From: Verrucomicrobiota bacterium
GTDB taxonomy: Bacteria > Verrucomicrobiota > Verrucomicrobiia > Chthoniobacterales > JAFAMB01
Reading direction: 5' to 3'
Assembly (NCBI GenBank): GCA_019247695.1
Contig: JAFBAP010000100.1
Coordinates: 1 to 52,669, forward strand
Length of the DNA stretch: 52,669 nucleotides
Part shown: piece by piece, positions 1 through 52,669 of the stretch
How the letters are laid out: each line of letters begins with the position of its first letter
Position numbering within the stretch: position 1 is the stretch's first letter
Translations under genes and position numbers: made by a program
Notes under the pieces: generated by a model
What the model saw: only the letters and a program-made list of their open reading frames with translations
Databases searched by the model: none
What the model was told of the DNA's origin: nothing

Positions 1-2
1 AG

Positions 3-182
3 GAATGGTACGCAAACCTGCAAGAGGTCACCGCAGAACTCGAAGCCCGGGGTGCCCGTTGCCGGCCGGTCCTGCTGGATATCGAAGAAATCAAGCAGTA
101 CTGCCGGGAACAGGGGGTTCCCAACAATGGCGCCGCGCGTGCGTCCCTGGCGGCCCGCAGAGCACAGCAAGATATCTGGTAA
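3..182 (+). CDS. C-terminal end of an unrecognised protein (partial)
   Basis: An open frame enters from the left edge and ends at TAA 180-182, giving 59 residues that finish in RRAQQDIW. The piece is charged, contains ILDIEEI-like acidic/aliphatic segments (LLDIEEIKQYC) and reads like a helical C-terminus. I do not recognise a family. The next reading frame starts 27 bp downstream with a plausible Shine-Dalgarno sequence, so the two may have been co-transcribed. The choice of frame rests on residue composition and on the stop falling just before the next start; the other two frames give arginine/serine/proline-rich sequence typical of non-coding frames in GC-rich DNA. Confidence 0.55.
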   Translation, partial: EWYANLQEVTAELEARGARCRPVLLDIEEIKQYCREQGVPNNGAARASLAARRAQQDIW

Positions 183-209
183 CGCTCTTACCACCAGAGG
201 GTGGCGCTT

Positions 210-494
210 ATGTCCCGGGCAAAAAATCTCACGGTGAAAGCGTTTGCCGAGGAATTGGAAGCCCGGCTGAGCGCCATGACGGTTGAGGATCTGCGCCAAC
301 TGGTGCGCGACATGGCCCAGGAAGTGACGCCGCCCGGCCGGCGTCCATTTCTTCAACGGTTGCACCCGCGGGGATCGACGGCATGCCACAAGCGGAAAAT
401 GTCACAAATTCAGGGGGGAGTCGCGGTTTTGAGCCGATTGGAACCGCCGTTTCCGACGTGGTTGTGCCGGGGTTTGCCCCGGAGGGGCACCTGA
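210..494 (+). pseudogene. Truncated small gene, coding-like only at its N-terminus
   Basis: The ATG at 210 follows an AGAGGG ribosome-binding site. The first roughly 50 residues look like a genuine protein (alternating charged and aliphatic helix such as FAEELEARLSAMTVEDLRQL, then GRRPFLQRL). After about nucleotide 365 the frame continues into composition typical of read-through, and from 381 it runs through a repeat module (atgccacaagcggaaaatg) found elsewhere in the window. I infer that the gene lost its 3' part where the repeat begins. The family is unknown to me. A real protein of 94 residues with an odd tail remains possible. Confidence 0.45.
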
Positions 495-690
495 TTTCAG
501 CGCGGCATTTGCCTAAAATCAGCCGTCCCTCCGAACGCCGGGCGCCAAACCGCGAACTTTGAACTCTTCCTCTTCTCGCCGTGGTCGCCGTGTTCCGCCG
601 CGGCGCCGTGTGAACTCTATCGCCGTGCCCGTCGTGTGACCGTGGCCGCTGCGTGACGGGAAAAGCTTGCCATGGAAATGAAAAACAGAT
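381..690. repeat. Interspersed repeat modules A and B
   Basis: The segment 381-412 carries the module atgccacaagcggaaaatg, which recurs at 16207-16250 and, diverged, at 25277-25313. Downstream, about 555-655, are reverse-oriented copies of the cacggcg/ttcacacggcg module (cgccgtggtcgccgtgttcc, gccgtgtgaactc) that also occurs near 10740, 11000, 16270-16510 and 40580-40720. No credible gene lies between 495 and 702. Confidence 0.6.
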
Positions 691-702
691 TCATATTCTG
701 TT

Positions 703-3040
<2,338 letters not shown>

Positions 3041-3091
3041 AGCGCCTTCACCAGCGGCCCGGCCAGCCGATCTAAGCTGGGCAAGACAGAC

Positions 3092-3838
3092 ATGCTCCTT
3101 ACTTCCCAAACCAAACTTTCTCCGGCGGAACCATCGGTGCGCAGTATTCCTAAACACGTTGCGGTGATCATGGACGGCAACGGACGGTGGGCCAAAGAAC
3201 GGGGCTGGCCTCGTAGTCGTGGTCACCTGGAGGGAGCGAAAGCGGTCCGCGAATGTATGCAAGGGTGCCTCGACCTGGGCATCGAATACCTGACCTTGTA
3301 CGCATTCTCGATGGATAACTGGCAGCGGCCGAAAGAGGAGGTCGACACCTTGATGGGGCTGCTGAAACGGTTCCTGAAAGAGTACACCCGGGAGATGCAA
3401 CGGCACGGGGTACGCGTTCAGGCGATCGGCCGGCTATGGGAACTGCCTGAGGATTGCCAGGAACAACTCCGGGTAGCGATTCGCACTACTGCGCACAACA
3501 CGCGCCTGACCACGATCCTGGCGATCAACTACAGCGGCCGCGGCGAGATCATCGACGCCGTCAAGCAGGTGCTGGCGGACGTCGAGGACGGGCGGCTGCA
3601 GAAAGAGCAACTCGACCCCGAAATTTTTCAGCGGTACCTGTACACGTCCCGCTGGCCTGACCCTGATCTGCTCATTCGAACCTCCGGCGAGATGCGGGTC
3701 TCGGATTTCCTGCTTTGGCAGGTGAGTTACACCGAATTTATCAGCCTGCAAAAATACTGGCCGGACTTTACCCGCGAGGACATGCGGCTGGCGGTGGAGG
3801 CGTTCATGAAACGCCAACGGCGGTACGGCGGTATTTAG
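3092..3838 (+). CDS. uppS: Isoprenyl transferase (undecaprenyl diphosphate synthase family)
   Basis: A cis-prenyltransferase of 248 residues that makes the C55 lipid carrier precursor for peptidoglycan and other envelope polymers. It has the family signatures HVAVIMDGNGRWA (Mg-binding Asp at residue 28), GHLEGAKAV, LYAFSMDNWQRP and DLLIRTSGEMRVSDFLLWQ. Two small deviations from the commonest sequence are visible: FSMDNW instead of FSxENW, and RVSDFLLWQ instead of RLSNFLLWQ. Both are conservative and activity is expected. The usual partner cdsA is not downstream. Confidence 0.94.
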   Translation: MLLTSQTKLSPAEPSVRSIPKHVAVIMDGNGRWAKERGWPRSRGHLEGAKAVRECMQGCLDLGIEYLTLYAFSMDNWQRPKEEVDTLMGLLKRFLKEYTREMQRHGVRVQAIGRLWELPEDCQEQLRVAIRTTAHNTRLTTILAINYSGRGEIIDAVKQVLADVEDGRLQKEQLDPEIFQRYLYTSRWPDPDLLIRTSGEMRVSDFLLWQVSYTEFISLQKYWPDFTREDMRLAVEAFMKRQRRYGGI

Positions 3839-4148
3839 GCTTGGTGGAGGCACGCGCGTGCCGTTTAGATTTAGCCAGGGAGGCATCGGATCTGGCTGTC
3901 GTTTTTTTCCCTTTCTGTTCAGCTTGGGACTTGGCAGCGGCGCCAATCTGCGGCATGCTGTGGGACGATTGTTTTCTTTATTTTCTTTAATGAGGGTAGA
4001 CAGCCGCGGATCCACCGTTTCACGGACGACCGGCACGGGCCGGCAGCAAAAGGGGCTTAAAGGGGTTTGGCCGGCGCACGTTTCCCAGGCCGATCGGGGC
4101 AGGTAGTCACACTCCCGGAGGAGACGTTTCCTACTTGGACCAACTGCG
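3839..4148. other. Intergenic region with a perfect 14-bp palindrome
   Basis: No credible gene lies in these 310 bp. Eleven bases after the uppS stop is the perfect palindrome ggcacgcgcgtgcc (3849-3862). It has no U-tract, so it is a poor intrinsic terminator; it could be an operator or a chance GC palindrome. A GGAGGAGA stretch lies near 4116, about 27 bases before the next ATG, too far to act as its ribosome-binding site. Confidence 0.3.
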
Positions 4149-5591
4149 ATGCAGACAATTTTAATAGTCGATCCTGAAACCGATTTTCTTGAATGGGCGC
4201 AGAACCAGCTTGAGACGCCGAGCACGAAAGTCCTTACCGCGACCACGGCCGACGAGGGTTACAAGATCTACATCAGCGAAAATCCGGACCTGCTGATTTC
4301 CGAGACGCACCTGGTGCCGTTCAGCGGCCTGGAACTTTTGGCGCGCGTCCGGCAAAGGGACTCGAATGCGCTGGTGATTTTGATGAGCGCGTTCGGCACG
4401 ACCCAATCGGTCATTGAGTCGATGAAGCTGGGGGCATTCGATTATCTGCGCAAGGAGTCGCTCCCGTTCAACCTCAAGCCGGTGGTGGATGCCGCGTTGA
4501 CGGCGCAGGCGGAGATGCGTCTGGCCACGGCGTTCAAGCCTCAGCTGACGGTCGAGCAGTACCAGGACAGCCTGGTCGGCCAGTCGCCGCCGATGCAGCA
4601 GGTTTTCAAGATGGTCGGGCGCGTCTCGCACAGCGATGCGCCGGTGATGATTACGGGTGAGAGCGGCTCGGGCAAAGAGCTGGTGGCACGTGCGATCCAC
4701 CATTACAGCAACCGGAGCAGCCAACCGTTCATCGCGATCAATTGCGCGGCGATTCCGGAGAACCTGCTTGAGAGCGAATTGTTCGGGCATGAAAAAGGGG
4801 CGTTTACCGGGGCCTCATCCCAGAGGATCGGGCGCTTTGAACAGAGCGATCGCGGCACGCTTTTTCTGGACGAAATCGGGGATATGCCCCTGACGGTGCA
4901 AAGCAAGATCCTGCGGGTGCTGCAGGAGAGTGAATTCTCGCGGGTCGGCGGGAACGCCACGATCAAGACGGATGTGCGGATCATTGCGGCGACCAACAAG
5001 ACCCTGGAGCAGGAAGTTGCCAAGAAACAGTTCCGTGAGGACCTTTTTTACCGTTTGAATGTGGTGCGCATCCACCTGCCGCCCCTGAGGCAGCGGCGTG
5101 AGGACATCCGGCTCCTGGCGGAATATTTTCTGAAGAAGATCGCCACGCATAAACACCTGCCGCAGCTGACGCTTTCGTCTGAGGCGGTCAAGGTGCTTGA
5201 GGAGTACCCCTGGCCCGGCAACGTGCGCGAGCTGGAGAATACAATTCAACGCGCCTGCGTGCTGGCGACGGGCGACGTGCTTTTGCCGAAAGACCTTCCC
5301 CTCGGGGACGCCAGCACCAAGGTTGACGCGGAACCGCCGGCCGTTGCGCCTCGGGGAACGCACGACGCCAAGCCGACGTTGGAAGCGGCGGTGGAAATCC
5401 TGCTCGATGCGGCGTCTTCCGACCACACCCTGCAGTTGCTGCCGTGGTTGGAACGGGAGTTTACCCTTTTTGCGATGAAACGCACGCGGGGCAACCAGGT
5501 GAAAGCGGCCAAGCTTTTAGGGGTGACGCGTGCAACGTTACGCAAGCGGATAGAACGCTACGGCATCACCAAAGAGTTGAATTTTCAGTGA
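4149..5591 (+). CDS. Sigma54-dependent NtrC-type transcriptional activator with altered receiver domain
   Basis: The 480 residues comprise a receiver domain (about 1-120), a sigma54-interacting AAA+ domain (about 140-370) and a C-terminal Fis-type helix-turn-helix (about 435-478, GNQVKAAKLLGVTRATLRKR). The AAA+ part is complete: Walker A GESGSGKE at 170-177, GAFTGA at 217-222, Walker B GTLFLDEIGD, and PWPGNVRELEN. In the receiver, Ser80 and Lys102 are kept, but the phosphoacceptor position is Glu52 (DLLISETHL, codon GAG 4302-4304) where the family has Asp, and the acidic pair reads Asp8-Pro9. It therefore probably cannot be phosphorylated in the usual way. No sensor kinase is adjacent; mfd follows. 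Confidence 0.92.
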   Translation: MQTILIVDPETDFLEWAQNQLETPSTKVLTATTADEGYKIYISENPDLLISETHLVPFSGLELLARVRQRDSNALVILMSAFGTTQSVIESMKLGAFDYLRKESLPFNLKPVVDAALTAQAEMRLATAFKPQLTVEQYQDSLVGQSPPMQQVFKMVGRVSHSDAPVMITGESGSGKELVARAIHHYSNRSSQPFIAINCAAIPENLLESELFGHEKGAFTGASSQRIGRFEQSDRGTLFLDEIGDMPLTVQSKILRVLQESEFSRVGGNATIKTDVRIIAATNKTLEQEVAKKQFREDLFYRLNVVRIHLPPLRQRREDIRLLAEYFLKKIATHKHLPQLTLSSEAVKVLEEYPWPGNVRELENTIQRACVLATGDVLLPKDLPLGDASTKVDAEPPAVAPRGTHDAKPTLEAAVEILLDAASSDHTLQLLPWLEREFTLFAMKRTRGNQVKAAKLLGVTRATLRKRIERYGITKELNFQ

Positions 5592-5673
5592 TCCAGTCTC
5601 CGCGGACGACGTTCCGGTGTGACGGCCAGGGTTGAGGTGGGGCCGGGCCGGGCGTCGTATCCGGTCTGAACGA

Positions 5674-8600
5674 ATGGAGAACGTGCTTTTACAGACGGTG
5701 CAAAGGATTGCATCCGGGGAGCCGCTGGCTTCGCGCCTTCGGCAGCCCGGCCCGGTGACGCTGGAACACGTGTGCTCCGCCGCCCAGGGGTTTGTGGTTG
5801 CGTGCGCAGCCCACGAGCGTCCGTTGCGCGCGGTGTGGGTGGTTTGCCCGGACCCGCGCCGGCAGGAAGAAATCTTCAACGCGCTGTTGAACTGGCAGAT
5901 CAACCCCCTTTTCCTGCCGGAGTTGGAAATCCCGGCCGTGCCGGACGCTGTCCCGGACCCGGAGATTCTGGCCGAACGGCTGGAGCTGTTGCAAAAAGTG
6001 GCGGAAGGCAAGCGCTTCGTGGTGGTTCTGACGCTGCAAACGCTGGGAGACCAGGTGCCCGCGCCGCAAGAGCTGACGAGGCAAACCAGGATTTATCAAC
6101 GGGGCCAGGTCATCAACCGGGACGCCTTCGTGGCCGAGTTGATTGAAGCCGGGTATGAGCAGGTGCCGCAGGTGAATGGCCGCGGCCAGTTTGCGGTGAG
6201 GGGCGGGATCCTGGACGTCTTTTCCGCCCAGCACGCGACGCCGGTCCGGATAGAATTGTTCGGGGACGAGATCGATTCGATCCGCGCCTTCGATCTCGAC
6301 GAACAGACTTCGATTCAGGTCCTGGAGCGTTGCGAGATTCTCACGGGCAACCCCGATGGTGCGGAGACGGTTTGCGTGCGCGATTACATTCGGTCCGGCG
6401 ATCTTACCGTCGATGTCGAGGCCGGCTGGGAAGAGGCAGCGGTCCGCGTTGCGGCAGGGACGTTGGCATCCGGGGAAATCGAGGATTACAGCACGGCGTT
6501 CTACCCTTCGGGGTTCGAGACGTTTGAGGCGGGCGATTTCCTGGTGGAAGAGCACAAGCGGGAGGCGGCGCTCAACCAACTGCGGCGCTGGCTGGCTGAG
6601 CGCTGGGAAGTGCTGGCCATTTGTCACAACGAGGGTGAAACCGAACGGCTGCGCGACGTCCTAAACGACAACGAGGTGGACGTCGAGTCGATCCGGTTCG
6701 TCGTGGGCAACCTCGATCACGGATTTACTTTTCCCGGCAGCCGCCTGGCGGTGCTCTCGGACTCCGAGATTTTCGGGCGCTATCAGAGCCCGAGCGCACG
6801 CCGTCTGGCGCTGCGCCGGGCCAGACTCCGCGGGGGCCGGGCCCCGATCGACTTCAGCGAACTGGCTCCGGGCGACCTGGTGGTGCACGTCGAGTACGGC
6901 ATCGGCAAGTACCGGGGTGTACAGGAACTTGACCAGCAGGGCACGCAGCAGGAAGTGGTCGTGCTCGAATTCGCCGATGACGCCCGTTTGTACGTGCCGT
7001 TCGAGCAGGCATACCTGATCTCGCGCTACGTCGGGATCGGCAGAAAATACCCGCCGCTCAGTAGCCTGGGCGACCAGCGATGGGCCAAAGCGAAGAAGGC
7101 GGCCGAGACGGCGGTGTTCGATTACGCGGCCCGGCTGCTGTCGGTCCAGGCGGAGCGCCATACCCTCAGCGGTTTCGCATTTCCGCCCGATACCAAGTGG
7201 CAGGCTGATTTCGAAAGCGCGTTCCTGTACAAAGAGACCGGTGATCAGTTGCGCGCGATCGAGGCAACCAAGCACGACATGGAATCGGAGCAGCCGATGG
7301 ACCGGCTGATCTGCGGCGACGTCGGTTTCGGCAAGACCGAAGTAGCCATTCGTGCCGCGTTCAAAGCCGTCATGAGCGGCAAACAGGTGGTGATGCTGTG
7401 TCCGACCACCGTGCTGGCCCAGCAGCATTTCAACACTTTTCGTGAACGGATGTCCGATTACCCGATCAAGATCGGCATGCTGAGCCGGTTTTTGTCGACG
7501 CGGGAGCAACGTGAGACGTTAGCGGGCGTGCGAAACGGCGACATCGACATCGTGATCGGAACCCTTCGGCTCACGTCGGGCGACGTGGGGTTCAAAGACC
7601 TGGGCCTGGTCGTGATCGACGAGGAACAGCGGTTTGGCGTCCGGCATAAAGAACGGTTCAAGGAACGGTTCAAGCTGGTCGATGTGCTGACCTTGTCGGC
7701 GACGCCGATTCCGCGAACGCTTTACCTGTCCCTGGTGGGGGCGAAGGACATGTCCATCATCGAAACGCCGCCGCCCAACCGGCTCCCGGTTGAAACCATC
7801 GTTTGCGGGTACGATGAGCGGGTGATCCGCGATGCCATCCAGCGCGAATTGCATCGCAAAGGGCAGGTGTTTTTCTTGCATAACCGGGTGCAATCGGCGG
7901 AGCGGGTGCGTGAGCGCATCCAGCATCTTTGTCCGGGCGCGCGGGTCGACATCGGGCACGGGCAGATGGAGGAGCAGGATCTCGAAGAGGTGATGGAGCG
8001 TTTCGTGCGGGGAGAAACGGACGTGCTGGTCTCGACGACGATCATCGAGAGCGGGTTGGACATCCCCAACGCCAACACCATCATCATCGACCGGGCTGAC
8101 CAGTTCGGCCTGGCGGACCTTTACCAGCTGCGAGGCCGGGTCGGACGCGCCCAGCACAAGGCTTATGCGTTTTTGCTCCTGCCTCGGGAGATCATGACCG
8201 TCGGCGCCGCGCGGCGCCGGGTAAATGCGATCAAACAGTATTCGGGACTGGGGGCGGGTTTCAAGATCGCCATGCGCGACCTTGAGATCCGGGGGGCCGG
8301 CAACATCCTGGGCACGGCCCAAAGCGGGCACATCGTCAACGTCGGTTTCGACCTCTACTGCCAGCTCCTGCAGCAGGCGGTCGATAAGCTCAAGGGCGGC
8401 AAGCGCGGCCGGGCGCAACCGCACGCCGACGCCCTGGTCCGGTGCGACTTCGTGGCCGTGAACGAAGCCGAGTACCTCCGGAACCCGTCGGAGCTCGTGC
8501 CTGCGTTTATCCCCGCCGATTACGTCTCGCAGCCGCAAATGCGGATTCAGGCGTACAAGAAACTGGCGCAGGTTACGTCCAGGGAACAGCTGGACCAACT

Positions 8601-8847
8601 GGGGAAAGAATGGCGCGACCGTTACGGGCCGCACCCGCCGGCCGTGCGTAACCTTCTGCTGCTGAATGAGATCAAGCTGGCGGCTGCGCACCGGAAGATC
8701 GTCCGGGTCGAGGTCAAGGAGAACAAAGTCATGATGACGCGGGGCGGCGATTACATTCTGATCGGAAACCGGTTTCCCCGCTTGACTTCAGCGGATCACC
8801 AAAATAATCTGCCCGACTTGTTGTCCCTTGTCAGCCGACTGTCCTAA
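5674..8847 (+). CDS. mfd: Transcription-repair coupling factor
   Basis: A 1057-residue DNA translocase that displaces stalled RNA polymerase and recruits UvrA. Regions in order: UvrB-like N-terminus (about 1-380), CarD-like RNA polymerase-interacting domain beginning LAPGDLVVHVEYGIGKYRG (about 405-470), superfamily 2 helicase core with Walker A GDVGFGKTE, DEEQ box VIDEEQRFG, SATPIPRTL, and RecG-like QLRGRVGR, then the C-terminal autoinhibitory domain. The ATG at 5674 (MENVLLQTVQRIASG) is preferred over a TTG 42 bases upstream. It is slightly shorter than the E. coli protein. The next ORF's ATG comes one base after the TAA. Confidence 0.96.
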   Translation: MENVLLQTVQRIASGEPLASRLRQPGPVTLEHVCSAAQGFVVACAAHERPLRAVWVVCPDPRRQEEIFNALLNWQINPLFLPELEIPAVPDAVPDPEILAERLELLQKVAEGKRFVVVLTLQTLGDQVPAPQELTRQTRIYQRGQVINRDAFVAELIEAGYEQVPQVNGRGQFAVRGGILDVFSAQHATPVRIELFGDEIDSIRAFDLDEQTSIQVLERCEILTGNPDGAETVCVRDYIRSGDLTVDVEAGWEEAAVRVAAGTLASGEIEDYSTAFYPSGFETFEAGDFLVEEHKREAALNQLRRWLAERWEVLAICHNEGETERLRDVLNDNEVDVESIRFVVGNLDHGFTFPGSRLAVLSDSEIFGRYQSPSARRLALRRARLRGGRAPIDFSELAPGDLVVHVEYGIGKYRGVQELDQQGTQQEVVVLEFADDARLYVPFEQAYLISRYVGIGRKYPPLSSLGDQRWAKAKKAAETAVFDYAARLLSVQAERHTLSGFAFPPDTKWQADFESAFLYKETGDQLRAIEATKHDMESEQPMDRLICGDVGFGKTEVAIRAAFKAVMSGKQVVMLCPTTVLAQQHFNTFRERMSDYPIKIGMLSRFLSTREQRETLAGVRNGDIDIVIGTLRLTSGDVGFKDLGLVVIDEEQRFGVRHKERFKERFKLVDVLTLSATPIPRTLYLSLVGAKDMSIIETPPPNRLPVETIVCGYDERVIRDAIQRELHRKGQVFFLHNRVQSAERVRERIQHLCPGARVDIGHGQMEEQDLEEVMERFVRGETDVLVSTTIIESGLDIPNANTIIIDRADQFGLADLYQLRGRVGRAQHKAYAFLLLPREIMTVGAARRRVNAIKQYSGLGAGFKIAMRDLEIRGAGNILGTAQSGHIVNVGFDLYCQLLQQAVDKLKGGKRGRAQPHADALVRCDFVAVNEAEYLRNPSELVPAFIPADYVSQPQMRIQAYKKLAQVTSREQLDQLGKEWRDRYGPHPPAVRNLLLLNEIKLAAAHRKIVRVEVKENKVMMTRGGDYILIGNRFPRLTSADHQNNLPDLLSLVSRLS

Positions 8848-8848
8848 G

Positions 8849-9838
8849 ATGATCAAGATGATCAAGCCCGCCCGGTTGTTATGCGTCGCCGTTGTCGTTG
8901 CCTGCCTTGGCAGGCTTCCCGCCCTGGTTGCAGGTGATCCCGAGGTGATCGACGGCATCGCCGCGATCGTTAATAAAGACGTTATCACGTTCTCTCAGGT
9001 GCAGGAGGTCTCCGCATCGCAAGAGCAGTCGTTCCGCCAGCAGTACAGCGGTGCGGAGCTCATCACCAGGATCAAAGAAGCCCGGTTAGCGGCGCTGCGA
9101 GATTTGATCGACCGGCAATTGATCCTGCAGGAGTTCAAGAAAAAAGAATTTCATCTGCCGGATTATGTGATCGAGGATCACGTCCAAAACATCATCCGGA
9201 CGGATTTTTCCGGAGACCGGCAAGCCTTTGTCCGGACGCTTAACGCCCAGGGCTATTCGTTGAACAAGTTCCGCGACAATGAGCGCGACAAGATCATCGT
9301 GCAGGCGATGCGGCAGAATAATGTGAAGGGCAATTTTCAGGCGTCGGACCAGCAGGTCGAAGAGTATTACAACGCCAACAAACAGGAATTTGTGACGCCG
9401 GCACAGGTTAAGCTGCGCATCATCGTTTTGAACGCCGACCCGCTCGACCCGAATTCGCTGACGACGACGCGACAGATGGCTGACGATCTGCGGGAAAAGG
9501 CCCGGAACGGTGCGGATTTCGCCACGCTGGCCAAGACTTATTCGATGGACGGCACCGCTGAGAGCGGGGGCGACTGGGGTTGGGTGGATGAAAAGACGCT
9601 TAACCAGGACCTGACGAAGGTGGCGTTTGCGCTTTCACCGAAACAGGTAGGGCCGGTCGTTCAGATCGGTGATTCCTATTACCTCCTGTACTGCGACGAC
9701 AAGAAACCGTCCAGCTTCATTCCTCTGGCTCAGGTGAAGGAAACTATCCAGCGTAAGTTGGAACAGATGCGCCGGCAGCAGGCTACCCAGCGCTGGATCG
9801 ACGGTTTGCGCGAGAAGGCCTACATCAAGATCTTTTAG
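8849..9838 (+). CDS. SurA-like periplasmic chaperone / parvulin peptidyl-prolyl isomerase
   Basis: A 329-residue exported protein. It starts with MIKMIK and a hydrophobic signal segment ending near ALVAG, then a SurA N-terminal chaperone region (IAAIVNKDVITFSQV, RDLIDRQLILQEF) and one parvulin domain (about 205-305) with the typical FATLAKTYSMDGTAESGGDWGW and LSPKQVGPVVQIGDSYYLL segments. It should assist outer-membrane protein folding. The ATG at 8849 overlaps nothing and lies one base after the mfd stop, indicating co-transcription; a second ATG at 8858 is also possible. E. coli SurA has two parvulin domains, this one a single domain. Confidence 0.9.
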   Translation: MIKMIKPARLLCVAVVVACLGRLPALVAGDPEVIDGIAAIVNKDVITFSQVQEVSASQEQSFRQQYSGAELITRIKEARLAALRDLIDRQLILQEFKKKEFHLPDYVIEDHVQNIIRTDFSGDRQAFVRTLNAQGYSLNKFRDNERDKIIVQAMRQNNVKGNFQASDQQVEEYYNANKQEFVTPAQVKLRIIVLNADPLDPNSLTTTRQMADDLREKARNGADFATLAKTYSMDGTAESGGDWGWVDEKTLNQDLTKVAFALSPKQVGPVVQIGDSYYLLYCDDKKPSSFIPLAQVKETIQRKLEQMRRQQATQRWIDGLREKAYIKIF

Positions 9839-9850
9839 GCATTCCCCCGC

Positions 9851-10663
9851 ATGGGGACGCTCTGGCGCAAGTACGGCAAGGTGTTCGAGATCGGGCTGCA
9901 GAACACCTTTGTCTATCGTTGGAACTTTTTCTTACGCGCCTGTTTCGGCCTGTTTCCGCTGGTCGGAACGGTATTTGTCTGGGGAGCCATTTTCGAGGCC
10001 AAGGGTTCCGGCATCAACAACTTCGACTATGGCTCGGTCGTCTTTTATTTTCTTCTGGTCATCGCCCTGGACAGCCTGATCACGCCGACGGATGACGAAT
10101 GGCAGGTCGCACGCGACATCCGCGACGGGATGATCAACAACTTCCTGGTCAAACCGGTCAATTACCTCGTTTTCCGGTTCTGCCTGTTCGCCAGTAACCG
10201 GATTCTCTACACGATTGTGACCATCCCGGTCCTGTTCGGGATCTTTTTTTTCTTCCGCCGTTATCTGCAGTGGCCAAGCCACCCGGAAGTATGGCTTTGC
10301 AGCAGCATCAGCGTGGTGATGGCAGCGCTGCTTCAATTCCTGATATCGTTTTGCGTCGCGATGATAGCATTCTGGATGCTGGAGATCTCGACGCTGGTTC
10401 TGATCCTTTACTCGTTTGAGTACTTCCTCAGCGGGCACCTTTTCCCGTTGGGGTTGTTGCCGGTATGGATTCAGCGCTTGCTGGCGTGGTCGCCGTTCCC
10501 ATACGAGTTGTATTTCCCGATCGCGATTTTCCAGCAGAAGGTAACAGGTCCGGCCATTTACCAGGGACTCGCGTTGCAAGCGGCCTGGACGTCGATCATG
10601 GCGGTGGCCGCGAACGCGCTCTGGTACCGGGGTCTGCATAAGTACCAGGCTGTTGGAGGGTAA
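9851..10663 (+). CDS. ABC-2 type transporter permease
   Basis: A 270-residue integral membrane protein with about six hydrophobic segments, resembling the ABC-2 family permeases that usually occur as a pair plus an ATPase. Recognisable features are the N-terminal YRWNFFLRACFGLFPLVGTV region, the DDEWQVARDIRDGMINNFLVKP cytoplasmic loop (typical of this permease group) and a C-terminal SPFPYELYFP segment. Neither the partner permease nor an ATPase is next to it; the operon stops at a repeat block. The stop codon TAA (10661-10663) is itself part of the first GGGTAAC repeat unit. The transported substrate is unknown. Confidence 0.82.
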   Translation: MGTLWRKYGKVFEIGLQNTFVYRWNFFLRACFGLFPLVGTVFVWGAIFEAKGSGINNFDYGSVVFYFLLVIALDSLITPTDDEWQVARDIRDGMINNFLVKPVNYLVFRFCLFASNRILYTIVTIPVLFGIFFFFRRYLQWPSHPEVWLCSSISVVMAALLQFLISFCVAMIAFWMLEISTLVLILYSFEYFLSGHLFPLGLLPVWIQRLLAWSPFPYELYFPIAIFQQKVTGPAIYQGLALQAAWTSIMAVAANALWYRGLHKYQAVGG

Positions 10664-10720
10664 CGCGTAACGGGTAACGGGTAACGGGTAACGGGTAACG
10701 GGTAACGGGTAGCGGGTGAG
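10658..10720. repeat. Heptamer tandem array (GGGTAAC), nine units
   Basis: Nine head-to-tail 7-bp units run from 10658: GGGTAAC, GCGTAAC, five exact GGGTAAC, then GGGTAGC and GGGTGAG. The first unit contains the stop codon of the upstream permease gene. The last unit overlaps the left arm of the long palindrome. Confidence 0.9.
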
Positions 10721-11037
10721 CGGCCACGGCGGCTGGGGCGGGCACAACGACGGAGTTCACACGGCGAACACGGCGGACCACGGCGAACACGGCGGGAAGA
10801 TCAAATCATCCGCAGAACACGCAGAAAAGAGATAAACCATCCACAGATTACGCAGATTACACAGATTCAAGGCATCTGAATCCCTGCTGCGTGTTTCTGG
10901 ACGCCCTTCTCTGCGTTCATTTGCGTGTTCTGCGGATGATTTGATCTTCCCGCCGTGTTCGCCGTGTTCGCCGTGGCCCGCCGTGTTCGCCGTGTGAACT
11001 CCGTCGTTGTGCCCGCCCCAGCCGCCGTGGCCGCTCA
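10717..11037. repeat. 321-bp imperfect palindrome between convergent genes
   Basis: The left arm 10717-10823 (107 bp) is the reverse complement of the right arm 10922-11037 (116 bp). The outer 60 bp match perfectly; the only differences are one base and a 9-bp extra copy of aacacggcg in the right arm. The centre holds atccacagattacgcagatt-type and tctgcgtt modules. The right arm ends on the last base of the rodA stop codon (11035-11037). It may act as a bidirectional transcription stop or be a mobile repeat; no protein is convincingly encoded. Confidence 0.85.
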
Positions 11038-12177
11038 GCTCTGGACGACGACGGGACGGCGGTGGATCCAGATACTCTGCACAATGCCGAGCCCGAAAAA
11101 GATCAGGACCAGGAATGAGCCGCCGTAGCTGATCAAAGGCAGCGGAACGCCGGTGATCGGCGTCACGGAAATGTTCATCCCGATGTTCATGAAGACGTGG
11201 GTGAACATGAGGGCGACGAGTCCCACACAAACGAGCCGGCCGAGCTCATCAGGGGCACACGCGGCGATCAGAAGGCCGGTCAGGAAAAGCACCGCAAAGG
11301 CAATGAGGAGCGTTACGCCGCCCACAAAGCCCAGTTGTTCGGCGATGGCCGAGAAGATAAAGTCGGTGTGGACGATGGTGGACGGCAGAAAGCCCATCTG
11401 CACCTGGGTGTTCGGCGCCGTAAACCCTTTACCGTAAAAGCCGCCCGAGCCGATGGCGATGAGGGCCTGGTTGATGGTCCAGGCGGCGCCTTGCTGGTCG
11501 TAGTCCGGGTTGATAAACGTCGTCAGACGATCGCGCTGGTACGGTTTCAGACCGAAGTTTGCCACCACCGGGACCAGGGCAACGGCGACGATGATCATGA
11601 CGATCAAGTACCGCTTTGGAATCCGGCCGATAAAGAGAAGGGCCATGATCATGGGCAATTGAACGAGGCATTCACCCAGGTCGGGCTGGATCAGGATCAA
11701 GAGAAACGGGGGCGCAACGATCGCGCCGCAACTCAGGATGCGCCCCACCGTAGGCCAGAACCCGACCCAATCGGAAGTGTTGGCAATGAGCCAGGAGAGC
11801 AGCAGCAGCATCGAGACGATGGCGAGCTGGGCGGGTTGAAAGCTGATCGGGCCGAGGTCCAGCCAGCTTTTTGCCCCGTAAGTCGTACGGCCGATGAAGT
11901 GGGTCAGGATCAAAAACCCGAGTCCCCCCAGGTACATGATGAGGGGAAAGATAATGTTGTAAAGCCAGCTCCGGTAATCGACCAGCGAGGTGATGAAGTA
12001 CAGGGCGATGCCGATTGCGAGGAAAACCGCCTGGCGACGCCACATTTCGACGAGGTAGCCTTCCGCGCGCATGTACGTGGCGCTGTAAATGGCCATGATA
12101 CCAAAGATGCCCAAGGCGATCGCCAGGACCGTGAGCAGCCAGTTCATCCCGATAAGCTTGCGAAGGAAGAGATTCAT
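11035..12177 (-). CDS. rodA: Rod shape-determining SEDS glycosyltransferase
   Basis: A 380-residue polytopic SEDS protein that polymerises lipid II glycan during cell elongation with a class B PBP partner. It has the family's YSATY start region, GAKSWLDLGPISFQPAQLA, IHTDFIFSAIAEQLGFVGG-type segment with the catalytic Asp (HTDFIF), and NIGMNISVTPITGVPLPLIS. The ATG at 12177 gives MNLFLRKLIGMNWLL; the frame is open further upstream but overlaps the preceding gene. The start is 31 bp after the OppF-like gene in the same direction. mreBCD and the PBP2 gene are not in view. Confidence 0.95.
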   Translation of the reverse strand: MNLFLRKLIGMNWLLTVLAIALGIFGIMAIYSATYMRAEGYLVEMWRRQAVFLAIGIALYFITSLVDYRSWLYNIIFPLIMYLGGLGFLILTHFIGRTTYGAKSWLDLGPISFQPAQLAIVSMLLLLSWLIANTSDWVGFWPTVGRILSCGAIVAPPFLLILIQPDLGECLVQLPMIMALLFIGRIPKRYLIVMIIVAVALVPVVANFGLKPYQRDRLTTFINPDYDQQGAAWTINQALIAIGSGGFYGKGFTAPNTQVQMGFLPSTIVHTDFIFSAIAEQLGFVGGVTLLIAFAVLFLTGLLIAACAPDELGRLVCVGLVALMFTHVFMNIGMNISVTPITGVPLPLISYGGSFLVLIFFGLGIVQSIWIHRRPVVVQS

Positions 12178-12208
12178 CGATACGCGATGGGAAACATTAG
12201 TGCGGCGT

Positions 12209-13000
12209 TCACCAGGCCGGTACGCTGTCCAGAAGCTTCCTAGTGTATTCGGTCCGGGGCGAAGAGTAAACCGCCGAAACCGGACCCGCTTCAACCACGC
12301 GGCCGCGCTGCATGACCACGACGTGTTCGCTGAGGTGCTCGACGACGGCGAGGTCATGGGCGATGAAAAGGTAAGCGAGTCCGAGTTGTTCCTGCAGGTC
12401 CTGCAACAGGTTCACGATTTGCGCCTGCACGCTGACGTCGAGCGCGCTGACCGGTTCATCGCAAACGAGCAGTTCCGGTTCTACCGCGAGGGCTCGGGCG
12501 ATGCCGATCCGCTGGCGTTGGCCTCCGCTGAATTCATGCGGCAAGCGGCGCCGGTGATCCGCTTCCAGCCCGACCTTTTCCAGGAGCTGGATGACGCGGG
12601 CACGCCGCTCGTCCCGGCCCCAGCAGGGGAAATGGATGCGCAGCGGTTCCGCGACGATCGCCTCGACCGTCCATCGCGGGTCCAGGGAACCGTACGGATC
12701 TTGAAACACCATTTGTACTCGTTTTCGGTAAGGGCGGAAGGCCGGTTCCGGCATGTTGGTCACGTCCGCCCCGTCGAAATAAATCCGGCCGCTGGTCACT
12801 TTTTCCAGGTTCAACACGGCTCGTGCCACGGTGCTTTTGCCGCTGCCGCTTTCGCCGACGAGGCCGACCGTAGAACGGGGCGGAACCGAAAAGGAGACGT
12901 CGACGGCCGCCTTGATCCACTCGCCTGCACGCCGGCCAAACGTGGTCCGGACCGGGTACCAGACGTTGAGCCGATCGACCTCGAGCAAATTTACGCTCAC
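12209..13000 (-). CDS. Oligopeptide/dipeptide ABC transporter ATP-binding protein (OppF-like)
   Basis: A 263-residue ABC ATPase with Walker [11 protein letters not shown]-loop [12 protein letters not shown] (a Dpp/Opp hallmark), signature [15 protein letters not shown], Walker [13 protein letters not shown] and H-loop IAHD. The GTG start at 13000 overlaps the thiG stop by four bases, so the two are translationally coupled. It is a solitary ATPase: no OppD, permease or binding protein is nearby. It lacks much of the C-terminal extension that full OppF proteins use for oligopeptide transport, ending at KLLDSVPAW. Confidence 0.88.
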
Positions 13001-13794
13001 GCGGTCTGCCGGAAATACGCGGTCAACGGGCTGGTCGCTTCCGCCTCAAGTTCCTGAGCCGGCAGCCCGCTTTCAAATGCGAGGCGACCCGCCTCCACCC
13101 CTTGACGAAAAGCCGTCGCCATCGTCACCGGGTCATTCGCCACGGCAATCGCGGTATTGACGAGGACGGCGTCCGCCCCCATTTCCATGGCCTCCGCGGC
13201 GTGGCTGGGCGCTCCGATCCCGGCATCGACGATGACGGGAATCTGGGCCTGCTCGATGATGATGCGGATCTGATCCTTGGTCCGGAGCCCTTGATTGCTG
13301 CCGATGGGGGCTCCCAGCGGCATCACCGTGGCCGTTCCCACTTCTTCCAGCCGCTTGGCCAGCACGGGGTCCGCGTTGATGTAAGGCAGGACGGTAAAAC
13401 CTTCCGCCACAAGAACTTCAGCGGCCCGGAATGTCTCGATCGGATCCGGCAGCAGGTGGTGGGGGTTGGGGTGGATCTCAAGCTTGATCCACTTGGGCAA
13501 CCCTGCGGAAGCCGCCAGGCGCGCCAGGCGAACGGCTTCTTCGGCGTTCATGGCTCCGCTCGTGTTGGCCAGCAGCAGGTAACGCTTCGGATCGATGAAC
13601 TCCAGAATATTTGCGTACGGATCTTTCTTACCGGAGAGGTCCGCCCGCCGCAGGGCAACGGTGACGATCTCGGTGCGGCTAGCTTCCAGGGCGGCTGCCA
13701 TAAGGTGATTACTGGCGAATTTCCCGGTGCCAAGGAGCAGCCGGGAACGAAACACCCGGTCAGCAATCCTTAAATCCTGCGACGGCGAATACAT
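12997..13794 (-). CDS. thiG: Thiazole synthase
   Basis: ThiG builds the thiamine thiazole ring from deoxyxylulose phosphate, dehydroglycine and ThiS-thiocarboxylate. The 265 residues show the [12 protein letters not shown] start, the strand WIKLEIH with the Schiff-base Lys, [41 protein letters not shown] and [26 protein letters not shown] 13794 is chosen over a TTG 42 bases upstream because it gives the usual N-terminus. ThiS, ThiF and ThiH/ThiO are not nearby, which is odd for thiG; instead it leads an OppF-rodA run and faces yqgE. Confidence 0.95.
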
Positions 13795-13865
13795 AATCGA
13801 AACAAGAACCCACAATAAACGGCGATGTTCTTGCACCGCAAGTAGTCGATTTTAGATTTGAGCAA

Positions 13866-14423
13866 GTGGACGCGTCCAAAGACGACATTACAAACCTCAG
13901 CGGCAACCTGCTGGTGGCGCACCCGGCATTACGTGACCCGAACTTTCGCCGCAGCATTCTTTTCATCTCAGCGCATGGGGCTGAGATCGGCGCCTTGGGA
14001 GTAATCATCAACCGCCCGACCAATCTTTGCCTGGCCGACCTGGCGACGTCCGAAATGGCGGACGGGCTTGAACGGGTGGCCGTTTTTCACGGCGGCCCGG
14101 TCGGTTCGCAGGACGTCTCGCTCCTCTGTTTCCGCTGGTTGAAAGAAAGCATGGTGGTCCAGGCCAACGTCGGGGTTGAAGAAGCCGCCGCGGTGCTTCG
14201 AGCCGGATCGGGTGAGATCCGGGCGTACCGGGGCTATGCCGGCTGGAGCCCGGGCCAGCTTGAATCGGAGCTGCAACAACATGCCTGGATCGTGCTGCCG
14301 GCCCAGCAGGAGGTGTTTGCCGAGGTAAACGACGGGCAGCAGCTCTGGTACCGCACCGTCAGCAGGCTCGGGCCCGCATTTCATCTGCTGGCGCAGGCAC
14401 CCGATGATCCCTCCCTCAACTGA
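13866..14423 (+). CDS. YqgE/AlgH family protein
   Basis: A 185-residue DUF179 protein with the family's NLLVAHPALRDPNFRRSILFI, GALGVIINRPT, FHGGPV and YRGYAGWSPGQLESEL blocks. The biochemical role of the family is not established; AlgH was named for an effect on alginate regulation in Pseudomonas. The start is GTG 13866, 71 bp from the divergent thiG start, so this gap probably holds two promoters. It is followed by ald after 99 bp. Confidence 0.92.
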   Translation: MDASKDDITNLSGNLLVAHPALRDPNFRRSILFISAHGAEIGALGVIINRPTNLCLADLATSEMADGLERVAVFHGGPVGSQDVSLLCFRWLKESMVVQANVGVEEAAAVLRAGSGEIRAYRGYAGWSPGQLESELQQHAWIVLPAQQEVFAEVNDGQQLWYRTVSRLGPAFHLLAQAPDDPSLN

Positions 14424-14522
14424 ATCGGACCGGAACCCGCGTCCCTTCGGGGCCGAAAACGGCGATTCGGCCAGCCGCGCGGGCAAGGTTAACTCACATC
14501 GAACGTTATCGTTGTAATCCGG

Positions 14523-15623
14523 ATGAAGATCGGTCTTCCCAAAGAGATCAAGGAGCAGGAGCATCGGGTCGCGATGCTGCCGTCCGTTGTGTACGGTCTG
14601 GTGAAGCTCGGGCACGAAGTTTTTGTCGAACGCAATGCGGGCATCGGTTCAGGCTATCCGGACGAGGAGTATGAACGTGCCGGCGGCACCCTGGTCCCGG
14701 ACCATGAGGAAGCTTTTCAACGGGCGGACCTGGTGGTCAAGGTCAAGGAGCCGCTGCCGCCGGAGTACCCGTTGCTGCGTCCGGGGCAGATCCTCTTTAC
14801 CTACCTTCATCTGGCGGCCAATAAACCTTTAACGGAGGCCCTGCTCCGGTCCGGCGTGACGGCGGTGGCCTATGAGACGGTGGAGGTTAATCGCCGTCTG
14901 CCTTTGCTGGAGCCGATGAGTGAGATTGCGGGGCGCATGTCGATCATCGTCGGGGGTTACTTCCTGGCCAAACACAACGGAGGTAAAGGCGTGCTGCTGG
15001 GAGGGGTTCCGGGCGTGCTGCCCGGCAACGTGGTGGTCATCGGCGGCGGCACCTCCGGCGTGAACGCGGCGAGGATGGCGACGGGGCTGGGCGCAGAGGT
15101 GACGATTCTGGAAGTTGACGTGGAACGCATGCGCTTCCTCGACATCACGATGCATACGGCGCACACGTTGTATTCGAACGAGGCGCACTTGCTGGAGATG
15201 CTGCCGCGCACGGATCTGCTGATCGGCGCGGTGCTCGTTCCCGGGGCGCGCGCGCCGCAGTTGATCACGCGGAAAATGTTGCGACTGATGAAGCCGGGAA
15301 GCGTGCTCGTGGACATTGCGATTGATCAGGGAGGCTGCTGCGAAACGTCCCGGGCTACCACGCACCATGATCCGGTTTACGTCGAGGAAGGTGTGATCCA
15401 CTATTGTGTCGCCAACATGCCTGGGGCGTACGCACGGACGGCAACCCAGGCCCTGACCAATGTGACCGCGCGTTACCTGGAGTTCATCGCGGAAAGCGGC
15501 CTGGAAGGCGCGATCCGCAAACTGCCCGGGCTGCGCCAAGGCATCAATATCATGGATGGCAAGCTCTCCAATCAGGCGGTGGCGACCGCGCATGGGTTAC
15601 CATTTACGCCCGTACCGATTTGA
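14523..15623 (+). CDS. ald: Alanine dehydrogenase
   Basis: NAD-dependent reversible oxidation of L-alanine to pyruvate and ammonium. The 366 residues show [27 protein letters not shown] (substrate Lys), FTYLHLA (catalytic His), the Rossmann motif VVIGGGTSG and [16 protein letters not shown]. The C-terminus VATAHGLPF is typical. Its TGA overlaps the next ATG (TGATG), so the acetyltransferase is translationally coupled to it. Confidence 0.96.
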
Positions 15624-16372
15624 TGCTGCGACCGAACGACGTGCCGCGCAGGCTCGACACCGCGATCCCCGGCCTGCAGCTTGTACCGCTCGCCGACGGC
15701 GACGCCGAGGAGTTATTTGCGCTGACCGCAGCGAACCGGGCTCACCTCCAGCGCTGGCTGCCGTGGGTCAACGATGTTCGTTGCGTGGCTGACTCATCGA
15801 TGCATGTCCGCAACGGGCTTGAACTGCGACGGCTGGGTCTGAGGCTGGATTATACGATCCGGCTGCACGGCCGCGTGATCGGCACCATTGCTTACCACGT
15901 TCTGCAGCCCGCCAATCGGCTCGGGATGATCGGCTACTGGCTGGCGCAGGACGCAACCGGCCACGGCTACATGACCACAGCCGTCCGGCATCTGGTTGAA
16001 TACGGGTTCGTTGATCTGGCCCTGAACCGGATCGAGTTGCGGGTCGCCGTCGGCAATTGCGCCAGCCAGAAAATCTGTACCCGCCTCGGGTTCAAGGAGG
16101 AGGGGGTGTTACGGGAAGCGGAATGGCTCCACGATCATTTTGTGGATCTGCGGGTAAATGCGCTGCTGCGGTCGGAATGGGAACGGGGGACCGGTCGAGT
16201 GCCGGGGCAAATGCCACAAATGCCACAAGCGGAAAATGCCACAAATGGAAGAGGGGAGAATCACACGGCGCCACGGCGGAACACGGCGAGCCACGGCGGG
16301 AAGATTAAATCATCCGCAGAACACGCAGAACAACGCAGAAAAGAGAAAACATCCACAGATTACACAGATTGA
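15623..16372 (+). CDS. GNAT N-acetyltransferase (RimJ/RimL-like) with repeat-encoded C-terminal tail
   Basis: A 249-residue protein. Residues about 1-190 form a GNAT domain: TIRLHGRVIGTIAYH, the acetyl-CoA loop QDATGHGYMTTAVRHL, and NCASQKICTRLGFKEEGVLRE. RimJ/RimL relatives end near this point (LLRSEWERG). The remaining roughly 60 residues are encoded by interspersed repeat DNA (modules A, B, C and D) and are Asn/His/Lys-rich low-complexity sequence with no fold I recognise. The start ATG overlaps the ald stop. The substrate is unknown; the tail probably reflects loss of the original stop codon when the repeat arrived. Confidence 0.85.
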   Translation: MLRPNDVPRRLDTAIPGLQLVPLADGDAEELFALTAANRAHLQRWLPWVNDVRCVADSSMHVRNGLELRRLGLRLDYTIRLHGRVIGTIAYHVLQPANRLGMIGYWLAQDATGHGYMTTAVRHLVEYGFVDLALNRIELRVAVGNCASQKICTRLGFKEEGVLREAEWLHDHFVDLRVNALLRSEWERGTGRVPGQMPQMPQAENATNGRGENHTAPRRNTASHGGKIKSSAEHAEQRRKEKTSTDYTD

Positions 16373-16557
16373 CACAGATTAACGGCACACGGCGGCCACG
16401 GTGGAAGAGAGCGGGCACAACGTAAGAGTTCACACGGTCACACGGCGGCCGCAGCGGGTTTGGCGGGCACAACGTAAGAGTTCACACGGCGAGCCACGGC
16501 GACCACGGCGGGAAGAGAAACTTTGGGATTGACATTCGCGAAGCCTCCCCACGCTCG
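16207..16557. repeat. Composite interspersed repeat (modules A-B-C-D-B)
   Basis: In order: two overlapping atgccacaa modules (16207-16250), cacggcg-rich module (about 16262-16305), tcatccgcagaacacgcag module (16310-16345), atccacagattacacagatt module (16350-16381), then further cacggcg/gttcacacggcg modules to about 16515. The C and D modules match, inverted, those at 40820-40910, and also the palindrome at 10717-11037. The first part is read through by the acetyltransferase gene. Confidence 0.75.
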
Positions 16558-16655
16558 CACCCGACACCCGACACCCGACACCCGACACCCGACACCCGAC
16601 ACTCGTTACCCGTTGCCCGTTACCCGTTACCCGTTACCCGTTACCCGTTACCCGC
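16558..16655. repeat. Heptamer array of two unit types in one phase, 14 units
   Basis: Six CACCCGA units, one CACTCGT junction unit, then TACCCGT/TGCCCGT units ending in TACCCGC. All 14 units keep the same 7-bp phase although the unit sequence switches. On the minus strand these read TCGGGTG and ACGGGTA, the same units as the arrays at 21886 and 10658. Confidence 0.9.
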
Positions 16656-16684
16656 CACTTCTCCATTCGTGGCATTCTCTGCCG

Positions 16685-16712
16685 CTCCGAACTCCGAGCT
16701 CCGAACCCCGAA
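16685..16712. repeat. Heptamer array (CTCCGAA), four units, abutting the serA stop
   Basis: Units CTCCGAA, CTCCGAG, CTCCGAA and CCCCGAA end exactly where the serA stop codon (CTA on the plus strand, 16713-16715) begins. Read on the coding strand of serA, the stop TAG is followed directly by TTCGGGG TTCGGAG units. Confidence 0.85.
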
Positions 16713-18305
16713 CTAGAGCCTGACCACCTTGGCGGACTTGATGCTGGGGTTCTTCAAGATGGAACCAAGCACGTCCGCAGAGGGAGAGGAATCAAGGTTC
16801 AGGACCGTCAGGGCCTCGCCGCCGACGTGATCGCGGCTCAACGACATGTTGGCGATGTTGATCTGCGAGGAGCCGAGCAACGTCCCGATCTGGCCGACGA
16901 TTCCCGGCACGTCCTGGTTTTCCAGGATCAGCAGCACCCCGTTGGGCCGGGCTTCCACGTGCCGGTGATTTACCATGACGATGCGCGGTGAGGCGCCGAT
17001 AAATGTGCCGGCAACGGAGACGCGTTCGGCTCCCGAGCGAGCCTGCGCCTCGACGAGGTCGGTGAATTCGCCGGTGGCAGTCTCGCGAGTTTCGATCACC
17101 TTCAACCCAAGCGTTTGGGCCAAGGCGGTCACGTTCACCTCATTGACGTCCTGGCCGCCCGCCTCTTCAAGGAAACCCCGGAGCAGGCTGCGCGAGATCG
17201 GTGTGGTCTCGACGTCGTTTACCTTGCCGCTGTAATTGATGGCGAGTTCGTCGCAACGTTTAGGCGCGATCTGGCGCAATAACTTTCCTAACTTGCGACC
17301 GAAATCGAGGTACGGCCGGATGAGCGTCAGCGTCTTGGCATCAATATTCGGGACATTGACGGCATTCCGGATCACGCCCTCGAGGAGCACCGATCGGATG
17401 GCCTCTGCGATTTCGATGCCGACGCTTTCCTGGGCCTCAACGGTGGACGCCCCGAGATGGGGCGTGAACACGATGTTCGGGAGTTGAAGCAACGGCAAGC
17501 CGGGCGGAGGCGGTTCCACTTCAAAGACGTCGAAGGCCGCCGCGGCGACGTGGCCGGACTTCAGGGCATCGTAAAGGGCGGTTTCATCAATCAGGCCGCC
17601 GCGCGCGCAGTTGACGACGCGCGCACCCCGTTTCAGGCTGGCGAGGCGGCTGGCGTCAAGCAAATGCCGCGTTTCGGCCGACAACGGCATGTGCAGGGTC
17701 ACAAAGTCCGCCTGGGCCAGCACGTCCTCCAGCTCGTCGTAGAGCTCGACCTGCAGCGAGCGGGCGCGGCTCGGGGAGAGATACGGATCGTAGGCGACCG
17801 GGCGCATCCCGAAGGCGATGGCGCGGCGGGCGATCTCGGTACCGATCCGGCCCATGCCGAGGATTGCGATCGTCTTGCCGTTAAGCTCGACGCCTTCGAA
17901 AGATTTACGGTCCCATTTACCGGCCTTAACGCTGGCATCCGCCTGGGGGATGTTCCGCGCAATCGACACAAGCAGCGAAAACGCGTGTTCAGCGGTGGAA
18001 ATGGTGTTTCCACCGGGTGTATTCATGACGATGATGCCCGCGCGGGTGGCAGCGTCCACGTCGACGTTGTCAACTCCCACGCCGGCGCGCCCGACCACTT
18101 TAAGGGCCTTGGCTGCCGCCAGAACGCGCGCCGTCACCTTTGTCTGCGACCGGACAACCAGACCGGCGTAAGATCCGATGATCTCGACCAGGGCGTCTTC
18201 TTTGAGGCCGGTCTTGACATCGACCTCCAGTTCACCCCTGCCTTTCAGCGCCTGTATGCCTCGCGGGGAAACAGCGTCGGCCACGAGGACTTTGGGATTA
18301 ACCAT
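16713..18305 (-). CDS. serA: D-3-phosphoglycerate dehydrogenase
   Basis: First enzyme of serine synthesis, NAD-dependent oxidation of 3-phosphoglycerate. The 530 residues are the long form: catalytic and NAD-binding domains (about 1-310) with GMGRIGTEIARR, NCARGGLIDE (Arg), FDVFEVEP (Glu) and FTPHLGAST (His); an ASB domain (about 320-450); and a C-terminal ACT domain (about 455-530) for serine feedback. Its ATG lies inside the end of shc (8-base overlap), so it is translationally coupled to a hopanoid gene. The stop is followed immediately by a heptamer repeat. Confidence 0.96.
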   Translation of the reverse strand: MVNPKVLVADAVSPRGIQALKGRGELEVDVKTGLKEDALVEIIGSYAGLVVRSQTKVTARVLAAAKALKVVGRAGVGVDNVDVDAATRAGIIVMNTPGGNTISTAEHAFSLLVSIARNIPQADASVKAGKWDRKSFEGVELNGKTIAILGMGRIGTEIARRAIAFGMRPVAYDPYLSPSRARSLQVELYDELEDVLAQADFVTLHMPLSAETRHLLDASRLASLKRGARVVNCARGGLIDETALYDALKSGHVAAAAFDVFEVEPPPPGLPLLQLPNIVFTPHLGASTVEAQESVGIEIAEAIRSVLLEGVIRNAVNVPNIDAKTLTLIRPYLDFGRKLGKLLRQIAPKRCDELAINYSGKVNDVETTPISRSLLRGFLEEAGGQDVNEVNVTALAQTLGLKVIETRETATGEFTDLVEAQARSGAERVSVAGTFIGASPRIVMVNHRHVEARPNGVLLILENQDVPGIVGQIGTLLGSSQINIANMSLSRDHVGGEALTVLNLDSSPSADVLGSILKNPSIKSAKVVRL

Positions 18306-20313
18306 GGTTCAGTTTCGCCAGCAGTTCTTTTAAAGTTTCCATACCGGGCAGGCTACTCAAAAGCGAGGCGAAGGCCGGGACGGCGGCCGAGTCCTCTTCG
18401 GGCGCCAGCCGGCGAAGGTCCGACGGCGCCGGTTCCAGTTGCCGGTTGGCGTACATTGCCAGGGCGAGCAGGGGAAAATTGTGCCGGTACATGTCGTACT
18501 TGAGGTAAAACACCCGTGGGAACCCGGTTCCGGTGATCAAGTCTTCATCCCAGGAGCCGTCGTCGTTTTGAGTGCGGACCAGGTAACGGATACCACGCCG
18601 GATGCTCTCGCGTTCGATATCCGGGAACGAGAGCAGACCCATCAGCGCCCAGGCCGTTTGCGACGGGGTACTGGAGCCGCGCCCTCGTGCGCCGGGGATC
18701 TCATATGAAGCGCAGCTTTCGCCCCAACCGCCGTCGGGGTTCTGATGGTGTTCAAACCAGTCGCGGCCCCGCCGCACCCAGGGTTCGCTCATGTCCACGC
18801 CGATCGCGCTCAGGCCTCGCAAAACCTGCCAGGTACCGTAGATGTAATTCACTCCCCAGCGGCCATACCAAGCCCCGTCATTTTCCTGGTGCTTGCGCAG
18901 GAACCGGATGGCCCGGCGGACCACCGGATGAGTGGCCTTGTAGTTGAATTCCGCCAGCACCTCGAGGGTTCGCGCCGTCAGATCGCAGCAGCTCGGGTCC
19001 AGAATGGCGTTATGGTCGGCAAACGGAACATTTTCCAGCAACGGGTTGGTGATGTCCTTGTCGAAGGCCGCCCAACCACCGTCCTTGCATTGGAAACTGA
19101 GCAGCCACCGGAGCGCCCGGTCGTAGAGCGCCGGATCCTCTTCAAACCCGGCGGTCTTCAACGCCAGCAGCACCATGGCCGTATCATCCGTGTCCGGGTA
19201 GAAGGGGTTGTTGAATTCGAAACACCAGCCGGACGGTTCCGGGCCGGGATTTCGCACCGTCCAATCTCCCGGGATACGTACTTCCTGTGCGACCAGCCAA
19301 CGGACGGCCCGATCGACCGGTTCTTCGGCAACGCTCAATCCGGACCGGGCAAGGGCCAGGATCGTGATCGCGGTATCCCAAACGGGTGAAAAGCAAGGCT
19401 GGATCCGAAAACCGCGTTCGTCCTCGACAAAAAGTTCGCGAAAATCGGTTTCCGCCTTCTGGTAGAGGGGATGGTCGGCCGGGTAGCCGAGCGTTCGCAA
19501 CGCGATCATCGCGTTGAGCATGGCCGGGAAGATGGCCGCCAAGCCGCTGCAGCCGTCCCCGATGCGTTCGACCATCCATTCCTCCGCTTTACGGAGGGCG
19601 GTCTGCCGGAGCGGCAGCCATTGTTTGCGTTCGAGGATCTTGAGGAGTCGATCGATGGCCAGGAACAGTTTGCGCAGTCCTTTGGCTTGAAAGGTAGGTA
19701 ACGCACCGGGATGGCAGTACAATTCCTGGATGCCGCGTTCGGGTGGAAGCTGCCGGGTGGGCCGGAAGTGGTTGATGATTGCCAGGGGAACGATCATGGC
19801 ACGCGTCCAGGAGGAAACGGCGTGCATGTGAACCGGCATCCAGCGCGGCAAAAGGAGGAACTCGCAGGGGATGGCCGGTACGGCGTCCCACGGGACCTGG
19901 CCCAGCAGGGCAAAGTAAAGGCGCGCGTACGTGTTCGTCTTTTCGACCCCGCCGAGTTCCAGTGCCTTCACGCGGGCACGGCTCAGGGCCGGCTCCTGGG
20001 CGGAGAATCCGGCCAGTTTCAGGGCGAAGTACGCCTTGACGGTCGCGTTCAGTTCGGAAGGACCCTCCCGGTAAATGTTCCAGCCGCCGTCCGGCAGTTG
20101 CGTGTCCAGGATATGCCGGACGCATTTCAGCTCGAGCTCAGGGTCAACCTCCTGGGCCCAATGCATGAAAGTGATATAATCTGCGCAGAGGGTGGCATCG
20201 ACCACCAGTTCGCCCACCCAGTAGCCCTCCGGGGTCTGCCGGTTGAGCAAATTTTTCTGCGCTCTGGCAATAGAAGACTGTAGGTCCGCGTGAAACGTGT
20301 GCGCGTTAACCAT
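18298..20313 (-). CDS. shc: Squalene-hopene cyclase
   Basis: Cyclises squalene to hopene/hopanol at the membrane surface. The 671 residues contain repeated QW motifs (DGGWNIY, DGGWAAFD, DGAWYGRWGVNYIYGTW, DGGWGE, DGSWDE). The catalytic DTDDTA motif has its acidic residues at 374, 376 and 377, the same numbers as in the Alicyclobacillus enzyme. ATG 20313 is used; a TTG nine bases upstream is less likely. It lies 24 bp after hpnH and overlaps serA, forming a hpnH-shc-serA run. Confidence 0.96.
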   Translation of the reverse strand: MVNAHTFHADLQSSIARAQKNLLNRQTPEGYWVGELVVDATLCADYITFMHWAQEVDPELELKCVRHILDTQLPDGGWNIYREGPSELNATVKAYFALKLAGFSAQEPALSRARVKALELGGVEKTNTYARLYFALLGQVPWDAVPAIPCEFLLLPRWMPVHMHAVSSWTRAMIVPLAIINHFRPTRQLPPERGIQELYCHPGALPTFQAKGLRKLFLAIDRLLKILERKQWLPLRQTALRKAEEWMVERIGDGCSGLAAIFPAMLNAMIALRTLGYPADHPLYQKAETDFRELFVEDERGFRIQPCFSPVWDTAITILALARSGLSVAEEPVDRAVRWLVAQEVRIPGDWTVRNPGPEPSGWCFEFNNPFYPDTDDTAMVLLALKTAGFEEDPALYDRALRWLLSFQCKDGGWAAFDKDITNPLLENVPFADHNAILDPSCCDLTARTLEVLAEFNYKATHPVVRRAIRFLRKHQENDGAWYGRWGVNYIYGTWQVLRGLSAIGVDMSEPWVRRGRDWFEHHQNPDGGWGESCASYEIPGARGRGSSTPSQTAWALMGLLSFPDIERESIRRGIRYLVRTQNDDGSWDEDLITGTGFPRVFYLKYDMYRHNFPLLALAMYANRQLEPAPSDLRRLAPEEDSAAVPAFASLLSSLPGMETLKELLAKLNHG

Positions 20314-20337
20314 GGGCCTCAATGGGTCGTTCTCTGC

Positions 20338-21630
20338 TCAGCCGCGAACCACATCCACAGGGACCGGTTGCACCTTCGCCGAGATCCCATTGAAAACCTG
20401 GGACGGATCCGGCCGGCCCTTCGGCTTGGGCTTTGTCCCGAAGTTAAAGACAATGTTCTTCAGCGTGTCGCCCGGTTTGCCTTGCAGCCCCAAACTCGCC
20501 GTCGGCTCGTAGCCGCAGTGAACCATGCAGTTTTCGCATCGCGGGTCGCGTGCCACCCCAGCCACAACGCCGTACTTGTCCCACTCAACCTTTTCCAGCA
20601 GCTCCGCGTACGAGGAGAAATGGCCCTCGGTGCCGACCTCCTTGTCGGTCAGAAAATAGCAGGGCGCTTTCCAGCCTTTGATGTTCCGCGTGGGGATCGC
20701 CCAGGCTGAGCAGGTCAGGTCACGCAGGCCGGCGAGAAATTCAAAATAGATCGGCGTGCCAAAAAGCGGGTACCGCCAGCTCCAGCTTTTTGCCTCGTGG
20801 AATTTCTCAACGGTGGCGCGACGGGTAAGAAAGAATTTCGACGGGTCAAGGTTTAAACGTTTGGCCATGTCCCGCTTGGCTGCGTCGTAATCGTAGCCCG
20901 GGGTAATGGTGTGACCGTCAACCTCGAGGCCAGCCAGAAAATTGAACAGCGTTTCAATTTCCGCCATGTCCGTTTCGCGGTAAACGGTCGTATTCGTGGC
21001 CACCTGAAAGCCGAGAATCTTGGCCATCCGGATCGCCGCGATGCACTCACGAAAGACCCCTTCCCGCTCGACGATGATGTCGTGTACCTTTTCCAGGCCG
21101 TCGAGGTGAACGTTCCAATACATCCATGTGCTCGGTCTGATGACCGGCTTTTTCGGATCTTTCGGTCCCTGGCGGACCTGCGCGGCCTCCGAAGGGAGGA
21201 TGAGCTTTTGCTCCTCGAGCGTGGCCAGAAAGCCGTTGACCTCCTCGGGCCGCTCGACGAACTCGCGCGCGAGGTAATCGCGCATTTTACGGCGCATCAG
21301 CATGCCGTTGGTGCAGATGTACACGATGCGTCCCTGTTCTCTCAGGCCGGCGACCAGGGCCTCGATCTGCGGATAAATGAGGGGTTCACCTCCGCAGATT
21401 GATACCATCGGGGCGCCGCACTCCCGGGCTGCCTGCAGACAGTCCTCGAGCGGCATGACGTCCTTCATCGAAGTGGAATACTCACGAATCCGGCCGCACC
21501 CAGTGCAGGTGAGATTGCACGTGTGCAACGGTTCAAGCTGCAAGACCGTCGCAAACTTTTTTGTGCCGCGAACTTTATGCCCGATGATGTGACCGGCGAT
21601 CTTCAGTGTAGGCTCTAAAGGAAACCGCAT
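20338..21630 (-). CDS. hpnH: Radical SAM adenosyl-hopene transferase HpnH
   Basis: Radical SAM enzyme that adds the adenosyl group to diploptene, the first step to C35 extended hopanoids. The SAM-cluster cysteines are Cys38, Cys42 and Cys45 (CNLTCTGC), followed by VSICGGEPL. The protein is 430 residues, longer than the homologues I remember (about 340-390). The extra length lies mainly at residues about 121-165, a charged Glu/Lys-rich segment before NVHLDGLEKVHD. C-terminal cysteines (CENCMVHCGYEP) are present. It is the first gene of the hpnH-shc-serA run. Confidence 0.92.
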   Translation of the reverse strand: MRFPLEPTLKIAGHIIGHKVRGTKKFATVLQLEPLHTCNLTCTGCGRIREYSTSMKDVMPLEDCLQAARECGAPMVSICGGEPLIYPQIEALVAGLREQGRIVYICTNGMLMRRKMRDYLAREFVERPEEVNGFLATLEEQKLILPSEAAQVRQGPKDPKKPVIRPSTWMYWNVHLDGLEKVHDIIVEREGVFRECIAAIRMAKILGFQVATNTTVYRETDMAEIETLFNFLAGLEVDGHTITPGYDYDAAKRDMAKRLNLDPSKFFLTRRATVEKFHEAKSWSWRYPLFGTPIYFEFLAGLRDLTCSAWAIPTRNIKGWKAPCYFLTDKEVGTEGHFSSYAELLEKVEWDKYGVVAGVARDPRCENCMVHCGYEPTASLGLQGKPGDTLKNIVFNFGTKPKPKGRPDPSQVFNGISAKVQPVPVDVVRG

Positions 21631-21651
21631 AGATTATGTTCTAGGCGCCGC

Positions 21652-21679
21652 ATTGTAACCAGGGTGCGCCTGGGTGCAA
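21652..21679 (-). promoter_or_regulatory. Candidate sigma70-type promoter of hpnH-shc-serA
   Basis: On the minus strand TTGCAC (plus-strand 21674-21679) and TACAAT (21652-21657) are separated by 16 bp. The spacer contains the short inverted repeat CCAGG-CGCAC-CCTGG, a possible operator. The predicted start lies about 15 bases before the hpnH ATG; no strong Shine-Dalgarno sequence is seen. Confidence 0.4.
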
Positions 21680-21885
21680 GGCTGGCTTTAATGACATTAA
21701 TGGTTAAGGCTCTTAAGTTTCTCGTCCTCAGCCGAGCCTGGAACGGCAGAGGAGCGGGAGGCGCGAGAAACCGCCCGAACACTGCTGACTAAAATCAGGT
21801 TTTCTGTGCACACGGCAAAATTTGCCGCCGGACATAGCATCGACGGTGATAGCCTGAAGTACCGGATTCGTCAATTATTGTTACT

Positions 21886-21920
21886 GGTGCCGGGTGCCGG
21901 GTGTCGGGTGTCGGGTGTTG
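21886..21920. repeat. Heptamer array (GGTGCCG/GGTGTCG), five units
   Basis: Units GGTGCCG twice, GGTGTCG twice, GGTGTTG once, in the 508-bp gap between the divergent hpnH and the anion ABC permease. I see no credible gene in this gap; a 73-codon frame at 21901-22122 starts inside the array and is not convincing. Confidence 0.8.
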
Positions 21921-22138
21921 GGCGAGGGCGATGGGAAATATGGAATTCCAGCTGTATTCCAGGGGGGTGATCCAGGAATTCGGGCGTGAGCGGCCGATTT
22001 GCGAGTGGATTCCTCCTTACGCGGATGCGGGGTTTTGCGACGGGACGATGATCGCCAAGCGAGCGTTGCTCAGCCGGCCGGGCATCCGGAAAGACTTGCG
22101 CCGCGCATACTCTCGGCCTTAGGAAGAGGCGGCGCGCC

Positions 22139-23887
22139 ATGAAATCTACCGCTCCGCAACTTTCGGCTGAGGTCCGGCGCTCGTTCGGTCCGGCTGACCT
22201 GATCATCCTGCTGGGTCTGGTAGGTTTGTTTTGGGCGTTTTTGCAGTTCGGGCGCGGGATGGTCGTGCATTTCGACCAGACGCAAACGCTTGAGGTCTCC
22301 ACAAGCGTCTGGGCGATCCCCTATTATGCCGGCCGGACGGTGTTGCGGATGTGGATTGCCTTTGTTTTTTCTCTCCTCTTCACTTTCAGCGTCGGCTACG
22401 CGGCGGCAAAAAGCCACTGGGCCCGGATGGTCATTCTGCCGTTTCTCGACATAATGCAGTCCGTTCCGGTTCTCGGATTTCTATCCGTGACCGTGACGGG
22501 CTTCATGGCGCTGTTTCCGGGCAGCCTGCTGGGGGTCGAGTGCGCGAGCATTTTCGCCATTTTCACCGGCCAGGTCTGGAACATGGCATTCGGCTTTTAT
22601 CACTCGCTGATTACGATTCCCAAGGACCTGGAAGAGGCGGCCACGAGTTTTCGGCTTTCGGTGTGGCAGCGATTCGGCACGCTCGAAGTGCCCGCTTCGA
22701 TGCACAGCCTCATCTGGAACTCGATGATGTCGTTCGGCGGCGGCTGGTTTTTCGTGGCCCAGAGCGAGGCAATTTCGGTGCTGAACAAGAACATCAAGTT
22801 GCCGGGCCTGGGTTCTTACATGGCCACGGCCGTTGAGCAAGGCGATCGGCAGGCGGCGTTTTGGGCGATCGTGGCGATGCTGGCCGTCATCCTGATCACG
22901 GACCAGTTGGTGTGGCGTCCGCTCCTGGCCTGGGCCGATAAATTCAAGATCGAGTTGACCGAATCGGGCCAGGCGCCCACGTCGTGGCTCTACGACCTGC
23001 TGCGGCGCTCTTACCTGTTTGTCTGGATTGATGAGAAGGTCGTCGACCCGGTACTCAGCACCGTTTCGAACCTGGTACGACCGTACCGCATCGATGAAGC
23101 CGGCTATTACAAGCGCCCGGGGCGTGCCACTCTTTGGCTGTTGCGCCTGGCGGCGATGATGCTGGGGCTCTGGCTTGCCTATTGGCTGATGATTGCGGTC
23201 ATCACGGGCGTCAGCAACGTCTATGCGCACGTGACCTGGCGGGTGCTGCTGCATATCGCCATGCTCGGGTTTCTGACCCTGGGCCGGGTGCTTTTGATGA
23301 CCATCGTCGCGACGCTGATCTGGACGCCCATCGGGGTGTGGATCGGCTCCAGACCCCAGGCCGCACGCATTGCGCAGCCGTTAGCCCAGATTTTTGCCTC
23401 GTTCCCCACGAACATGACGTTTCCATTAATCGTCGGGCTGTTTGTGAAGTGGCATATCGCGATGAATTGGGGCAGCATCTTCCTGATCGCAATGGGGACC
23501 CAATGGTACATTCTGTTCAACGTGATTGCCGGGGCCATGGCAATTCCCAATGATTTAAAGGAGGCGGCGCGCACCTACGGCCTCCATGGGTGGGCGCGCT
23601 GGCGGACCCTGATTATCCCGGCCATTTTCCCGTTCTGGATTACGGGCGCCTGTACGGCGGCCGGGGGCGCGTGGAACGCCAGCATCGTGGCGGAGGTAGC
23701 GACCTGGGGCAACACCCAGCTCACTGCGGACGGATTGGGCGCCTTTATCACCGAGGTTACGCAGAAGGGTGACACGCCGCTGATCATCTGCAGCATCGTG
23801 GTGATGTCACTGTTTGTGGTGGTCTTGAATAAGCTGGTGTGGCGTCGTCTGTACAGCTACGCCGAGAAAAGGTTTCACCTGGATTAA
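22139..23887 (+). CDS. ABC transporter permease with two fused permease domains (nitrate/sulfonate/taurine type)
   Basis: A 582-residue membrane protein with two BPD-type permease halves. Each half has an EAA-loop for contact with the ATPase: EEAATSFRLSVWQRFGTLEVP-like at about residues 165-185 and KEAARTYGLHGWARWRTLI at about 475-495. This duplicated architecture belongs to the anion transport permease group (COG4986-like). A good Shine-Dalgarno (AGGAAGAGG) precedes ATG 22139. The ATPase follows after three bases. No substrate-binding protein is nearby, so the substrate is open; nitrate/nitrite is attractive given the nitrite-reductase-like gene in this region, but bicarbonate, sulfonate or other anions cannot be excluded. 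Confidence 0.88.
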   Translation: MKSTAPQLSAEVRRSFGPADLIILLGLVGLFWAFLQFGRGMVVHFDQTQTLEVSTSVWAIPYYAGRTVLRMWIAFVFSLLFTFSVGYAAAKSHWARMVILPFLDIMQSVPVLGFLSVTVTGFMALFPGSLLGVECASIFAIFTGQVWNMAFGFYHSLITIPKDLEEAATSFRLSVWQRFGTLEVPASMHSLIWNSMMSFGGGWFFVAQSEAISVLNKNIKLPGLGSYMATAVEQGDRQAAFWAIVAMLAVILITDQLVWRPLLAWADKFKIELTESGQAPTSWLYDLLRRSYLFVWIDEKVVDPVLSTVSNLVRPYRIDEAGYYKRPGRATLWLLRLAAMMLGLWLAYWLMIAVITGVSNVYAHVTWRVLLHIAMLGFLTLGRVLLMTIVATLIWTPIGVWIGSRPQAARIAQPLAQIFASFPTNMTFPLIVGLFVKWHIAMNWGSIFLIAMGTQWYILFNVIAGAMAIPNDLKEAARTYGLHGWARWRTLIIPAIFPFWITGACTAAGGAWNASIVAEVATWGNTQLTADGLGAFITEVTQKGDTPLIICSIVVMSLFVVVLNKLVWRRLYSYAEKRFHLD

Positions 23888-23890
23888 AAC

Positions 23891-25273
23891 ATGAAAGCCG
23901 ACCTGCTCACGCCGAAGCCCGCGTCCACCCCGGACCGGGTCGCTACACCCGTGATTGCGGAACTCAGGGGTGTCTCCAAAACGTATAAGGTTGCCGGCGA
24001 TCGTGAGTTGAAGGTGCTGGATAACATCGACCTGTCTATCCAGGAAGGGGAATTGTTGGCTTTGCTCGGCCAATCCGGTTCAGGCAAGTCGACCCTGCTG
24101 CGTTGCCTTACCGGGCTGACCCCCCCGAGTTCAGGGGAGGTGTTGTGCTATGGAAAGCCGTTGCGGGGCATCAACCCGTACGCATCCATCGTATTTCAAA
24201 CGTTCGCGCTTTATCCCTGGTTGACCGTGGAGCAGAATGTGGCCGTCGGTTTGATGGCAAAGGCGCTGTCGCGCAAGCAACGCGATGAAGCCGTTGAAAA
24301 GGCCATTGACCTGATCGGGCTGAATAATTATCACGCAGCCTACCCGCGCGAGATTTCCGGGGGTATGCGCCAGCGGGTCGGCATCGCCCGTGCTCTTGTT
24401 TCTGAACCGAAGATTTTGTGTCTGGATGAGGCGTTCAGTGCACTGGACGTGCTGACGGCGGAGAACCTTCGCAAGGAGGTAATCAATATCTGGCGCAACG
24501 AGGGCACTTCCCTGCAGAGCATCTTCATGGTGACGCACAACATTGAGGAGGCCGTGGAGATGGCGACGCGCATCTGCATCCTTTTCCCGCATCCGGGCCG
24601 CCTCGGGTTGATCCTCAAGAACGACCTGCCCTACCCGCGCAATTCCAACGCTCCAGAATTCCAACGGCTCGTGACCACCATTCACGAATCCATCACGATG
24701 ATGGCCCTGCCGGATCATCCGCCCGAGCCGCAGGCGATTCCCGGACGGCCGGTCTCGCGCGCTCGCAGCCGTATAGAATCGATCCCCCTGGTCGGCGTGA
24801 ACCAGATCCTGGGGCTTTTAAGCATTCTGCATGATTCGTCCGAAATACGGGACGTGTACGATATCTCCAACGAGATCGGAAAAGATTTCGGCGAAACCAT
24901 CGCTACCGTGAAGGCCGCGGAGATTCTCGGTTTCGTCAATACGCCAAAGGACGAAGTGGAGTTAACCGATCTTGGCCGCAAGTTCTACGAGGCAGACCGG
25001 GACGAGCGGACCGCGATTTTCGCCGAGCAGGTTCAGAAACTCCGGCTTTTCCACATTATTCTGAATTACCTGCAGGTGCAGGAGGAAGTGCCGGCCGAGA
25101 CGTTGATCAAGGATATCGCGGTGGCGTTACCGTATGAGAACACGGAAAAGATTCTGCATACCATGATTGCCTGGGGACGTTATGCCGGGCTCATGGATTA
25201 TGATGCCAACCGGGAAACGGTGACGCTGCCCGAAAAGGAATCCGAGGAAGAAGAGCAGGAGAAGGAGACCTGA
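23891..25273 (+). CDS. Nitrate/sulfonate-type ABC transporter ATP-binding protein with C-terminal AAA-associated domain
   Basis: A 460-residue protein. The ABC domain (about 25-265) has GQSGSGKST, Q-loop VFQTFALYPWLTV (typical of NitT/TauT ATPases), ISGGMRQRVGIARAL, ILCLDEAFSALD and VTHN. Residues about 300-450 form the AAA-associated C-terminal domain that accompanies the duplicated permeases (LVGVNQILGLLSILHDSSE, ISNEIGKDFGETIATVKAAEILGF). The protein ends in an acidic tail of Glu/Lys. It pairs with the preceding permease, starting 3 bp after its stop. Confidence 0.92.
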   Translation: MKADLLTPKPASTPDRVATPVIAELRGVSKTYKVAGDRELKVLDNIDLSIQEGELLALLGQSGSGKSTLLRCLTGLTPPSSGEVLCYGKPLRGINPYASIVFQTFALYPWLTVEQNVAVGLMAKALSRKQRDEAVEKAIDLIGLNNYHAAYPREISGGMRQRVGIARALVSEPKILCLDEAFSALDVLTAENLRKEVINIWRNEGTSLQSIFMVTHNIEEAVEMATRICILFPHPGRLGLILKNDLPYPRNSNAPEFQRLVTTIHESITMMALPDHPPEPQAIPGRPVSRARSRIESIPLVGVNQILGLLSILHDSSEIRDVYDISNEIGKDFGETIATVKAAEILGFVNTPKDEVELTDLGRKFYEADRDERTAIFAEQVQKLRLFHIILNYLQVQEEVPAETLIKDIAVALPYENTEKILHTMIAWGRYAGLMDYDANRETVTLPEKESEEEEQEKET

Positions 25274-25276
25274 AAA

Positions 25277-25447
25277 AATGCCGCAAATGTCACGAGCGGG
25301 AGAATGCCACAAATCAAGATCGCTCGTTTGCGGCGTTCCGGGCAGTTTCCCGCTCGTTACGTTAAGGCAAATGCCACGAGTGCAATAAACGACAAAGGCC
25401 GCCGAAGGCTTTCCGCCGTTTGTGGCATTCTTCCGCTTGCGGCATTC
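25277..25447. repeat. Inverted pair of module A repeats
   Basis: The segment 25277-25313 (aatgccgcaaatgtcacgag...agaatgccacaaa) has an inverted, slightly shorter counterpart at 25418-25447 (tttgtggcattcttccgctt). A third partial copy (gcaaatgccacgag) lies at about 25368. The pair sits between a plus-strand gene ending at 25273 and a minus-strand gene ending at 25459, so it may also end transcription from both sides. Confidence 0.65.
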
Positions 25448-25458
25448 CGCCGCAGGGC

Positions 25459-25704
25459 TCAACCCGCTTGAGGGTTCGGGTAATTTGAACGGGGCTCAGC
25501 CGGCGTAGGCATCTGGGGGCCATCGACTAAAACCGGGTGTGCGGGCCTGCGTGCAGCCGGGGATACCGCGTACTCGCCGACCATCAGGTTGTACGCTGCA
25601 GATGCGAGGCAGAACATCGCAATCACTGCGAGCAGGGTCAAACCCCACTCGGTGAGCCGCCGGGAAAAGTGGGCCGGTCCCCGTACCCTCCTCGTCATGA
25701 ACAT
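25459..25704 (-). CDS. Small single-pass membrane protein, function unknown
   Basis: An 81-residue frame with an AGAAGG Shine-Dalgarno four bases before the ATG at 25704 (a second ATG is two codons later). A basic N-terminus (TRRVRG, SRRLTEWG) is followed by one hydrophobic helix (about 20-42, LTLLAVIAMFCLASAAYNLMV) truncated here for length, and a Pro-rich C-terminus. I know no family for it. The ribosome-binding site and the clean topology support it being real. Confidence 0.5.
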   Translation of the reverse strand: MFMTRRVRGPAHFSRRLTEWGLTLLAVIAMFCLASAAYNLMVGEYAVSPAARRPAHPVLVDGPQMPTPAEPRSNYPNPQAG

Positions 25705-25955
25705 TTTACCTTCTACTTGGTCTACGTTCGCGTGGGGTAAGGGGTTTCCCTGAAAAACCGATCCGGCACACAGTTACACCGGTTTTGAATGCAGTTGAGC
25801 TGGTCTTCGCCCCTCCAGCGCAACCCGGCCGAGAAGGGTATATTGCCTGATCGAAGTGGCTGGTCATACCATTCAGGCAGGTTTATCTTGGTAGAATACC
25901 GGCTCAGGGGGTGTCCGCGCCCGAGGATGCTCCGTACTTGGGTGAATCGATCTTA

Positions 25956-26170
25956 GGCCCAACGGGCAGGTAGACGGTTTGATGGCCTGAAGGGCCAAAG
26001 GACCTTAGCCCAGGGTTTACCCTTGGTAACCGTAAAATCGCGATCGAGCCCTGAAGGGGCGGCAGAACCCGTAAGCAATGCTTTCTGCCGCCACTTCAGG
26101 GCTGGGTCGAGGGAAACGCTTTCCCAGGGTGGAACCCTGAGCTAAGGTCTGCCGGCCCGTCGGGCCCAGA
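25956..26170. repeat. Large multi-hairpin palindromic repeat element
   Basis: The element is symmetric about roughly 26075. Inner arms 26048-26067 and 26083-26102 (gccctgaaggggcggcagaa and its complement, one mismatch) enclose a 15-base loop. Middle arms near 26003-26025 and 26124-26147 (ccttagcccagggtttaccc against ggaaccctgagctaagg) and outer arms ggcccaacgggc (25956) and ggcccgtcgggcc (26154) follow. It lies in a 569-bp gap with no credible gene (25705-26273). No transposase is adjacent. Confidence 0.75.
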
Positions 26171-26273
26171 CCATTTATACGGTTTAATAGGTATAAATCC
26201 GGCAGGGCACCCGGGAAGGAAGACAGGATTTTACCTTCATTGCTGTCGAAACGGTATCAGAAGTCAGGCAACC

Positions 26274-26870
26274 TTAATGCGCGTCGCCGAGCGCTCGCTC
26301 GATCAGTTCCTGCTCGGGCCGGGTGAATGGAAGTGCCAGCGCGCGGTCGCGAGCCGCCGGCGACATTTTCTTCCAGGTTTTTTGCAGGATACCAACCATC
26401 TTGTCCGCCTCGGTTTTGGCCATCAGATCAGCAAATTGATATTGCAAGGTCACCAGACAAAGCGCGTCTTCGAGCACCTGGCATTCCGGATCCCGGCCCA
26501 GGTTGCGTTTCAAATTCAATTCCTGCACGCGTGCGATGACGTCGTCGGGGTACCCGACTTCACGCAGAATTTCAGCGGCCTTACGGGCGTGAAACGTTTT
26601 CAGATCGTTACGCCACCGGAGGTAGCCGGCTCGCGTCATTTCATACGAGCTGCGCGGAACCTGCCAGCGACAGATGTGCTGGCAACGAACGGCCAGTTGC
26701 AGGGCTTCGGAGGCTTCGGGACAGAGCCTGAGCGCCCATTCGGTCAACCTTTGCGCGTAAAGGAGTTCGTGAGGGTAGGGGATCCCGTCGACGAAGACCA
26801 GGTTTGGATCGCGAGCGTTCTCTTCGTCGAATCGCCGGATGGCTTCCGAAAACCGCGGGTTGTGATTCAT
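26274..26870 (-). CDS. DUF4202 family protein
   Basis: A 198-residue soluble protein matching DUF4202: the RFSEAIRRFDEENARDPN start, YAQRLTEWALRLCPEASEAL, RCQHICRWQVPRSSYEMTR, GYLRWRNDLKTFHA and LEDALCLVTLQYQFADL. The conserved His/Arg/Trp cluster (QHICRW, FHA) suggests a metal or active site, but no activity is established. It is the last gene of the long minus-strand run that contains a NirA-type reductase and glutamate synthase, 102 bp after the transglutaminase gene. Confidence 0.82.
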   Translation of the reverse strand: MNHNPRFSEAIRRFDEENARDPNLVFVDGIPYPHELLYAQRLTEWALRLCPEASEALQLAVRCQHICRWQVPRSSYEMTRAGYLRWRNDLKTFHARKAAEILREVGYPDDVIARVQELNLKRNLGRDPECQVLEDALCLVTLQYQFADLMAKTEADKMVGILQKTWKKMSPAARDRALALPFTRPEQELIERALGDAH

Positions 26871-26972
26871 ACAAGCAGTCCAGGTGCCTTCCCTGGTTTG
26901 TTGGCCTGGAGCTTTCTGTACTCCCTGCCGGTTCGCTTCGCACGTCGGGCTGAAAACCGGCGGAAAATGTGG

Positions 26973-27812
26973 CTAACTGATCTTGACGTGTGCTTCCATT
27001 TTCGAAGTCACGTCGCTTCCCTGGAACGTGCCCTCGATGGGGGTGGCATCACGTGACTGGCGAGTTGCGGCCACGGCGACATGCTGGTCGGCCACGGCGA
27101 TGCCGTGGGTGGGATCGTAGCCGCGCCAGCCTCCTCCGGGCAGATAAACTTCGGCCCAGGCGTGCATGTACCGCCGGGCCTGGCGATCCGGATCGCCTTT
27201 CTGATAGCCGCTCACGAAACGGGCGGCGAGTCCGACTGCGCGGCAGGCTTCAATGAATAAAACGGCGACGTCCCGGCACGAACCGGTTCGCAACTGCAGA
27301 GTGACTTCCGGCGGATGGGGCGAACCCTGTTCCCGGATGATCCTGGGGCAGTGGTCGTGGATGTGGCGGTTAAGGGCCATCAAAAAGTCCAGGGTTCGCG
27401 AATCGGCTTCGGCGACGATGTCGCGGGCGAACTCCACGACGGCATTATCTTCGTACTGCCGGGCGAGGTAACCGGCCAGGACGGCTTCGATCCCGTCGCT
27501 GTAGCGAACCGGCAGCTCCTGAGCAGCCGGGGTCAGCAGGTAATCGAACGGATTGTTCCGCAGCATCTCAACCTTGAACGCGCTGATCACCGTCAAGCGA
27601 TCGGTATTTCCCGTGAACCAGGCATGCGCCACCGAGTTCCCTTCAGCATCGAGGTACTGCGAGAGCCGCGTCGGCTCCGGTTCGATCTGGAGTTCCTGGC
27701 TGGTCAGGCGCACCGTCCCGTCGAAACGCGGCTGCATCCGGAGGATGTGCGGCTGGAGCCAGACCGGTTTGCTGTAGGTGTAGGTGGTTTCGTGTCTGAC
27801 GCTGATTTTCAT
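26973..27812 (-). CDS. Transglutaminase-like cysteine peptidase family protein
   Basis: A 279-residue protein with the bacterial transglutaminase N-terminal domain (MKISVRHETTYTYSKPVWL) and a transglutaminase-like core. The catalytic triad is visible: Cys in RTGSCRDVAVLFIEACRA, His in YMHAWAEVYLPGG and Asp in WRGYDPTHG. ATG 27812 is chosen over a TTG three codons upstream. Such proteins are found with alpha-E and circularly permuted ATP-grasp proteins; here those partners are upstream on the same strand, but gltB and gltD lie between them. Confidence 0.92.
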   Translation of the reverse strand: MKISVRHETTYTYSKPVWLQPHILRMQPRFDGTVRLTSQELQIEPEPTRLSQYLDAEGNSVAHAWFTGNTDRLTVISAFKVEMLRNNPFDYLLTPAAQELPVRYSDGIEAVLAGYLARQYEDNAVVEFARDIVAEADSRTLDFLMALNRHIHDHCPRIIREQGSPHPPEVTLQLRTGSCRDVAVLFIEACRAVGLAARFVSGYQKGDPDRQARRYMHAWAEVYLPGGGWRGYDPTHGIAVADQHVAVAATRQSRDATPIEGTFQGSDVTSKMEAHVKIS

Positions 27813-27842
27813 TGAGGGCAAAGAGCGCCCGCCAGCGCACGT

Positions 27843-29333
27843 TTACACTTTCCCGATGGGAGGATTAGGCGTGCGGATGCTGGGCGGCAGTCGCGTACTG
27901 CCCATCAGATAGAGGTCGATGTTTCGAGCCACGTCGCGTCCTTCGCCGATTGCCCAGACGACGATTGATTGGCCCCGGTTGGCGTCGCCTGCGGCGAAAA
28001 CGCCCGGCAGGCTGGTCATCATGTTGCAGTCGATTTTGATCGTGCCGCGGGTCGTGAGCTCGAGTCCGCTATCCCCGAACGGCTTCATTTCGGGACCGGA
28101 AAAACCGATCGCGATCAGCACCAGTTCGGCGGGAATCCGTATATTGGACTCGAGAACCTCACGGTGCATCCGCATCATCCGGCCGTTTCGCCTCTCGTAG
28201 GCCCACTCGACGCGATCCGCCAGCAGTAGATCGACGTTGCCGTCGCCGTTCGCATCGATAAACGCCGTCGCGTCCGCACTGAACTCCTCGACGCCGCCTT
28301 CCTCGATCGCATAAGTCTCGCGGTAAACCAGGGGCCACTCCGGCCACGGGTTATCCGGGAGGCGTCCCGTCGGACTTTTCACGTTGATGCTGATCTGCAC
28401 CACCTGCCTGGCCCCTTGCCGGTGGGCGGTCGCGACGCAGTCTGCGCCGGTGTCGCCCCCGCCGAGCACCACGACATTTTTGCCGCGTGCGGTGATCTCG
28501 GGTTCGGGGCATTTCCCCGCCTGATGGCGATTTTCGCCCATCAGATACTTCATGGCATAACAAATGCCGCCGAGATCCCGGCCGGGCAGAGGCACTTCGC
28601 GGGGTTGCTGGGCGCCGATGGCGAGGCAAACCGCATCGAATTTCTCGCGCACTTCCTGCAAGGAAATGTCTTGGCCGACGTTGACGTTTGTCTTGAACAA
28701 CACGCCCTCATCCCGCATCTGGTTGACCCGGCGTGCGACCTGCAACTTTGCAAACTTGAAGTCCGGGATGCCGTAAACCATCAGGCCGCCGATCTCGTCA
28801 TCACGCTCGAAAACCGTGACTTCGTGTCCGGCGCGGTTCAGTTGCTGGGCGGCCGCCATTCCGGCCGGGCCGCTTCCCACGACGGCAACCCGTTTACCGG
28901 TGCGGATTTTCGGAGGGTCCGGCACGATCCAGCCTTCATCCCAGCCGCGGTCGGCGATGGCCCGCTCGACGCTCTTGATCGTGACCGGTTCGTCGTTGAC
29001 CGCCAGGGTGCAGGCGGGTTCGCACGGGGCCGGGCAGGTGTAACCGGTGAATTCAGGGAAGTTGTTCGTGGCGTGCGCGCGATCGAGCGCTTCGCGCCAG
29101 TGACCCCGGGAAATAAGGTCGTTCCAGTCGGGGATGATGTTTCCCAAGGGGCAGCCGCCCATGCAGGTCGGGACGCCGCAATCCATGCAGCGCGCACCCT
29201 GCTCACGCAGATGACCCTCGTCCCAATGGGGTTTCCAGACCTCATTGTAGTCGCGGATGCGCTCCCGCGGGTTGCGTTTGCCGATCGGCCGGCGCGAAAA
29301 CTTCAGATAACCGTTTGGATGATCGTCAGCCAT
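27843..29333 (-). CDS. gltD: Glutamate synthase (NADPH) small subunit
   Basis: The 496-residue FAD subunit that passes electrons from NADPH to GltB. The N-terminal iron-sulfur region has CMDCGVPTCMGGCPLGN and CPAPCEPAC. FAD-binding GSGPAGMAAAQQL and NADPH-binding GGGDTGADCVATA follow, and the C-terminus has GVFAAGDANRGQSIVVWAI. ATG 29333 gives MADDHPNGYLKFSR; a TTG four codons upstream is less likely. It starts 43 bp after gltB and the transglutaminase gene begins 30 bp after it. Confidence 0.96.
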   Translation of the reverse strand: MADDHPNGYLKFSRRPIGKRNPRERIRDYNEVWKPHWDEGHLREQGARCMDCGVPTCMGGCPLGNIIPDWNDLISRGHWREALDRAHATNNFPEFTGYTCPAPCEPACTLAVNDEPVTIKSVERAIADRGWDEGWIVPDPPKIRTGKRVAVVGSGPAGMAAAQQLNRAGHEVTVFERDDEIGGLMVYGIPDFKFAKLQVARRVNQMRDEGVLFKTNVNVGQDISLQEVREKFDAVCLAIGAQQPREVPLPGRDLGGICYAMKYLMGENRHQAGKCPEPEITARGKNVVVLGGGDTGADCVATAHRQGARQVVQISINVKSPTGRLPDNPWPEWPLVYRETYAIEEGGVEEFSADATAFIDANGDGNVDLLLADRVEWAYERRNGRMMRMHREVLESNIRIPAELVLIAIGFSGPEMKPFGDSGLELTTRGTIKIDCNMMTSLPGVFAAGDANRGQSIVVWAIGEGRDVARNIDLYLMGSTRLPPSIRTPNPPIGKV

Positions 29334-29376
29334 ATAAAATACCAAATCCCCATTAATCGGCGGTAGGTTGGTTTGC

Positions 29377-32300
29377 TCAGGCCGCCCTCAAGGCCTGGGC
29401 CGGGGCCGGCAGGGTGAGGCGCACATCCTTACCTTCGGCGAGATTGCGTGCGAGCACTTCGGCGTATGCGTCCGGGATCACCTTTACAAACCGCGCCAGG
29501 CTTTTCTCCCAATTGGCGAGGATCCGCTTCGCCTTCGAGCTGTTCGTGTAAAAGACGTGGTTTTCCAGCAACCGTTTGACCAGCGCGTGGTCGCGTTCGC
29601 CGGCACCCGCCAACGGTTCCATCCGTACCATCGAGGGATTGAGCTTGGTCGCAAAGGCGCCGTTCTCGTCGAAAATGAACGCTTCACCCCCGCTCATACC
29701 GGCACCGAAGTTCTTGCCGGTCCGCCCCAGGATCACTACGGCGCCGCCGGTCATGTATTCGCACCCGTGGTCACCCACGCCTTCAACCACGGCCATCGCG
29801 CCCGAGTTGCGCACGGCAAAGCGTTCGCCGGCCATGCCGTTGAAGTACGCTTCACCGCTGGTGGCGCCGTAGAGCGCGACGTTGCCGACGAGAATGTTTT
29901 CACTCGCGACGTAAGCCGCGCCCTTCGGCGTGTTGACCGTAATCTTACCTCCGGAGAGCCCTTTACCGACGTAATCGTTCGCGTCGCCCTCCAGGTGCAG
30001 GCTGATGCCGCGCGCGAGGAAGGCGCCGAAACTTTGCCCGGCTGTCCCGGTGAAACGGATTCGGATCGTATCCGGCGGCAACCCTTTTGGCCCATACCGT
30101 TTGGCTACCGCCGAGCTGAGCATCGTGCTGGCCGTACGGTCCGAGTTGTGAATCTTGGATTCAATCAGGACCGGCTTACCGCGTTCAAGGGCAAGCTGCG
30201 CCTGCGCAATGAGCTGGTGGTCGAGCTTTTTCTCCAGCTTGTGATTTTGAGCGCGGACCTTGCGCGGTGTGTCTGCCGAAGGCTGCCGGTAAAGGAGCTT
30301 CGAAAGGTCGAGCGGTACACCCTTGGGGAACCGGATCGTTCGCGGGCGCAATTTATCCACGCGACCGATCATTTCATCGACGGTATGAAACCCGAGCGTC
30401 GCCATCAGTTCGCGAACCTCCTGGGCGACAAAACGCATGTAATTGACCACGTGCTCAGGTTTTCCCGGGAATTTCGCCCGCAGATCCGGGTCCTGGGTGG
30501 CAACGCCGACCGAGCAGGTGTTGCAATGGCATTTGCGCAGCATGATGCACCCGACAGCAACCAGGGGCGCCGTCCCGAAGCCGTATTCCTCGGCACCGAG
30601 TAATGCGCCGATGACCACGTCGCGGCCCGTTTTCAGCCCGCCATCCACGCGCACGCGGATCCGCGAGCGCAGGTTATTCGCCAGCAGCACCTGATGGGTT
30701 TCAGCCAGCCCGAGTTCCCAGGGTGCACCGCAATTCTTGATCGACGTTTTCAGGGCCGCCCCCGTACCGCCGGCATCGCCCGCGATCAGAACCGCGTCCG
30801 CACGGGCCTTGGCGACGCCCGCTGCAATGGTGCCGACGTTGGCAACGGACACCAGCTTCACGTGGACTTCCGCCTCGGGGTTGGCGCACTTCAAATCGTG
30901 GATCAGCTGCGCGAGGTCTTCGATCGAGTAGATGTCGTGGTGCGGCGGCGGCGAGATCAAGCCGACGCCCGGCGTGGTGAAACGCACCGCGGCAATTTCT
31001 TCATTTACCTTGGGGCCCGGCAGTTCGCCGCCTTCACCCGGCTTCGCCCCTTGGGCCATCTTGATTTCAATCTGTTTGGCGCTGGCGAGGTAATTGATCG
31101 TCACGCCGAAACGGCCGCTCGCGATCTGTTTCATCGTGCAGGTGCGCTCCGTGCCGAACCGCTCGACTTGTTCGCCGCCTTCTCCGCTGCCGGCTTTTCC
31201 GCCGATCCGGTTCATCGCGGTGGCGAGGCACTCGTGGGCTTCGGTGCTGAGGGACCCAAGCGACATGGAGCCGGTCGAGAAACGTTTCCAGATGGATTCG
31301 ACCGGCTCGACCTCCTCGACCGGCACCGACTCGTTCTCGTCGATGTCGAACTCGAGCAACCCGCGAATCGTTTGCAGCCGTTCCTCCTGGGCATTCAGGA
31401 AGCTCGCGAACTCCTGGTACGTCTCGTAACTGTCGGTGCGCACCGCGTATTGCAGTTTGGCCACCGTGATCGGGTTCCACTGGTGCATCTCGCCGTCGCG
31501 CCGCCAGTAGAGGTCCCCGCCGACGTCCAGCGGCAGCGTGCCCGGCACCTTTTCGCCGAACGCAATCGCGTGCTGCTCGAGCATCTCGCGTTCGATCTCC
31601 TTCAAACCGACGCCGCCCAGGGCGCTCGGTGTGCCGGTGAAATATTCGCGGATAAAGTCATCGCTGAGGCCGACCGCCTGGAACACCTGGGCCGCCTTAT
31701 AACTTTCAAGGGTCGAAATCCCCATCTTAGACATCACCTTCAGGAGCCCGCCGTCGACGGCTTTCTTGAACCTGGTGATCGCCTCGCGGGCGTCGGCGCC
31801 CTGCAGCCAGCCGTCACGCCCGAGTTGCGTGATGCTGGCGTAGGCCAGCCACGGGTAGATCGCGTCCGCACCGTAGCCGATGAGCGTGCAAAAATGATGA
31901 ACCGTGCAGGGCTGGCCCACTTCCAGCACGAGGGCGGCATTGGTACGCAACCCTTCACGGATCAAGTGATGCTGGAGTGCGCCGATCGCCAGCAGGCTCG
32001 GGATGGGAATCCGGCCGGGGCCGACGTTGCGGTCCGAGACGATGATGATCTCGCAGCCGTTCTTGAGTGCCTCGGCCGCGCGTGCCCGCACCTCGCGGAT
32101 GGCATCCTCCAGCGAGTTGCCGACCGGGTAAGTCGCGTCAATGAAGCCGGAACGGATCCCGTTATGATCGATGTCCCGGAGCGCCGCCATGCCGGCGTGC
32201 GTCAGGATCGGAGATTCGAGGAACAGTTGCCGGCAGTGTTCCGGCGTTTCCTCCAGCATGTTGCGCTGGCGGCCGATGTGGCTCTCCAACGAGGTCACCA

Positions 32301-33900
32301 GCTCCTCGCGGATATAATCCAGCGGCGGATTGGAAACCTGCGCGAACATCTGCAGGAAGTACTGGAACAACGGTTTGTGGCGCGTCGACAATACCGCCAG
32401 GGGGGTGTCGTTGCCCATCGAGCCGAGGGGATCTTTTCCTTCCGCCGCCATCGGTTGCACGAGGCAGCGAAGGGACTCGAGCGTGTAGCCGAACGCACGC
32501 TGGAACGGCGTTACGTCCGCAATCGCCTCCGGCCCCGGGCTCACCGTGGAAGTGAGGTCGCGCAAACGGATCCGTTTCTCCGCCAGCCACTCCGCGTAGG
32601 GCGGTTTGGTCAGCTCCGCAAAAATTTCGTCTTCGGGCACGATCCGCTTCTGGAGGGTGTCCGCCAGAAACAATTCACCCGGTTTAAGGCGGCCCTGAAG
32701 CACGATCTCGCTTGCCGGGGTATCGAGTACGCCCGTCTCGCTCGCCATCACCAAAAGATTGCTCTTGGTGACGTAATAGCGGCACGGCCGGAGACCGTTG
32801 CGGTCGAGCACGGCCGCGACCCGATAACCGTCGGTCGCCGCGATCAAAGCCGGACCGTCCCACGGCTCCATGATCGTGGAATGGTAATCGTAAAACGCGC
32901 GGCGCTTGGGGTCCATTAACTTGTCCTTGTTCCACGCCTCCGGAACCAGCATCCGCAACGCCTGCGGCAAGGTGCGGCCCGACTCGAGCAGGAGCTCCAG
33001 GACGTTATCAAATACGGCGGTGTCGCTCAGGCCCTCGCTCGTGACGGGTTTGATTTGCTCGATGTCGCTGCCGAACCGTTCGCAGGCCAAGGCCGCCTCC
33101 CGGGTTTTCATCCGGTTAACATTGCCGCGCAGCGTGTTGATCTCGCCGTTATGAACGGTCACCCGGTACGGGTGGGCGAGTTGCCAGGCGCCCAGGGTAT
33201 TGGTGCCGAAGCGCGAGTGGACCAGGGCCAGGCTCGTCGTTACCCGCTCATCCTTGAGGTCAGGGTAATACTTGCCGATCTGGCTGCAGGTCAGCAGCCC
33301 CTTGTAGACGATCCGGCGCCGGTCGAGCGAGCAGATGTAAAACAGGTCGTTCCCTGCGATCCTGCTGGCGGCGGCGGCTTTTTCGATGAGCCGCCGCAGC
33401 ACGTAAAGCTTCTCGTCCAATCGTTCCGGAGGCAGGGAGGTGAGCGGCTCGACGAAGAGTTGCTTCACGGCCGGTTCGGACTGCAGGGCCGTCCGGCCAA
33501 GGTCGGAATTGTCCGTCGGCACATCCCGCCAGGCAATGACTTTAAAGCCGGCCTCGCGGCACACCGTGTTCGCCAGCCTTTTCAGGCCGATCTGTTTCCA
33601 GTTATCTTTTGGAAAGAAAATCATCCCGACGCCATACGAGTCGAAGTCGCCGAGCCCCGGGACCACCTCTTGAAAGAACGCGTGCGGTTTTTGCAGCAGC
33701 ATGCCTGCCCCGTCGCCGGTTTTTTCCTCGGAGCCCCGTGCGCCCCGGTGGTCGATATTGACGAGGATCCGTAACCCGTCTTCAACCAGTTCATGGGTTT
33801 TCGCCCCATTCAGATCGACCAGCACGCCAACGCCGCAGGCGCCACGCGTCGCCGCGGGGCTGACCAGCCCCTCATAGTCCCATTGATTGGTGAAATTCAT
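29377..33900 (-). CDS. gltB: Glutamate synthase large subunit
   Basis: A 1507-residue enzyme converting glutamine and 2-oxoglutarate to two glutamates. The N-terminal class II amidotransferase has its nucleophile in GACGVG (Cys22), exposed after removal of a short propeptide. The FMN/glutamate-synthase domain (about 820-1190) contains the iron-sulfur cysteines in CIMLRKCHCNTCSVGVATQD. The GXGXG beta-helix domain lies at about 1250-1480. The frame is open 118 codons further upstream but that part overlaps the alpha-E gene and is rejected. The start is 31 bp after the alpha-E stop. Confidence 0.96.
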   Translation of the reverse strand: MNFTNQWDYEGLVSPAATRGACGVGVLVDLNGAKTHELVEDGLRILVNIDHRGARGSEEKTGDGAGMLLQKPHAFFQEVVPGLGDFDSYGVGMIFFPKDNWKQIGLKRLANTVCREAGFKVIAWRDVPTDNSDLGRTALQSEPAVKQLFVEPLTSLPPERLDEKLYVLRRLIEKAAAASRIAGNDLFYICSLDRRRIVYKGLLTCSQIGKYYPDLKDERVTTSLALVHSRFGTNTLGAWQLAHPYRVTVHNGEINTLRGNVNRMKTREAALACERFGSDIEQIKPVTSEGLSDTAVFDNVLELLLESGRTLPQALRMLVPEAWNKDKLMDPKRRAFYDYHSTIMEPWDGPALIAATDGYRVAAVLDRNGLRPCRYYVTKSNLLVMASETGVLDTPASEIVLQGRLKPGELFLADTLQKRIVPEDEIFAELTKPPYAEWLAEKRIRLRDLTSTVSPGPEAIADVTPFQRAFGYTLESLRCLVQPMAAEGKDPLGSMGNDTPLAVLSTRHKPLFQYFLQMFAQVSNPPLDYIREELVTSLESHIGRQRNMLEETPEHCRQLFLESPILTHAGMAALRDIDHNGIRSGFIDATYPVGNSLEDAIREVRARAAEALKNGCEIIIVSDRNVGPGRIPIPSLLAIGALQHHLIREGLRTNAALVLEVGQPCTVHHFCTLIGYGADAIYPWLAYASITQLGRDGWLQGADAREAITRFKKAVDGGLLKVMSKMGISTLESYKAAQVFQAVGLSDDFIREYFTGTPSALGGVGLKEIEREMLEQHAIAFGEKVPGTLPLDVGGDLYWRRDGEMHQWNPITVAKLQYAVRTDSYETYQEFASFLNAQEERLQTIRGLLEFDIDENESVPVEEVEPVESIWKRFSTGSMSLGSLSTEAHECLATAMNRIGGKAGSGEGGEQVERFGTERTCTMKQIASGRFGVTINYLASAKQIEIKMAQGAKPGEGGELPGPKVNEEIAAVRFTTPGVGLISPPPHHDIYSIEDLAQLIHDLKCANPEAEVHVKLVSVANVGTIAAGVAKARADAVLIAGDAGGTGAALKTSIKNCGAPWELGLAETHQVLLANNLRSRIRVRVDGGLKTGRDVVIGALLGAEEYGFGTAPLVAVGCIMLRKCHCNTCSVGVATQDPDLRAKFPGKPEHVVNYMRFVAQEVRELMATLGFHTVDEMIGRVDKLRPRTIRFPKGVPLDLSKLLYRQPSADTPRKVRAQNHKLEKKLDHQLIAQAQLALERGKPVLIESKIHNSDRTASTMLSSAVAKRYGPKGLPPDTIRIRFTGTAGQSFGAFLARGISLHLEGDANDYVGKGLSGGKITVNTPKGAAYVASENILVGNVALYGATSGEAYFNGMAGERFAVRNSGAMAVVEGVGDHGCEYMTGGAVVILGRTGKNFGAGMSGGEAFIFDENGAFATKLNPSMVRMEPLAGAGERDHALVKRLLENHVFYTNSSKAKRILANWEKSLARFVKVIPDAYAEVLARNLAEGKDVRLTLPAPAQALRAA

Positions 33901-33931
33901 TTTTATTACAGGGGAAGACTGCGGCCACGCC

Positions 33932-34921
33932 TCATCGTTCTCGGTCCGCCGTCGTCGAAACCTGGCTTTGCAGCGACTGGACTGGTCGAGTGGCAAAAAA
34001 GGTGTCGTGGATGGCGCCGCCGATCCCATTGAGCTTGACTTGAAAGCCATCGATGAATTCGTGCACGCCGATGCGCATAATGTCCGAGACGCGCGTGAAA
34101 TCGAGTTCGGCGCGGAGTTGGCCCAGCCGTTGCTCAGCGATATTGCGGAACGACCCTTGCGGCGTGCCTGAAATGGCGTGCAGCGACTCATCGGCGCGGC
34201 GGAGGCAAAAGTGCATCGCCCGCGGAAACTCGGGATCGAGCACCAGGAATTCAACGACGCGCAAGGGTGAAACCCGGCCGTATTGCTGGCGATAAACCTG
34301 GAGCGCGCTTGCGGACCGGAGGACCGCCGTCCACTGAATCTCGTCGAGGGGGGTGCCCACGTCGGCGACGGACGGCAGGAGGATAAAATACTTTACGTCA
34401 AGGATACGCGACGTTTTGTCGGCGCGCTCAACGCTGCGTCCGAGTTGCGCGAAGTGCCACGGCTCGCTGTGGGACATCGTGGTGTCGGTGAGCCCGATGA
34501 ACAGATGGCTGGCGAGCCTGATTTCCTCGAAAAATTCTTCCGGCGCCTCCAGGTGCCGGTTGGCGGCGTCATCGACCCGGAAATAGATCCGGTTGAGCTG
34601 TTCCCACATTTCCGAAGAAATGCTCTCTCTTATCGAGCGCGCGTTCTCGCGGGCGTAGCGAACGCACGACAGAATCGAGTTGGTGTTTTCGCTGTCGAAC
34701 GTGAGAAATTGGATGACGGTTTCGCGGGTGGCCCGCTTGTAGCGCTGGATAAACGGTTCGTAGTCGCCCGTGATACGTACAAGCGCTTCCCATTGGACGG
34801 CCATTCCGGATGGCAGGTCAAGCATGAGCCGGAAATTCACGTCAAGATAGCGCGCGACATTTTCTGCGCGCTCGAAGTAGCGGCTCATCCAGTAAATCGA
34901 TTCGGCAACGCGGCTAAGCAT
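33932..34921 (-). CDS. Alpha-E domain protein (DUF403)
   Basis: A 329-residue all-helical protein starting MLSRVAESIYWMSRYFERAEN, the diagnostic alpha-E opening, with the internal echo HFAQLGRSVERADKTSRILD. Conserved Arg/Glu positions (RYFERAEN, SVERAD) are intact. The family is found with circularly permuted ATP-grasp and transglutaminase proteins and has been proposed to take part in peptide or amide synthesis or tagging, but no reaction is proven. The ATP-grasp gene ends 36 bp upstream; gltB follows 31 bp downstream. Confidence 0.93.
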   Translation of the reverse strand: MLSRVAESIYWMSRYFERAENVARYLDVNFRLMLDLPSGMAVQWEALVRITGDYEPFIQRYKRATRETVIQFLTFDSENTNSILSCVRYARENARSIRESISSEMWEQLNRIYFRVDDAANRHLEAPEEFFEEIRLASHLFIGLTDTTMSHSEPWHFAQLGRSVERADKTSRILDVKYFILLPSVADVGTPLDEIQWTAVLRSASALQVYRQQYGRVSPLRVVEFLVLDPEFPRAMHFCLRRADESLHAISGTPQGSFRNIAEQRLGQLRAELDFTRVSDIMRIGVHEFIDGFQVKLNGIGGAIHDTFFATRPVQSLQSQVSTTADRER

Positions 34922-34957
34922 GAATAGGGGAGGGATAAAAATTCTTCGGCCGCGCCA

Positions 34958-36394
34958 TCATCTATCGTCGATCACCCAGGTGTCTTTGCTTCCGCCCCCT
35001 TGGCTGGAGTTGACGACGAGCGAACCTTTTTTAAGCGCCACCCTCGTCAGGCCGCCGGGCAGCACGAAAATCTCTCTGCCGTAAAGGATGTAAGGGCGCA
35101 AGTCCACATGCCGTCCTTCGAAGTGGCGTTCCACCATGATCGGCACGCAGGAGAGCGAAAGGGTCGGCTGGGCGATGTAGTTGCGCGGGTTCGCACGGAT
35201 GCGTTTGGCAAATTCGATACGTTGCGCTTCGGTGGCGTGCGGCCCGACGAGCATCCCATAACCACCGGATTCATTGGCCGCTTTTACCACAAGCTTGTCG
35301 AGGTTCTCCAGGACATACGCGGCATCCGTTTCATCCCAGCAAAGGTAGGTCGGAACGTTGGGAATGATTGCTTCCTCGTCGAGGTAAAATTTGATGATCT
35401 TCGGCACGTAGGCATAAACCACCTTGTCATCGGCGACGCCGGTCCCCGGCGCATTGGCCAGCGCAACGCGGCCCGCTTTGTAAACTTCCATGATGCCGGG
35501 AATGCCGAGCATGGAGTCGGGCCGGAATACCTCGGGATCGAGGAAGTCGTCGTCGAGCCGCCGGTAAATCACGTCCACCCGTTCGAAGCCGTCCGTAGTG
35601 CGCATGAGCACGTGACCATCCGAAACGACCAGGTCGCGGCCCTCGACGAGTTGCACACCCATTTGCTGGGCGAGAAAGGAATGTTCGAAATAAGCCGAAT
35701 TGTAGCTGCCGGGCGTCAGCACCACCACCCGCGGTGAAGCCACCCCGTCCGGCGCAAGCCACTGGAGCATGTCCAGCAGCCGGGCCGGATAATCGTTGAC
35801 CGGCCGCACCCGCGAGACTTCAAAAACCTCCGGGAAGGTCTGCTTCATGATCCGGCGATTCTCAAGCACGTATGAAGCGCCGGAAGGGCAGCGCAGGTTG
35901 TCTTCGAGCACGTAGATGGTGCCGTCGCCGTCCCGCACGAGGTCCGTGCCGGTGATGTGACACCAGATGCCCCGCGGCGGGTTCAGCCCGACGCACTGTT
36001 CGCGGAAAGCCGTGGCCGAACGGATGACGTGCTCAGGCACGACCCCCGCCTTCACGATTTTCTGGTCATGGTAAACGTCATCCAGAAACAGGTTCAGGGC
36101 ATGGATGCGTTGCCGCAAACCCGTCTCGATTCGTTCCCATTCCGTGCACCGGACGATACGCGGCACGATGTCGAAAGGAAAGATCTTCTCCCGGCCCGCC
36201 TTGTCGCCGTAAACATTAAATGTGATCCCGGAATAGAGCAGGGCCCGCTCGGCCGCCTCCTGGCGCCGGCGCAGGTCCCCTTCATCCATCGAATCGATCA
36301 TTCGCACAAGTGGCTCTGCCTCCGGACGAACCCGGCCGCCGGCTTCAAAGATCTCATCGAAGAAGCAGTTGCACACGTAGCTTTCAAAATTCAT
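34958..36394 (-). CDS. Circularly permuted ATP-grasp protein (DUF404/DUF407)
   Basis: A 478-residue predicted carboxylate-amine/thiol ligase of the circularly permuted ATP-grasp type. Landmarks include [51 protein letters not shown] (split here by family usage), [52 protein letters not shown] and [11 protein letters not shown]. Family members occur with alpha-E and transglutaminase proteins; substrates are unknown. It begins 14 bp after the cysJ-like gene, so it is likely in the same transcript as the diflavin reductase. Confidence 0.92.
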
Positions 36395-36408
36395 ACTCTC
36401 TCACAACA

Positions 36409-38331
36409 TCAATAGACATCGCGCTGGTAGCGCTTGTCGGCTTTCAGCTTTTTCACGTACTCAGCCGCACCTTCTTTCCCCAGGCCGCCATTCTTTTCAA
36501 TCACCGTGTGCAGGGCCAGGTCCACGTCTTTCGCCATCCGGCTCGCATCACCGCACACATAGAAGTGAGCGCCATCCTGCAACCAGGCCCACAGTTCGTC
36601 TCCAGCCCCGAGCATGCGATGTTGGACGTAAATCTTTTCTTTCTGGTCGCGTGAGAACGCGGTGCTGAGTTTACCCAGGTGCCCGTCGGCCTGCATCGCA
36701 TCGAGTTCTTCGCGGTAGTAGAAGTCGGTAGCGGCATGCTGCTCTCCGAAAAAGAGCCAGTTGCGCCCCTTTGCTCCCACGGCGCGGCGCTCGTGCAGAA
36801 AGGCGCGGAACGGTGCGACCCCGGTGCCGGGCCCGACCATGATGATGGGCGTGTCGCCGTTCTCAGGCAGCCGGAAACTGTGCGACACCTGGACGAAAAC
36901 CGGCACCGGTCCGTCGACTCGATCGGCCAGGAAGGTTGAACAGACGCCTTTGCGTTTGCGGGCGAACGTCTCGTAGCGAACGGTCGAAACCGTGAGGTGC
37001 ACCTGGTCGGGAAAGGCCTTCAGGCTGGAAGAGATTGAGTAGAGCCGGGGCTGGAGTTTTTTCAGGTGGCTGACAAACTCAGCCGGCGTGAACGTGACCG
37101 ACGGAAAGTCGGCGAGCAGATCGAGCACTTCACGGCCCCAGAGAAAATGCCCGAGCGCTTCCTTCTCTTCGGGCCGCATCAGGTCGGCCAGGGTACGGTC
37201 GGAGCTGCGCTCGGCGATGGCCTTGAGCAGCGGGGCAGGGATTTTGGTGATTTCGTAATGGCGTTCCAACGCGATGCGGAGCGAGTCCTCCTGGCCGTAA
37301 GGGGTGGGAACAGCTTCCTCACCGTCGCAATTAAGGACGTGCAGCAATTCGTCCACCAGCGCCGGGCAATTGGTCGGGATCACCCCAAGCGCATCGCCGG
37401 CTTCATAAACGAGGCCGGAGCCGGCCAGCGAAATTTCATAGTGGCGGACTTCTTTTCCGGAGCCTTCAGTGCTCAAGGGCCGGCTGGCCAGCAACGCGGC
37501 CGGAAACGGGTTTTTGCGCGAGTATGCCGCCTTCGCGGGGGGTGCGCCCGGCTCGTCGTCCTTGCCCGGTTCGGTCGCCGTGCCCGTTTTGCCCGGCGAA
37601 GTGGGGCCGGGCACGTGTCCGGCTTCAACCGGATTGTCCCCGATGATGGCCGGGGCGCCGTGCGTTCCGGGCGGCGCTTCGGAAGCGGCCGGCGCAGGTG
37701 CGGCGGGAGCACTCTTGGCGGCGGCTTCCAGCACGCCGAGCACGCCGGTTTGCCAGCGTTCAAAGGGCGCCTCGTAGTCGACGTCGCAATCGACCCGCTC
37801 GTACAGGCGGTGGGCGCCCAGTGCTTCGAGCCGATTATCGATGTCGATGCCGCACTTGCAGAATTGCTCGTAATTCTTGTCGCCTAACGCCAGCACGGAG
37901 TAGCTCAGGTTCGCAAAGCCGGGGTGATCGGCGCCGTGCAGTTCCGCATGGAAAGCCTTGGCGTTTTCCGGCGGGTCGCCCTCGCCGAAGGTGCTGGTGA
38001 TGATCAGCGCAAACTTCTCTTTGGCCAGGTCTTTCACGCTGACCTTGTCCAGACCGACGGCCCTGGAGTCAAAACCGCGCTGTTGCACCACTTTGGCCAG
38101 CCGTTTGGAGAGCGCTTCGGCATTGCCGCTTTCCGAGCCGAAAAACACCGGCACCTTGACCTTGACCGGTGCGGCCGCGGGCGGCGCCGCCGTCCGGCCA
38201 GGTTGCATACCGGAGAACATCCCGGCAAGCAGCCCGTTCAACCAGGCACGTTGCGCCGGGGTAAAGGGGGCATTATCGGGCACGAAGGGGATCCCTACGG
38301 ACGGGTTAGGGACCGTGGATGTAGTCGTCAT
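36409..38331 (-). CDS. cysJ: NADPH-dependent diflavin reductase (CysJ-like, sulfite reductase flavoprotein)
   Basis: A 640-residue electron-transfer protein. The flavodoxin domain (about 60-200) has FGSESGNAEALSKRLAK and TSTFGEGDPP; an Ala/Pro-rich linker covers about 205-285; the FAD part has PRLYSISSS; the NADPH part has GPGTGVAPFRAFLHER and CGDASRMAKDVDLAL; the end YVKKLKADKRYQRDVY is typical of CysJ. ATG 38331 is chosen because upstream residues are Arg-rich and unlike the family. It lies 144 bp after a NirA-type siroheme reductase and is the likely NADPH donor for it, so the natural acceptor may be nitrite reductase rather than sulfite reductase. Confidence 0.9.
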   Translation of the reverse strand: MTTTSTVPNPSVGIPFVPDNAPFTPAQRAWLNGLLAGMFSGMQPGRTAAPPAAAPVKVKVPVFFGSESGNAEALSKRLAKVVQQRGFDSRAVGLDKVSVKDLAKEKFALIITSTFGEGDPPENAKAFHAELHGADHPGFANLSYSVLALGDKNYEQFCKCGIDIDNRLEALGAHRLYERVDCDVDYEAPFERWQTGVLGVLEAAAKSAPAAPAPAASEAPPGTHGAPAIIGDNPVEAGHVPGPTSPGKTGTATEPGKDDEPGAPPAKAAYSRKNPFPAALLASRPLSTEGSGKEVRHYEISLAGSGLVYEAGDALGVIPTNCPALVDELLHVLNCDGEEAVPTPYGQEDSLRIALERHYEITKIPAPLLKAIAERSSDRTLADLMRPEEKEALGHFLWGREVLDLLADFPSVTFTPAEFVSHLKKLQPRLYSISSSLKAFPDQVHLTVSTVRYETFARKRKGVCSTFLADRVDGPVPVFVQVSHSFRLPENGDTPIIMVGPGTGVAPFRAFLHERRAVGAKGRNWLFFGEQHAATDFYYREELDAMQADGHLGKLSTAFSRDQKEKIYVQHRMLGAGDELWAWLQDGAHFYVCGDASRMAKDVDLALHTVIEKNGGLGKEGAAEYVKKLKADKRYQRDVY

Positions 38332-38475
38332 TAGATGGAGACTGATAAGGTTCGAGCGGTTTGAAACCGGGCGGCGTCTGCGCGGGCTCCGACCATGGGT
38401 GGAACGCCGCGGCTGCATGGCGCCGGAGACGTACCGGCGATGCGTGTCGCCCGTTGGGTTATTTCCATGACTGTC

Positions 38476-40254
38476 TTAATCCGAAAACATTTCCTGGAGC
38501 TCTTTCACGCTGTGACGGGCGGTGAACTGCACGAATGTTTCCTGCCGACCCTTCCGCCGATTCAGGTAGGTCTTCAGCACCCGTTCCAGCAACGCCGGAA
38601 TCTGGCTGAAAGGAATGCCGTGAAAGACTTCTCGTCCGAGCGCCTGGCCGCCCACGCATTTGCCCCCGAGGAGGATATGGTAGGCTTCCACCTGTTCGCC
38701 GCTGAGCGAAACTTTCGCACCCAGCAACCCGATGTCGCCGATGTAGTGCTGCGCGCAGGAGTTCGGGCACCCGGTAAGGTGGATGTTGATCGGCTGATCC
38801 AGTTTTACCTTCTTTTCCAGGTAGCGTCCGAGTTCGACCGCCTGGCCTTTGGTGTTGGTCGAAGACCAACGGCAGCCGGTGTTGCCCGTACAGGCCACCA
38901 GGCCGCCCATGATCGTGTTGGCCTCGTAATGAAAGCCCATTTTGACCAGGTTGCGCTTGACCGTCTCGACAAAGCCGTCCGGAACATCCGGGATCAGCAG
39001 GTTTTGCCAGACGGTGAGCCGCAGGGTGCCTGAACCGTAATTATCCGCGATGTCGGCCAGGCGCCGCATCTGGCGCGTCTTCATCATGCCGACCGTGATC
39101 ACGGCCCCGATGTAGTTGAGGCCCGGCTGCTTCTGTTTGTACACACCGAGGTGCGCGTGCGGCATCGGCGGCTGGGGCGGCACGCAGTCCTGCAGCGGCA
39201 GGCGCACCAGGGGGAAGGCGAGCTTCTTTTCGACTTCCTCCATGAACCTGCCGGTGCCCCACTTATCGATAAGGTATTTAAGCCGCGCCTTTTTTCGATT
39301 GGTGCGGTCGCCGTGTTCGTTGAACACCCGGACGATCGCGGCGGCAACCGCCACGCTGTCGTGGGGCCGGATGATATGGCCGGTATCCCTGGCGAACTGT
39401 TCGTGGCCGGTGATGCCGGCCAGTTGGACGCGGAAATACACGCCCGGATCGACCCCTTTGCCCTCCGGCACCCGTACGGCAATGAAGCCGATGTCGTTGG
39501 TATCGGCCACCGTGCCGATGGCGCCGCCACCCTCAAAGGCGATGTTAAATTTGCGCGGAATTCCGTACAGGTCGCGGTTGTTGAGGATGTAATAGTGCAG
39601 GCCTTTGGCGAGTGGCCGCGTGTCGATCAGTTCGGTGGGATCGATCCCGGCCGTGGCCGGCGCGGTAATGTTGCGGATGTTGTCCACGCCCGAACCGCGC
39701 GAGGTCAGCCCGATTTCCTGCAGTTTGGTCAGGACTTTGATGAGGTTCTTCGGCGCAATTTCACGGATCTGTAGGTTTGCCCGGGTGGTGACGTGCGCGT
39801 AACCGCCGCCCCAGTCATCGGCGACATCCGCCAGGCCGCGCAGCTGGGCCGCCGTGAGTTCGCCGGCCGGAATGCGCAGCCGCAGCATGAATGAGTCCTG
39901 CGTGGGCCCGACGTAAAACAGGCCGTGGAACCGGAACCAGAAGGTGTGTTTCTTGTCCGGGAGCTTGTTTTCGGCCGCGTGAGATATGAGCTCATCCCAG
40001 ACGTCCAGACCGTTGCGTTCGAGCTTCCAAACTTCTTGCTCGCACAGGTCGGACACGGGGGTACCGAAGACCGTTTGCTCCTCCTCGGAGGGCGGCTCGG
40101 CCAGGTTCGGCAGACCGGGCGCAGCCTGGCTGGTGATGAGCCCGTTCGGCAGCTGGCCGGCGAAAGGCCGCCGGAACGCCAGGCCGGCAAAGTACCCTTG
40201 GAGGTATTCCTTCTGTTCGGGACTGAAAGGTTGGTCCATCAAAAGGGCATCCAT
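38476..40254 (-). CDS. nirA: Siroheme [4Fe-4S] nitrite/sulfite reductase, NirA type
   Basis: A 592-residue six-electron reductase. The cluster/siroheme cysteines are Cys455, Cys461, Cys496 and Cys500 (CTGNTGC and GCPNSC). The segment IDTRPLAKGLHYYILNNRDL and GIPRKFNIAF resemble ferredoxin-nitrite reductases. Lys235 and Asn237 in RKFN correspond to the Lys/Asn pair of nitrite reductases; sulfite reductases have Lys/Lys there (RKFK), as I recall. This favours nitrite to ammonium, though some NirA-like proteins reduce sulfite. ATG 40254 is used; another ATG at 40239 is possible. It heads a co-directional run leading to gltB and gltD. Confidence 0.83.
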   Translation of the reverse strand: MDALLMDQPFSPEQKEYLQGYFAGLAFRRPFAGQLPNGLITSQAAPGLPNLAEPPSEEEQTVFGTPVSDLCEQEVWKLERNGLDVWDELISHAAENKLPDKKHTFWFRFHGLFYVGPTQDSFMLRLRIPAGELTAAQLRGLADVADDWGGGYAHVTTRANLQIREIAPKNLIKVLTKLQEIGLTSRGSGVDNIRNITAPATAGIDPTELIDTRPLAKGLHYYILNNRDLYGIPRKFNIAFEGGGAIGTVADTNDIGFIAVRVPEGKGVDPGVYFRVQLAGITGHEQFARDTGHIIRPHDSVAVAAAIVRVFNEHGDRTNRKKARLKYLIDKWGTGRFMEEVEKKLAFPLVRLPLQDCVPPQPPMPHAHLGVYKQKQPGLNYIGAVITVGMMKTRQMRRLADIADNYGSGTLRLTVWQNLLIPDVPDGFVETVKRNLVKMGFHYEANTIMGGLVACTGNTGCRWSSTNTKGQAVELGRYLEKKVKLDQPINIHLTGCPNSCAQHYIGDIGLLGAKVSLSGEQVEAYHILLGGKCVGGQALGREVFHGIPFSQIPALLERVLKTYLNRRKGRQETFVQFTARHSVKELQEMFSD

Positions 40255-40559
40255 ACGCAAATTAATTTCACCGTCGGGCGGCTGGCGACGCGGGCCGGAA
40301 TCAGCAGGTGTGAAATCTCTATGTGATGACTCATAAACTCGTCCCGAGTTGTGTTAGGTCAGGATCCTTTAGCAGCTTCCATTCCGCCTGGCGCCACGCG
40401 CGTAATATTTTTTTCCACCCGGGCAGCCATCGGCCCGCCCGCGATCCATGCGCACCGGTGCAGGTAAAAGCGGGGTTGTGTTCGTGGTCCGGTTGGTGCA
40501 AACATGGTCGCTTTTTCGCCAGGACTGGTGGACTTTAACCAGCGGGCACAGCGTCACAC

Positions 40560-41000
40560 CACGATCACAGCGGAGCAGAATCACACGGCGCCACGGCGGA
40601 CCACGGCGACCACGGCGGGAAGAGGGGAAAGCGTTCGGAGTTCGGAGTTCGGGGTTCGGTCACACGGCGGGCACAGCGGGTGTGGCGGGCACGACGTAAG
40701 GGTTCACACGGCGAACACGGCGGGAAGAGGGGAAAGCGTTCGGAGTTCGGGGTTCGGAGTTCGGAGCGGCGTTATGGGGGTGGGTGCGAGTGTCAGCCTT
40801 GGAGTTGCCGCCGGGTCGTCTTCATCTGTGTCAATCTGTGTGATCTGTGGATGTTTCCTCTTTTCTGCGTGTTCCGCGGAGAATTCGGTCTTCCCACTGT
40901 GCTCCGCCGGACGATTGGATGCGGTGACACGACGTCTCTGAACTCCGAACTCCGAACCCCGAGCGCCGAACGCTTTCCTCTTCCGCCGTGCCCGCCGTGC
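40560..41000. repeat. Composite interspersed repeat with three heptamer arrays
   Basis: A 35-bp segment (cacggcgggaagagg... to ttcggagttcgg) occurs twice in direct orientation, at 40611 and 40716, with a 105-bp period. Each copy ends in TTCGGAG units (40634-40654, three units; 40739-40766, four units). Inverted modules follow: caatctgtgtgatctgtgg (about 40830-40850), tctgcgtgttccgcgg (about 40864-40880), then five CTCCGAA-type units (40936-40970) and cgccgtgcccgccgtg. The block separates the divergent nirA-like and PEPCK-like genes; 40255-40560 holds no credible gene. Confidence 0.75.
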
Positions 41001-41045
41001 TTCGGCATTGCGCTTGCTGCATGGGCAGGGGCGTACCTTGGATCT

Positions 41046-44000
41046 ATGAGCCAGACCCTGAATCCGCCGGACCAGAAACTCATCCGATACATCAACCTCA
41101 AACTGGCGGCCCTTGGGTGCCCAACGGTCGAGACCGGCGACGGCGCCGAGTTCAAAGAAATGGCCGCCCTGCTGGCGCATCAGCGGGAGGTACACCGGCT
41201 GCTGGCCAACTATCTCCCGCCGGCAGACAACCGCATCCAGACCTTCTTGTACGATTACCTGCAGGATGCGCCGTTGGCGAAACTGCCGTCGCGCACGTTC
41301 GTGCTGGACCGGCCCGGGTTGGCGCGGGCGCTCTCGCTGGCGCCGGGCAACGACGAATTCAAGTCGGACCTGCTGCATTCGTACCGGCTTTCTCAAGGGG
41401 TTTTGCACAATCCCAAGAGCGACCGCCGGACGACGCAGGGGACTTTCCACATTGCTGAAGGCGGCCTGCCGGTGCCGGACGACAAAGTCGCGGTGCCGAA
41501 ACGCGCCTTCGGCCGGTTGCTCCAACTGGCCCTGACGCCCCCGCCGGCGATGCTGCAGCTGCCGTTTACCTCGGCGCAGGCGCAACGGGCGGAATGCTTC
41601 GTTTCCCTGCTGTTGCGGCCGGTAGTTTGTCCTGCCGTACCGGGAGTCACCACGGAAAAAACGATGGAGATCCGGTTTTTCGCCCCGGGCGGCCTGGTCA
41701 GCAACCTCGATTTTGTCGAGAGCATTTTCGGGAACGGCGGAGATCCGTTTCTGCCGGAGAACGACGCCGGGCTGGACCCTGAGCATTGGACGGGGCACTC
41801 CGGGTGCGTGATTCTGGCGCCGCATCTCACCCAGGTGCGCAAGAAAGACCTGGGATTACCCTCCTGGGAGGCTGCGACCGAGCGCCAACGGCGTGACGGC
41901 GTGTGCTGGCGGGACGCGGCCGAACTCTACAACAACGGCGTTGCCTTCAAGCTGACCTGCCGCGATGAGAGCGGCGTCATCGTCACGATTATTGCCGACA
42001 ACTATTTCGGTTATTGCAAAAAGGAGGTCAAAACGCAGCTCAGCTACTCGGCCAATCTGCTCGGGCTTTGCGAGGAGGAGCACGCGGGCGGCGCGCTGGT
42101 GTTTCCGAGCTATGACCTCGGCGAGAAATTCAGCGGTGACCTTCACGTGGTCCGTTCCGGGCACACCTACGGTGAGATGGTATCCTTATACAGTGACCTG
42201 ATGGACGTTCGTCCGGAAGGCTTCGCGGTCGACAAGCGGTTTCCGGACATCATTTACGTGCGTGAAGACGTCTGTTTTGACCTGCACGCGCAGTCGGTGA
42301 GCTGGACCCATGAGGGCGCCAGCCACTCGATCAAGTTACTACCGGGTCGCACCTACGTCCGGCCTTCCGGTTACAAGGTGCAAATGGTCAAACCGCCCGG
42401 GGGCCGGGCGTGGCGCCTGATCGGGACGGTCGCCGAGGGCACGCTTTGTCATAAACCCTGCACGGTGTCGGGCGGCGGAAAATCGGAAATTTCCAAGCCG
42501 ATCGGCGACGCGATCCTCCAGGGGCCGGTATTTGTCGCGGATTTTCACAAAGACTTCGACCGGGTCGCAGAGTTGATCAACCGCAACTACGGGGGCCGTT
42601 TCCGGGCCGGCCGCAAACGGCCGGCGAGCCGTCCGATCCTAAGCCCTGAGCGATCGCTGGGCTCGGTGATCAAGCTGCTTACGCCTGCGCCGGACGAATA
42701 TACGGACGAGTACTCGGCCTGGCTCGATTCGATCCCTCAGTACATCAAGGAACTCGTCTTTGTGGTGAAGCGTTTTTATCGTCCTGAATGGGGCGATACC
42801 TGGCGCGAGCATTTCAGCGTCGACGTCATCAACGGTGTCCCCGCGCACGAGTTAAAATGCAATGACCGCAAGCTCGTGGCGAACTTTCTGCGGGTAGGTT
42901 ACAATCCGGACGGTTCATGGCGCACGTTCGGGTTGCGCAAGGATTTCTATCCGGCGGCGAAAGTCCCCCTGGAAGACGATATCACCGCATCGGTTGTCGT
43001 GGCTGCCGGCCAGTTGCAGGGGCTGAATCCGGAGTATCGCCAGCCTTCCGTCAAGTTCGTCAAGAACACCGAACAGCGACTCTTTCAGCGTCCGGATGAC
43101 GCCATCCATCCCGGGTACGATAAACAGACCGAGTGTGATTTTGCGCAGCCTGGAAACTTCTTTTCCAACTACGAACCGCTGGCCCGGGCCGACGCGATCC
43201 GTCTGGTTGAAGACGCGATCACCTTTGACCGGTTCACCGGATCGATGCAGGAGTTGATCCGGCGGGCCGCCGACGCGGGTAACGGCGCCTATTTCGTCTC
43301 CTCGGCTCACCCGCGCATCGTGGAGGGCAAACCCTCAAAAAACCCGCGTTACCTGCAGTGCCGGCAGGATCTCGCCAATCCGCGGGACGCTTACCTTGCT
43401 GAGGCCGGCACGCGTCTGCGCCGGCGCATTCCTCTCCGCAAACCCGTTTATGCGCCGGTCAACGCCGTCCTGCCCGGCCGCCGCAATAACCCGCCGGAAG
43501 GTCCCATCCGCCCGCTGGCCGTGTTTAATCCGATCCATTACCTCGAGCTGCCGGAGCTTTTTATGGAGTTCATTTGCAGCATGACCGGCAAATCGCCTTC
43601 GACCACGGGCGTCGGCTCCGAGGGCGCCCTGACCAAAGGCCCTTTTAATGCGCTGCCCCCGATCATCGACCTGAACGCTGCGCTGGTTTCTTACCTGCTG
43701 ACCGGAGACGCCGTCTTCGTGACCGCGGCGGGCTACGCCGGCCCCCATTTCCGCGTTGATCATGACGTCAGCCTCCTCGTGCCGGAAATCTGGTCGCGTA
43801 TGGCGGTCGCCGAGCGTGACCCGCGGTTTCTGATCGACGGCGGTTACCTTGAAAAGTGCTCCGACTTCGTCTACAGCGGGCGCACGGTCCGCGCCAGCCT
43901 GCTCGGGTACCGGATCACGAAACGTTTTGTCGCGGCATTCTTCGGCCGCGTTTTCAACCACCCCGACGCCGTCCTGACGGAAACGATGCTGCGGCCGGAG

Positions 44001-44453
44001 CTTCAGGACCTCGCTGTTTTCGCCGACGGAATGGAAAACATTATTGCCACGCAAAGACGCGTCGCGCAAAGTTACTTTGATGATGGCAGTATCGCGTCGG
44101 CCTGCCCGCCATTGCGAGCGCTTTTGCACCTCATGGTGCACGAGCAGTTCGAAGGCAAGGATCTCGCTCACCCCGAGATTCGCGCGCTTTTCACCCGTGA
44201 CGGCATGCTCGCGAGCGGTTGGTACGCCGAGCGGCTTTCCGCCAAACAGAAGGTCAATGCCCGTCTGTGGGCTCGCCACGTGCACACGTTGGAAACGTTC
44301 ATGGCTAAATCGAACTACAGCGATGAAGCGGCCCGGCTTCGGATCGATGACCGCCTGGAACGGGCACGCAAAACCCTGGACGCGATTCGTGCGCCGGAAT
44401 ACGAAAAGTCGTTGCGCGGAACCATCGGTGTGCAACCGCTAAACCCTGCATGA
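41046..44453 (+). CDS. Putative pyrophosphate-type phosphoenolpyruvate carboxykinase
   Basis: A 1135-residue soluble protein without obvious signal or membrane segments. Its length fits the PPi-dependent PEPCKs known from Entamoeba and Propionibacterium (about 1100-1150 residues). The segment at residues 322-346 (GYCKKEVKTQLSYSANLL...EEEH) resembles the metal-site segment of GTP-PEPCK: Lys326 and His346 are 20 residues apart, exactly the K244-H264 spacing of the rat enzyme as I remember it. The nucleotide P-loop of GTP-PEPCK (FPSACGKTN) is not conserved; the similar place reads FPSYDLGEK, as expected if pyrophosphate replaces the nucleotide. It overlaps a phosphofructokinase gene by ATGA. ATG 41046 is chosen because the open frame upstream is repeat DNA. 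Confidence 0.72.
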   Translation: MSQTLNPPDQKLIRYINLKLAALGCPTVETGDGAEFKEMAALLAHQREVHRLLANYLPPADNRIQTFLYDYLQDAPLAKLPSRTFVLDRPGLARALSLAPGNDEFKSDLLHSYRLSQGVLHNPKSDRRTTQGTFHIAEGGLPVPDDKVAVPKRAFGRLLQLALTPPPAMLQLPFTSAQAQRAECFVSLLLRPVVCPAVPGVTTEKTMEIRFFAPGGLVSNLDFVESIFGNGGDPFLPENDAGLDPEHWTGHSGCVILAPHLTQVRKKDLGLPSWEAATERQRRDGVCWRDAAELYNNGVAFKLTCRDESGVIVTIIADNYFGYCKKEVKTQLSYSANLLGLCEEEHAGGALVFPSYDLGEKFSGDLHVVRSGHTYGEMVSLYSDLMDVRPEGFAVDKRFPDIIYVREDVCFDLHAQSVSWTHEGASHSIKLLPGRTYVRPSGYKVQMVKPPGGRAWRLIGTVAEGTLCHKPCTVSGGGKSEISKPIGDAILQGPVFVADFHKDFDRVAELINRNYGGRFRAGRKRPASRPILSPERSLGSVIKLLTPAPDEYTDEYSAWLDSIPQYIKELVFVVKRFYRPEWGDTWREHFSVDVINGVPAHELKCNDRKLVANFLRVGYNPDGSWRTFGLRKDFYPAAKVPLEDDITASVVVAAGQLQGLNPEYRQPSVKFVKNTEQRLFQRPDDAIHPGYDKQTECDFAQPGNFFSNYEPLARADAIRLVEDAITFDRFTGSMQELIRRAADAGNGAYFVSSAHPRIVEGKPSKNPRYLQCRQDLANPRDAYLAEAGTRLRRRIPLRKPVYAPVNAVLPGRRNNPPEGPIRPLAVFNPIHYLELPELFMEFICSMTGKSPSTTGVGSEGALTKGPFNALPPIIDLNAALVSYLLTGDAVFVTAAGYAGPHFRVDHDVSLLVPEIWSRMAVAERDPRFLIDGGYLEKCSDFVYSGRTVRASLLGYRITKRFVAAFFGRVFNHPDAVLTETMLRPELQDLAVFADGMENIIATQRRVAQSYFDDGSIASACPPLRALLHLMVHEQFEGKDLAHPEIRALFTRDGMLASGWYAERLSAKQKVNARLWARHVHTLETFMAKSNYSDEAARLRIDDRLERARKTLDAIRAPEYEKSLRGTIGVQPLNPA

Positions 44454-45841
44454 AGCGCATCGCGATTCTTACCGCCGGTGGTGACACGCCCGCCTTAAAC
44501 CCGACCATCCACGGCGCGGTGGTGCGGGCAAACCAGTTAAAAGTCGAAATCTTCGGACTGATCAAAGGGTTTAACAGCCTGTTCAATCCGCGCCTGCCGC
44601 ACGTGCATCTTAACCCGCTATTTCACGAAATCCCGGAGCTGGACCCAACCAAAGGGGGGACGCTCGTCGGTTCGTCACGGGATTTCGTGGATCCGGACAA
44701 GAAGGACGACCTCGACTGCGCCGTGGCGCGGCTCGGGAAGCTTGGCATCGAAGGCCTGATCTGCGTCGGCGGGGACGGCACGCTCAACGGCCTGCAGCCG
44801 ATCGCCGATCGGCTGCCTACCGTGCTCGCGCCGAAGACGATCGACAATGACCTTGGCCTGAATTACCCGAGCGAACCCGATGAGATGATTCGCGTGAACG
44901 ATCCGAGCGGCAAAGGGTTCCAGTACAAACGCAGCGGTTCAGAGGCGGTGTTCGCGCTCGACCAGCTCGTTAATTACTGCACCCCGGGGTACGCCACCGC
45001 CGTTTATGTTTCCGCCAACGGCGTCGAGCGCGTCCGTACGACCGCCGAGAGCCACCGGCGCATCGCGATCATCGAAGTCATGGGCCGCCACTCCGGCTAT
45101 ATCGCCCTCGGCACGGCGTACGGGCGGCCGGACCTCATCCTGGTGCCCGAACACCCGCTCGAACTTGAACGCCTGGTTGAACGGGTAAAACAGCTCTACG
45201 ATCTTCAGAAAAACGTCGTGATCGTCTGCGGCGAAGGCATCGTGGACGAGCAGGGGCGTGAACTCGGGGCCGAAACCAAGACCACCGATCCGGCCGGCAA
45301 TATCCAGCTCAGCGGCGCTGCGGAAGCGCTGCGGGCAAAACTGATCCAGTTGATCGGCGATAAGTATTTCCAGCTTTACCGTCGCGCGCAGTCGGCGCGG
45401 GAGGCGATCTTTACCCGGAAAGTGGGGCACAGCCAGCGCGGCGGAAGACCGATCCTGTTTGACCGCTTCTACGCCGCACAACTCGGCGCAAAAGCCGTTG
45501 AACTGCTGCTCGAAGGGCGCAACAACGCCGTTTCGATTCTCCAGTACAGCCCGAGCCAGGGTTTCCAGGTGGACGGGTTCGACGCCAATCGTTTCCGCGA
45601 CCGCTGGGGCCATACCCACGCCCGGCGCATGCACCCGGACCTGTACGATCCGCTGCGGATGAAACCATCACGCCTCGGCATCGATTATCTGACGCCCATC
45701 TTCACCGATGCCATCGGCTACGACGATATGGAGTACCAGCGCACCACGCTTTTCGCACAGGCAAATCTTACCCAGCCTTATCACTCGGTTAATACCGACG
45801 TTAACAAGCGGATTCGTTACCTCGCGCCGGACATCGGGTAA
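44450..45841 (+). CDS. 6-phosphofructokinase, possibly pyrophosphate-dependent
   Basis: A 463-residue PFK-A family enzyme. Landmarks: TAGGDTPALN, GGDGTLNGL (Gly110), PKTIDNDLG (Lys129, catalytic Asp132), EVMGRHSGYIALGTAYG, and VGHSQRGGRP. Position 124 in E. coli numbering is Lys, as in PPi-dependent enzymes, whereas position 104 is Gly, as in ATP-dependent ones; this Gly/Lys mix leaves the phosphate donor undecided. The ATG overlaps the stop of the putative PPi-PEPCK, an argument for PPi. The stop TAA is inside a GGGTAAC repeat unit (IGTKRIRYLAPDIG-like C-terminus ends APDIG). Confidence 0.9.
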   Translation: MKRIAILTAGGDTPALNPTIHGAVVRANQLKVEIFGLIKGFNSLFNPRLPHVHLNPLFHEIPELDPTKGGTLVGSSRDFVDPDKKDDLDCAVARLGKLGIEGLICVGGDGTLNGLQPIADRLPTVLAPKTIDNDLGLNYPSEPDEMIRVNDPSGKGFQYKRSGSEAVFALDQLVNYCTPGYATAVYVSANGVERVRTTAESHRRIAIIEVMGRHSGYIALGTAYGRPDLILVPEHPLELERLVERVKQLYDLQKNVVIVCGEGIVDEQGRELGAETKTTDPAGNIQLSGAAEALRAKLIQLIGDKYFQLYRRAQSAREAIFTRKVGHSQRGGRPILFDRFYAAQLGAKAVELLLEGRNNAVSILQYSPSQGFQVDGFDANRFRDRWGHTHARRMHPDLYDPLRMKPSRLGIDYLTPIFTDAIGYDDMEYQRTTLFAQANLTQPYHSVNTDVNKRIRYLAPDIG

Positions 45842-45960
45842 CGGGTAACGGGGGCGATGGTGGAGGGAGGGGCCACCCATGAGAAGGCTATGATTTCTCG
45901 TCCCGTCGTGGCCGCGTCTCGCGCGGGGCCTGACGCCAGTAACCCGTTACCCGTTACCCG
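45835..45960. repeat. Inverted heptamer arrays between convergent genes
   Basis: The left arm 45835-45852 (two GGGTAAC units plus flank) is a perfect 18-bp reverse complement of the right arm 45943-45960 (part of three GTTACCC-type units, 45939-45959). The left array contains the phosphofructokinase stop codon; the right array lies nine bases from the araD stop. Transcripts from both sides could fold into a hairpin with a 90-base loop, so it may act as a bidirectional 3' end signal. Confidence 0.8.
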
Positions 45961-45968
45961 ACACGGAG

Positions 45969-46664
45969 TCACGCCTGGCCGTAGTAGGCGGCGGCGCCAT
46001 GCTTGCGCAGGAAATGCTTGTCGAGCAATGCCTGGGGAATGGGCGGGGCATTCGGATTAAGTTGGAGCGCCTTCATCGCCATCTCGGCGATGACCTCCAG
46101 CGCCAAAGCGTTTTCAACGGCTTTTTTACCGCTTGGGCCCCAGGCGAACGGCCCGTGGCTTTGGACGAGCACCGCGCAGATCTGCGTCGGGTCCAGATCC
46201 TTGAAACGCTCGACGATGACGTTGCCGGTCTCCCATTCGTAGGCGGACTCAATTTCCTGCGGGGTCATCATGCGCGTCACCGGCACGCTGCCGTAGAAAT
46301 AATCGGCATGCGTCGTCCCGAAACAGGGGATTTCCCGACCGGCTTGCGCGAAGGCGACGGCATTGCGCGAATGGGTATGCACCACTGCGCGAATGCCTTG
46401 AAACGCCTGGAATAAACGGCGATGGGTCGGGGTATCGGAGGAGGGACGCAACGACCCCTCCACGATCCGGCCGCCATAGTCCACGATCACCATGTCGTTT
46501 GATTGCAGGACGCTATAGTCAACGCCGCTGGGTTTAATCGCGAAAACCCCGCGCGCGGGATCGGCCACGCTGACGTTGCCGAACGTCAGGTCGATCAACC
46601 TGTGTTCCGGCAGCAGCAGGTTGGCCTCGTAACACTCTTCCTTGATCTCACGATAGCTGCTCAT
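45969..46664 (-). CDS. araD: L-ribulose-5-phosphate 4-epimerase
   Basis: A 231-residue class II aldolase-fold enzyme that turns L-ribulose 5-phosphate into D-xylulose 5-phosphate. Metal and catalytic motifs are present: TFGNVSVAD, IKPSGVDY, VVHTHSRNAVAFAQ (two zinc His), FGTTHADYF and SHGPFAWG (third His). It lies 71 bp downstream of araA on the same strand. The kinase that should feed it is only a remnant here. Confidence 0.95.
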   Translation of the reverse strand: MSSYREIKEECYEANLLLPEHRLIDLTFGNVSVADPARGVFAIKPSGVDYSVLQSNDMVIVDYGGRIVEGSLRPSSDTPTHRRLFQAFQGIRAVVHTHSRNAVAFAQAGREIPCFGTTHADYFYGSVPVTRMMTPQEIESAYEWETGNVIVERFKDLDPTQICAVLVQSHGPFAWGPSGKKAVENALALEVIAEMAMKALQLNPNAPPIPQALLDKHFLRKHGAAAYYGQA

Positions 46665-46735
46665 GATAGCCGTACGACTCCTCTGATTTGATTCTTGTCA
46701 TTTATAGGTATCCTGGCCGAGCCACGGGCCGGGCG

Positions 46736-48253
46736 TCACAATTTGCCCAAGCCGGGCGCGAGATGATAATAGACCTCGTTATTGCGAAGCTGCTGCTTGA
46801 AGTCGCCCAGGCTCGTGTCATGACCGATGACGGCCAGTTCCACGCCCGCAATCTCCGCAAAATCCTCCAGGTACTCGGTGGTGGCTGTATAGCTGTAAAC
46901 GGTGTGATGCGCCCCGCCGGCATAAATCCAGGCCGCCACGGCGGTCTTGAAATCCGGGAGACACTGCCAGACCGCCCGCGCCACGGGCAGTTTCGGCAGC
47001 GGTTCGAGCGGCCGGACGGCATTGACTTCGTTGACGATGAACCGGAAGCGGTTGCCCAGGTCAATGATCGAGGCGTTGATGGCCGGCCCGGGCGGCGCGT
47101 TGAACACCAGGCGTACCGGATCCTCTTTGCCGCCGATGCCCAGGGGGTGGATTTCCAGCGAGGGCTTGTCCTCGGCGATCGACGGGTCGACTTCAAGCAT
47201 GTGCGAGCCGAGTACCAGGTGATTGTCAGGGGCCAGATGGTAAGTGTAATCCTCCATGAAGGCGGTGCGGCCCCCATTCAGGTCAACGACCATGGCTTTG
47301 ACTGCCCGCAGCAATGCCGCCGTCTTCCAATCGCCTTCTCCGGCAAAACCGTAGCCGTCGGCCATCAACCGCTGCACCGCCAGCCCGGGCAGCTGCTTCA
47401 TGCCGTGAAGGACTTGGAAATTGGTGGTGAAACCTTTGAAATTGCCATCCTCGAGAAACCCGCGCAGGCCAAGTTCGATCCGCGCCCCATCACGGAGGGC
47501 CTCGTGACGCGTGCTGCCCGAACGCAGTTCTTCGGCGACGTTGTACTGCTCTTCATAGGCCGCACAAAGCTGGCTGACTTCCTTGTCACTGACCTTGTTG
47601 ATGTACTCCACCAGGTCGCCGATGCCATAGCCGTTGACTGAGAACCCGAATTTAATTTCGGCGGAAACTTTGTCGCCTTCGGTGACGGCCACTTCGCGCA
47701 TGTTGTCGTCAAAGCGGGCAAACCTGGCCCCCTGCCAGTCATGCCAGCCGCGCGTCACCCGCATCCAGGTCGCCACCCGTTCCTGCACCTGGGGGTCCGA
47801 CCAGTGGCCGGCCACGACTTTGCGCCCCAGCCGCAGCCGGGTGTGAATGTACCCGGCCTCCCGATCCCCGTGCGCCGCCTGGTTCAGGTTCATGAAGTCC
47901 ATATCAATCGAGCTCCAGGGCAGGTCGCGATTGAACTGGGTGTGAAGGTGCAGGAACGGTTTGTGCAGCAGGGTCAGCCCGCCGATCCACATTTTGGAGG
48001 GCGAAAAGGTGTGCATCCAGAGCACCAGGCCGGCGCAGTTCGGGGCGCTGTTGGCCCGAATACAGAGCGCGCGGATTTCCTCGGACCGGGTCAGCACGGG
48101 CTGAAACACCAGTTTCAGCGGGAGCCGTTGATCGGCATTCAGTTCCTCGACGATTTTTTGCGAGTGTTCGGCCACTTGACGGAGGGTATCCTGACCGTAG
48201 AGGTGCTGGCTGCCGGTAATGAACCAGATTTCGGGTGACTCAAGATTTTTCAT
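46736..48253 (-). CDS. araA: L-arabinose isomerase
   Basis: A 505-residue enzyme converting L-arabinose to L-ribulose. It starts [20 protein letters not shown] and has the active-site motifs [13 protein letters not shown] (Glu), [11 protein letters not shown] (Glu), [10 protein letters not shown] (His) and [10 protein letters not shown] (His). All catalytic residues are intact and the length is normal. araD follows. Upstream, 175 bp away, is the start of a ribulokinase-like reading frame that breaks off, so the operon was probably araB-araA-araD. Confidence 0.97.
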
Positions 48254-48427
48254 GGGGTGTTTTGGGGCGGGAAGACGATGAACTTAGGATGCTGCCTGGG
48301 TTTCTTTGGGATGGATCAGGTTTTCACGGTTCTGGAGAGACCGGCACTCTGCTTCAGACCATCGAACGCATGGCGCCCAGCCGATGCCGATCACTTGGCC
48401 GGTGGAAAAGGCCGGCTCCTTGGATGC

Positions 48428-48466
48428 GGAGTTTGTGCCGTAATCAAATCCGAGGGCAACCGACAT
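48428..48466 (-). pseudogene. araB: Remnant of the 5' end of a ribulokinase-like gene
   Basis: On the minus strand, an ATG at 48466 preceded by a GAAGAG ribosome-binding site encodes MSVALGFDYGTNS, which matches the start of FGGY-family L-ribulokinases (GxDxGTxS). After 13 codons the similarity ends; the frame runs on to 48284 with no kinase sequence, and araA begins at 48253. The rest of the gene (about 1.6 kb in relatives) is missing, consistent with an internal deletion that fused the start to the araA leader. A 60-residue peptide could still be made. Confidence 0.55.
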
Positions 48467-48844
48467 AATGTCTCTTCGGGATTACACACAGATCGATACT
48501 TCGCGGCACCTTGGCTGTAACGTACCGCTGGCCAAGAATACCTTTGGGAACGTACGGGCCCCGTCCGGGGGAAAGATGCGCTTCGATTTGTGGCGCCTTT
48601 TCGGCAAGGGCGGAAAAGGCGAAACCGGGTCCCTGCCTTTTCGGTCCGGCGAGCCGGGCCGGAAAAAGCCGGGGCTTCAAGTTTTAGCCCGAAAAAGCTG
48701 GACATAGGTTGCCCATTCCTTGCAGGTTAGGTGAGAGTTGTTCCATTTTGGCCTCCCCCCTCGCAAAGCAAACGGCAGGCCCGGCTCAGAAAGCATTGAT
48801 CTAATTGATTGAACCTTATCTTGAAGTTTATTTAGAAGACAGCT
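48467..48844. promoter_or_regulatory. Divergent regulatory region between the arabinose genes and the sugar importer
   Basis: No credible gene lies between the araB-like start and the binding-protein gene. The last 60 bases before the importer are AT-rich against a GC-rich background (48795-48835), as expected for a promoter and leader. A TTGATT/TATTTA pair at 48805 and 48829 is only ten bases from the ATG and is too close to be trusted. GGCC-rich inverted stretches lie around 48590-48680. I see no clear operator. Confidence 0.35.
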
Positions 48845-49810
48845 ATGAAGCGTCCCCTTACACACTGGTTTCTTATCGCACTCTGCGCCCTGGCGGTGAG
48901 CGGCCCAAGTCACAGCGCCCAGGCGGCTGGTAAAAAGGTTAAACTGGCGTTCGTGACCAACAACGCCTCCGATTTCTGGACCATTGCGCGCGCCGGCACC
49001 ACCAAAGCCTCACAGGACTTGGGCAACGTCAACGTGCAGTTCCGGATCCCGGAGGACGGCACGGCGGCCACCCAGACGCGCATCCTTGATGACCTGCTGT
49101 CAGCTGGAGTCGACGGCATTGCCATCAGCCCGGTTGATCCGAAGAATGAGACCATCAAACTCGATGAAGTCGGCAAGCAAGCGCTGCTTTTCACCCACGA
49201 CAGCGACGCGCCGGACAGCAACCGGGTCTGCTACGTGGGCACCGATAACGTCGCGGCGGGCCGCCAAGCGGCCGACCTGATCAAGCAGGCGCTGCCCGAA
49301 GGCGGAAAGATCATGGTGTTTGTGGGCACGCTCGATGCCCAGAACGCCCGGGAGCGCTTCAGCGGCATCAAGGAGGTGTTGCAAGGTTCCAACGTCCAGA
49401 TCATTGACGCCCGCACCGATGACACCGACCGGGTGCGCGCCAAGGCTAACGTGCTCGACACGCTGGTCAAGTACCCGGATGTGGCCTGCCTGGTGGGTTT
49501 GTGGAGCTATAACGGCCCGGCGATCCTGAACGCGGTGAAGGACTCCAACAAGGTGGGCAAGGTTAAGATCGTCTGCTTCGACGAGGAAGAGGAGACGTTG
49601 CAGGGCGTCCGGGACGGCGCGATTTTTGCTACCGTGGTCCAGCAGCCTTACCAGTTCGGCTACCAGGCAATCACGCTGATGGACAAGTACCTCAACGGCG
49701 ATAAGTCAGCGGTGCCGGCCGACAAGAAGGTCATCGTGCCGACGCTGGCCATTACGAAAGACAAGGTGGATGAGTTTGCCGCGAACCTGAAGAAGCTGCG
49801 CGGCAAATAA
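48845..49810 (+). CDS. Sugar ABC transporter substrate-binding protein
   Basis: A 321-residue periplasmic binding protein of the ribose/galactose/arabinose type. A signal peptide covers about residues 1-27 (hydrophobic core, ending HSAQAAG). The mature part has the two-lobe pattern: VKLAFVTNNASDFWTIARAG, GVDGIAISPVDP, THDSDAPDSNRVCYVGTDN and FATVVQQPYQFGYQAI. The position opposite araA suggests arabinose or a related pentose, which is an inference from context. It is the first gene of the importer operon, separated from the ATPase gene by a hairpin. Confidence 0.93.
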   Translation: MKRPLTHWFLIALCALAVSGPSHSAQAAGKKVKLAFVTNNASDFWTIARAGTTKASQDLGNVNVQFRIPEDGTAATQTRILDDLLSAGVDGIAISPVDPKNETIKLDEVGKQALLFTHDSDAPDSNRVCYVGTDNVAAGRQAADLIKQALPEGGKIMVFVGTLDAQNARERFSGIKEVLQGSNVQIIDARTDDTDRVRAKANVLDTLVKYPDVACLVGLWSYNGPAILNAVKDSNKVGKVKIVCFDEEEETLQGVRDGAIFATVVQQPYQFGYQAITLMDKYLNGDKSAVPADKKVIVPTLAITKDKVDEFAANLKKLRGK

Positions 49811-49840
49811 TGGTGATCGGTTAATCAACTGCCTTTTGCC

Positions 49841-49877
49841 TCTCCCCGCGGTGCCGGTGGCGTTCGCCGTGGGGAGA
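49841..49877 (+). terminator. Stable hairpin after the binding-protein gene
   Basis: An 11-bp stem, tctccccgcgg (49841-49851) with ccgtggggaga (49867-49877), includes one G-U pair and a 15-base loop. No U-tract follows, so it is more likely a 3' stabiliser or partial terminator than a full stop; this arrangement commonly lets the binding protein outnumber the downstream transporter subunits. Confidence 0.5.
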
Positions 49878-49935
49878 ATATTCAGGCAAACCACCTGCCG
49901 TGTAGCTCGCGACTATCAGAATGTAACCCCCCGTT

Positions 49936-51459
49936 ATGGCGACCCCTGTTGTCGATACGACACCCCTGCTGGAACTTAAAGGCATCACCAAACGTTTCCC
50001 CGGCGTCCTGGCGTTAAGCAACGTGAGTTTCTCCGTCGGTCGCGCCGAAGTGGTGGCCCTGATCGGCGAGAACGGCGCGGGTAAATCGACGTTAATGAAA
50101 ACCCTCGGGGGCGTGCACCAGCCGGATGAGGGCGAGATCTTCTTCGACGGAAAAAAGGTCACGATTTCCAAGGTGGCCGACGCGATCGGGCTGGGCATCG
50201 GGTTCGTCCACCAGGAGCTGAATGTCCTGGATAACCTTGACGTCGCCGCCAACGTCTTCATGGGCCGCGAGCCGCTGCTCGGCGGGCCGCTGCGCCTGGT
50301 AAACCAGCGCCGGATGTGGACCGAAAGTGAAGCGTACCTCAAGCGCCTGGGGCTGAGTATCTCGCCCAAAACGCCCTTGAACCAGTTGTCGATTGCCCAG
50401 CAGCAGATGGTCGAGATCGCCAAGGCGCTCTCGCAAAACGCGCGGGTCATCATCATGGACGAGCCGACCAGTTCGCTTACCCTGTCGGAGACCGACCGGC
50501 TGCTGGCGACCATCAAGGACCTCCGTGCCTCGGGCGTGAGCGTGATCTACATCTCGCACCGGCTCGGCGAGATCGAGCAGATTGCCGACCGGGCCGTGGC
50601 GCTGCGCGACGGGCGCAACGCCGGGGAACTGGAGCGCGGCCGGATCAAGCACGAGAACATGGTCGCGTTGATGGTCGGCAGGAAACTTGAGGACCTCTTT
50701 GTCAAGGGAAAGGGGCCTCAGGAGCGGGGGTATTTACGGGTCGAAGGCCTGCGCACGGCCTACCGGCCGCATCACCGGATCAGCTTCGAGGTAGCCAAGG
50801 GCGAGATCCTGGGTTTTGCAGGGTTGGTCGGTGCGGGCCGATCCGAGATGGCACAAGCCATTTTCGGGGTTGAACCCCCCCTGGAAGGCACGGTGCGGCT
50901 GGGCGGCCAGGAGCTCAAAATTCGTAATGCGCGTGAGGCGATCAATGCCGGCATCTACCTCGTCCCCGAGGACCGGCGGCATACGGGACTGATCACCAGC
51001 ATGACCATCCGCGAAAACATCACCCTGCCGGGGCTCAAGCGTTATTCGCCCGGGATGCTCATCAGCCGCGCGCGCGAGGAAGAGGTCTCGAAGCGGCAGG
51101 TAGCCGCGTTACGCGTTAAAACGCCTTCCATCGAGACCCGGGCCATGAATTTAAGCGGCGGCAACCAGCAAAAGGTGGTCCTGGGGAGGTGGCTTTCCCT
51201 GGAGCCGAAGCTGATCATCTTCGACGAACCGACGCGCGGCATCGACGTGGGGGCCAAGGCTGAGATTTACCGGCTGATGCGCGAACTGGCCGACCGTGGA
51301 GTGGCCATCATCATGATCTCGAGCGACATGGAGGAAGTTCTGGGCGTCAGCGACCGGATCGCGGTCATGCACGAAGGCGACATCACCGGGATCCTATCGC
51401 GCGACAAGTATTCGGAAAAAGCCATCATGAGCCTGGCCACGGGCCGCAGAGAGCCTTAA
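49936..51459 (+). CDS. Sugar ABC transporter ATP-binding protein (RbsA/AraG type)
   Basis: A 507-residue protein with two fused ABC domains. Domain 1: GENGAGKSTLMKTLGG, LSIAQQQMVEIAKAL, IIMDEPTSSL and the H-loop ISHR. Domain 2: GLVGAGRSEMAQAIFG (degenerate Walker A), LSGGNQQKVVLGRWL, LIIFDEPTRGIDVG and a final SSDMEE where a His is usual. This asymmetry is normal for the family. It works with the preceding binding protein and the following permease; the gap to the permease is 54 bp. Confidence 0.95.
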   Translation: MATPVVDTTPLLELKGITKRFPGVLALSNVSFSVGRAEVVALIGENGAGKSTLMKTLGGVHQPDEGEIFFDGKKVTISKVADAIGLGIGFVHQELNVLDNLDVAANVFMGREPLLGGPLRLVNQRRMWTESEAYLKRLGLSISPKTPLNQLSIAQQQMVEIAKALSQNARVIIMDEPTSSLTLSETDRLLATIKDLRASGVSVIYISHRLGEIEQIADRAVALRDGRNAGELERGRIKHENMVALMVGRKLEDLFVKGKGPQERGYLRVEGLRTAYRPHHRISFEVAKGEILGFAGLVGAGRSEMAQAIFGVEPPLEGTVRLGGQELKIRNAREAINAGIYLVPEDRRHTGLITSMTIRENITLPGLKRYSPGMLISRAREEEVSKRQVAALRVKTPSIETRAMNLSGGNQQKVVLGRWLSLEPKLIIFDEPTRGIDVGAKAEIYRLMRELADRGVAIIMISSDMEEVLGVSDRIAVMHEGDITGILSRDKYSEKAIMSLATGRREP

Positions 51460-51513
51460 GAGCCTTAACGCCAGGGTCTTTTCACAAATCGACTTTTCTT
51501 AATCCCCTCCCAT

Positions 51514-52524
51514 ATGAAGAAGGAACTCGGCATTACCATCCTGTTGGTTGTCCTTTGTGTAGTGGTGGCGGTATTGAACCCGCGATTTCTGGGTGCTTCC
51601 AACCTCACCAACATGGCCCGGCTGATCGGGATATACGGCATTTTCAGCATCGGCATGGGCTTGGTGATCATCACCAGCGGCATTGACCTGTCGGTGGGAT
51701 CAGTCTTCGCGATCCAGGGCGTGATTTTAGCCATCATGCTGCGCGAGTGGAACCTGCCGTGGCCCGTGGCGGTTTTGTTGGTCATCGCCGGCGTCGTTCT
51801 CCTGGGAATCCTGCATGGCTGGTTCATCGCCTACATCCGCATGCAGCCCTTCATCGTCACCCTGTGCGGTCTGCTCTTTTACCGCGGCCTGGCCCGCTTC
51901 ATCGCCAATGACGAAACCAAGGGTTTCGGCAGCACGGGCTTTGAGTTGCTGCGTCACCTGGCGACGGGCAGCGTCGGGCCCGTGCCGATGCCGTTCGTAC
52001 TGCTGATCATTATCGGCATCATCAGTTATGTCGTTCTTCACCGGTCAGTGTTCGGGCGTTACCTCTATGCCGTCGGGCGAAACGAGGACGCCGCCCGGTA
52101 TTCCGGCATTAATAGCCGGATGATCATTTTGAGCACCTACGCAGTCGAAATGCTGCTGGTCGCGATCGCGGGTATTCTCATCGCTTTCTACACCAATTCG
52201 ATCTCGCCCGCCAACCATGGCCAATCGTATGAGCTTTATGCCATCGCGGCGGCCGTGCTCGGAGGCTGCAGCCTGCGCGGCGGTGAAGGGTCCATCATCG
52301 GAATCATCATCGGCACGGCGCTCCTGCAGGTGCTGCAAAACCTGGTCAACCTGCTGGGTATACCGAGTTCCCTGAATTTCGCAGTGATGGGGGCGGTTAT
52401 CTTCCTGGGCGTGCTGGTGGATCAGATCTCGGGCCAGCGTAAGAAGAAGCAACAGGTTCTCGCCCGGGCGCCTGCAGCCACGACGCCTGCCGCTCCGACC
52501 ACGCCAACCCAGGCCGCACGGTAG
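51514..52524 (+). CDS. Sugar ABC transporter permease (RbsC/AraH type)
   Basis: A 336-residue polytopic membrane protein of the branched-chain/ribose permease family. Family landmarks are GMGLVIITSGIDLSVGS, PFIVTLCGLLFYRGLA, GRYLYAVGRNEDAARYSGI, SPANHGQSYELYAIAAAVLG and GGEGSIIGIIIG. The C-terminus after the last helix is a basic stretch (QRKKKQQ) and an Ala/Pro/Thr-rich tail not usual for the family. The TAG at 52522 is followed by a heptamer array after five bases. Confidence 0.95.
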   Translation: MKKELGITILLVVLCVVVAVLNPRFLGASNLTNMARLIGIYGIFSIGMGLVIITSGIDLSVGSVFAIQGVILAIMLREWNLPWPVAVLLVIAGVVLLGILHGWFIAYIRMQPFIVTLCGLLFYRGLARFIANDETKGFGSTGFELLRHLATGSVGPVPMPFVLLIIIGIISYVVLHRSVFGRYLYAVGRNEDAARYSGINSRMIILSTYAVEMLLVAIAGILIAFYTNSISPANHGQSYELYAIAAAVLGGCSLRGGEGSIIGIIIGTALLQVLQNLVNLLGIPSSLNFAVMGAVIFLGVLVDQISGQRKKKQQVLARAPAATTPAAPTTPTQAAR

Positions 52525-52529
52525 CGGGA

Positions 52530-52641
52530 TTCGGAGTTCGGAGTTCGGAGTTCGGAGTTCGGAGTGCGGAGTTCGGAGTGCGGAATTCGGAGTTCGGAGT
52601 TCGGAGTTCGGAGTTCGGAGTTCGGAGTTCGGAGTTCGGAG
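52530..52641. repeat. Heptamer tandem array (TTCGGAG), 16 units
   Basis: Sixteen contiguous 7-bp units; 14 are exactly TTCGGAG, one is TGCGGAG and one TGCGGAA. It begins five bases after the permease stop codon and is the longest array of this unit in the window. It is the same unit as at 40634-40654, 40739-40766 and, inverted, 16685-16712 and 40936-40970. Confidence 0.92.
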
Positions 52642-52669
52642 TGGCATCATGGGTACCGCCTGTCGGTGT

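Follow-up and report, generated by a model that had tools for sequence, protein, structure and literature searches.

REP/BIME sequences, which occur with RAYT (Y1) transposases, are dispersed intergenic inverted repeats that often lie near gene 3' ends, and the Foldback (FB) elements of Drosophila have inverted arms made of short tandem repeats. Tandem heptamers of the forms GGGAATC and GGGGA(C/T)T are present in Xanthomonas and Nostoc, where they lie on the coding strand downstream of ORFs and on the non-coding strand upstream (Rehm et al., 2015, PMC4692102), and TAACTGA heptamers of marine Beggiatoaceae mostly precede start codons by a few nucleotides (MacGregor, 2015, PMC4679880).

Here we describe heptamer arrays of a Verrucomicrobiota bacterium, both in the window (the whole 52,669-nt stretch of contig C100 that was analysed) and in a larger sample of the same genome. 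They share with the repeats of Xanthomonas and Nostoc a tandem unit of seven, a mostly intergenic position and the same strand placement relative to the flanking genes. Runs of at least three G, of the kind compatible with G-quadruplexes, occur in GGGTAAC and GGGTGTC and are absent from TTCGGAG, the commonest array in our sample. The arrays differ from those of Xanthomonas and Nostoc in that the words themselves are different, that several heptamers occur together with words of 9-10 nt under one polarity per gap, and that the effect of a stop codon inside the unit was tested here. Like the TAACTGA repeats, whose unit holds both TAA and TGA, they are abundant intergenic heptamer arrays; however, the Beggiatoaceae repeats lie near start codons whereas the arrays described here are enriched at stops. 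REP/BIME units are palindromes of 20-40 bp, whereas the units here are of 7-10 nt and non-palindromic, and the two Y1 transposase genes that were found are not flanked by the repeats, no module being present across loci of 2.4-3.1 kb. Inverted terminal arms of the kind found in MITE and foldback elements are present in 41 gaps, some of them from other repeat families, yet unlike Drosophila FB the tracts have no defined mobile unit or element ends. The placement of such arrays was already known (Rehm et al., 2015); measured against the open-licence literature, what is added here is a multi-word architecture with a single switch of orientation and a unit-specific effect of the stop codon.

Materials and Methods

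The draft genome comprises 5.19 Mb in 191 contigs. We read 1.89 Mb of it (36%) in 121 stretches, most of which are contig starts and four of which were picked for their arrays, and called 1618 genes in this sample with a home-made hexamer model trained on long ORFs. Arrays were defined as exact repeats of at least three units. For proximity to stops, the null distribution was obtained by placing each array uniformly within its own gap (1000 draws). The 'plus' direction of each word was fixed by majority, i.e., with one free choice per word; since one such choice per word cannot produce consistency, the strand consistency across words is not an artefact of this rule. Orthologous gene ends were readable for a few genes only, and in the comparison with G001, the one other genome of this genus among the relatives that were searched, which covered 16 orthologues in 178 kb, an array lay near the stop in one of the 16. 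Heptamer arrays were also seen at the start or end of many contigs (G000 C1, C4, C5, C17, C18, and C41); arrays therefore break the assembly, and longer ones are probably under-counted.

Abundance and Polarity of the Arrays

Exact arrays of period 7 are almost the sole intergenic tandem repeats in the sample. We found 132 of them in intergenic gaps and 5 in coding sequence, and periods 5, 6, and 8-15 gave 0-3 intergenic arrays in the same 1.89 Mb. Three consecutive copies of TTCGGAG occur 673 times in this genome, never in G001 and twice in each of two family members; for GGGTAAC the corresponding counts are 240 here, 25 in G001 and none in 55 family and order relatives. These counts indicate that the expansion was recent and species-specific.

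The preliminary description of the window had reported four stops in or beside heptamer units, and all four were found as described (Table 1). The ABC-2 type permease ORF ends GGAGGG-TAA, its TAA (10661-10663) lying within a GGGTAAC unit of an array in register; the phosphofructokinase (PFK) ORF (44450-45841) ends ATCGGG-TAA, again with the TAA of a GGGTAAC unit, inside CGGGTAACGGGTAAC; the serA stop (TAG, complement of 16713-16715) overlaps a CTCCGAA array by 2 nt; and the sugar-permease stop (52522-52524) stands five bases from the TTCGGAG array at 52530-52642.

Table 1. Repeat arrays, inverted arms and an adjoining gene in the window.
Feature	Position	Strand	Remarks
ABC-2 type permease gene	9851..10663	+	C-terminus ...KYQAVGG*; QAVGG/EAVGG end kept in relatives
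GGGTAAC array, 8.6 units	10658..10717	+	Unit 1 holds the ABC-2 permease TAA; G-rich strand runs from gene to gap
Left arm of 78-nt inverted repeat, 99% identical	10717..10794	+	Starts TGAGCGGCCACGG right after the heptamer array
Right arm of 78-nt inverted repeat	10960..11037	-	Opens with TGA, the stop of gene 11035-12177 (minus)
CACCCGA array (GGGTGTC type, minus strand)	16558..16602	-	Directed away from serA
CGTTACC array (GGGTAAC, minus strand)	16604..16654	-	Directed away from serA
CTCCGAA array (TTCGGAG, minus strand)	16685..16714	-	Adjoins serA stop TAG
GGTGTCG array	21886..21922	+	Divergent gap
TTCGGAG array	40633..40659	+	Divergent gap, left half
TTCGGAG array	40738..40766	+	Left part of the gap holding 40633-40659; inverted partner 40943-40981
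CTCCGAA array	40936..40971	-	Right part of the gap, head-to-head with 40633-40659 and 40738-40766
Short GGGTAAC array	45835..45852	+	Holds PFK stop TAA 45839-45841
GTTACCC array	45942..45960	-	Faces 45835-45852; 8 nt from stop of convergent gene 45969-46664
TTCGGAG array, 16 units	52530..52642	+	Five bases 3' of sugar-permease stop

The stronger pattern in the sample is polarity rather than the targeting of stop codons. Arrays whose nearest gene end was a 3' end were in sense orientation in 64 cases and antisense in 7, while those nearest a 5' end were antisense in 42 and sense in 4. Codirectional gaps gave the same result within a single gap, with 32 sense arrays to 1 in the two fifths beside the stop and 32 antisense arrays to 0 in the far three fifths. 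When eight words were considered, 97 gaps contained both orientations and one of these had the reversed order. With the chosen stretches and the window left out, the nearest-gene rule gave 91 arrays directed inward and 8 outward. The longer words CACGGCGAA, CGCAGAACA, CACAGATTA, ATGCCACAAATG, and GTAAGAGTTC obey the polarity of the heptamers, and at 3' and 5' ends alike the 5'→3' direction of heptamers and partner words leads from the flanking gene to mid-gap; gaps without modules have little comparable base skew. The arrays thus form the outer modules of inverted tracts that lie between genes and are limited by them, and it follows from the polarity rule that TTCGGAG arrays, too, are found beside genes. 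The direction of transcription or of replication was considered as the cause and was ruled out, since the polarity flips inside one gap whatever the orientations of the genes. That unrelated words share a single switch strongly limits the ways in which bacterial intergenic repeats can form, and the pattern agrees with one that was reported for Xanthomonas and Nostoc and left unexplained.

Repeats downstream of genes might be retained as functional structures, i.e., as G-quadruplexes or terminator elements under selection. GGGTAAC and GGGTGTC have a G3N4 spacing, and quadruplex formation has been shown for similar heptamers (Rehm et al., 2015). However, TTCGGAG has only G2 runs, arrays in the far half of codirectional gaps are antisense to both genes, and an Rfam search of the window returned no match, and we regard selection for such structures as a highly improbable explanation of the arrays.

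Stop Codons at the Edges of the Tracts

The preliminary description held that the position of arrays near stops was too consistent for random insertion and expected enrichment there throughout the genome. Both points were borne out on the 1.89 Mb that we read. Gaps with a 3' end contained 99 arrays, of which 19 touched or overlapped that end, about twice the number expected under uniform placement (8.4 ± 2.5) and a value matched in none of the 1000 draws, and 49 lay at most 30 nt from it (25.7 ± 3.6 expected). At 5' ends there was no excess (2 observed, 4.8 expected). When orientation and half-gap were allowed for, the 3'-end excess proved to be limited to stop-bearing units: GTAA-like units touched 3' ends in 12 cases (5.2 ± 1.9 expected) and lay at most 10 nt from them in 16 (7.5 ± 2.0 expected), whereas no excess at 3' ends was seen for TTCGGAG-like (AGTT-like) arrays (4 vs. 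3.9) or for GGGTGTC (GTGT) and other arrays (1 vs. 3.1). The same correction left no unit in excess at 5' ends.

Arrays that overran the ORF by at least 7 nt showed the same dependence on the unit, being 11 of 34 among stop-bearing arrays and 0 of 56 among stop-free ones (p = 7e-6), and overlaps in the gap-placed set reached 21 nt at most. A frame table of the units accounts for this confinement. Read in sense, GGGTAAC brings each of the three frames to a TAA in at most 21 nt, while its reverse strand and the other units (TTCGGAG and GGGTGTC) contain no stop in any frame.

Relatives of the genes concerned help to establish which stops preceded the arrays. In the ABC-2 permease, the stop falls at the identical residue (...AVGG*) in the nine relatives with a match (53-93% identity), array-free ones included, and the array-free orthologue in G009 has the gene end GGAGGGTAA with no array behind it. 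These alignments show, in one clear case, that the stop is ancestral and was not supplied by the array, and that the gene probably ended in GGGTA(A/G) before the array arrived. Close support comes from a second case, EF-P (L114, array at -4), where seven relatives align to the last residue (1-175/175) and the match to TIGR00038 extends to the end of the model (184/184), which points to an ancestral stop position there as well. PFK is equally long in G001 but has different last codons (GTGAGC TGA in G001, ATCGGG TAA in this genome), and its stop is probably ancestral too, adjoined or overprinted in register by the array. The suggestion that arrays supply the stop applies to a minority of cases, i.e., about 11 overruns of at least 7 nt, three of them with relatives that end earlier. 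In these three (L124, L130, and L155, each with an array 19 nt inside the ORF), the alignments of relatives mostly end ~10-20 residues before the stop of this genome, and judging from these alignment ends they look like run-on ORFs caught by an array TAA. In the window, a GNAT-like gene (15623-16372) runs ~50-65 residues into ATGCCAC, CACGGCG, CGCAGAACA, and CACAGATTA words, and its stop TAA, past the homologous region, comes from a CACAGATTAA word.

Considering these gene ends, we return to the proposal of the preliminary description that arrays arise at, or insert into, gene 3' ends in a targeted way, perhaps supplying the stop; the gene's own terminal TAA or GGGTAA would then seed the arrays. 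The excess of GTAA-like arrays at stops agrees with such an origin, as does the probable pre-array end of the ABC-2 permease. The stop was also in register with the unit in 19 of the 25 arrays that start at most 10 nt from it, but this figure is partly automatic, since any overrun of an ORF end by an array necessarily terminates the ORF in register. Most of the evidence does not fit, however: TTCGGAG and GGGTGTC arrays have no excess at stops, the layout at 5' ends is the mirror image of that at 3' ends, and TAA is not significantly over-used at stops adjoining GTAA arrays (-6 to +10 nt; 5 of 13 vs. 27%, p = 0.36), which makes the seeding or short-homology part weak. The enrichment at 3' ends thus stands, and targeted origin at stop codons seems to us unlikely.

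Proposed Growth of Inverted Tracts up to Gene Ends

We consider it probable, on balance, that the arrays belong to inverted tracts for which the genetic code acts as a filter at gene ends. Each module, whether a heptamer or a longer word, reads 5'→3' from the gene to mid-gap, where the orientation switches once. Tracts would grow or be copied until coding sequence is met, and their edges would gather at the ends of genes. The packing would be tighter at 3' ends, since 5' ends need promoters and ribosome sites. Whether the last codons could be crossed would depend on the word: an overrun by GGGTAAC would cost at most a few residues, whereas TTCGGAG and GGGTGTC, having no stop, would lengthen the protein, so that their crossing would be filtered out. 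Selection would then be the filter, letting a word cross a gene end only if it carries a stop of its own. Stops inside units would be ancestral ones that were adjoined or overprinted in register (as in the ABC-2 permease, EF-P, and probably PFK) and, less often, would have been taken from the array after the ORF end was overrun. The model yields a testable rule: a tract would grow to the point at which the genetic code halts it, stop-containing words eating into gene ends and others being unable to do so.

The tracts may spread by slippage and template-switch copying, with stop trinucleotides serving as short homologies, and the gap at 10664-11034 offers one example. It contains inverted 78-nt arms of 99% identity, of which the left follows the heptamers at the junction of ...GGG and TGAGCGGCC, and the right begins at TGA, the stop of the next gene, which is conserved in G001 (...CCAGAGCTGA). 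As far as sequence can tell, these arms are one clear case of the pattern expected from template-switch copying off a 3-nt match. A broader proposition, that copying directed inward from 3' ends fills the gaps from short homologies (e.g., stop trinucleotides) and recruits many unrelated words in one polarity, we think rather doubtful; were it true, and were the pattern in Xanthomonas and Nostoc governed by the same rule, bacterial intergenic repeats would have a general and undescribed route of growth.

The origin of the polarity itself could lie in the repair of breaks, broken 3' ends within gaps being lengthened with other arrays as the template, in a telomere-like manner or by template switching, and then joined. 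Both sides would thereby receive inward G-rich strands, which would give the polarity rule directly. The strict single-switch orientation, the nearly identical arms that start from a shared TGA, and the recent species-specific expansion of words such as TTCGGAG are in keeping with this. However, break-end extension predicts that a lone array may lie in either half of a gap, whereas inward arrays were observed in the near half, and no dedicated enzyme was seen; we hold it as a tentative possibility. About equally tentative is an origin in a foldback or MITE-like mobile element: a non-autonomous element would insert into gaps, the inward arms being its terminal inverted repeats and single arms its decayed copies. 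The partly fixed order of words from gene to centre, the unique spacer words common to tracts, and the number of gaps with inverted arms favour such an element, but left and right arms often have different words, and the Y1 transposase loci are without modules.

A reverse-transcriptase domain (G000:C164:16892-17523) is split in two, contains a TAG and looks broken. As the engine of the repeats, a Y1 transposase or a reverse transcriptase is unsupported, the Y1 loci containing no modules and this single reverse-transcriptase stretch being broken-looking.

Other Repeats and Other Genomes

The inverted-tract reading was drawn from this genome, and some repeats depart from its polarity rule. The dispersed repeats TTAGGCCCAACGGGC, TAGCCCAGGGTTTACCC, and CGTCCCGCAGGGACG (L087 5251-6500, L143, L079, and L083) follow the rule weakly or not at all and are probably a separate family. 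At 37 loci with GGGTAAC arrays from mixed taxa, where most arrays stand alone and genes were called roughly, 14 were inward and 8 outward, the rest lying inside ORFs or at contig edges; the polarity there is weak, and we claim no generality from these loci. A layout that resembles the inward, inverted one described here, with other words (ATGACAGATGACAAAT... and CGCAGATTTACGCGGATA...), is seen in family members of another genus, 3' of the ABC-2 orthologue in L194 and in L196 and 3' of PFK in L201.

Follow-up and report, generated by a model that had tools for sequence, protein, structure and literature searches.

The L-ribulokinase gene araB is almost certainly deleted from its place directly upstream of araA in the verrucomicrobial genome studied here, and only scraps of it are left. 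Its product has probably (rough probability 0.7, judged from gene context) been displaced by an AraK-type ribulokinase encoded on another contig, with araB decaying. The scraps lie in a stretch of 52,669 bases that was analysed as a whole and is called the window. AraA would turn L-arabinose into L-ribulose, the AraK-type kinase is predicted to phosphorylate L-ribulose to L-ribulose-5-phosphate, and AraD would make D-xylulose-5-phosphate. The arabinose pathway most likely still works, because another FGGY kinase probably does the job of AraB.

The arabinose locus of the window comprises araA, coding for an L-arabinose isomerase (46736..48253, minus strand), and araD, coding for an L-ribulose-5-phosphate 4-epimerase (45969..46664, minus strand). 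Both genes are intact, as the earlier note on this DNA had stated: the reading frames are open and both proteins score above curated cut-offs. AraA reaches 805 bits with NF002795 (cut-off 622) and carries the N-terminal, central and C-terminal AraA Pfam domains. AraD reaches 341 bits with the subfamily model NF006047 (cut-off 257) and stays below the equivalog TIGR00760 (328.5, cut-off 389.1). The genes of a sugar ABC transporter are located on the plus strand, encoding a substrate-binding protein (48845..49810, divergent from araA), an ATPase (49936..51459) and a permease (51514..52524). The binding protein and the permease remain below every NCBIfam cut-off. The best NCBIfam model for the ATPase is AraG, with 564 bits and a cut-off of 689 that is not reached. 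At 52530-52642, TTCGGAG is repeated about 16 times in tandem, and the same repeat is present in the loci L033, L035 and L040 of this genome, partly near contig ends.

Directly upstream of araA, a residual ORF of 60 codons (48466-48284, minus strand) opens with MSVALGFDYGTNS. The motif GAAGAG ahead of its ATG represents a putative ribosome-binding site. No match to the ORF was found in NCBIfam or Pfam. N-terminal and internal pieces of araB are fused in frame in it, followed by unrelated or frame-shifted sequence. The pieces were located with a DNA profile that was built from 14 araB genes of other genomes and scanned over the window. Piece 1 (48427..48461, minus strand) covers profile positions 6-40, about codons 2-14. 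Piece 2 (48380..48426, minus strand) is in frame with piece 1 and covers positions 218-264, about codons 73-88. Piece 3 (48304..48371, minus strand) lies in another frame and covers positions 1580-1648, about codons 527-550. At the protein level, the first 13 residues of the ORF share 7 to 9 of 13 with the beginning of araB in 14 other genomes. Residues 14-29 (ASKEPAFSTGQVIGIG) match araB residues about 73-88 with 5 to 11 of 16 identical, and the other-frame piece HAFDGLKQSAGLSRTVK matches the araB C-terminus with 6 to 9 of 17 identical. The earlier note had recognized the 13-residue araB start, which stood, and had placed the loss of similarity after residue 13; this second part did not hold, given the matches of residues 14-29 and of the C-terminal piece. 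About 150 of the 1,650 bp of araB are left, in two frames. At least two large deletions removed some 58 and some 438 codons.

The three pieces are the three best matches of the profile in the window; they share a strand, keep the order of the gene and have E-values of 0.0004, 0.07 and 0.2. The next match, elsewhere in the window, has an E-value of 0.36. Piece 3 is the weakest (0.7 bits), and its weight comes from its place and order. Single pieces are weak at the protein level, the best reaching 3.0 bits. A null set of 3,000 random 226-mers was drawn from 11 loci of the same genome and from window positions 1-45000. Two or more collinear matches above 0 bits occurred in 0 of the 3,000. One 226-mer beat the chained score of the remnant; this one and the next three fall in other FGGY kinase genes. 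A decayed ribulokinase gene upstream of araA, as proposed in the earlier note, is thus upheld by three collinear pieces versus none in the null set. A chance match of the 13 residues, considered as a candidate, is ruled out by the profile matches and the random 226-mers. The case that the earlier note had allowed for, coincidental residues and relatives with no araB upstream of araA, did not arise: araB is located directly upstream of araA in all 14 genomes matched by the 13 residues. With its collinear homologous pieces at a site where relatives carry an intact araB, the remnant qualifies as an araB pseudogene. A conserved leader peptide or small protein was also considered and is disfavoured, the genome G001 of the same genus having no counterpart. 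Promoter and terminator scans of 48200-48900 yielded nothing beyond shuffles. Additional araB-like fragments with stop codons occur in G022 (contig C245) and G205 (contig C160), relatives that also have AraB. Because of these fragments, the window may not be the only place where a spare araB copy has decayed.

The genome of the window (G000) is an assembly of 191 contigs with 97% completeness. A genome-wide search for araB or another FGGY kinase, suggested in the earlier note, found no intact classical AraB and one intact candidate kinase on contig C42. AraB gave no match in this genome at E<=1e-40, and none of its 10 FGGY_N matches passes the cut-off of NF003154 or TIGR01234 for classical AraB. 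Nine of them pass no ribulokinase cut-off. The C174 kinase passes the glycerol kinase cut-offs of two models and the C45 kinase that of one; the C89 and C85 kinases pass as xylulokinase (C85 with 551 bits for TIGR01312, cut-off 380). None of the listed cut-offs is reached by the other five, among which one is rhamnulokinase-like. The tenth, the C42 kinase, is intact, free of stops and comprises 533 residues or slightly more with FGGY_N and FGGY_C domains. It passes no NCBIfam cut-off. Since it scores 27.5 bits with NF003154 versus a cut-off of 428, it is by its sequence not a classical AraB. BLASTP comparisons with the AraB of G037 were not significant (best E 4.2 for the C42 kinase, 0.029 for its G028 copy). 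Selection on the C42 gene was estimated as dN/dS 0.114 versus G002 and 0.104 versus G006. The 8,775-base contig C42 holds no arabinose genes, and the kinase is unlinked to araA or araD in this genome. The contig was assigned to the genome because it carries a glycosidase gene with 83% identity to a gene of G001. The C42 kinase is taken here to be of the same type as the assayed AraK of Clostridium acetobutylicum (CAC1344); the name AraK is adopted from context.

Relatives of the C42 kinase accompany arabinose genes in other phyla. Ten plasmid records contain a match. Among the five annotated plasmid records opened of these ten, four have the kinase (54-63% identical to that of C42) in or beside an araA/araD cluster (Bacteroides finegoldii, Treponema saccharophilum, Limosilactobacillus fermentum and Enterococcus raffinosus), and the fifth, from Monoglobus, has no arabinose gene beside it. 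In Bacteroides, the cluster consists of a NUDIX gene, araD, araA, the C42-type kinase gene, a GH127 gene and an arabinofuranosidase gene. Brevefilum harbors a kinase-araD-araA cluster whose kinase is 77% identical to that of C42. A second Chloroflexota MAG contains a partial kinase gene of this type (75% over 220 residues) in the same kind of cluster. An unannotated Subdoligranulum stretch has a fucose-isomerase-like gene, a C42-type kinase gene and araD in a row. A kinase supplied from elsewhere is the best supported of the three options given in the earlier note, considering the intact C42 kinase and the proximity of its type to araA/araD in four of the five plasmid records.

A census at E<=1e-30 found araA in 29 of 213 genomes of the order. 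In 21 of the 29, the gene directly upstream of araA encodes AraB, and in two (G024 and G028) it encodes a C42-type (AraK-type) kinase. No intact kinase gene was seen upstream of araA in the remaining six (G000, G001, G008, G018, G059 and G070, the last with araA cut by a contig end). Over whole genomes, 24 of the 29 have AraB, three have AraK (G000, G024 and G028), two have neither (G001 and G008) and none has both. AraB was counted at >=67% identity, as in 26 of 40 matching genomes; 14 genomes at 33-40% were left out and weaker FGGY matches were dropped. The AraB counted for G088 comes as two pieces and that for G104 is partial, both at contig ends. In G018 (C101) and G059 (C39, C41 and C57), AraB is far from araA, either about 33 kb away or on a different contig; hence the order has other cases of a ribulokinase unlinked to araA. 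In G196 (C61, 5565-7005), araA is split over two overlapping frames, by a frameshift or a sequencing error. A tree of 67 of the araA sequences groups G000, G001 and G008 together (100/100) and pairs G000 with G001 (100/88).

G001, the second species of the genus (86% complete), has the same layout of transporter, araA and araD as the window. Between matches to window positions 48267 and 48479, it has 56 unmatched bases where the window has 211. The comparison with relatives proposed in the earlier note gave an intact araB upstream of araA in 14 genomes and no trace of it there in G001. In both G001 and G008, the DNA profile had no match upstream of araA, and all protein matches there were negative-scoring. 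G001 has araA and araD, and neither AraB nor AraK was found; its four FGGY matches, one a fragment, are none of these types. AraK was looked for after the G001 copy of the glycosidase gene that precedes it on C42 and was absent; a sugar transporter operon is located there instead. In G008 (78% complete), araA is present and neither AraB nor AraK was found. The family has three genomes with araA (G000, G001 and G008); no intact AraB was found in them, and none has an intact kinase gene beside araA. AraK is encoded in six of 11 genomes of the family. It is not tied to araA, because in five of these six (G002, G004, G005, G006 and G010) no araA was found. Seven family genomes have araD: G000, G002, G006 and G010 together with AraK, and G001, G003 (95% complete) and G009 (74%) with neither AraB nor AraK. 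That a kinase was missed by chance in all three of the latter would be rare, by a rough estimate of 0.14 x 0.05 x 0.26. As G001, G008, G003 and G009 show neither kinase, some other kinase may serve in the family.

Such a kinase might serve in the window genome as well. Another FGGY enzyme, most likely the XylB-type kinase on C85, would then phosphorylate L-ribulose as a side activity and the C42 AraK would do something else. The C85 kinase is the sole FGGY kinase of the genome with a close full-length relative in both G001 (94%) and G008 (76%), the C45 kinase for example having only a 45-residue match in G001. Relatives of 76-77% are present in G003 (76%), G007 and G009 (77%), C85 alone having been compared with those three. 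A C85-type kinase could cover the genomes without AraB and AraK. However, it passes as xylulokinase, its contig shows no arabinose gene next to it, and it is also encoded in genomes without araA (G003, G007 and G009). This explanation is unlikely.

The earlier note had also considered a broken pathway. In that case, araA and araD would be left-overs heading for loss. A second araA-araD copy has already taken this course on contig C112 (L032 8288-8821), where stops and frame changes interrupt araA residues about 328-380 and araD residues 122-230. The decayed copy has 78-80% DNA identity to the window genes and lies downstream of an open 622-codon frame that resembles, by eye, a sodium:solute symporter. 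Beside it (L032 8151-9100), araB or AraK scraps gave no profile match and only chance-level blastn matches. The lack of an intact AraB in the three araA genomes of the family would also fit a broken pathway. The selection estimates disfavour it. Between the window species and G001, which lacks araB as well, araA has a dN/dS of 0.070 and araD one of 0.035; the transporter genes give similar values (0.036-0.059). Both frames are intact in the window. The genes araA and araD are under constraint, and a broken pathway is quite improbable.

Another sugar, the third option of the earlier note, or an isomerase-only role without a ribulokinase step, would explain why araA has no intact kinase gene next to it in G000, G001 or G008. 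Against this, AraA and AraD both exceed their curated cut-offs, AraA as an L-arabinose isomerase by 805 versus 622 bits. AraD acts on a phosphorylated pentulose, and therefore a kinase is still needed. A changed role of the locus is very improbable. Least probable of all is a collapsed contig hiding an intact araB: the assembly is split into 191 contigs, but the araB pieces show divergence and a change of frame, and G001, which was assembled separately, has no araB either.

The displacement of AraB by AraK may have been prepared by a different isomerase. A fucose-isomerase-like enzyme (PF02952) is encoded beside araD in G006, G009 and G010 and divergently from AraK in G005. G008 has araA and a partial copy of this gene at a contig end; no copy was found in G000 or G001 at E<=1e-20. 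In G092, the order is AraB, fucose-isomerase-like enzyme, araD, and the isomerase occupies the expected place of AraA. In a sample of the phylum, 26 of 387 genomes match the enzyme at E<=1e-100, four at 72-78% and 22 at 39-45% identity. At 14 of these 26 loci, at least one of araB and araD is located no more than about 1.5 kb away. Loci with the enzyme in the place of AraA beside AraB, AraK or araD include L231 (5431-1561), L206, L207, L208, L087 and L276. A non-orthologous arabinose isomerase, AraI, is predicted for Caldicellulosiruptor bescii in a passage of PMC8579813. AraK may have served a fucose-isomerase-like isomerase before or alongside the araA locus. If it already did so, araB could be lost: AraK would have made it redundant, and araB would then have decayed. 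More broadly, the first two steps of L-arabinose use in the family might be swappable parts (AraA or fucose-isomerase-like enzyme, AraB or AraK), the araB scrap recording one swap and G001, G003 and G009 using an unrecognised third L-ribulokinase. This extension is tentative and rather doubtful.

The window provides a clear case of one ribulokinase type replacing another, if AraK has displaced AraB, with the old gene still visible as scraps. The lack of araB in an arabinose operon is no sufficient reason to score the operon as broken, and the findings point to genomes whose ribulokinase has yet to be identified. In the classical araBAD operon, AraB is encoded directly upstream of araA; in the window, about a tenth of that gene survives there as pieces in two frames. 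The displacement of AraB by an AraK-type ribulokinase is a known type of event. L-ribulokinases form the branches AraB-I to AraB-IV within the FGGY family and represent at least two molecular solutions, according to a part of PMC3245297. The AraK of C. acetobutylicum is named ribulokinase in a section of PMC3507653, and the kinase of the Bacteroides arabinose genes is called AraB in a section of PMC4666351. In gene content, the Bacteroides cluster with the C42-type kinase resembles the Bacteroides AraR regulon described in that section. Relatives of the C42 kinase, one from Bacteroides among them, are found with araA/araD, whereas the C42 kinase itself is unlinked to arabinose genes on its contig.
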